Source of the DNA: an uncultured Selenomonas sp.
GTDB lineage: Bacteria; Bacillota; Negativicutes; Selenomonadales; Selenomonadaceae
Assembly (NCBI GenBank): GCA_934202005.1
Contig: CAKPXP010000021.1
Coordinates: 1-29,559, forward strand
DNA length: 29,559 nt
Direction: 5' to 3'
The number at the start of each line of letters is the position of its first letter. Within the stretch, counting starts at the first letter, position 1. Below are positions 1 through 29,559 of this stretch, piece by piece. The translations under genes were made by a program, and so were the position numbers. The notes beneath the pieces were generated by a model. It had not been told where the DNA came from, made no database searches, and saw nothing but the letters and a program-made list of their open reading frames with translations.

Positions 1-81
1 TGGACATTGTGCGCCCGTCCTTGCAGTAAATCCAGCCAATCGCGCGGCGCCTGCGGCTTGCGCTCTTGGGGATTTACATAG
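1..81 (-). repeat. 80-bp dispersed hairpin repeat, copy 1 (cut by window start)
   Basis: Read on the minus strand, these bases match positions 13347-13426 on the plus strand with few substitutions and a one-base length difference. The block carries an 8-bp inverted repeat, GTAAATCC/GGATTTAC (plus-strand arms 26-33 and 70-77), with a GC-rich nested hairpin between the arms. It begins immediately behind the serS terminator hairpin. The other copy continues into a second hairpin, so this one probably continues beyond base 1. No reading frame is visible. It looks like a REP-like or miniature mobile sequence; the family is not one I recognise. Confidence 0.8.
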
Positions 82-82
82 T

Positions 83-130
83 AAAAAGCCGCCGGCCGCC
101 TGAGACATCATCTCAGGCGGCCGGCGGCTT
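83..130 (-). terminator. Intrinsic terminator of serS
   Basis: A perfect 20-bp stem (86-105 with 111-130) closes a 5-nt loop. On the minus strand it is followed by a run of T (complement of the A run 83-87). It lies 26 bases after the serS stop codon, so it ends the serS transcript. Confidence 0.9.
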
Positions 131-156
131 TCGCAGGCGCCAGGAACGCGGCAATC

Positions 157-1434
157 TTACTTTTTCTCGATGACCTCGACGCCGCCCATGTACGGGACGA
201 GCGCCTTCGGGATGCGGACGGAGCCGTCCTCCTGCTGATAGTTCTCGAGGATGGCGGCCACCGTGCGGCCGACCGCGAGGCCGGAGCCGTTGAGCGTATG
301 CACGAACTCCGGCTTGCTCTTCGCATCGCGGCGGAACTTGATGTTCGCGCGGCGCGCCTGATAGTCGAGGCAGTTCGAGCACGAGGAGATCTCGCGGTAC
401 TTGTTCTGCGCCGGGAACCAGACCTCGATGTCGTACGTCTTCGCCGAAGTGAAGCTCATATCGCCCGTGCAGAGCTGCACGACATGATACGGCAGCTCGA
501 GGATGCGCAGCACATCCTCCGCCGCGTCGACCATGCTCTCGAGCTCGTCCCAGCTCGTCTCCGGCTTGACGAACTTGATGAGCTCGACCTTGTTGAACTG
601 ATGCTGGCGGATGAGCCCGCGCGTATCGCGGCCCGCGCTGCCCGCCTCGGCGCGGAAGCACGCCGTATAGCAGCTGTAATACTCCGGCAGCTTGCTGCCG
701 TCGAGGATCTCATCGCGGTGATAGTTCGTCGTCGGCACCTCCGCCGTCGGCACGAGATAATAGTCGAGCCCCTCGAGCTTGAACATATCCTCGGCGAACT
801 TCGGCAGCTGGCCCGTGCCGATCATGCTGTCCTTGTTCGCGATATAGGGCGCAAGCATCTCCGTATAGCCGTGCTTGTTCGCGTGGAGATCCATCATGAA
901 ATTGATGCACGCGCGCTCGAGCCGCGCGCCGAGCCCCTTGTAGAACGTGAAGCGCGCGCCCGTGACCTTCGCCGCGCGATCCGCGTCGAGGATATCGAGA
1001 TCGCTGCCGATATCCCAATGCGCCTTCGGCTCGAAGGAGAACCTCGTCGGCTCGCCCCACTTGCGCACCTCGGGATTCTCCGTATCATCCTTGCCGATGG
1101 GCACATCCGCCTTCGGCATGTTCGGGATGTGCAGCATGATGTCGCGCAGGCGCGCCTCGACGTCCTTGAGCTCGGCGTCGAGCGCCGAGATCTTCTGCCC
1201 GACCTCGCGCATCTCCGCGATGCGCGCCGTCGCGTCCTCCTTGTTCTTCTTCATCACGCTGATCTCCTTCGAGACAGCGTTGCGCTCGCTCTTGAGCGTC
1301 TCCGTCTGATTCAGGAGCTCCCGGCGCTTCTTGTCGAGCATCTCGAAATCATCGAGATTCAGCGGATTGCAGCGATTCTTCAGCATCTGGCGGACCTCGT
1401 CGAGATGCTCGCGGACGAACTTGATATCTAACAT
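157..1434 (-). CDS. serS: Serine--tRNA ligase
   Basis: A cytoplasmic class II aminoacyl-tRNA synthetase that charges tRNA-Ser with serine using ATP. The 425 residues match the family's usual length. Residues 1-110 are the charged, helical tRNA-binding arm (start [10 protein letters not shown]). The catalytic core follows, with the PTAEVP segment at 229-234, motif 2 around [14 protein letters not shown] (260-273) and motif 3 from [10 protein letters not shown] (381-390). The start at 1434 is chosen because family members begin MLDIK; an in-frame upstream ATG would add 17 residues unlike the family, with no good ribosome site. It is a single-gene unit with a strong promoter at 1521-1549 and terminator at 83-130. 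A tRNA-Ser gene is also in this window (28561-28649). The identity is secure. Confidence 0.98.
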
Positions 1435-1450
1435 GACCTTCACTCTCCAT

Positions 1451-1470
1451 AAAAGCGCCGCGAGGGCGCT
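1451..1470 (-). promoter_or_regulatory. Short attenuator-like hairpin in serS leader
   Basis: On the minus strand the leader contains AGCGCC-ctcgc-GGCGCT followed by TTTT (stem 1454-1459 with 1465-1470), some 20 bases before the serS start. It has the form of a small intrinsic terminator between promoter and gene. The leader of about 80 nt is far too short for a T-box riboswitch, and no T-box sequence is visible. A regulatory role is only a possibility. Confidence 0.4.
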
Positions 1471-1520
1471 GATTTCCGGGCGCACGGCAGCCGCGGCCGC
1501 GCGCGTATACCAATAAACTC

Positions 1521-1549
1521 ATTATAGTATAAGGATTGGAGCGTGTCAA
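1521..1549 (-). promoter_or_regulatory. Sigma-70-type promoter of serS
   Basis: On the minus strand: -35 TTGACA (1544-1549), 17-bp spacer, -10 TATAAT (1521-1526). Both hexamers are perfect consensus. It gives a leader of about 80 nt before serS. It is oriented away from the hsd operon. Confidence 0.9.
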
Positions 1550-1655
1550 AGGAAACGGCCCGCGGCCCCGGCACAGCGCCGCGGGGCCTCCCGCTGCCCC
1601 CCCCCGCCGGAAGGCGCGCAGCGCAGGACGCGTCGTTTCCGGGGACGTGAAAAAA

Positions 1656-1664
1656 TGCTATAAT
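1656..1664 (+). promoter_or_regulatory. Extended -10 promoter of the hsd operon
   Basis: TGC-TATAAT is a consensus -10 with the extended TGn element. I see no good -35 at 17 bp. It lies about 70 bases before the hsdR start, with ribosome site GGGGGAG just ahead of the ATG at 1735. The stretch between the serS promoter and this element (1550-1655) is GC-rich, includes a run of nine C, and shows nothing else I can name. Confidence 0.6.
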
Positions 1665-1734
1665 ATGACTGAAATATACCTGAGATTTTCCAAAACGATT
1701 GCCACCATTCACGACTGCGGGGGGAGAACGTATC

Positions 1735-4700
1735 ATGGAGTCCAATTTTACATTCCTGCGCGAGCGCTTCCCGGTGCTCGCCCGCTTCGGCGAGCAGGCG
1801 GAGCGCTATTTTCGATCCGACGCCAACTCTTGCCTCATGAAGCTCGGCATGATTGGCGAGACCATCGTCCACCTCATCTACGACACCGACGGCATCGAGC
1901 TGCCCGTGCCGGACGACGCCGTGCACCGCATCCGGCGGCTTGCGCGCGAGGACTACATCCCGCGCGACATCGAAAGCATCCTCCACACCCTGCGCAAGAA
2001 ACGCAACCTCGCCGTCCACGAGAGCTACGACTCCGCAGAGGACGCCCGCGTCCTGCTGCCGCTCGCCTACACACTGGCCGAGTGGTTCTACGAGACGTAC
2101 GGCGACTACCGCTACGAGCACCGCGACTTCGTCCCGCCCGAGATCATCGAGGCGCGCCAGACCGAGGCCGAGCGCGCCGCCGAGGCGAAGCACGACGAGG
2201 AGATCGCCGCCCGCGCGAGCGCCTCCGCCCGCGCCGAGATCCTCTCGCGCACCGAGCGCCAGCAGCGCGCGAGCCGCGCCGCCCAGCACCGCCACAAGAG
2301 CGAGGCCGAGACGCGCCTGCTCATCGACGAGCAGCTCAGAAGCGTCGGCTGGGAGGCCGACACCCGGACGCTCCGCTACAGCCGCGGCACACGCCCCGCC
2401 AAGGGGAGGAACCTCGCCATCGCCGAATGGCCGACCGCCACCGGCCCGGCGGACTACGCCCTCTTCTGCGGCCTGCAGCTCGTCGCCATCATCGAGGCCA
2501 AGGCGCGCCACCGCGACATCGCGAGCGTCCTCGACGGCCAAGCGAAACGCTACGCCGCCGCGCCCCTCCCGGAGGGCCTCGCCGCCGACGCGCAGGCGCC
2601 CTACGGCGGCGAGGAGCCCGCCGCCTACCGCGTCCCTTTCATCTTCGCGACGAACGGCCGCCCCTACCTCGAGCAGTACAAGGAGAAATCCGGCATCTGG
2701 TTCCAGGACCTGCGCGACCCCATGAACATCCCGCACGCCCTGCGCGGCTGGATGTCCCCGGACGGCCTCAAAGACCTCCTGCGCGAGGACAAGAAAGCCG
2801 CCGCCAAAGCCCTCGCCGCCGAGCCCTACGACGAGCTGCGCGACAGCGCCGGCCTCGCCCTCAGAGACTACCAGATCCGCGCCATCGAGGCGGCGGAGCG
2901 CGCTATCGCGGGCGGCGCGCGCTCCGTCCTCCTCGCCCTCGCCACGGGCACAGGGAAAACGCGCCTCACCCTCGCGATGATCTACCGCTTCCTCAAGACC
3001 GGGCGTTTCCGCCGCATCCTCTTCCTCGTCGACCGCAACGTCCTCGGCAGCCAGGCGGAGGACACCTTCCGCGAGGTCAAGCTCGCCGAGCTCCAGACCC
3101 TCACGCAGATCTATAACATCCAGGGCATCGGCGACGACGCGCCGCTCGCGCGCGAGACGAGCCTCCAGATCGCGACCGTGCAGAGCCTCGTGCGCCGCAT
3201 CCTCTACCGCGAGGAAGGCCCCGCCCCCGCCGTCAGCGACTTCGACCTCGTCATCATCGACGAAGCCCACCGCGGCTACATCCTCGACAAAGACATGACC
3301 GACGACGAGCTCCTCTACCGCGACCAGCGCGACTACCTCAGCAAATACAGGAGCGTCGTCGACTACTTCGACGCCGTGAAGATCGCCCTCACCGCGACCC
3401 CCGCGCTCCACACGACGCAGATCTTCGGCGCCCCCGTCTTCACCTACTCCTACCGCGAAGCCGTCGTCGACGGCTACCTCGTCGACCACAACGCCCCCAT
3501 CCACATCGAGACCGAGCTCAGCGAAAACGGCATCCACTACGAAAAGGGCGACACCGCCATCCTGCTCGACCCCGAGACCGGCGAGATTGAAAACAGCGCC
3601 ACCCTCGCCGACGAGCTGGACTTCGACCTCGGCGACTTCAACCGCACCATCATCACCGAAGGCTTCAACCGCGCCGTGCTCGAAGAAATCGCGAAAAACT
3701 TCGACCCGACCGAGCGCCAGCAGGGGAAAATGCTCATCTTCGCCGAGAACGACCAGCACGCCGACCTCATCGTCCGCCTGCTGCGCGAGATCTATGAGGG
3801 ACAGGCCCCCGCCGCCGCCATCCGGAAAATCACCGGCACCATCGAGAACGGCAGCCAGAAGAAAATCCGCGAAGCCGTCCAGCACTTCAAGAACGAGCAA
3901 TACCCGAGCATCGTCGTCACCGTCGACCTCCTCACAACCGGCGTCGACGTCCCAGAGATCACGGCGCTCGTCTTCCTGCGCCGCGTGAAATCCCGCATCC
4001 TCTTCGAGCAGATGCTCGGCCGCGCCACGCGCCTCTGCCCCGCCATCAAAAAGGAAGCCTTCGACATCTACGACCCCATCGGCACCTACGCCGCCCTCGA
4101 GAAAGTCAGCAACATGAAGCCCGTCGCCGCGAGCCCGAAAGAGACCTTTGGAAGGCTCCTCGACGGCCTCGCAGACGAATCCCTCCGCGGCATGGAACAT
4201 GGCGCGGGCGAAAGCGACGGCGCACCAGGCGGCGAAAACGCCGCAGACACAGGTGACAGCACGGACACGAGCGGCGCACCCGGCAGCCGCGGCGGCGCGG
4301 CCGCACCTGACGGCACGGACGAGCACGGCGACACGCAGAGCGCCGCAGGCCGCGCAGACGAGACCGACGCGCGGCAGAAACGCCTCACCGCCCGCCTCGG
4401 CATCCTCACGGGCCGCCTGCGCCGCAAGGCGAAACTCCTCACCCCCGCGCAATCGCAGGACGCCGCGGCCGCCCTGCGCCTGCCGGATCCCGCCGAGACC
4501 CCCGCGAGGGCGGCGGACGAGCGCGCCGCGGCCGCACCGCGCCCGGGCGATATATCAGCCCCGGACGGCGCGCCGCGCCTCCCCGTCACCCCCGCCGCCC
4601 TCGCGGACTTCATCGCCGCCGTGCAGGCCCTCCCGCCGGAGCGCGCCCGCGCCGTCCTGCTCGCGAACCGCGCCGCCCTCGAGGACCTCGACCGCATCCA

Positions 4701-5328
4701 CCGCACGCGCAAAGGCGCTATCGTCATCGACCCCCGCGCCGACCGCGTCACCGCCGTCACGCGCGGCTACGGCGAGGGCGAGACGCGCCCCGAGGACTAC
4801 CTCGAGGCCTTCACCCGCTGGATCCGCGAGAACCGCGACCAGGTCGAGGCCCTGCGCCTCGCCTGCACGAGCCCGCGCGACCTCACGATGAGCGAGCTCA
4901 AAGCCCTCCGCAAGCAGCTCAGCCTCGCCCACTTCAGCGAGCGCCAGCTCACCGAGGCCTACACCGGCGACACGAAAAGCGACCTCACCGCCGACATCAT
5001 CAGCCTCATCCGCCGCGCGACCATCGGCGCGCCCCTCACGAGCCACGAGGAACGCATCCACCGCGCCATCGACCGCCTCATCGTCGAGCTGCGCGCGGAG
5101 CCCGGCTTCACGAAAATGCAGGAAAACTTCCTGCGCAAGATCGAAAAATACTTCCTCGCCGACGAAAACTACGTCGTGAGCATGCAGATGTTCCACGACG
5201 ATCCGCGCTTCACCCGGCAGGGCAACATCGCCCATTTCGACAAGCTCTTCGGCGGCCGCCTCGCCGCGACCATCGACAAGCTCAGCACCTATCTCTATGA
5301 CGACACCGATGGAGGAAAACTCGCATGA
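1735..5328 (+). CDS. hsdR: Type I restriction enzyme R subunit (HsdR)
   Basis: The ATP-driven translocase and nuclease subunit of a type I restriction-modification complex (R2M2S); it cuts DNA lacking the host methylation. It has 1197 residues. The N-terminal ~110 residues look like a DUF4145-type domain. The nuclease core has D240 and E254-A-K256, a PD-(D/E)xK arrangement. The SF2 motor shows Walker A ATGTGKT (403-409), DEAH (509-512), LTATP (552-556) and QMLGRATRL (759-767). A long low-complexity Gly/Ala/Asp/Thr-rich linker follows (about 818-940), then a C-terminal domain of the EcoEI R type. The start at 1735 has GGGGGAG just upstream; an earlier ATG at 1699 lacks a ribosome site. The stop overlaps the hsdM start (ATGA). 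It is intact. The domain order suggests the type IB-like R subunit, an inference from family knowledge. Confidence 0.96.
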   Translation: MESNFTFLRERFPVLARFGEQAERYFRSDANSCLMKLGMIGETIVHLIYDTDGIELPVPDDAVHRIRRLAREDYIPRDIESILHTLRKKRNLAVHESYDSAEDARVLLPLAYTLAEWFYETYGDYRYEHRDFVPPEIIEARQTEAERAAEAKHDEEIAARASASARAEILSRTERQQRASRAAQHRHKSEAETRLLIDEQLRSVGWEADTRTLRYSRGTRPAKGRNLAIAEWPTATGPADYALFCGLQLVAIIEAKARHRDIASVLDGQAKRYAAAPLPEGLAADAQAPYGGEEPAAYRVPFIFATNGRPYLEQYKEKSGIWFQDLRDPMNIPHALRGWMSPDGLKDLLREDKKAAAKALAAEPYDELRDSAGLALRDYQIRAIEAAERAIAGGARSVLLALATGTGKTRLTLAMIYRFLKTGRFRRILFLVDRNVLGSQAEDTFREVKLAELQTLTQIYNIQGIGDDAPLARETSLQIATVQSLVRRILYREEGPAPAVSDFDLVIIDEAHRGYILDKDMTDDELLYRDQRDYLSKYRSVVDYFDAVKIALTATPALHTTQIFGAPVFTYSYREAVVDGYLVDHNAPIHIETELSENGIHYEKGDTAILLDPETGEIENSATLADELDFDLGDFNRTIITEGFNRAVLEEIAKNFDPTERQQGKMLIFAENDQHADLIVRLLREIYEGQAPAAAIRKITGTIENGSQKKIREAVQHFKNEQYPSIVVTVDLLTTGVDVPEITALVFLRRVKSRILFEQMLGRATRLCPAIKKEAFDIYDPIGTYAALEKVSNMKPVAASPKETFGRLLDGLADESLRGMEHGAGESDGAPGGENAADTGDSTDTSGAPGSRGGAAAPDGTDEHGDTQSAAGRADETDARQKRLTARLGILTGRLRRKAKLLTPAQSQDAAAALRLPDPAETPARAADERAAAAPRPGDISAPDGAPRLPVTPAALADFIAAVQALPPERARAVLLANRAALEDLDRIHRTRKGAIVIDPRADRVTAVTRGYGEGETRPEDYLEAFTRWIRENRDQVEALRLACTSPRDLTMSELKALRKQLSLAHFSERQLTEAYTGDTKSDLTADIISLIRRATIGAPLTSHEERIHRAIDRLIVELRAEPGFTKMQENFLRKIEKYFLADENYVVSMQMFHDDPRFTRQGNIAHFDKLFGGRLAATIDKLSTYLYDDTDGGKLA

Positions 5329-6740
5329 CCAACCAAGAAATCGTAGCCAAGCTCTGGAACCTCTGCAACGTCCTCAGGGACGACGGCATCACCTACCACC
5401 AATACGTCACCGAGCTCACCTACATCCTCTTCCTCAAGATGGCGAAGGAAACCGACACCGAGGACGCCATCCCCGCCGCCTACCGCTGGGACGCCCTCAA
5501 AGACCGCAAAGGCCTCGACCTCAAGAACTACTACAAAGAGCTCCTCGACCGCCTCGGCACCGAGACCACCGGCCGCGTGCGCGAAATCTACGCCGGCGCC
5601 GCGACCAACATCACCGAGCCGAAGAACCTCGAGAAAATCATCACGAGCATCGACGCGCTCGACTGGTTCTCCGCCAAGGAGGAAGGCCTCGGCGGCCTCT
5701 ACGAAGGACTCCTTGAGAAAAACGCCGGCGAAAAGAAATCCGGCGCGGGCCAATACTTCACCCCGCGCGTCCTCATCGACGTCATGACGCGCCTCATAAA
5801 GCCCCAGCCCGGCGAGCGCTGCAACGACCCCGCCTGCGGCACATTCGGCTTCATGATCGCCGCCGCGCAGGCCGTGCGCGACGCCACGGACGACTACGAC
5901 GACCTCACCGTCGACGAAGCGAACTTCGAGATCAAAGAAGCCTTCACCGGCTGCGAACTCGTCCACGACACCCACCGCCTCGCGCTCATGAACGCCATGC
6001 TCCACGGCATCGAGGGCGAGATCTACCTCGGCGACACCCTCTCGAACTTCGGCAAGCGCCTGAAAGGCTACGACGTCGTCCTCACAAATCCCCCCTTCGG
6101 CACGAAAAAGGGCGGCGAGCGCGCCACGCGCGACGACTTCACCTACGCGACGAGCAACAAGCAGCTCAACTTCCTCCAGCACATCTACCGCAGCCTCAAG
6201 GCGGACGGCAAGGCGCGCGCCGCCGTCGTCCTGCCGGACAACGTCCTCTTCGCCGACGGCGACGGCCAGGCCATCCGCCGCGACCTCATGGAGAAATGCG
6301 ACCTCCACACCATCCTGCGCCTGCCCACGGGCATCTTCTACGCGCAAGGCGTCAAGACGAACGTCCTCTTCTTCACGCGCGGCGCGGGCGACCAGGGGAA
6401 CACGCACGAAGTCGCCTTCTACGACCTGCGCACGAACATGCCCTCCTTCGGCAAGACGCACCCGCTGAAAAAAGAAGACTTCGCGGACTTCATCGCCGCC
6501 TACGAGGCCGCCGACCGTCACGCCGTCCGCGACGAGCGCTGGCACATCTACACGCGCGAGGAGATCGCCGCGAAAGGCGACAGCCTCGACCTCGGCCTCA
6601 TCAAGGACGATGCCATCATCGACTACGAGGACCTCCCCGACCCCGCCGAAAGCGCCCGCGCCGCGAGCAAATCCCTCCGCGAAGCCGCCGCCCTCCTCGA
6701 CGAAGTCGCCGCCGAGCTGCGGGCAGGCAAGGAGGACTGA
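5325..6740 (+). CDS. hsdM: Type I DNA methyltransferase M subunit (HsdM)
   Basis: The N6-adenine methyltransferase subunit of the type I complex; it transfers a methyl group from S-adenosylmethionine to adenines in the site chosen by HsdS. The 471 residues begin with the helical HsdM N-terminal domain (to about 130), followed by the AdoMet-binding motif DPACGTFG (168-175) and the catalytic motif NPPF (255-258). The start ATG overlaps the hsdR stop by four bases (ATGA), which implies translational coupling. The coding sequence is uniformly GC-rich with C-ending codons, like hsdR and unlike parts of hsdS. It is complete, so the modification half of the system should be active if HsdS is. Confidence 0.97.
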   Translation: MTNQEIVAKLWNLCNVLRDDGITYHQYVTELTYILFLKMAKETDTEDAIPAAYRWDALKDRKGLDLKNYYKELLDRLGTETTGRVREIYAGAATNITEPKNLEKIITSIDALDWFSAKEEGLGGLYEGLLEKNAGEKKSGAGQYFTPRVLIDVMTRLIKPQPGERCNDPACGTFGFMIAAAQAVRDATDDYDDLTVDEANFEIKEAFTGCELVHDTHRLALMNAMLHGIEGEIYLGDTLSNFGKRLKGYDVVLTNPPFGTKKGGERATRDDFTYATSNKQLNFLQHIYRSLKADGKARAAVVLPDNVLFADGDGQAIRRDLMEKCDLHTILRLPTGIFYAQGVKTNVLFFTRGAGDQGNTHEVAFYDLRTNMPSFGKTHPLKKEDFADFIAAYEAADRHAVRDERWHIYTREEIAAKGDSLDLGLIKDDAIIDYEDLPDPAESARAASKSLREAAALLDEVAAELRAGKED

Positions 6741-6742
6741 GC

Positions 6743-8017
6743 ATGGCGAAGAAAAAACAAGACCTCACCCCAGAGGAACGCCTCGCCGCCGCGCTCGTGC
6801 CGGAGGAGGAATGGCCGTATGCGCTGCCGGATGGGTGGAAGTGGGTACGGCTTTTAGGTGGTGCAGCCACATGTATGGACAATAAACGAAAACCAGTAAA
6901 TTCAAAGGAACGCGCTAATAGAATCGGAGAGATTCCATATTACGGAGCAACCGGGCAAGTCGGATGGATTGATGAATACTTAACAAATGAAGAATTGATT
7001 TTACTCGGAGAAGATGGAGCACCTTTTTTAGACATCCTCAAAACGAAAGCATACATCATCAACGGAAAATCTTGGGTAAATAATCACGCGCATATTTTGA
7101 AATCTTTTATGGGGCATATTGGGAATTTATACCTGATGTACTATCTCAATAACTTTGACTATCGGAAATATGTAAGCGGAACCACAAGATTGAAATTAAC
7201 ACAAGGAAAGATGAAAAATATTCCTGTCCCATACCCCCCTCTCTCCGAGCAACGCCGCCTTGTCGCGCGCATAGAATCCCTCTTTGCGAAACTCGACGCC
7301 GCCAGGGAAAAAGTCCAGTCCGTCCTCGACTCCCACGAAACCCGCAAAGCCGCCCTGCTGCACGACGCTTTCACGGGGAAACTGACGGCGAGATGGCAAG
7401 AGGAACATAATCTTTCTTATAACGAATGGCATCTCGTGTGCATCAAGGATATTTGTCATAGTTTGAAATATGGTACAGCCAAAAAATCTGAAGCAAGCGG
7501 ACGCTATGTTGTTATCCGTATGGGAAATCTTTTTGATGGCGAGATTCTATGGGATAATTTAGCTTACTCCAACGACAGCGAAGATATTGAAAAATACCAA
7601 TTAACCCCAGGTGATGTTCTATTCAACCGAACAAACAGCGCCGCCTTAGTCGGTAAAACATCCATTTATCGAGGTGATTATCCAGCAATTTATGCGGGAT
7701 ATATTATCAAGTTAGATTATGACCGGCAAGCCATAGATGGCGAATTCCTAAATTATGTTATGAACAGTCCTTGTGCAAAAGCATATTGCAATAAGGTCAA
7801 GACAGACGGCGTCAATCAGTCCAATATCAATGCGAAAAAAATAGGCGCATTTCAGTTCAAACTCCCTTCTCTCCCCGAGCAGCAAGAAATCGTCCGCATC
7901 TTAGGCCGCCTGCTCGCGCGTGAGCAGCGCGCCCGGCAGGCGGCGGAGGAAACGCTTGCTGCCATCGACCGCATGAAGCAATCCATCCTCGCCCGCGCCT
8001 TCCGCGGCGAGCTCTAG
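6743..8017 (+). CDS. hsdS: Type I specificity subunit (HsdS)
   Basis: The DNA-recognition subunit, with two target-recognition domains each reading one half of a split site. The 424 residues read as: N-terminal segment (1-34), TRD1 (about 35-161), central conserved helical spacer from PPLSEQRRLVARIESLF to about 216, TRD2 (217-373), and a distal conserved helix starting PSLPEQQEIVRIL. The two conserved parts are recognisably copies of each other (PLSEQ/PLPEQ-like starts, AFTGKL and AFRGEL ends). The ATG at 6743 follows hsdM by two bases, with GGAGG at 6731-6735. The TRD-coding stretches (about 6845-7225 and 7393-7860) are strikingly AT-rich, while the conserved parts match the GC-rich neighbours. 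This is a mosaic expected from TRD exchange. The target sequence cannot be read from the gene. Confidence 0.95.
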   Translation: MAKKKQDLTPEERLAAALVPEEEWPYALPDGWKWVRLLGGAATCMDNKRKPVNSKERANRIGEIPYYGATGQVGWIDEYLTNEELILLGEDGAPFLDILKTKAYIINGKSWVNNHAHILKSFMGHIGNLYLMYYLNNFDYRKYVSGTTRLKLTQGKMKNIPVPYPPLSEQRRLVARIESLFAKLDAAREKVQSVLDSHETRKAALLHDAFTGKLTARWQEEHNLSYNEWHLVCIKDICHSLKYGTAKKSEASGRYVVIRMGNLFDGEILWDNLAYSNDSEDIEKYQLTPGDVLFNRTNSAALVGKTSIYRGDYPAIYAGYIIKLDYDRQAIDGEFLNYVMNSPCAKAYCNKVKTDGVNQSNINAKKIGAFQFKLPSLPEQQEIVRILGRLLAREQRARQAAEETLAAIDRMKQSILARAFRGEL

Positions 8018-8050
8018 GGGCAACTAAACAAGTACAGAAGGAATTCGCTC

Positions 8051-8079
8051 TTGCCGAAGTGTGTATTCGTATGTATAAT
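8051..8079 (+). promoter_or_regulatory. Promoter of hicAB
   Basis: -35 TTGCCG (8051-8056), 17-bp spacer, -10 TATAAT (8074-8079). Transcription would begin about 8086, right at the GAGGTG ribosome site of hicA, leaving a very short leader. This rules against hicA starts upstream of 8098. It gives the toxin-antitoxin pair expression independent of the hsd operon. Confidence 0.75.
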
Positions 8080-8097
8080 ATAGATGAGGTGAACGGA

Positions 8098-8292
8098 ATG
8101 ACATATGCAGAGCTCATACGGTTCTTGAAAAAGAATGGTTGCATCCTTTCTTCTCATAACAGCAACCATGACATGTATTACAGTCCGATCACCGGAAAAC
8201 GATTCCCCGTCGGGCGTCACGTCAAACAAGAAGTGCGTCCGGGGACGCTGAACTATATCCTTCTACAAGCCGGACTAAAAAACAAGAAATAA
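8098..8292 (+). CDS. hicA: HicA-type toxin (mRNA interferase)
   Basis: A small RNA-cleaving toxin of the HicA family, 64 residues, the family's usual length. The start sequence MTYAELIRFLKKNG, the NSNH segment with H24 at the place of the family's catalytic histidine, and the tail GRHVKQEV-RPGTLNYIL-LQAGL fit the double-stranded-RNA-binding-like fold of HicA. Start 8098 is preferred over in-frame ATGs at 8059 and 8071 because those lie upstream of, or inside, the promoter's -10 region, and because GAGGTG (8086-8091) precedes 8098. hicB starts 12 bases after the stop. Its product should cleave mRNA when HicB is lost. The toxin-first order is normal for hicAB. Confidence 0.9.
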   Translation: MTYAELIRFLKKNGCILSSHNSNHDMYYSPITGKRFPVGRHVKQEVRPGTLNYILLQAGLKNKK

Positions 8293-8304
8293 GAAGGTGT
8301 TCCC

Positions 8305-8706
8305 ATGAAATACAATTATCCTGCTATCCTGACCCCTGGAGATGGCGGCGTCTATGTGAGATTCCCAGATCTTCCCGAATGCTTTACAGATGGCGACAAT
8401 ATGGATGATGCCATCCGCATGGCCAATGATGCTCTCTCGCTTTGTCTCTACGAGCGTGAGGAACACAAGGAGGAGATTCCCAAGGCAACATCTGCGGACA
8501 ACCTCCCCATCCCGCAAGGCTCTTTCATCGCCATCATCCAGGCAGATACCACACCGGTTCGCAAGCTGAACGAGAAAAGATCTGTCCGCAAGAACATCAC
8601 GATCCCTGCCTATCTTGACACTCTCATCAAGGAGCATCATCTGAATCTCTCGAATTTCGTCCAAAACGCTTTGATGAAGAAATTCCGCATGTCTCCGGTT
8701 CATTGA
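8305..8706 (+). CDS. hicB: HicB-type antitoxin
   Basis: The antitoxin partner of HicA, 133 residues. The N-terminal part (MKYNYPAILTPGDGG, then FPDLPECFTDGDNMDDAI) is the HicB degenerate RNase H-like fold that binds the toxin. The C-terminal part (about 93-128; NITIPAYLDTLIKEH, then NLSNFVQNALMKKF) is a ribbon-helix-helix or Arc-like DNA-binding module, so the complex should autoregulate the promoter at 8051-8079. The ribosome site is AAGAAGGTG. It is 12 bases from hicA. Base composition is intermediate between the AT-rich hsdS recognition segments and the GC-rich hsdRM genes, consistent with acquisition, though that is an inference. Confidence 0.92.
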   Translation: MKYNYPAILTPGDGGVYVRFPDLPECFTDGDNMDDAIRMANDALSLCLYEREEHKEEIPKATSADNLPIPQGSFIAIIQADTTPVRKLNEKRSVRKNITIPAYLDTLIKEHHLNLSNFVQNALMKKFRMSPVH

Positions 8707-8729
8707 TATCAAGCACAGCACGCATTCTG

Positions 8730-8774
8730 AAAAAAAGCGTTCCGGCGGGAAACCGGGCTGTGAGCCCGGAACGC
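8730..8774 (-). terminator. Terminator-like hairpin between convergent genes
   Basis: Arms GCGTTCCGG (8737-8745) and CCGGAACGC (8766-8774) pair. On the minus strand the stem is followed by seven T (complement of A 8730-8736), the form of an intrinsic terminator. It would stop minus-strand transcription before it runs antisense into hicB. A competing inner stem GGGCT/AGCCC is possible. Confidence 0.7.
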
Positions 8775-8784
8775 CCGAAGACGC

Positions 8785-8833
8785 GAACTGTCCGCATGAC
8801 CTGCCTGTCCCCGGGCAGTCATGCGGACAGTTC
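8785..8833. repeat. Perfect 16-bp inverted repeat without U-tract
   Basis: Arms 8785-8800 and 8818-8833 are exact reverse complements. With one bulged base the stem extends by TGCC/GGCA (8802-8805 with 8814-8817), leaving an 8-nt loop. There is no T run on either strand, so it does not look like a standard terminator. It lies between two hairpins that do. Its role is unknown. Confidence 0.75.
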
Positions 8834-8839
8834 TATATG

Positions 8840-8892
8840 AAAAAACGATGCTGCACGTGCGTGAGATTTCACGTCTGTGCAGCATCGTTTTT
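8840..8892. terminator. Bidirectional intrinsic terminator
   Basis: Arms 8841-8856 and 8877-8892 form a 16-bp stem whose outer pairs are A5/T5, so each strand ends in a U run. An inner ACGTG/CACGT stem extends it. It lies about 55 bases after the stop of the minus-strand gene ending at 8947 and would also catch read-through from hicB. Confidence 0.85.
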
Positions 8893-8946
8893 GTTCGGTT
8901 TTCTGACGCGCTCCTCGTGTCTCAACGGGGAACGCCGTCAGCCCCC

Positions 8947-9831
8947 TCACGCATCGATACGATACCGATCGACCCAGGCAGCGTGGTCCTTGGCGTAGAG
9001 GCGCAGGACGGTGAGGCCGTCGGCCTGGGGCATGCCGGATTTGATGAGGCGATAGGCGCCGCCCATGTCGTCCTCCATGTCTTTCCAGCCCGTCTGGCCA
9101 CTCCAGTAGCGCGCCGCCACGATGCGCTCCGTGCCCTGCGGGAGATTCACGGCCTTCTTGAGGAACTTGATCTCGAGTGTGTCGCCCGCGACATTCTTGA
9201 CCGTGTCCCACTCCCAGTAGATGAGGTTGTCGCCCTTGCGGCGCATGGTCGTCGTGTCGGCGATGGCGGTCGTCGTGAGACCGTCCACCTCGCTCGTCCA
9301 GAGATCCTGCCAGCGATCCTGCGCCACGCGGCGCTCGAGCTCGTGCTGGTGGAACACGTGGTCGACGATGGCGTCATAGTACTGCTCGTCGAACGACTGG
9401 GAGTTGATCTCCTTCTCCCGGCCGTCCGTATGCGACCAGAGCACGCGGCCGCTCGCGTCGTAGAAGTCCTCCTTCATATACTGCACCGTGCGGTTCTGCG
9501 GGTTCACCTTGAGGAGCGCCACGCTGAACGCGAGCTGCGAGGGGTTCGATATGACCTCGCCGATGCCGTAGGCCGCGATGGTCTCCTGCGCGCCGCCGTA
9601 GCTGTAGCCCGTCTTGATGTAGGCCTCGATCTCCGTCGGCACCCTGCCATGGGCCGTCTCGACGCTCGCGGTCGTGACGACCGACGCGGGATCGATGAAG
9701 TTGCTGTATTTCTCATCCGAGGACAGCCAGTACCAGTCCGTCTCGCCGGCATCGTCAGCAAGCGCGAACGACGATGCGCAGAGACAGAGGACGAACATCA
9801 GGAGCGCGGCTGTCAAACGAAGTTTTTTCAT
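8947..9831 (-). CDS. Secreted protein of unknown function, two-module
   Basis: A 294-residue protein with a clear signal peptide: MKKLR, a hydrophobic stretch to about residue 20, and a probable signal peptidase I site after SFALA. I do not recognise the family. The mature part appears to hold two diverged copies of one module, each with a Trp/Asp-rich start (WYWLSSDEKYSNFID and DLWTSEVDGLTTTAIAD), a strand-rich middle, and an aromatic end (GRVLWS, then TGWKD). This layout resembles small surface or periplasmic 'adhesin E'-like domains, but that is a guess from pattern only. The start at 9831 follows GAGGTGA by 4 bases; the GTG at 9840 and ATG at 9837 overlap that ribosome site. It lies 37 bases downstream of hydF on the same strand and ends at the terminator stack. 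Confidence 0.8.
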   Translation of the reverse strand: MKKLRLTAALLMFVLCLCASSFALADDAGETDWYWLSSDEKYSNFIDPASVVTTASVETAHGRVPTEIEAYIKTGYSYGGAQETIAAYGIGEVISNPSQLAFSVALLKVNPQNRTVQYMKEDFYDASGRVLWSHTDGREKEINSQSFDEQYYDAIVDHVFHQHELERRVAQDRWQDLWTSEVDGLTTTAIADTTTMRRKGDNLIYWEWDTVKNVAGDTLEIKFLKKAVNLPQGTERIVAARYWSGQTGWKDMEDDMGGAYRLIKSGMPQADGLTVLRLYAKDHAAWVDRYRIDA

Positions 9832-9868
9832 TCTCATCACCTCATAACGAAATCATGGGAAGTCCATC

Positions 9869-11101
9869 TCAGGCCTCCGCCGTCGCCGGCAGGGCGACAT
9901 CGGGGAGGATGCCGAGGAGCGCGGCGATCGCGAGGCCGTAGTTCGTCATCGGCACGCCGGCCGCGCGCGCCTCCGCGACGCGGCAGAGGACGTAGCTGCG
10001 GTTGAACATGCAGCTGCCGCAGTGGATGACGATATCGTAGCCCGTGAGATCCTCGGGGAAGTCCTTGCCCGAGACGACGTTCACTGCGATCTCGCCGCCG
10101 AGGACGCGCCGCAGCAGGCGCGGCAGCTTCACGCGGCCGATGTCCTCCGCGAGCGGCTTGTGCGTGCAGGCCTCCGCGATGAGGATGCGGTGCGTGCCGC
10201 CCGCCGCGCGGAGCGCCATGAGCTGCCGCGCACCCGCGAGGAAGTAGGAAAGATCTCCCTTGAGCGCCGCGAAGAGCACGGAGAACGATGTGAGCAGGCT
10301 CGCCGCCGGCTTTTTCGCGTGCACGACGCGGAACGCCTGCGAGTCCGTGATGATGAGGTGCGGCGGCCGCCGGAGCAGCGCTAGCGCCTCATCGAGCTTG
10401 TCCGTCGTGCAGGAGAGGACGAGCGCGTGCTTGTCGAGGAGCTCGCGCAGCGTCTGCACCTGCGGCAGGATGAGGCGCCCCTTCGGCGCCTGGATGTCCT
10501 GCGGCATCACGAGCAGCACGGTATCGCCCTCACGGCAGAGGCTTCCCGTGATGGAGCGCAGCGCGTAGTCCTCAGGCAGCAGGCGCGCGATCTCGCGGCG
10601 AAGCGCCTCCATCCCGCGGCGCTCCCGCGCGCTCACGGCGAGCACGGGCACGCGCGCCGCCGCGTGCAGGGCCGCCACGCGCGCCGCACCGCCGTCCGCG
10701 AGCCGGTCCGCCTGGCTCACGACGGCGAGCACGGGACGCCCCATCTCCCGCAGGTGCGCGGCGAAGCGCAGCGCCTCCGCGTCGCCCGCCGCCTCAGGCG
10801 GGAAGAGCACGAGCGCGATGTCCGTCTCCTGCACCGCGCGCTCCGTCTGCCGCACGCGCGCCGCGCCGAGCTCCGCCTCGTCGTCGTCGAAGCCCGCCGT
10901 ATCGATGAATACCACGGGGCCCAGCCCCGCGACCTCCATCGACTTGTAGACGGGATCCGTCGTCGTGCCGGGCTTCGCGGAGACGATGGCGAGCTGCTGC
11001 CCCGTCAGCGCGTTTAGGAGCGACGATTTCCCGCTGTTGCGCCGCCCGAAGAGTCCGATGTGCAGCCGGCTCGCCCGCGGCGTATCCTGAAGCGTTGTCA
11101 T
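9869..11101 (-). CDS. hydF: [FeFe]-hydrogenase maturation GTPase HydF
   Basis: The scaffold GTPase on which the 2Fe subcluster of [FeFe] hydrogenase is built before transfer to the apo-enzyme; it works with HydE and HydG, which are not in this window. It has 410 residues, near the usual length. The N-terminal GTPase has the P-loop GRRNSGKSS (19-27), the G2 region PGTTTDP and the G3 motif DTAG (about 68-71). The C-terminal cluster-binding motif is C312-T-H314, 45 residues, then H360-C361-G-S-C364, the HydF CxH...HCxxC signature. The start at 11101 (MTTLQD) is preferred over an upstream in-frame ATG because of the AAGGGTG ribosome site and family length. It implies that the organism makes an [FeFe] hydrogenase. 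Confidence 0.96.
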   Translation of the reverse strand: MTTLQDTPRASRLHIGLFGRRNSGKSSLLNALTGQQLAIVSAKPGTTTDPVYKSMEVAGLGPVVFIDTAGFDDDEAELGAARVRQTERAVQETDIALVLFPPEAAGDAEALRFAAHLREMGRPVLAVVSQADRLADGGAARVAALHAAARVPVLAVSARERRGMEALRREIARLLPEDYALRSITGSLCREGDTVLLVMPQDIQAPKGRLILPQVQTLRELLDKHALVLSCTTDKLDEALALLRRPPHLIITDSQAFRVVHAKKPAASLLTSFSVLFAALKGDLSYFLAGARQLMALRAAGGTHRILIAEACTHKPLAEDIGRVKLPRLLRRVLGGEIAVNVVSGKDFPEDLTGYDIVIHCGSCMFNRSYVLCRVAEARAAGVPMTNYGLAIAALLGILPDVALPATAEA

Positions 11102-11124
11102 ACCATTCACACCCTTTCCTCTCC

Positions 11125-11133
11125 AGTATATCA
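11125..11133 (-). promoter_or_regulatory. Probable extended -10 promoter of hydF
   Basis: On the minus strand TGA-TATACT forms an extended -10 about 24 bases before the hydF start. No good -35 is visible at 17 bp. It is divergent from the plus-strand promoter at 11150-11158, so the two genes share a short regulatory interval. Confidence 0.5.
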
Positions 11134-11149
11134 CGCGCCCGCCGTCCTG

Positions 11150-11158
11150 TGGTAAAAT
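11150..11158 (+). promoter_or_regulatory. Probable extended -10 promoter of the gene at 11255
   Basis: TGG-TAAAAT forms an extended -10 with a weak -35. Transcription from about 11165 would give a leader of roughly 90 nt containing the hairpins at 11170-11235. Confidence 0.45.
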
Positions 11159-11169
11159 GTAAATAAAAA

Positions 11170-11235
11170 TCCTGCATCACGCAGGAAGAGAAACCACGGA
11201 TGCCCGCGCGCCGCAAGGCGCAGCGCGCAGGCATC
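11170..11235 (+). promoter_or_regulatory. Two hairpins in the leader of the gene at 11255
   Basis: Hairpin one is TCCTGC/GCAGGA (11170-11175 with 11181-11186). Hairpin two is closed by GATGCC/GGCATC (11199-11204 with 11230-11235), with GC-rich inner pairing. The second ends 3 bases before the AAAGGAG ribosome site (11239-11245), so it could affect translation. On the minus strand hairpin one is followed by a T-rich run, so it could instead block antisense transcription. Confidence 0.4.
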
Positions 11236-11254
11236 ACGCAAAGGAGTCTTCACC

Positions 11255-11821
11255 ATGTCCAACTATCAATCCTTCACCGTCGGCGAGCCGTTCCCCCTGC
11301 CCATCGTCCACCAGGCGGACGGCGGCATGTTCCAGGTCGACGGCAGCGGCGCCATGTTCATCCTCCAGCTCAGCCGCGCCGACGTCATCGCGGCCGAGGC
11401 GTTCCGCACGGGCGCGATGGAGCTCGCGCTCTACGAGGAGGCGGGCATCCTCTTCCTCCTCTACCGCATCGACGGCATCTTCAAGGAGGGCTGGGGCGAC
11501 TGCCCGCTCGCGCTCCATCTCGTGAAACGCGAGCACCGGCCGACCGCGGCGAGCCTGCGCGACCATACGCTCCATCTCTACCTCGTCGACACGCGGCTGC
11601 AGCTCCTGCTCGCGCTGCGCGACGCTGCCATGACGCCGGCGTTCCAGCGCGTCCTCACGGACTATGTGACGGCGCACGCGGGCGAGACCGTCGATGCCGC
11701 CGACTTCTCGCGGCGGCTCCAGTCCGTCTGGGCCGCGCGCACGAGCACCGCCATGCGCGAGCGCGCCGCCGCCGTCCTCTCCCTCCCGTTCACGCTCGGC
11801 GCATCCCAAAAGAAATCATAG
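11255..11821 (+). CDS. Hypothetical protein, divergent from hydF
   Basis: A 188-residue protein I do not recognise. It has no signal peptide, no membrane segment and a single cysteine. The first half is mixed strand and hydrophobic (MSNYQSFTVGEPFPLPIV, then GILFLLYRIDGIFKEGWGD). The second half is helical and Arg/Ala-rich, with LHLYLVDTRLQLLLALRDAAM at about 109-129. It looks like a compact soluble cytoplasmic protein. The start is supported by AAAGGAG (11239-11245). Codon use matches its neighbours. It is alone on its strand here, divergent from hydF, and followed 35 bases later by the fold-back element at 11857. No function should be assigned. Confidence 0.75.
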   Translation: MSNYQSFTVGEPFPLPIVHQADGGMFQVDGSGAMFILQLSRADVIAAEAFRTGAMELALYEEAGILFLLYRIDGIFKEGWGDCPLALHLVKREHRPTAASLRDHTLHLYLVDTRLQLLLALRDAAMTPAFQRVLTDYVTAHAGETVDAADFSRRLQSVWAARTSTAMRERAAAVLSLPFTLGASQKKS

Positions 11822-11856
11822 AAAAGCCGCCTGCTTTATGATATGATATTTCTTAT

Positions 11857-12015
11857 GGAACCACTGATTAAATGAGGTGCTCCGGATTTACGCGGATGCG
11901 CTGTATCTCCCTAGGAGACAAATCCTCAGCGTAGCGGGCTACGCTGAGGATTTGTCGACGACGGGAGGACAACGCAGACGCGTGAAGACGGAGTGCCGAA
12001 TGAATCAGTGGTTCC
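11857..12015 (+). mobile_element. 159-bp fold-back MITE-like element, copy A
   Basis: It begins GGAACCACTGATT and ends AATCAGTGGTTCC, a perfect 13-bp terminal inverted repeat. The left and right halves are imperfect reverse complements over their whole length, and the centre is a near-perfect hairpin of about 18 bp starting GACAAATCCTCAGCG (left arm from about 11918). The reverse complement of 27443-27601 matches with no gaps and about 15 substitutions by eye. It has no coding capacity. Flanks are AT-rich (TTAT left, TATG right), so a short target duplication is possible but not certain. It lies 114 bases upstream of the HD-GYP gene. Confidence 0.85.
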
Positions 12016-12026
12016 TATGGGATACT

Positions 12027-12097
12027 TCAGAAGCTGCGGCCTAAAAGCGCGCCTCATAGCTAGGTACGCGCCGCTTTCTTCCCCCGCCCGCTTCTGA
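12027..12097 (+). promoter_or_regulatory. Structured leader of the HD-GYP gene
   Basis: An outer stem TCAGAAGC/GCTTCTGA (12027-12034 with 12090-12097) encloses GCGCG...CGCGC pairing around 12047-12071, with a CCT/AGG inner pair. The ribosome site AAAGGAG follows at about 12113. A GATACT with upstream TGG (12018-12026) could be an extended -10 just past the fold-back element. It does not match the c-di-GMP riboswitch consensus I know, so its role is open. Confidence 0.4.
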
Positions 12098-12129
12098 TAC
12101 GGGAAAATGAGTAAAGGAGATCGGAAACC

Positions 12130-13275
12130 ATGCTGCGCCTCTCTGTCAAAGACCTCAAAAAGGGCATGATCGTCGCCCAAAGCATCTACAACAACCACGG
12201 GGGCAGTTACCTCGTCCGGGGCAGCGCCATCACGCCGGAATATATCCGCCAGCTGCAGAAGATCGGCATTCCGACCGTCAACGTGACCTCCGCGGATCCG
12301 AGTTTCCAGCTCCTGCCGCCGGAGGACGTCGTGCAGGAGACGACGCGCATCGATGCCATCCAGCATGTGTTCGAGGCGTTCCAGAGCGTCGAGCAGGAGG
12401 GGCGTCTCGACGCCGAGGCGATGGAGCGCGTCTCGGACAACATCCTCATCGACCTCATCCAGCGCAAGGAGAACCTCATCCAGCTCACGGACATCCGCCT
12501 GCACGACACCTACACGTTCGCGCACAGCGTCAACGTCGCCATCCTCTCCGCCATGCTCGGCCTGCAGTGCCACTATACGAAAAAGGACCTCACCCTCCTC
12601 ACGCTCGGCGCGCTGCTCCACGACCTCGGGAAAATCGGCATCCCCGCCGAGATCCTCACGAAAAACACGCGCCTCACTGACGAGGAGTTCGCTACCATCA
12701 AGCAGCATCCCGAGCTCGGCGCGCAGCGCATCCATGAGATGGACAACATGCTCCCCTCGACGAGCCTGCTCGCCGCCATCGCGCGCGAGCACCACGAGCA
12801 TGTCGACGGACGCGGCTACCCGCGCGGCCTCGCGGGAGAGAAAATCCACCGCTTCGCGAAGATCGTCGCCATCGCCGATGTCTACGATGCGCTCACGAGC
12901 GAGCGCCCCTACAAGCGCGCCTACACGCCGAACGTCGCCTACAACATCATGAAGAATGTCAACATCGGCCAGTTCGACAAGACGCTGCTCGACATCTTCT
13001 TCAACAACGTCGCGATCTACCCTGTCGGCACCATCCTCAAGACGACCTGGGGCTATGCCATCGTCAAGCAATGCGAGTTCGGCAAGACGGAATCGCCGAC
13101 CATCATCCTCTTCGCCGATCTCGAGGGCAAGGTGCTCAAGGAGCCCATCACCATCGACCTCGCAGACGATCCGCTCGGCACGAAGGCCATCCAGATGGTC
13201 ATCGCCGACAACGAGCTCCGCCATTTCATCCACTCCCTCAGCATCGATCCCTCCATCTATCTGCAGGAGGCGTGA
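12130..13275 (+). CDS. HD-GYP domain protein (probable c-di-GMP phosphodiesterase)
   Basis: Probably hydrolyses the second messenger cyclic di-GMP. The 381 residues comprise an N-terminal domain of about 110 residues with no recognised sensor, then an HD-GYP domain. Metal-binding and signature motifs are present: HSVNV, LLHDLGKIGIP with H164-D165, KQHPELG, REHHEHVDGRGYP (219-231; the GYP variant of the signature is intact at 229-231), and IADVYDALTSERPYK. About 100 residues follow the catalytic core. It has no membrane segment, so it is cytoplasmic. The start at 12130 has AAAGGAG ahead. It follows a structured leader and the fold-back element and ends before a strong hairpin at 13298-13344. 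A PAS-GGDEF-EAL protein lies 1.5 kb away on the other strand, so the region holds two c-di-GMP enzymes. The substrate is inferred from the family. Confidence 0.92.
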   Translation: MLRLSVKDLKKGMIVAQSIYNNHGGSYLVRGSAITPEYIRQLQKIGIPTVNVTSADPSFQLLPPEDVVQETTRIDAIQHVFEAFQSVEQEGRLDAEAMERVSDNILIDLIQRKENLIQLTDIRLHDTYTFAHSVNVAILSAMLGLQCHYTKKDLTLLTLGALLHDLGKIGIPAEILTKNTRLTDEEFATIKQHPELGAQRIHEMDNMLPSTSLLAAIAREHHEHVDGRGYPRGLAGEKIHRFAKIVAIADVYDALTSERPYKRAYTPNVAYNIMKNVNIGQFDKTLLDIFFNNVAIYPVGTILKTTWGYAIVKQCEFGKTESPTIILFADLEGKVLKEPITIDLADDPLGTKAIQMVIADNELRHFIHSLSIDPSIYLQEA

Positions 13276-13297
13276 GGCGCAGCAAGTCCATATACCG

Positions 13298-13344
13298 CAA
13301 GGGCGGCGCACGCGATCCGCAAACGATCGCGTGCGCCGCCCTTG
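13298..13344 (+). terminator. Strong terminator-like hairpin after the HD-GYP gene
   Basis: A perfect 20-bp stem (13298-13317 with 13325-13344) has a 7-nt loop, 22 bases after the stop codon. There is no clear T run on the plus strand, so termination efficiency is uncertain. The dispersed repeat begins two bases later, as at the serS terminator. Confidence 0.65.
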
Positions 13345-13346
13345 TG

Positions 13347-13446
13347 CTATGTAAATCCCCAAGAACGCAAGCCGCAGGCGCAGCGTGATTGGTTGGATTT
13401 ACTGTAAGGGCGATGCACAATGTCCACGAAGTGGATGTTTGTGCAT
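13347..13446 (+). repeat. 80-100-bp dispersed hairpin repeat, copy 2
   Basis: Bases 13347-13426 match the reverse complement of 1-81. They contain the inverted repeat GTAAATCC (13351-13358) / GGATTTAC (13395-13402). A second hairpin follows: ATGCACAA (13413-13420) pairs with TTGTGCAT (13439-13446), with TCCAC/GTGGA inside. Copy 1 is cut within this second hairpin by the window edge. The repeat is non-coding. Its relation to the gene upstream (stop, 20-bp hairpin, repeat) is the same in both copies. Confidence 0.8.
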
Positions 13447-13468
13447 GTAGTTTGCTATTCTCGTGGTC

Positions 13469-14293
13469 CTACCGCAGTTCCGTCAGATACTCCTCGAACG
13501 GCAGGCCGTAGTTCCAGGGGAGGTCGAGCGCGACGGCGTAGGCGAGGCATTTGCTGATGAAGTCGGCGGCCTTCTTTACGGCGTCGGTGAGCGATGCGCC
13601 ACGCACGAGGCTCGCGGCGACGATGGCGGCGAAGGCGTCGCCGCTGCCGCTGCGGTCACCGCCGATCTTTTTCTCCCGGAGCAGCGTGCCGCGCCCGGCC
13701 TCGTAGATGAAGTTCTCGATCTCGTCGCCCTCGCTGAGCCCCGTGATGACGACCTGCGAGGGGCCGCGCTCCGCGAGCTCCGCGGCCATGTACTCGAGCT
13801 CTTCCTGCGCGACGCGGCCGCTCTCAGGATAGGGGCGGTCGAGCAGGCGGCAGGCCTCCGTGAGGTTCGGCGTCACGATGTCCGCGAGCGCGAGCAGGCG
13901 TTTCATGCCGTCGCACATCTCCTGCGTATAGGAGGAGTAGAGCTTGCCGTAGTCGCCCATGACGGGATCGACCATGACGCGCGTGCCCGGCTGCTTGAAC
14001 ATGCGGATGAAGTCCGCGACGATGGCGATCTGCTCCGCCGAGCCGAGGAAACCCGTGCAGATGCCGTCGAACTGGACGCCGTTCTTCTGCCAGTCCTCCA
14101 TGTAGGGACGCATGCGGCTCGTGTAGTCGTCGATGAAGTGCGTCGGAAAGCCCGTATGGCACGAGAGGATGGCCGTCGGCAGCGGACAGGCCTGCACCTT
14201 GAGCGCGGAGATGAGCGGCAGCTCGACGGCGACGGAGCAGCGGCCAAACCCCGTCACATCGTTGACGAGCGCGATGCGCTTCTGCCGCTTCAT
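13469..14293 (-). CDS. pdxK: Pyridoxal/pyridoxamine kinase family protein
   Basis: A ribokinase-superfamily kinase that phosphorylates B6 vitamers with ATP in the pyridoxal phosphate salvage route, in the cytoplasm. It has 274 residues. The N-terminal sequence [16 protein letters not shown] with [10 protein letters not shown] is typical of the PdxY/PdxK group, as is [12 protein letters not shown]. The anion-hole and catalytic motif reads DRSGSGDAF, where GSGD stands for the family's GTGD with the catalytic Asp kept. The start ATG overlaps the queF stop by four bases (ATGA), so the two are co-translated. It is the last gene of a four-gene minus-strand unit. The exact vitamer preference cannot be told from sequence. 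Confidence 0.88.
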
Positions 14294-14784
14294 CGGTTGT
14301 CCACCTTGTCGAGCGCGTAAAGGTCATGCTCCATGAAACGGTGCTCGGCGAGCTTTTCGTATTTCGTCCCCGGACGGCCATAGTTCGCGAAGGGGTCGAT
14401 GGAGATGCCGCCGCGCGGCAGGAATTTCCCCCAGACCTCGATGTATTTCGGATCCATGAGGCGGATGAGGTCCTTCATGATGACGTTGACGACGTCCTCG
14501 TGGAAATCACCGTGATTGCGGAAGCTCACGAGATAGAGCTTCAGCGACTTGCTCTCGACCATGCGCGCGCCCGGCACATAGGAGATGTAGATGGTCGCGT
14601 AGTCCGGCTGGCCCGTGATCGGGCAGAGCGCCGTAAACTCCGGACAGTTGAATTTCACCCAGTAGTCGCTATCAGGGTGGCGGTTCTCGAACGTCTCGAG
14701 GATCTCCGGGCAGTAGTCGTAGTGATAGTTGACATTTTTCTTGCCAAGGAGCGTGATGTCCTCAGCTGCTTTATCTCGTGGCAT
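14290..14784 (-). CDS. queF: NADPH-dependent 7-cyano-7-deazaguanine reductase
   Basis: Reduces preQ0 to preQ1 in queuosine biosynthesis; this is the short unimodular type of QueF, 164 residues. The catalytic region [11 protein letters not shown] carries the nucleophile C54 and the proton donor D61, followed by the NADPH and substrate motif [21 protein letters not shown]. The start at 14784 (MPRDKAAED) has AAAGGGG upstream. It lies inside the last 14 bases of the PAS-GGDEF-EAL gene in another frame, so translation is likely coupled. A longer frame reaching 14898 would add 38 residues that are only a shadow of the upstream gene. No other queuosine gene (queC, queD, queE) is in the window. Confidence 0.96.
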
Positions 14785-16528
14785 GGCTTGGTTCCCCTTT
14801 GTCTGTTGGCAGGATATGGTCAGGATAGGGCGTGATGAATTTCTGCGCGAAGTTCTCCGGCGACTCCGGATGGCCGAAGAGGTAGCCCTGGATGGCATCC
14901 GCGTCGCAGGTGTCGCGCAGGAGGTCGTAGACGGGCGTCTCCTCGACGCCCTCGATGCAGACCGTGATGCCGATGCTGTGGCAGAGCGCCGTCACGGCGC
15001 AGACGAGCTGCTGGTCGAAGCCGCCGTCCGTGATGTTCTCGACGAACGCGCGGTCGATCTTCACAATGTCACAGGAGAGGTTCTTGAGCGAGGCGAGCGA
15101 GGAGTAGCCCGTGCCGAAATCATCCATCGCGATGTGGATGCCCTGACGGCGGTACGCGTCGAACTGCTCGTTGACGAAATGCCAGTCCGCGACGATGCGG
15201 CTCTCCGTGAGCTCGAGCGTCACGGCCTCCGCGGGGAGGTCATAGCGCGCAAGGCACGCGGGCACGAACTCTCGGAACGAGAGGTCGCGCACCTGCTCGT
15301 AGCTCATGTTGATGCTCATGCGGAAGTCCGGCAGCAACGCGTGCCACGCCTTCGCCTGCTGCACGGCCTGCTCTAGGAGCCATTTGCCGACGGGCAGGAT
15401 GAGCTTCGTCTCCTCAAGCAGCGGGATGAACTCCATCGGCGCGACCATGCGCCCCCGCGGGCTGCGCCAGCGCAGCAGCGCCTCGGCGCCGATGAGGCGG
15501 CGCGTCCGCGCGTCGACCTGCGGCTGGTACATGAGGCGGAACGCGCTGCAGCCCTCCTCCACGCTCGCGCGCAGGTCGTCGCGCATCGAGATGGAGCGCA
15601 CCCAGCGGTTGTACTGCTCCTTGCTGAACAGGCAGTTGCGGTTCTTGCCGTCGCGCTTCGCGAGGTCCATCGCCGCCTCCGCGTGCTTGTGGAGCACGAG
15701 GTAGTCCTTGCCCGCCTGCGGGTAGAGCACCGTGCCCGCCGAGACCGTGAGGAAGATGCGGTGCCCGTCGAGGTCGAACGGCTGCGTGAGCGCCTTCTGC
15801 ACGTTTTCGTAGAGCCGCTGCGCTGTCTCTGCATCTGCCATCGGATAAATGATGCCGTACTCGTCGCCGTCGAGCTTGTAGAGCGTGAGCTCCTCCGGCA
15901 GGAGCGCGAGGATGACGTCTGCGACGAGCTTCAGCACGCGGTCGCCGAACATGCGGTTGAACGTCTCATTGACGATCTTGAAATTATCGATGCCGAGCAC
16001 GAGCACGGCCCCGCCCTGCCCCGTGATGCGATACGCCGAGAGCGCGACGCGCAGGCTGTGCTCGAACTGGTATTTATTGAGGAGGCCCGTGATGTCGTCC
16101 GCCTGGTTGCGGTTCGCCATGCGGCGGATCTCGCTCACGAAGATTGGCTGCGCGCCATCCTTGCCGAGCGCGCCGACGCGGCCGCGCGAGCGCAGCCAGA
16201 CATAGACGCCGCTGCGATCCCGCACGCGGTACTCCATCGCGTGCTCGAAGACGTTGAGCCGCTCCATGATCGCGGTGAGGGAGGCCGCGAGCTGGTCCCG
16301 TTCCTCCGGGTGCACCAGCGGCGTCCATACCGCACCGAAATCCGCCACGACCTCCGCCGGCAGGCCGAAATCCCGCACGAGATTCGGCGAAAGCAGCGCC
16401 GTGCGCGTCTCGATGTCGACGAACACGAGATACTCGTCCGTCGTGCGCTTGATGATATCGAACATCGCCTTGCACCGCCGGAGCAGCGGACTCAGCGACG
16501 CCCTTCCCTGTTTGCCCATAGCATTCAC
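14771..16528 (-). CDS. PAS-GGDEF-EAL protein (probable c-di-GMP phosphodiesterase)
   Basis: A cytoplasmic c-di-GMP signalling enzyme, 585 residues, without membrane segments. A PAS-like sensor covers about 25-135. The GGDEF domain (about 145-300) has DGDEY at 220-224 in place of GGDEF, so cyclase activity is doubtful and it may act as a regulatory GTP-binding domain. The EAL domain (about 312-565) keeps the known catalytic set: E349-A-L351, N407, E439/E442 in LELTES, D469-D470 in [11 protein letters not shown]490, EGVE 526-529 and Q547. So it most likely degrades c-di-GMP. It starts 4 bases after the small gene upstream and overlaps queF by 14 bases. The PAS ligand is unknown. Confidence 0.93.
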
Positions 16529-16532
16529 TCTT

Positions 16533-16760
16533 TCAATGTTCGTCCGGTGTCTCTGTGCCGTGCTGATGGCCGAGCGCCGCCGCGGTCGCCGCGTCGATGA
16601 GCCCGCCGTGGGCGAAGACCGTGACGAGGCGGTCGTTCATTTCCCTGTAGACCTCATAGATATCCGCTGGCTCTCCCGCGCGAATGCGGGCATGGTAGGA
16701 GAGCTTGGCCAGGCGGTTGAGTCGATAGAACGCCTGTTTCCTGATGAATGGCTGCTGCAT
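16533..16760 (-). CDS. Small conserved-looking hypothetical protein
   Basis: A 75-residue soluble protein of unknown function, starting MQQPFIRKQAFYRLNRLAK and ending in a His/Glu/Asp-rich tail (HQHGTETPDEH). It is predicted mostly helical, with no Cys. The ATG at 16760 is chosen because AAAGGGTG lies 9 bases upstream; a GTG at 16772 overlaps that site. It ends 4 bases before the PAS-GGDEF-EAL gene, so the two are almost certainly co-transcribed and may be functionally linked. A weak promoter could lie around TTGCGT...TAGTAA some 50-85 bases upstream. Its reality rests on the good ribosome site, tight spacing and normal codon use. Confidence 0.65.
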   Translation of the reverse strand: MQQPFIRKQAFYRLNRLAKLSYHARIRAGEPADIYEVYREMNDRLVTVFAHGGLIDAATAAALGHQHGTETPDEH

Positions 16761-16854
16761 AGCAATCTGCACCCTTTCCCAAAATCCTCTGCAAAATCCA
16801 TCGTTTCATGATTCTCGTTACTATTCTATTCGCGCCCGCGGACGCAATTTCCTC

Positions 16855-16868
16855 TTTCCGTACGGAAA
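16855..16868. promoter_or_regulatory. Perfect 14-bp palindrome, possible operator
   Basis: TTTCCGTACGGAAA is its own reverse complement. It lies between the ompM terminator and the start region of the four-gene unit beginning at 16760, upstream of the likely promoter, where a dimeric regulator could bind. There is no second copy that I noticed. Confidence 0.35.
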
Positions 16869-16885
16869 CTCCCGCAAACAAATAC

Positions 16886-16910
16886 AAAAAGGCTCCCCAA
16901 ACGGGGAGCC
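16886..16910 (-). terminator. Intrinsic terminator of ompM
   Basis: Stem GGCTCCCC/GGGGAGCC (16891-16898 with 16903-16910) has a 4-nt loop. On the minus strand it is followed by five T. It lies 23 bases after the ompM stop. Confidence 0.9.
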
Positions 16911-16933
16911 TCGTAGATTCCTTGCAGAAAGAA

Positions 16934-18181
16934 TCAGAAGAAGAAGCTCACGCGGCCAAAGAGGCTGTGCGTATCGACGTTGTTGCCATCAAGCTTCTCA
17001 CCGTCGAAGTAGTAAAGGTATGCATGCACGTTCTTGAACGGAACATACTCCGTACCGACTTCCCAGCCCTTCTTGTTCGAGATGTTGCTAAACGTATCGT
17101 ACGTCGGAGCGAAAGAGACGTTCTGACCGATGTGACGGTAAGCGGCGTAAGCGCCCCAAGTGCCGGCATTCTCGTCCTCTGCGCCCTTGTAGTCAATCTG
17201 GACGTTGCCAGACTTATCGAAGGTATCTGCCTCCGTGTTCTGCGCGTAAGCGCCAGAGAGCTTCCAGTTGCTGTCGAAACGGTAGCCGAGACCAGCGCTC
17301 CAGATGTTAGCGGTGTCTTCATGCGCGTCCTTGCTATAGCCCGGGAAAGTTGCAAACCCATCAGCGTTGAAGTGACGATATGCCGCACCGCCGGACACCT
17401 TGCCCTGCTCGCCCGTGAACACGATACCCTCATAGTCAGAAGCCGTGTTCTCGCGATCTTCGATACCAGACCAACGACCAGCCTCGAGCGTCGTCTTCAG
17501 GACGTTGCCGAACTGCACGCGAGCGCCGGAGAACTCATCATCGAAGAGCAGGCCATCGGACTCATCAGAGAAGAGGCCCATCTTGCCGAAGCGGAGGTCG
17601 AGGTTGTCGTACTTGCCTTCTGCATAGGCACGGATCAGCTTCGCATTTGCATCGTCTTCATCTTCAGCAACGTTCATGTTCGCATCGATGCGTGCATGCA
17701 CCGCCCAGTTGTCGTTGACCTCAGCGGTCGGATCGAGACGGAACTTCAGCGTATTCGTTCTCTTGTCAGCATTGCTCTTCTCCTGCTGATCATTGTGGTA
17801 GGTATAGCGCAGTTCACCGTTCCATTTCACTTTGTCAGCGTTCTTCTCGAGGTTCGCGACGCGGACGCCGAGGTTGTTGAGCTCATCGGCGAACTCAGCA
17901 GCGAGCTTGTCGATCATGGCCTTGTCAGCAGCGGAGACGTCCTTCTTCGCCATAGCCTTTGCGACCATCTGTGCCATCTCATAGCGCGTGATGTTCTTGT
18001 CGCCCTGGAACGTCGTGTCGCCATAGCCCTCGATGACGCCGTCAGCAGCGAGCTGAGCAACAGCGTCATACGCCCAGTGATCCGCCGGGACATCAGAGAA
18101 CGGGTTCGCAGCAGCGAACGTCGTGGAAGCAGCGCCGACAACGAGAGCCGTCGTCAGTGCGGATACGAGAGTCTTTTTCAT
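16934..18181 (-). CDS. ompM: SLH-domain outer-membrane porin, OmpM type
   Basis: A major outer-membrane protein of Negativicutes that ties the outer membrane to the cell wall and forms a porin. It has 415 residues. The signal peptide is MKKTLVSALTTALVVGAASTT-FAA, with cleavage about residue 24. The S-layer-homology domain (about 25-85) has NPFSDVPADHWAYDAVAQL and the ITRYEMAQMVAKAM segment. A coiled-coil linker follows (AAEFADELNNLGVRVANLEKN). The rest is a strand-rich beta-barrel with alternating aromatics that ends in VSFFF, an outer-membrane insertion signal. The start at 18181 has AGGAGG 8 bases ahead; an ATG far upstream (18319) would extend into the leader. It is a single-gene unit with its own promoter and terminator. 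It binds polyamine-modified peptidoglycan in relatives. Confidence 0.95.
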   Translation of the reverse strand: MKKTLVSALTTALVVGAASTTFAAANPFSDVPADHWAYDAVAQLAADGVIEGYGDTTFQGDKNITRYEMAQMVAKAMAKKDVSAADKAMIDKLAAEFADELNNLGVRVANLEKNADKVKWNGELRYTYHNDQQEKSNADKRTNTLKFRLDPTAEVNDNWAVHARIDANMNVAEDEDDANAKLIRAYAEGKYDNLDLRFGKMGLFSDESDGLLFDDEFSGARVQFGNVLKTTLEAGRWSGIEDRENTASDYEGIVFTGEQGKVSGGAAYRHFNADGFATFPGYSKDAHEDTANIWSAGLGYRFDSNWKLSGAYAQNTEADTFDKSGNVQIDYKGAEDENAGTWGAYAAYRHIGQNVSFAPTYDTFSNISNKKGWEVGTEYVPFKNVHAYLYYFDGEKLDGNNVDTHSLFGRVSFFF

Positions 18182-18290
18182 AGATAACTCCTCCTCACAA
18201 TAAACAAAAACGGAGTTCCAGCGGAGGAGCAGGCCATGATACGAGTGTCCATGTTTCCTCGATCGCACTGCCCTCGCTCGGATCATCTTT

Positions 18291-18319
18291 ATGTTATCAC
18301 AGGCAGCAAGGTGTTTCAA
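18291..18319 (-). promoter_or_regulatory. Promoter of ompM
   Basis: On the minus strand: -35 TTGAAA (18314-18319), 17-bp spacer ending TGTGA, -10 TAACAT (18291-18296) with extended TGn. It predicts a 5' leader of about 100 nt. The sequence upstream (18320-18420) is AT-rich, as for an UP element, and holds no other feature I can see. Confidence 0.65.
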
Positions 18320-18422
18320 GGGAAGTAAATAATTTCTAATGAAAATAGGAAGAAGATATTAGAACCAAGTGACAATCTATGTGAGAAACAAGAAGCAGCG
18401 CTCATTTCCTGCTCCATCACGC

Positions 18423-18463
18423 AAAAAAGAAGCCCCGCAGGGATGTTTTCCCTGCGGGGCTTC
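18423..18463 (-). terminator. Intrinsic terminator of the fum-sdh operon
   Basis: A 14-bp stem (18429-18442 with 18450-18463) has a 7-nt loop. On the minus strand it is followed by six T (complement of 18423-18428). It lies about 50 bases after the sdhB stop. Confidence 0.92.
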
Positions 18464-18514
18464 CGCTGTGACGAATGAAAGACACGGCGCGGCTTTGCGC
18501 ATGCCGCCTCTGTC

Positions 18515-19270
18515 TCAGTGGTTGAAGATATTCTTGAGCGCCTGCTTGTTGACGTCGCGGTTGAGCTGTGCGAGATACGTCGTGAGCTTGATGTTCTTCG
18601 GGCAGACCTCGACGCAGTTCTGGCTGTTGCCGCAGCTCGTGATGCCGCCCTTCGCCATGAGCGCGTTGAGGCGCTTCGGCGCATCGAACTTTCCGAGCGG
18701 ATGCAGGTTGAAGAGATACGCCTGCACCGTCGGCGCCGGGCCGATGAAATCGGACTGCGGGCCGACGTTCGGGCATGCCTCGAGGCAGCAGCCGCAGGTC
18801 ATGCAGTGCGAGATCTCGTAGGCCGTCTGTGCCGTGTACGGGTTCTGGATCGGCGCGTCCTTGACCTCCCAGGTGCCGTCGATCTCGACCCAGCCCTGGA
18901 TGCGCTTGAGGCTCTCGAACATGACGGAGCGGTCGATGAGGAGATCGCGGATGACCGGGAACGTGCGGGCCGGCGCGAGGTGGATCGGCTGGTCGAGCTT
19001 GTCGACGAGCGAGCAGCACGCCTGGCGTGCTTTGCCGTTGATGACCATCATGCAGGCGCCGCAGACCTTCTCGAGGCAGTTGCACTCCCAGGTGACGGGC
19101 GCGACGCGCTTGCCGTCAACCGTGACGGGGTGCTTCTGGATCTCCATGAGCGCTGCAACGACGTTGAGGCCGGGGCGATAGTCCACATCGAACTCCTGCG
19201 TGTACGGCTTCTCGTTCGGGCCGTCCTGGCGCTCGATGACGAATCTGACTTTTTTCTGTTCTTCTGCCAT
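18515..19270 (-). CDS. sdhB: Succinate dehydrogenase/fumarate reductase iron-sulfur subunit
   Basis: Carries electrons between the quinone-binding membrane subunit and the flavoprotein, on the cytoplasmic side of the inner membrane. It has 251 residues. The N-terminal ferredoxin-like domain binds [2Fe-2S] with CNCLEKVCGACMM and a later Cys (ARQAC). The C-terminal domain binds [4Fe-4S] through CMTCGCCLEACP and [3Fe-4S] through CGNSQNCVEVCP. All expected cysteines are present. It starts 17 bases after sdhA with a GGGAGG ribosome site and ends before the terminator at 18423-18463. In a fermenting Negativicute the complex most likely works as fumarate reductase (menaquinol to fumarate); the direction is inferred from physiology. 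Confidence 0.97.
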   Translation of the reverse strand: MAEEQKKVRFVIERQDGPNEKPYTQEFDVDYRPGLNVVAALMEIQKHPVTVDGKRVAPVTWECNCLEKVCGACMMVINGKARQACCSLVDKLDQPIHLAPARTFPVIRDLLIDRSVMFESLKRIQGWVEIDGTWEVKDAPIQNPYTAQTAYEISHCMTCGCCLEACPNVGPQSDFIGPAPTVQAYLFNLHPLGKFDAPKRLNALMAKGGITSCGNSQNCVEVCPKNIKLTTYLAQLNRDVNKQALKNIFNH

Positions 19271-19287
19271 TTTCTATGTCCTCCCTC

Positions 19288-21189
19288 TTACTCTTTCTTC
19301 GCGACAGCGTAGTTACGGAGACGCGGTTTGATGAGAGAGTGCTCGAAATCGCGGTAAGAAACGACCGGCATCTCATTTTCCTTGTCGAAATTGACGATTG
19401 TCGTCCGCATGAACTTCGTGTCGTCACGCTCCATGAAGACGAGGTCGCCCTTGTCGTCCGTCGCGCGGCCCGTCTCCTTGTCGAAGTGGAACTCGCCGTG
19501 CTTCTTCGTGACGCGCTCCTTGAGGTCGGGCGCCATCTCGTTCCAATCCTTCTCGAGGATGATCTTCGCGTGGGCGCCGCGGCTCTCGTCGCGCTGCAGC
19601 GCGGACTGCGTAATCGCCATCGCGTAGATGATCATGTTGCGGAGCTGGCGCACGAACATCGCCTCCTGGTTCGCCCAGTGGCCGCGGTCCGTGATGCCGA
19701 TGTTCTCCCAGCGCTTGAGGATCTTCTTGAGCTCCTCGACGCACTCGCGGAGGCCGTTGTTGTCGCGCTCGACGGAGACGTACTTGTACATGATGTCGCC
19801 GAGCTCGTGATGGAGCTGATGCGCATTCTCCGGGCCGTTCATCTGGAGGATCTTCTCGAACTCGTCGACGGCGGACTGGCGCGCAGCCTCCATCTCAGCG
19901 TCCGTCAGCGGCTCGCCGTTCTTGCCGGAGCGCGCGTAGCGCAGGCTCTCCGGGCCGGAGATCGTGCCGGAATACGCAGCCGAGAGCAGGGAGTTCGCGC
20001 CGAGGCGGTTCGCGCCGTGGTACTGGTAGTCGCACTCGCCGGATGCCATGAGGCCCGGGATGTTCGTGTGATGCTCGCGGTCGACCCAGATGCCGCCCAT
20101 GGAGTAATGGATGGACGGGAAGATCTCCATCGGCACCTTGCGCGGATCCTTGCCTACGAAATCATCGTACATCTCGAGGATGCCGCCGAGCTTGCGCTCG
20201 AGGTAGTCGGCCGGGATGTGCGAGAGGTCGAGGTAGACGCGGTTCGGGTTGTGCATGCCGAGGCCCATGTGCACGACGACCTTGTAGATGGCGCGGGACG
20301 CGACGTCACGCGGCACGAGGTTGCCGTAGGCCGGGTACATATCCTCGAGGAAGTACCAGCGCTCTTTCTCGCCCGTCTGCGGGTTCTTGCGGTAGACCCA
20401 GACGCGTCCGCCCTCGCCGCGGCAAGCCTCGCTCATCAGGCGGTTCTTGTCGGAGCCCGGGATGGCCGTCGGATGGATCTGCAGGAACTCGGGGTTGCCG
20501 AGCTCTGCGCCCTGCTGATAGACGGAGGAGACGGCGGAGCCGTTGCAGATCGTCGATGCCGTGCAGCGGCCGTAGACCTGGCCCGGGCCGCCCGTCGCGA
20601 GGATGACGACGTCAGCGGGGAACGAGACGATCTCCATCGAGTTCATGTTCTGCGCGACGATGCCGCGGCAGATGCCGTCCTTGTTCTTGATGATGCGGAT
20701 GAACTCCCAGAACTCGTATTTTTTCACGCCGCCCTTGACTTCCCAGCGGCGGACCTGCTCGTCGAGCGCGTAGAGGAGCTGCTGGCCCGTCGTGGAGCCG
20801 GCGAAGCAGGTGCGCTTGTTCTTCTGACCGCCGAAGTTGCGGAGGTCGAGAACGCCCTCCGGCGTGCGCGTGAACGGCACGCCCATGCGGTCGAACATCT
20901 TGATGAGCTTCGGCGCGGCCTCGACCATGCCCTTGACAGCGAGCTGGTCGGCGAGGAAGTCGCCGCCGTAGACCGTGTCATCGAAATGCTCGTAGATGGA
21001 ATCATGCTCGCCCTTCGTGTCCATGCAGGCGTTGATGCCGCCCTGGGCGCAGAGGGAGTGGGAGCGCTTGACGGGGCAGTAGGAGAAGAGGTCTACCTTG
21101 CCGCCGCCCTCGCAAATCTTGAGCGTCGCCATGAGGCCGGAGAGGCCGCCGCCGACGACGATGATCTTATTTTCTGGTTTGTTAGCCAT
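19288..21189 (-). CDS. sdhA: Succinate dehydrogenase/fumarate reductase flavoprotein subunit
   Basis: The catalytic subunit that interconverts fumarate and succinate with covalently bound FAD. It has 633 residues. The FAD-binding dinucleotide motif is IVVGGGLSGLMA (10-21). The flavinylation histidine is H44 in KRSHSLCAQGG. Active-site segments LQIHPTAIPG and NRLMSEACRGEGG (about 255-285) and HGANRLGANSL are intact. The sequence is of the type B (Bacillus/Wolinella) form, which agrees with the single membrane subunit next to it. The ribosome site is AAAGGAG. It lies 77 bases after sdhC, with a stable hairpin in the gap, and 17 bases before sdhB. Confidence 0.97.
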   Translation of the reverse strand: MANKPENKIIVVGGGLSGLMATLKICEGGGKVDLFSYCPVKRSHSLCAQGGINACMDTKGEHDSIYEHFDDTVYGGDFLADQLAVKGMVEAAPKLIKMFDRMGVPFTRTPEGVLDLRNFGGQKNKRTCFAGSTTGQQLLYALDEQVRRWEVKGGVKKYEFWEFIRIIKNKDGICRGIVAQNMNSMEIVSFPADVVILATGGPGQVYGRCTASTICNGSAVSSVYQQGAELGNPEFLQIHPTAIPGSDKNRLMSEACRGEGGRVWVYRKNPQTGEKERWYFLEDMYPAYGNLVPRDVASRAIYKVVVHMGLGMHNPNRVYLDLSHIPADYLERKLGGILEMYDDFVGKDPRKVPMEIFPSIHYSMGGIWVDREHHTNIPGLMASGECDYQYHGANRLGANSLLSAAYSGTISGPESLRYARSGKNGEPLTDAEMEAARQSAVDEFEKILQMNGPENAHQLHHELGDIMYKYVSVERDNNGLRECVEELKKILKRWENIGITDRGHWANQEAMFVRQLRNMIIYAMAITQSALQRDESRGAHAKIILEKDWNEMAPDLKERVTKKHGEFHFDKETGRATDDKGDLVFMERDDTKFMRTTIVNFDKENEMPVVSYRDFEHSLIKPRLRNYAVAKKE

Positions 21190-21214
21190 TCTTTATCTCC
21201 TTTGCTCGGAACAC

Positions 21215-21239
21215 GCGGGGCAGCGGAAAACCGCCCCGC
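21215..21239 (-). promoter_or_regulatory. Hairpin between sdhC and sdhA
   Basis: Arms GCGGGGC (21215-21221) and GCCCCGC (21233-21239) pair in the sdhC-sdhA gap. There is no T run, so it does not look like a terminator. It could mark an mRNA processing or stability point; this is inference. Confidence 0.45.
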
Positions 21240-21266
21240 ATCCGGTTGACTTCAGGTATGCGCGAC

Positions 21267-21890
21267 TCAGAACAGGACGTAGTGCGCCATGAACGCAATC
21301 GTCACGAGGCTGAGTGCCGCGCACAGGAGCATGGACAGCACGCTCACGACATTCTGGACGCGCGGGCCCTTCGCGATACCCCAGGTCATGCAGAACGTCG
21401 TGATGCCGTTGCAGAAATGGAAGATCGCCGCGAGCATACCGATGACGTAGAGCACGACGACCACAGGGTTCTGGAAGTAGCTGTCGAGGAGCTCATAGGA
21501 AATGGGCACGCCGCAGATGCCTTTCAGATAAATGCGGAGATAGAAGACGTGCCAGAGAAGGAACGGTACGAGGTACCAGGCAGTCCAGCGCTGCAGCGTA
21601 AACATCCAGTTGCGGATGTAGCCGAAGCGGCCGGGGTTGCAGTTCGCCTGCAGCGCGATGTAGACGCCGTAGACCGCGTGAAAGATCAGCGGAATCGCGA
21701 TGCCGAAGATCTCGAGTCCGTAGAAGATGGGGCGCGGGATGAGCTCCATCATCGCGAGGCCGCCGTTCAGGGCCTCCGGGCCGCCGAGCGACGTTGCATT
21801 CGTGAAGACATGCTCAAGGATGACGATGCCGAGCACGACCAGGCCAACGAGCGAATGCAGGCGGCGCAGGTAAAAAGATACGTTATACAT
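21267..21890 (-). CDS. sdhC: Succinate dehydrogenase/fumarate reductase cytochrome b subunit
   Basis: A membrane anchor that binds two haems b and menaquinone and passes electrons to or from SdhB. It has 207 residues and five predicted membrane helices. Histidines H12, H27, H71, H114 and H158 fall at the positions of the conserved histidines of the Bacillus-type subunit, four of which are haem ligands there. A single large anchor and the absence of sdhD define a type B complex. The ribosome site is AGGAGG. It is the first sdh gene of the cluster and lies 95 bases downstream of the fumarase beta gene on the same strand. Confidence 0.95.
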   Translation of the reverse strand: MYNVSFYLRRLHSLVGLVVLGIVILEHVFTNATSLGGPEALNGGLAMMELIPRPIFYGLEIFGIAIPLIFHAVYGVYIALQANCNPGRFGYIRNWMFTLQRWTAWYLVPFLLWHVFYLRIYLKGICGVPISYELLDSYFQNPVVVVLYVIGMLAAIFHFCNGITTFCMTWGIAKGPRVQNVVSVLSMLLCAALSLVTIAFMAHYVLF

Positions 21891-21928
21891 TCTAAACCTC
21901 CTAAAATAATACCCCGAGGCATGAGGAA

Positions 21929-21961
21929 GCGCCGCGCGGCCGCCCTGCTGGGGAGCGGCGC
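21929..21961 (-). promoter_or_regulatory. GC-rich hairpin between fumarase and sdhC
   Basis: GCGCCGC (21929-21935) pairs with GCGGCGC (21955-21961), with more GC pairing possible inside. There is no T run. It lies in the 95-base gap upstream of sdhC, so with the hairpin at 21215-21239 it brackets sdhC. No internal promoter is obvious in the gap. Confidence 0.4.
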
Positions 21962-21985
21962 CGCGGATTCCTCTTCCTCCTTATA

Positions 21986-22552
21986 TCAGTACCCCTTGAG
22001 GGTGCGATATTTCTCCTGGTTGACCTCGTAGAGGCTGTTGCCCTCGCAGTCGATGACGCAGATGGCGGGGAAATCCTCGACCGTCAGCTTCGCGAGCGCC
22101 TCCGGGCCGAGCTCCGGATACGCGAGGACTTCGTATTTCTTCACGGACTTCGCGATGAGCGCCGCAGCGCCGCCGACAGCCGCGAAATACGTGACGTGGT
22201 TCTTCTTCATGGACTCGACGACTTCCTTCGAGCGGGAGCCTTTGCCGATCATGCCCTTGATGCCCTGGTCGAGCATCGTCGGCGTGTAGGCATCCATGCG
22301 GCCGGAGGTCGTCGGGCCGCAGGAGCCGATGGGGTCGCCCGGTTTCGCCGGCGTCGGGCCGAGGTAGTAGACCATCTTGTCATGCCAGTCGATGGGGAGT
22401 TTCTCGCCTTTGGCGAGCGCCTCGCACATCTTCTTGTGCGCAGCGTCACGCGCCGCGTAGATCTCGCCGGTGATGAGCACCGCGTCGCCGATATGGAATT
22501 TCTTCGACATCTCCTCCGTGAAAGGAGTATGGATCTTGATAGGTTCTGCCAT
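21986..22552 (-). CDS. Class I fumarate hydratase, beta subunit
   Basis: The C-terminal half of an oxygen-sensitive iron-sulfur fumarase, made as a separate chain. With the alpha subunit it interconverts malate and fumarate in the cytoplasm. It has 188 residues. Family segments seen are GDAVLITGEIYAARDAAHKK, YYLGPTPAKPGDPIGSCGPTTSGRMD, the GKGSRS loop, and YFAAVGGAAAL. The ribosome site is GAGGAGG. It starts 23 bases after the alpha subunit stop. The same chain order occurs in tartrate dehydratase (TtdAB), but the neighbouring fumarate reductase genes favour fumarase. Confidence 0.93.
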   Translation of the reverse strand: MAEPIKIHTPFTEEMSKKFHIGDAVLITGEIYAARDAAHKKMCEALAKGEKLPIDWHDKMVYYLGPTPAKPGDPIGSCGPTTSGRMDAYTPTMLDQGIKGMIGKGSRSKEVVESMKKNHVTYFAAVGGAAALIAKSVKKYEVLAYPELGPEALAKLTVEDFPAICVIDCEGNSLYEVNQEKYRTLKGY

Positions 22553-22575
22553 GATGCTTCCTCCTCTTCCTCAAA

Positions 22576-23418
22576 TCAAAGCGTGCGCGTCTTGTGACGG
22601 CAGGCGTGGCAGCAGATCGTCACAGCGACCGGCAGGCCGGCGATGTGCGTCGGGCCCCACTCGATGTTGACGCCGAGGCAGGTCGTCGTGCCGCCGAGCT
22701 GCGGGCCGATGCCCGTCTGGTTGATGAGTTCGAGGAGCTCGTCTTCGAGCTTTGCGTATTCCGGCATGGGATTGTGCGAGTCCACGGGACGCGTGAGCGC
22801 GATCTTGCTCATGACGGCCGCCTTGTCCATCGTGCCGCCGATGCCGATGCCGATGACCGTCGGCGGGCAGGGGTTCATGCTCGCGTGGAGGATGATGTCC
22901 ATGACAGCCTTCTTCACGCCCTCGACGCCGTCCGCCGGCACGAGCATCTTGATGCCGCCCTTGTTCTCCGAGCCGAAGCCCTTGGGCTCGACCGTAATCT
23001 TGAGCTTGTCGCCCGGCACGATCTTCGTGTAGATGGCGCCCGGCGTGTTGTTGCCCGTGTTCACGCGGTTGAAGAGCGGCTCGCTCACGACGGATTTCCT
23101 GAGATAGCCGTCCGTGTAGCCCTTGGCGATGCCGTCGTTGACGGCCTGCTCGAGATCGCCGCCCACGATGTGGAGATCCTGCCCGACCTCGAGGAAGACG
23201 ATCGTGAAGCCCGTATCCTGGCAATAGGGGCGATCCTCGTTTTTCGCGATCTCCGCATTCTTGATGATCTGATCGAGCACGTTCTGGCCGACCGGGGATT
23301 TCTCCGTCTCGCGGCCGCGCTTGAGCGCCGCGTAGACATCATCCGGAAGATAGTAGGCTGCTTCCTTACACATCTGAGCTACGTTTTCAGTGATTGTTTT
23401 TGCGTCGAGTTCTCGCAA
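22576..23418 (-). CDS. Class I fumarate hydratase, alpha subunit
   Basis: Carries the catalytic [4Fe-4S] cluster of the two-chain class I fumarase. It has 280 residues. The three expected cluster cysteines are visible in RPYCQDTGF, MNPCPPT and TTTCLGV. I choose the TTG at 23418 (reading M-RELDAKTITENV, as in the family) because GGGAGG lies 7 bases upstream; a GTG at 23433 overlaps that ribosome site. It is the first gene of the fum-sdh unit, behind the promoter at 23542-23570, so malate to fumarate to succinate is encoded in one transcript. Tartrate dehydratase is the main alternative. Confidence 0.93.
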   Translation of the reverse strand: MRELDAKTITENVAQMCKEAAYYLPDDVYAALKRGRETEKSPVGQNVLDQIIKNAEIAKNEDRPYCQDTGFTIVFLEVGQDLHIVGGDLEQAVNDGIAKGYTDGYLRKSVVSEPLFNRVNTGNNTPGAIYTKIVPGDKLKITVEPKGFGSENKGGIKMLVPADGVEGVKKAVMDIILHASMNPCPPTVIGIGIGGTMDKAAVMSKIALTRPVDSHNPMPEYAKLEDELLELINQTGIGPQLGGTTTCLGVNIEWGPTHIAGLPVAVTICCHACRHKTRTL

Positions 23419-23541
23419 AGTAATCCCTCCCACTTAGAAGGAGCGCCGTCCCGCGCCTTCCCACAGCAACCAATAGGAAACCACAGGAAAAGCGTTCGTG
23501 AAAGACCGCACTCCGATAAAAAATCATACGCTCGTAAGGTA

Positions 23542-23570
23542 ATTCTATCACATTTGTTCCCTTGGTTCAA
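23542..23570 (-). promoter_or_regulatory. Promoter of the fumarase-sdh operon
   Basis: On the minus strand: -35 TTGAAC (23565-23570), 17-bp spacer ending TGTGA, -10 TAGAAT (23542-23547) with extended TGn. The predicted leader is about 115 nt. The layout is the same as at the ompM promoter (TTGAAA, 17 bp ending TGTGA, TAACAT). Confidence 0.75.
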
Positions 23571-23576
23571 GCAAGA

Positions 23577-23597
23577 GAAAAGCGGCGCGAGGCCGCT
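23577..23597 (-). terminator. Terminator of the rph-rdgB-phosphodiesterase unit
   Basis: AGCGGC/GCCGCT (23581-23586 with 23592-23597) has a 5-nt loop. On the minus strand it is followed by TTTTCTCTT. It lies 17 bases after the phosphodiesterase stop and directly before the fum-sdh promoter. Confidence 0.75.
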
Positions 23598-23614
23598 AAA
23601 ATAGTGAACTTTAT

Positions 23615-24103
23615 TCATCTTTGACCGAGTCTGTGGAGGCGCACTTCAGGCGCTTTCCCCGACAGCAAATCCATCGTCATAAAAGAACCGAGCGCACCGT
23701 CGCGCGGACGTGCCGCCGAGCCGGGATTGAGCACGGTGATCGGTGTGCCGGGACTGTACTCCGCGATGTGGGTATGGCCGTAGACGGCGATATCGCAGTT
23801 CGCCTCCGCCGCGGCCTCGACGAGCATGCGCGTGCCGTACTGGACGCCGAAGACATGGCCGTGCGTGAGTAGGATGCGGTGGCCCGCCGCCTCGACGACG
23901 ATGGTCTCAGGCGTGTTCGGATCCGGCCAGTCGCAGTTGCCGGGCACGAAGCGGACGTCTGTCCGCGCGATGGTCGCGAGATACTGCGCGTCGCCCACGA
24001 CGTCACCCGCGTAGAGCCAGAGCTCCGTGTCGGGTGCCGCGGCGAACACCGTATCGACGACGTTGACCGCGCCGTGCGTGTCGCTGAGGATGCCGATCTT
24101 CAT
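23615..24103 (-). CDS. YfcE/MJ0936-family metallophosphodiesterase
   Basis: A small calcineurin-like phosphoesterase, 162 residues, that uses a two-metal centre. All metal motifs are present: SDTHG near the N terminus, GDVVGD, GNCD (the family's GNxD/GNHD), LTHGH and GHTH. Members hydrolyse phosphodiesters in vitro; the natural substrate is mostly unknown. Its start ATG overlaps the rdgB stop by four bases (ATGA), so the two are coupled. The association rph-rdgB-phosphoesterase is common in Firmicutes-type genomes and suggests RNA or nucleotide housekeeping. Confidence 0.92.
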   Translation of the reverse strand: MKIGILSDTHGAVNVVDTVFAAAPDTELWLYAGDVVGDAQYLATIARTDVRFVPGNCDWPDPNTPETIVVEAAGHRILLTHGHVFGVQYGTRMLVEAAAEANCDIAVYGHTHIAEYSPGTPITVLNPGSAARPRDGALGSFMTMDLLSGKAPEVRLHRLGQR

Positions 24104-24690
24104 ACGAGCACCTCCTCCAGCTGCCGGACGAGCGCGCGCAGCGCACGCCCGCGATGGCTGATGGCGTCCTTTTCCGCAAAGGTCAGCTCCGCCATGCTCC
24201 TCTCCCCGACGTAGAAATACGGATCATAGCCAAAGCCGCCCTCGCCGCGCGGCTGCGTGCGGACCGTGCCGTCACAGCGCCCGTCCGCCGTATACACCGT
24301 GCCGTCCGTGTCCTCGAAGACGAGCGCGCAGCGGTAGTCGGCCGCGGACTGCGTGAGACCGCGCGCCGCAAGCTCCGCCACGAGCTTTTCGTTGTTCGCC
24401 GCGTCGTCGCCGTGCGTCCCGGAGAAGCGCGCGGAGTGCACGCCCGGCGCGCCGCCGAGCGCCGCGACCTCGAGGCCCGAGTCGTCGGCGACGCAGGCGC
24501 AGTGCGTCGCCAGCGCGTAGGCATGCGCCTTGATGCGCGCGTTCTCCTCGAACGTCGCGCCGTCCTCGACAGGCTCCGGGATCTCCGCGAACGCGTCGAG
24601 CGCCACCACCTCGACGGGGAGATGCGCGAACGCCTGGCGCATCTCGCGCAGTTTCCCCTGGTTCTTCGTAGCAATCACAATCTTTTTCAT
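24100..24690 (-). CDS. rdgB: XTP/dITP diphosphatase (non-canonical purine NTP pyrophosphatase)
   Basis: Removes ITP, dITP and XTP from the nucleotide pool by hydrolysing them to monophosphates, keeping damaged purines out of DNA and RNA. It has 196 residues, the usual length. Motifs: IATKNQGKLREM at the N terminus, FEENARIKA, VADDSGLEV, GYDPYFYV, and the C-terminal SHRGRAL. The ribosome site AAGGAGG precedes the ATG. It lies 36 bases after rph and overlaps the phosphodiesterase start by four bases. Confidence 0.97.
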   Translation of the reverse strand: MKKIVIATKNQGKLREMRQAFAHLPVEVVALDAFAEIPEPVEDGATFEENARIKAHAYALATHCACVADDSGLEVAALGGAPGVHSARFSGTHGDDAANNEKLVAELAARGLTQSAADYRCALVFEDTDGTVYTADGRCDGTVRTQPRGEGGFGYDPYFYVGERSMAELTFAEKDAISHRGRALRALVRQLEEVLV

Positions 24691-24726
24691 GACTCCGGCC
24701 TCCTTTTCCCTGCTTTCCCTGCGCGC

Positions 24727-25473
24727 CTAGCCGACACGGCCGACGAGCCAGACGAGCTCGCCGCCGAGTACATCCTTCTGATAGGAGATGAGCTCGCGGC
24801 AGCCTTTCTCCCCGTAGTCGAGGAGCGTCGTGAGCTCCGCGCGGCTGAACGGCCGCCCCTCGCCCGTGCCCTGCACCTCGACGAAGCGGCCGTCGCCCGT
24901 CATGACGACGTTCATATCGACGATGGCCTGCGAGTCCTCCTCGTAACAGAGGTCGAGGATGGGCTCCCCCTCATGACTCACGCCGACGCTGACCGCCGAG
25001 ACGAAGTTGCGCACGGGGAACGTGCCGCCCTTCTCGTAGAACGAGGCGCAGGCCTCAACGAGCGCGACAAACGCGCCCGTGATCGACGCCGTGCGCGTGC
25101 CGCCGTCCGCCTGGATGACGTCGCAGTCGATCTGTATCGTGCGCTCCCCGAGCGCCTTCATGTCGACGACGGAGCGCAGCGCGCGCCCGATGAGCCGCTG
25201 GATCTCCTGCGTGCGGCCGTTCTGCCTACCGCGCACGGCCTCGCGCTGCGTGCGCGTGCTCGTCGCGCTCGGCAGCAGCGAGTACTCCGCCGCGATCCAC
25301 CCCTCTCCCGTGCCGCGCTGGAAAAAGGGCACGCGATCCTCGACGCTCGCCGCGCAGATCACCCGCGTCGCGCCCATCTCGATGAGCACCGAGCCCGCGG
25401 GATAGCGCTGGAAATGTCGCTGCATCGCATATGGCCGGAGCGCGTCCGGCGCCCGCCTGTCTGGTCTTGGCAT
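24727..25473 (-). CDS. rph: Ribonuclease PH
   Basis: A phosphorolytic 3'-5' exoribonuclease that trims tRNA precursors and other RNA ends, acting as a hexamer. It has 248 residues, near the family length. Visible motifs: [13 protein letters not shown] segment ([15 protein letters not shown]), [15 protein letters not shown], the conserved [17 protein letters not shown] and DMNVVMTG, and VQGTGEG near the C terminus. It is the first gene of the rph-rdgB-phosphodiesterase unit. A 26-bp stretch with an 8-bp inverted repeat lies 35 bases upstream; I could not find a convincing promoter. Confidence 0.97.
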
Positions 25474-25508
25474 CTATCTGACTTCCTCTCTTGGAACTGC
25501 TGATGGAG

Positions 25509-25534
25509 GAGCATGCTCGTCCGAATGCATGCTC
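25509..25534. repeat. Inverted repeat upstream of rph
   Basis: GAGCATGC (25509-25516) and GCATGCTC (25527-25534) are reverse complements around a 10-nt spacer, in the untranslated region ahead of rph. It could be an operator or an mRNA leader hairpin. There is no further support. Confidence 0.35.
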
Positions 25535-25600
25535 TTCGTCATGGAACGTTTTTTCGCGCCGCCGATCCCCTCAGTCCGCATCGCGAAATGCCGCCCGCTG

Positions 25601-25630
25601 AAAAAACCTTCCCGTGCATGGGAAGGTTTT
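25601..25630. terminator. Bidirectional intrinsic terminator
   Basis: AAAACCTTCCC (25603-25613) pairs with GGGAAGGTTTT (25620-25630) around a 6-nt loop. The minus-strand product ends in six T, and it lies 34 bases after the stop of the CofE-like gene, ending that operon. Both genes flanking it are on the minus strand. Confidence 0.88.
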
Positions 25631-25664
25631 GGGAAGGATGAACCTCGCCCGGCGTCTGCCGCGC

Positions 25665-26339
25665 TCAGCGGTTCCCCTTTTTGCTCTCCTGGTACTGCCG
25701 ATAGTTCTTGATGATGCAGATCGGCGTCTTCTGGCTCGCGTTGCCGAACGGATTATCGAGCAGGAGCTTCGCCGCGAGCGGGCCGTCCACCTTGTCCGTC
25801 ACGCCGACGACGCGGCTGCGCTTGAGGTCGTTAACATCGGCGATCATCGCGCCGAAGCAGCCGAGACGCTGCTGGAGCTTCTTGACGACCTCGTTCGGAT
25901 CCTTCGGCCCGTAGACAATGCATTTGTCGAACGGCGGCATCGTGCCCGTCACATCGTCGATGAGCGCCGTCTGCTCGCCGCCCCACTTGTAAAAGAGGCC
26001 GCCCTGGCCCACGAGCTTGCCGAGGAAGCCGGCGAAGAGCGCGAACGCCACGCGCCATTTCCCCTCGACGTCCATGAGCGACTGCATGCCGTGCGGCGAC
26101 GCGAGGCTGCCGTAGTCCGGGATGAACCGGCAGCAGAACTGCGCGACGCGGGAGATCTTGAGATCCTCCGGGCGCACGAAACGCCCCTGCGTGATGGCGA
26201 CGACGCTCTCCGCCGTGCAGAGCAGGTCGTCTGGGCCGATCTTCCCCTTCGTGTAATGCTCAATGCAGTCGACAATATCATCTTTCTCGGTCAGGATGCG
26301 CGTCGGGACCGGGATGCGTTCTACCTTTGCTTCTGCCAT
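25665..26339 (-). CDS. CofE-like (F420-0:L-glutamate ligase family) protein
   Basis: A 224-residue soluble protein of the F420-0:gamma-glutamyl ligase fold. The clearest match is the N-terminal segment [20 protein letters not shown], which parallels the family's 'GDIVVIAxKxVSxxxGR' pattern. Other segments are [33 protein letters not shown] and [21 protein letters not shown]. Coenzyme F420 is not expected in this lineage and no other F420 gene is seen here, so it probably ligates glutamate or another amino acid to a different acceptor; that is an inference. The ribosome site GGGGGAG precedes the ATG. It starts 12 bases after the membrane-anchored gene and is the last gene of a three-gene operon. 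Confidence 0.8.
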
Positions 26340-26351
26340 GCTCTCTCCCCC

Positions 26352-26903
26352 TTAGTCCTTGGCGAGCGTAACGCCCGCGAGCTGCGCGATCTCCTCTGCC
26401 GTGAGCGTAAAGCGCACCTTCGTATAGTGCCACGGCGTGCGGCCCGTCTCCATCCAGATGAAATCGATCGGCACATCGACCATGTGGGAGAGCGCCTCGG
26501 CGAGGCTCAGTCCCTTGCGCGCGGTGAGCCTGATCTTCGCGAAGATGTGCAGCTTGTCCTCACCGTTCTTGTCGCCCTTTTTCTGGATGAGCACGGCCTC
26601 GAAATAGTCGTCCTCACGCGGCGCGCCCTCGCGCTCCGCCTTGCCGCGCGCCTCGACGGCGTCATACTGCTCATACGGCAGCTGCGGACGGGCGATCGCG
26701 TCCATGATGGTCGCGCACGAGCCGCCCTCGTTGAGGAACGTGAGCTCCTTGCTCAGCACGATGCTCTTCTCATCCATCTGCTCCTTCACGAACGGCGCGT
26801 CCGTCTTCACGACGACGTTCTCCTTGCCGAGGCTGGCGAGCACGAGCCTGCCCAGCACATAGACCGCCAGACAGACGACGAGAATCCAAAAAATGATTTC
26901 CAT
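26352..26903 (-). CDS. Membrane-anchored protein of unknown function
   Basis: A 183-residue protein with one N-terminal membrane helix (IIFWILVVCLAVYVLGRLVL, about 3-22) and a soluble remainder. The soluble part is rich in charged residues and strand-forming stretches (FEAVLIQKK, KLHIFAKIRLTARKGLSL, WHYTKVRFTLT) and has one Cys after the helix. I do not recognise the family. Its ATG shares one base with the stop of the thioesterase gene (TAATG), and the CofE-like gene follows 12 bases after its stop, so the three proteins are made together. It may serve as the membrane partner of one of them. Confidence 0.75.
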   Translation of the reverse strand: MEIIFWILVVCLAVYVLGRLVLASLGKENVVVKTDAPFVKEQMDEKSIVLSKELTFLNEGGSCATIMDAIARPQLPYEQYDAVEARGKAEREGAPREDDYFEAVLIQKKGDKNGEDKLHIFAKIRLTARKGLSLAEALSHMVDVPIDFIWMETGRTPWHYTKVRFTLTAEEIAQLAGVTLAKD

Positions 26904-27370
26904 TACGCTTCCCCTTTTCCCTGCGGAGCGGCTGATGCGCTCAGCGCTCCCTGTTTCTTCTCCTGCTCCATCGCCCGCTTGAGGATGGACCAGTATTTAT
27001 CAGTCAGCCGCTCGATATGGCCTGTCTCGCGGCTCGTATAGACATTCTGCGTGTGACCTGTCACGAGGACGGTGCCCGTCTGCGCGTCGAGAATGCGGTA
27101 GTCGAAAGCCATCTTCGCCTTCGTGAGCGCCGTCGGCGTCGTCTCGATGAGCAGCTCCTCGTCAAAATGTCCGGGCGAGAGATACTTCGCCCGCACCTCC
27201 GTGATCGGGAATACGTAGCCGTCGTCCATGAGCATATCGAGCGTGATGCCGATGGAGCGCAGATACTCCACGCGGCCGATCTCGAACCAGCGGATATAGT
27301 TCGCGTGATGGACGACCGCCATCGCATCCGTATCATAGAAATTCACGCGGTGTTTCACCGTCACAGGCAT
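26903..27370 (-). CDS. Acyl-CoA thioesterase, YbgC/4-hydroxybenzoyl-CoA type
   Basis: A hotdog-fold thioesterase that hydrolyses acyl-CoA. It has 155 residues. The active-site segment FYDTDAMAVVHHANYIRWFEIGRVEYL has the family's acidic residue (D15, in DTDAMAVV) and the HANY signature. The remainder (AKYLSPGHFDEELLIET, FDYRILD) fits the single hotdog. The C-terminal tail is Lys/Gln/Ala-rich and probably disordered. The start at 27370 (MPVTVKHRVNFYDTD) has AGGGGAG upstream; a longer frame to 27409 adds residues without a ribosome site. It leads a three-gene operon. Its 5' leader contains the fold-back element at 27443-27601. The substrate is unknown. Confidence 0.9.
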   Translation of the reverse strand: MPVTVKHRVNFYDTDAMAVVHHANYIRWFEIGRVEYLRSIGITLDMLMDDGYVFPITEVRAKYLSPGHFDEELLIETTPTALTKAKMAFDYRILDAQTGTVLVTGHTQNVYTSRETGHIERLTDKYWSILKRAMEQEKKQGALSASAAPQGKGEA

Positions 27371-27425
27371 GAAAAACTCCCCTTTCCGACGCCTCGCAAT
27401 ATGCCGCAAAGCGTGCGCCCCGCAG

Positions 27426-27438
27426 AATCAGTGATTCC
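27426..27438 (-). repeat. Solo end of the fold-back element
   Basis: AATCAGTGATTCC differs at one position from the right end of the element (AATCAGTGGTTCC). It abuts copy B across TTAA (27439-27442), giving an almost perfect 30-bp palindrome. It could be a remnant of an earlier insertion or a captured target. Confidence 0.6.
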
Positions 27439-27442
27439 TTAA

Positions 27443-27601
27443 GGAACCGCTGATTAATTCGGCACTCCGTCTTCGCGCGTCTGCACTGTCCTCTCGTCGT
27501 CGACAAATCCTCAGCGTAGCCCGCTACGCTTCCGGTTTGTCTCCTAGAGAGATACAGCGCATCCACGCAAATCCGGAGCGCCTCATTTAATCAGCGGTTC
27601 C
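27443..27601 (-). mobile_element. 159-bp fold-back MITE-like element, copy B
   Basis: The same length as copy A (159 bp), inverted relative to it. Terminal inverted repeats are GGAACCGCTGATT and AATCAGCGGTTCC. Compared with copy A, position 7 is G instead of A, and its partner position 153 is C instead of T, so the pairing is kept. The central hairpin has several mismatches on one arm. TTAA flanks both ends (27439-27442 and 27602-27605 reads TTAA), fitting a 4-bp (or TA) target duplication. It has no coding capacity. It lies between a likely promoter (27608-27636) and the thioesterase gene. Confidence 0.87.
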
Positions 27602-27607
27602 TTAATA

Positions 27608-27636
27608 AGACTAAAGCAAACGCCGCAGAAAGTCAA
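27608..27636 (-). promoter_or_regulatory. Likely promoter of the thioesterase operon
   Basis: On the minus strand: -35 TTGACT (27631-27636), 17-bp spacer, -10 TAGTCT (27608-27613). The start of transcription would fall at about 27600, the edge of the fold-back element, so the whole element would form the 5' leader. It lies about 40 bases after the murI stop. Confidence 0.55.
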
Positions 27637-27674
27637 GAAACCGCACGTCCCAAACGCGCGCAGCTCCCCGCCGC

Positions 27675-28457
27675 TCAGAGCGCGTACACGCGGTCGAGCT
27701 GGCGCAGATAGCGCTCGATGCGCGCGAGCTCCTGCGGCGCCGTCACGCGGCGTCCCGAGTAGTAATACGTCGTCACGCTCGTCCCCGCCTGCGCGAGCTC
27801 GCCGCGCTCTCGCAGACGGCGCACAAGCTCGTTCACCGTCCCCTCGTTGCCGTCGACGAAGCGCACCGAGGGCGGCACGACCTCGCGCAGCGCCGCCTTG
27901 AAATAATTGAAATGCGTGCAGCCAAGCACAATCGCCGAATACGCCTCGAGCGGATACGGCGCGAGCTCCCGCTGCAGGTACGCGCGCACGGCGGGCGAGT
28001 CGAACTCCTGCCGCTCGGCGAACGTCACGAGCTCCGGCAGTGCAAGGCGGTCGACGAGATGTTCCTTGTCCACGCGCTCGATGAGCGTCTCGAGCTTCGC
28101 GCCCGCGATCGTGATCGGCGTCGCCACGACGAGCACGCGGCGGCTGCCGTCGAGCGCGAGCGCCTTCTTCGCCGCGGGCTCCATGCCGATGATGGGCAGA
28201 TCGTAGCGCGCGCGCATCGCGGGCACCGCGACCGACGTCGCCGTGTTGCAGGCGACGACGATGGCATCGACGCCCTGCCCCACGAGGAACGCGAACGCCT
28301 CCGCCACGAACGCCTCGACCTCCGCGCGCGTCTTCGTCCCGTAGGGCACATGCGCCTCATCCGCATAAAAGAGGAACTCCTCATGCGGCAGCACGCGGCG
28401 CGCATGATGCAGCACGGAGAGCCCGCCCATGCCCGAGTCAAAAAACGCAATCTTCAA
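27675..28457 (-). CDS. murI: Glutamate racemase
   Basis: Makes D-glutamate for peptidoglycan. It has 260 residues. Motifs: FDSGMGGLSV (6-15), YADEAHVPYG, the two catalytic cysteines C70 in VVACNTATS and C180 in VLGCTHFNYF, and DGNEGTV near the C terminus. I choose the TTG at 28457 (M-KIAFFDSG): GGGAG lies 8 bases upstream, and the family begins just before KIAFFDSG. The frame stays open upstream to 28643, but that part is the tRNA-Ser gene read in frame and is not protein. It follows the tRNA terminator by about 60 bases. Confidence 0.95.
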   Translation of the reverse strand: MKIAFFDSGMGGLSVLHHARRVLPHEEFLFYADEAHVPYGTKTRAEVEAFVAEAFAFLVGQGVDAIVVACNTATSVAVPAMRARYDLPIIGMEPAAKKALALDGSRRVLVVATPITIAGAKLETLIERVDKEHLVDRLALPELVTFAERQEFDSPAVRAYLQRELAPYPLEAYSAIVLGCTHFNYFKAALREVVPPSVRFVDGNEGTVNELVRRLRERGELAQAGTSVTTYYYSGRRVTAPQELARIERYLRQLDRVYAL

Positions 28458-28483
28458 GCGGAAAACTCCCTTCCAAAGATAAA

Positions 28484-28516
28484 TCCATCCTGCCGAAGAA
28501 CCGATTCCATCCTGCC
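28484..28516 (-). repeat. Direct repeat upstream of murI
   Basis: TCCATCCTGCC occurs at 28484-28494 and 28506-28516, a 22-base period, i.e. two helical turns. A related CCTGCCATA stretch occurs here (28512-28519) and upstream of the radical SAM gene at about 29468. It could be paired regulator sites for murI; weak evidence. Confidence 0.35.
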
Positions 28517-28520
28517 ATAA

Positions 28521-28545
28521 GAAAAGAAGCCGCCCGCAGGCGGCT
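28521..28545 (-). terminator. Terminator after tRNA-Ser
   Basis: AGCCGCC/GGCGGCT (28528-28534 with 28539-28545) has a 4-nt loop. On the minus strand it is followed by TCTTTTCTT. It lies 15 bases after the tRNA 3' end. Confidence 0.8.
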
Positions 28546-28556
28546 CCCGAATTCGC

Positions 28557-28649
<93 letters not shown>

Positions 28650-28660
28650 GCGACTCGTCT

Positions 28661-28690
28661 ATTATAGCAAGGCGGCCGCGCTGTTGTCAA
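28661..28690 (-). promoter_or_regulatory. Promoter of tRNA-Ser
   Basis: On the minus strand: -35 TTGACA (28685-28690), 18-bp spacer, -10 TATAAT (28661-28666). Both are consensus hexamers. It starts about 5 bases before the mature tRNA 5' end. Confidence 0.9.
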
Positions 28691-28713
28691 ATCAGCGAGG
28701 CGCCCACGCGCGC

Positions 28714-29376
28714 TCAGTTCGCCTCATACGGACGGACGCGGAGCGTCAGGCCCTTCTCCTCGCAGAGCTCCCGGCAGCGCTCGATCTCCTCCGGCCCCTC
28801 GACATGGTCGACGATCGTGAGGACGACATGCGGCACATGCGCCTTCGCACGCACTGCGAAATCGAGCATGCCGTCATAGGACGCGAGACCGTACTTCGCG
28901 CGCGTGAGCTCATAGTAGCGCTGCGCGTTGCTCGCGTTGAGGCTGATGGAGATCGTATCGAGGATCCCCGCGAAGCGCGGCGTGATATCCTGCCCGTATT
29001 CGAGATTCGCGAGCCCGTTCGTATTGAGCCGCGTCGGCAGCTCCGGCTGCAGTTTCTTCGCGTAGGCAAGCAGCTCGAGCAGCACCTCGAGCCGCATCGT
29101 CGGCTCGCCGAAGCCGCAGAACACGAGCTCCTTCGCGTACGCCCAGGGAGCGCCATCAAGCGCCGCCTTGAGCTCCTCCACCGTCGGCTCCTGGCCGTGG
29201 AACCAGAGCGTCGAGCTCTCCGCCATCTGCTTCTTCTGCCGCAGGCAGAACGTGCAGGCGCAGTTGCATTTATTCGTGATATTCACATAGAAACCACGCT
29301 TCCCCTCCGGCATCACCGCGAGACTCTCCTCGAGCGGGAGATAGCGCCCTCCCGCATGCGTCGCGTAAATCAGCAT
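28714..29376 (-). CDS. Radical SAM protein, TatD-associated type
   Basis: A 220-residue radical S-adenosylmethionine protein, short for the superfamily. The cluster motif CxxxCxxC is C37, C41, C44 within NKCNCACTFCLRQ. Further segments are FCGFGEPTMR (the GEPT glycine/SAM motif), RLNTNGLANLEYG and ISISLNASNAQRYYEL. The N-terminal MLIYATHAGGRYLPLE and the compact length resemble the family linked to TatD-type nucleases. No tatD is in the window; the gene could lie beyond 29559. The ribosome site is AAAGGAAG. The substrate is unknown. Confidence 0.88.
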   Translation of the reverse strand: MLIYATHAGGRYLPLEESLAVMPEGKRGFYVNITNKCNCACTFCLRQKKQMAESSTLWFHGQEPTVEELKAALDGAPWAYAKELVFCGFGEPTMRLEVLLELLAYAKKLQPELPTRLNTNGLANLEYGQDITPRFAGILDTISISLNASNAQRYYELTRAKYGLASYDGMLDFAVRAKAHVPHVVLTIVDHVEGPEEIERCRELCEEKGLTLRVRPYEAN

Positions 29377-29477
29377 GAAACGGTCTTCCTTTCCTCATCC
29401 ACAAAACCAGTTGCCGCCTGTCCCAGCACTGACAGCACGCCAAACATCTTCCAGGTACAATACTGTCCTGCCATATA

Positions 29478-29559
29478 GGAAACGCTGATTAAATGAAGTG
29501 CTCCGGATTTACGTGGATGCGCTGTACTCTTCGGAGACAAACCGCAGGCGTAGCCAAAG
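29478..29559 (+). mobile_element. Fold-back MITE-like element, copy C (cut by window end)
   Basis: The left half of the element: GGAAACGCTGATTAAATG is one base different in the end repeat from copy B (A for C at position 5), followed by the shared GTGCTCCGGATTTACG and GGATGCGCTGTA segments. It is in the same orientation as copy A. The window ends within the central hairpin. It lies 101 bases upstream of the divergent radical SAM gene. The stretch between (29377-29477) holds only that gene's leader. Confidence 0.82.

Follow-up and report, generated by a model that had tools for sequence, protein, structure and literature searches.

The 159-bp unit that recurs in the window (the whole stretch of 29,559 nucleotides that was analysed) is a MITE, a short non-coding element that moves around the genomes of rumen-type bacteria, and this reading is correct, if of an ordinary sort. 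What was unexpected is a conserved, strand-specific core that stays as the ends change. Taken as a whole, the observations are probably best explained by a MITE that is mobilised in trans and whose one-strand fold is selected for the element's own movement or persistence. The usual view of a MITE is of two ends with filler between them. In the present element that filler shows good conservation and strand specificity and persists where the ends have changed, which opens the role of a MITE body to direct testing. The copies and their parts are located in the window as follows.

11857..12015, + strand (the one that carries the conserved fold): copy A, full 159-bp element (alignment, RNA folding, interior model)
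11857..11871, + strand: left terminal repeat of A, GGAACCACTGATTAA (end-pattern search)
12001..12015, - strand: right terminal repeat of A, GGAACCACTGATTCA, whose first 13 bp equal the left end (end-pattern search)
11853..11856, no strand: left flank of A, TTAT (CTAT at the uninterrupted site of Selenomonas bovis G001)
12016..12019, no strand: right flank of A, TATG (comparison with G001)
11885..11886, + strand: tandem G.A loop 1, 5' side GA (partner GA at 11987-11988)
11895..11896, + strand: tandem G.A loop 2, 5' side GA (partner GA at 11977-11978)
11915..11916, + strand: tandem G.A loop 3, 5' side GA (partner GA at 11957-11958)
11913..11963, + strand: tip domain of A, whose helices keep more identity between genera (92%) than the outer helix does (77%)
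27443..27601, - strand (the one that carries the conserved fold): copy B, full 159-bp element (alignment, folding, interior model)
27439..27442, no strand: target duplication TTAA left of B
27602..27605, no strand: target duplication TTAA right of B
27424..27438, - strand: remnant terminal repeat adjoining B, 3 mismatches (end pattern; the stretch is also in G001)
29478..29559, + strand: copy C, ended by the window edge (interior model, sequence comparison)

We begin with the copies themselves. An earlier note on this DNA had proposed three of them (A, an inverted B, and C from 29478) with common 13-bp terminal inverted repeats; all three are recovered by a model of the interior, whose two remaining matches are A and B read on the opposite strand, and the two ends of A do share 13 bp. 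The end pattern, with at most 3 mismatches, is matched 7 times in the window, where 0.66 matches would be expected. Copy C has 92% identity to A over its first 49 bases, and the gap-free alignment of A and B, both 159 bp long, contains exactly 15 substitutions where about 15 had been estimated by eye. That the element encodes nothing also stands: it is 159 bp long, and the sole open reading frame of at least 90 amino acids seen to touch copy A (11926-13362, - strand) runs out of the element. We take this frame to be spurious and the MITE to be without an encoded transposase. The remnant repeat beside B would stem from an older insertion. Elsewhere in the window, a second repeat family of 84 nt occupies 16-99 and 13329-13412 (85% complementary between the sites), with kin of about 30-114 bp at several loci of G001, G036, G080 and two Mitsuokella-labelled records, and the open frames at 1699-8017 have what we take to be a type I restriction-modification look.

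The mobility of the element is read from its insertion sites. In sampled stretches of S. bovis G001, a sister genome, there are 65 elements with paired ends, of which 44 carry an exact 4-bp target duplication (TTAA 21, CTAA 5, TTAG 4; mostly YTAR), 4 a shorter one and 17 none; YTAR targets are those used by IS5-group elements. Some of the 65 are adjacent with a common TTAA, and some are nested within one another. Copy A is polymorphic between strains, being absent from G001, where the uninterrupted site reads ...TTTC CTAT GGGATA...; its right flank TATG would be consistent with a CTAT duplication minus one C of the CCC run. At the locus of B, G001 lacks the element; it has 9 additional bp there and retains the old remnant of a terminal repeat, and this is not a clean site. 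Another genome, G026, has one copy with TTCA on both sides, directly after a broken IS5-type transposase gene. The copies lie mostly between genes: none of 60 (G001 and the window) is inside a called gene, and 7 of 89 in other stretches are inside a long ORF. Short elements (46-274 bp) bearing the same end sequence are found in records with the labels Oscillospiraceae, Ruminococcus, Synergistaceae, Treponema, Spartobacteria, Prosthecobacter and some proteobacteria, with at least 84 such elements, Selenomonas included, among the matches listed (at least 120 stretches).

Several relatives of the 159-bp form were seen alongside it. Four G001 elements (L015 1665-1748, L313 1546-1848, L306 1295-1742, L003 1464-1891) have the same ends and another interior (e.g. 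GATTAATAGTTGAA, AATCTTGCATTAATC) and are apparently a second MITE type; an element of 177 or 159 bp is nested inside those of L306 and L003. G001 also has a sub-family of 174-178 bp (L124, L299, L301, L303, L306, L312, L314 and others), whose member L124, printed in full, has a longer tip hairpin than the 159-bp form. In a Gallionella-labelled record (L116, near 3711) an end of the MITE type is followed directly by a TTGCGAGGAGCGTAGCGACG repeat, which we presume to be reminiscent of the CGTC-tagged REPs.

We turn our attention to the transposase partner. The earlier note placed the parent of a non-autonomous MITE outside the window, and this is supported by the terminal repeats, the 4-bp duplications in 44 of 65 elements, the uninterrupted site of A, and the IS5-family elements with similar ends that are present in relatives, none being found in G001. 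A relative carries a complete IS5-family element of 1263 bp (L185) with TTAA on both sides and end mismatches of 1 and 2, and a viral contig carries one of 1184 bp (L230) with a perfect left end, one mismatch at the right end, and flanks that differ (TATA/TTAA); against the IS5 family NF033581 (cut-off 140 bits) they score 318 and 297 bits, respectively. Both ends, with at most 3 mismatches and at the IS-like spacing of 1216-1304 bp, are present at 10 of 30 transposase loci, five of these 10 with identical flanks (TTAA at 3, TAAA or CTAG), and many of the remaining loci are fragments. Relatives of the L230-type transposase were detected in 16 of 200 genomes at E<=1e-30 and in 4 of the 17 genomes reached via end-pattern loci at E<=1e-20; the 30 transposase loci above come from this pair of searches. 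In G001 a single query gave no related transposase at E<=1e-30, and an IS5-type gene with stops (C11) is without these ends on both sides. Two candidate partners in G001, both PF01609 loci, were set aside since neither has matching ends on both sides, and ten open frames beside unpaired ends, considered as possible transposases, were none (HipA, solute-binding, starch synthase and others).

These observations are consistent with a mechanism in which IS5-family transposases, presumably active ones, would move the 159-bp MITE in trans by recognising ends of about 15 bp, the insertion occurring at YTAR-like sites with a 4-bp duplication. One strand folds into a long hairpin with a conserved tip cap; its stem is interrupted roughly every helical turn, in most cases by tandem G.A loops. 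This folded strand would help the element to move or persist.

Each copy had been described as one long hairpin, and the folding calculations agree: the sense RNA energies are -109.7 kcal/mol for A and -104.7 kcal/mol for B (z of -18.3 and -14.8), and none of 200 shuffles is as good. The earlier note argued for maintained pairing from positions 7 and 153, A-T in A and G-C in B. These states are as claimed, but the pair is weak alone because each state is one change from the commonest combination (G-T in 44 of 60 aligned copies, A-T in 6, G-C in 5). The covariation argument itself is right and understated. When positions are paired as in the predicted folds, three pairs (7/153, 34/127 and 54/108) have different bases on both arms between A and B, and each is Watson-Crick in either copy. 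A simple simulation with 15 random substitutions yields at least one such pair in 23% of trials and at least three in 0.1%. Together with the interior covariation over many copies and genera described below, these three pairs support the claim that pairing is maintained by selection or by a transposase.

Alternatively, the element may be a passive palindrome in which only the terminal repeats matter and the paired changes come from template switching and sub-family founder effects, since template-switch correction of near-palindromes can yield paired changes without selection. The comparison of A and B has features of this kind: 9 of the 15 differences are unmatched on the opposite arm, and four are clustered (67, 69, 70, 71) and turn the tip loop of A into a perfect palindrome, which looks like the outcome of one template-switch event. 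The rare variants discussed below, which have no strand preference, point the same way. Template-switch correction would, however, erase mismatches, yet the internal loops of the hairpin persist amid the turnover of the helices, and the core is retained where the terminal repeats differ. We consider the passive reading unlikely.

The constraint on the core is best seen with the ends removed. We use an alignment (A1) of 26 interior sequences, chosen from the window, G001 and ten other family genomes and excluding the G002 and G004 copies and other partial copies. In this alignment 95.2% of the cells are paired and double-sided changes occur at 23 of 48 pairs. The covariation score is 0.384, compared with 0.181 (sd 0.009) for shuffled alignments and at most 0.114 with slid partners. 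Two 2x2 GA/GA internal loops are kept in 25 and 26 of the 26 sequences; another two are kept in 20 and 17. Counted along the element, the loops are near 18-19, 29-30, 39-40 and 59-60, and one base is left unpaired at 49, so that the breaks of the hairpin are spaced about one helical turn apart. Column identity is 99.5% in the two best loops (eight columns), 92% in the tip helices and 77% in the outer helix, and none of 100000 random column sets matches the identity of the loops. In a second alignment of 55 model-aligned matches (A2), which leans to the structure and consists of hits chosen by the model, double-sided changes are seen at 46 of the 48 pairs. The helix sequences have changed, as have even the outer ends, and the fold has been retained throughout.

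The two strands of the palindrome are not equivalent. On the + strand of A the mismatches are G·A (10) and G·T (4), against no C·T and one A·C. The same holds under symmetric scoring of 60 aligned copies (58 from G001 with A and B, after exclusion of the 7 of 65 elements outside 150-180 bp): A·G 632 versus C·T 6, and G·T 387 versus A·C 71. This alignment, of the kind that the earlier note had called for, also has strong interior covariation away from the terminal repeats. The antisense RNA energies are -91.7 (A) and -79.5 (B), the sense strand being better by 18 and 25 kcal/mol, respectively. Among 30 mostly distant model hits G.T and A.C are nearly equal (104 versus 89), so that only close to Selenomonas is the G.T/A.C asymmetry clear; the excess of A.G in the same hits (254 versus 4) is partly built in because the model selects A.G.

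The next question is where selection would act. Rare variants, present in at most two of the 60 copies, have no strand preference (G·T 19 versus A·C 24; A·G 8 versus C·T 8) and depart from the fixed ratios with p of 1e-9 and 7e-13, on counts made without phylogenetic correction. Orientation is random as well. Among 89 copies from five genomes, 41 are on the G-rich strand and 44 run along the local gene majority, and their gene context is ++ in 21, -- in 20, +- in 22, -+ in 22 and undetermined in 4; this set comprises the matches of at least 50 bits among 120 listed, nearly all the rest being weaker reverse-strand matches of the same copies. A replication-strand or gene-direction bias, suggested by the order of hits in G036, was not found in these 89 copies. 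For the 60 copies of G001 and the window the context is ++ in 13, -- in 22, convergent in 8, divergent in 5 and undetermined in 12, and the 13 against 22 is no significant orientation bias (p 0.18). Gene calls for these tests were made with simple scripts, and the stretches of the 89 copies were chosen around the listed hits. Since resident copies decay without strand preference and are randomly oriented, we infer that selection acts on the mobile lineage, that is, on the copies that seed new copies and not on the resident ones, with the proviso that the distinct rare variants are few and their counts lack phylogenetic correction.

The same data bear on the idea of a host-useful RNA like ERIC or bcr, in which copies read into mRNAs stabilise or regulate neighbour genes and the host keeps the fold. 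The fold is stable and the copies are mostly intergenic, and other bacterial MITEs are transcribed and affect neighbouring genes via folding, according to the accessible part of one article (PMC3733652). This explanation nevertheless meets the lack of a sense bias in either the 60 or the 89 copies, the strand symmetry of the rare variants and the polymorphism of A between strains, and we regard it as very unlikely. A promoter belonging to the element was sought and rejected, with no promoter-like site inside A and one match outside it (11819-11847), and no terminator of copy A's own was found.

If the fold serves the element, the folded strand may act in either of two forms. Its action as RNA from active copies is a possibility to which we give somewhat less than an even chance. 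Its action as single-stranded DNA during mobilisation or replication, for example with the two ends paired into one duplex transposase site, is a real prospect but a rather doubtful one. Folding with DNA parameters also pairs both terminal repeats, and a role confined to movement would suit the random orientation of resident copies and their neutral decay. With those parameters, however, the sense and antisense strands of A differ little (-56.0 versus -51.9), whereas RNA parameters separate the strands by 18 and 25 kcal/mol, and the core accompanies several kinds of ends. IS5-type DDE transposition is not known to require single strands.

Whichever form acts, the core is widely distributed. 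The earlier note expected further copies in related genomes, and the interior model matches 75 of 189 family genomes in 20 of 30 genera; one genome (G135) has 148 matches among 150 scored candidates, so that the covariance model finds unannotated copies in many genomes. In a sample of the phylum 26 of 398 genomes are matched, 4 in the family and 22 outside. Model R1 gives rough E-values, and stricter filters were applied in scans over 40 genomes. When the model is applied to 100 end-pattern stretches (drawn from at least 120, with 8 Selenomonas/Mitsuokella-record stretches and 12 others excluded), 11 stretches contain 13 matches at E<=1 between them; the strongest are in Ruminiclostridium-labelled records (3e-14 to 9e-10) and in Synergistaceae records (8e-11 at best). 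As a control, 71 viral contigs with 646,845 bases give matches only in L247 (11454 bases, as long as one G001 contig), and a tip pattern has 0 matches in the viral contigs. The core is found within at least five kinds of ends, as follows.

GGAACCRCTGATTAA-like ends: also in Synergistaceae
GGCGTGTTGATTAA ends, flanks CTAG, CTAA or TTAG: G009, G280 and G061
GCCTTGTTTAAAAA ends, flank CTAG: G119
AGAAACTGTTCCAATA, AGAACCTGTCTTCACA and AGAAGCTGTATTCA ends: Ruminiclostridium-labelled and Oscillospiraceae records, the AGAAACTGTTCCAATA type adjoining a GGAACC-type element
TAGTGTAGTGGCACG ends: G658
TAGGAACTGTCACGGA ends: G028; these may be kin to the fourth type above

In four further families (f33, f40, f125 and f158) the copies seen pair via outer helices and have no terminal repeat in common; some of them are located among tRNA genes or beside 16S rRNA. 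Judging from the common tip CCGCAGGCGTA...TACGTCGAGGA, even the most distant hits are likely homologous. We tentatively suggest, while thinking it less probable than its converse, that the core is an independent, structured, RNA-like one-strand module passed between unlike transposon ends across Bacillota and Synergistota, in some lineages without shared ends. It would then be a mobile parasite or helper, non-coding, that acts through its fold for the benefit of the element rather than of the host. The strand-specific fold, the conserved tandem G.A loops and the presence of the same core inside other kinds of ends all go beyond the earlier note.

Two of these families have features of their own. 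In f125 (L391, L392, L394, L397, L403, L417) one or two core hairpins are reported per genome; their outer helices are unlike between most loci, yet pair well (L391 and L392 look like one locus in two genomes), and several hairpins extend 1-12 bases into an adjacent open frame at its stop end. The f125 hairpin looks unlike a terminal-repeat element. In f40 (L400, L405, L413, L404, L406) the loci have non-inverted flanks in common, GACCC-like at the left and CATGCACA-like at the right, which suggests another way of moving.

Finally, we compare the element with known systems. Over the window, Rfam 15 gives only a tRNA at or above the gathering threshold; a permissive search at copy A has a best sub-threshold score of 19.3 bits against 50, and a weak match to the rnk leader is taken as chance. 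At 20 distant loci Rfam reports only tRNA, rRNA and two riboswitches, all outside the model hits, and the core could be the basis of a family of structured nucleic acids that Rfam 15 lacks. The end strings were not found in the literature searched, which covered a minor part of the subscription literature; for the short tip strings the literature among the matches listed appears unrelated; and for miniature inverted repeats in Selenomonas only a viral-satellite study matched. IS5-family insertion sequences (NF033581) have similar ends and YTAR-like 4-bp duplications in common with the MITE, whereas the MITE has no gene, and its hairpin body bears no likeness, by eye, to the sequence inside of the terminal repeat in five IS elements.

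High-copy intergenic palindromes are also known as REP/BIME (GTAG- or CGTC-tagged), which in the accessible part of PMC3733652 are 20-40 bp long with an unpaired tag at one end, the GTAG types being linked to tyrosine transposases; the present element was considered as a REP and set aside, having about 159 bp, terminal repeats and 4-bp duplications. There is also a likeness with the bacterial palindromic MITEs named in the same portion of that source (bcr1, ERIC, YPAL, NEMIS, RUP and EFAR), which, like the 159-bp element, are short, non-coding, near genes and bounded by terminal repeats, and which, compared by description only, have robust secondary structures and are mobilised by transposases that recognise their ends. 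A strand-specific G.A-loop core between unlike ends is a feature of the present element that goes unmentioned for those MITEs in the accessible part of PMC3733652. In two B. cereus strains, 84 of 165 and 62 of 155 bcr-type intergenic repeats are found in mRNA (PMC3446304, accessible part). The stem-loop families of 40 bacterial genomes (PMC2267715, accessible part) are, like the core, repeats with conserved hairpins, and by their description two of them, Bcr1 (167 bp) and Efa-1 (163 bp), are similar in length to the 159-bp element.
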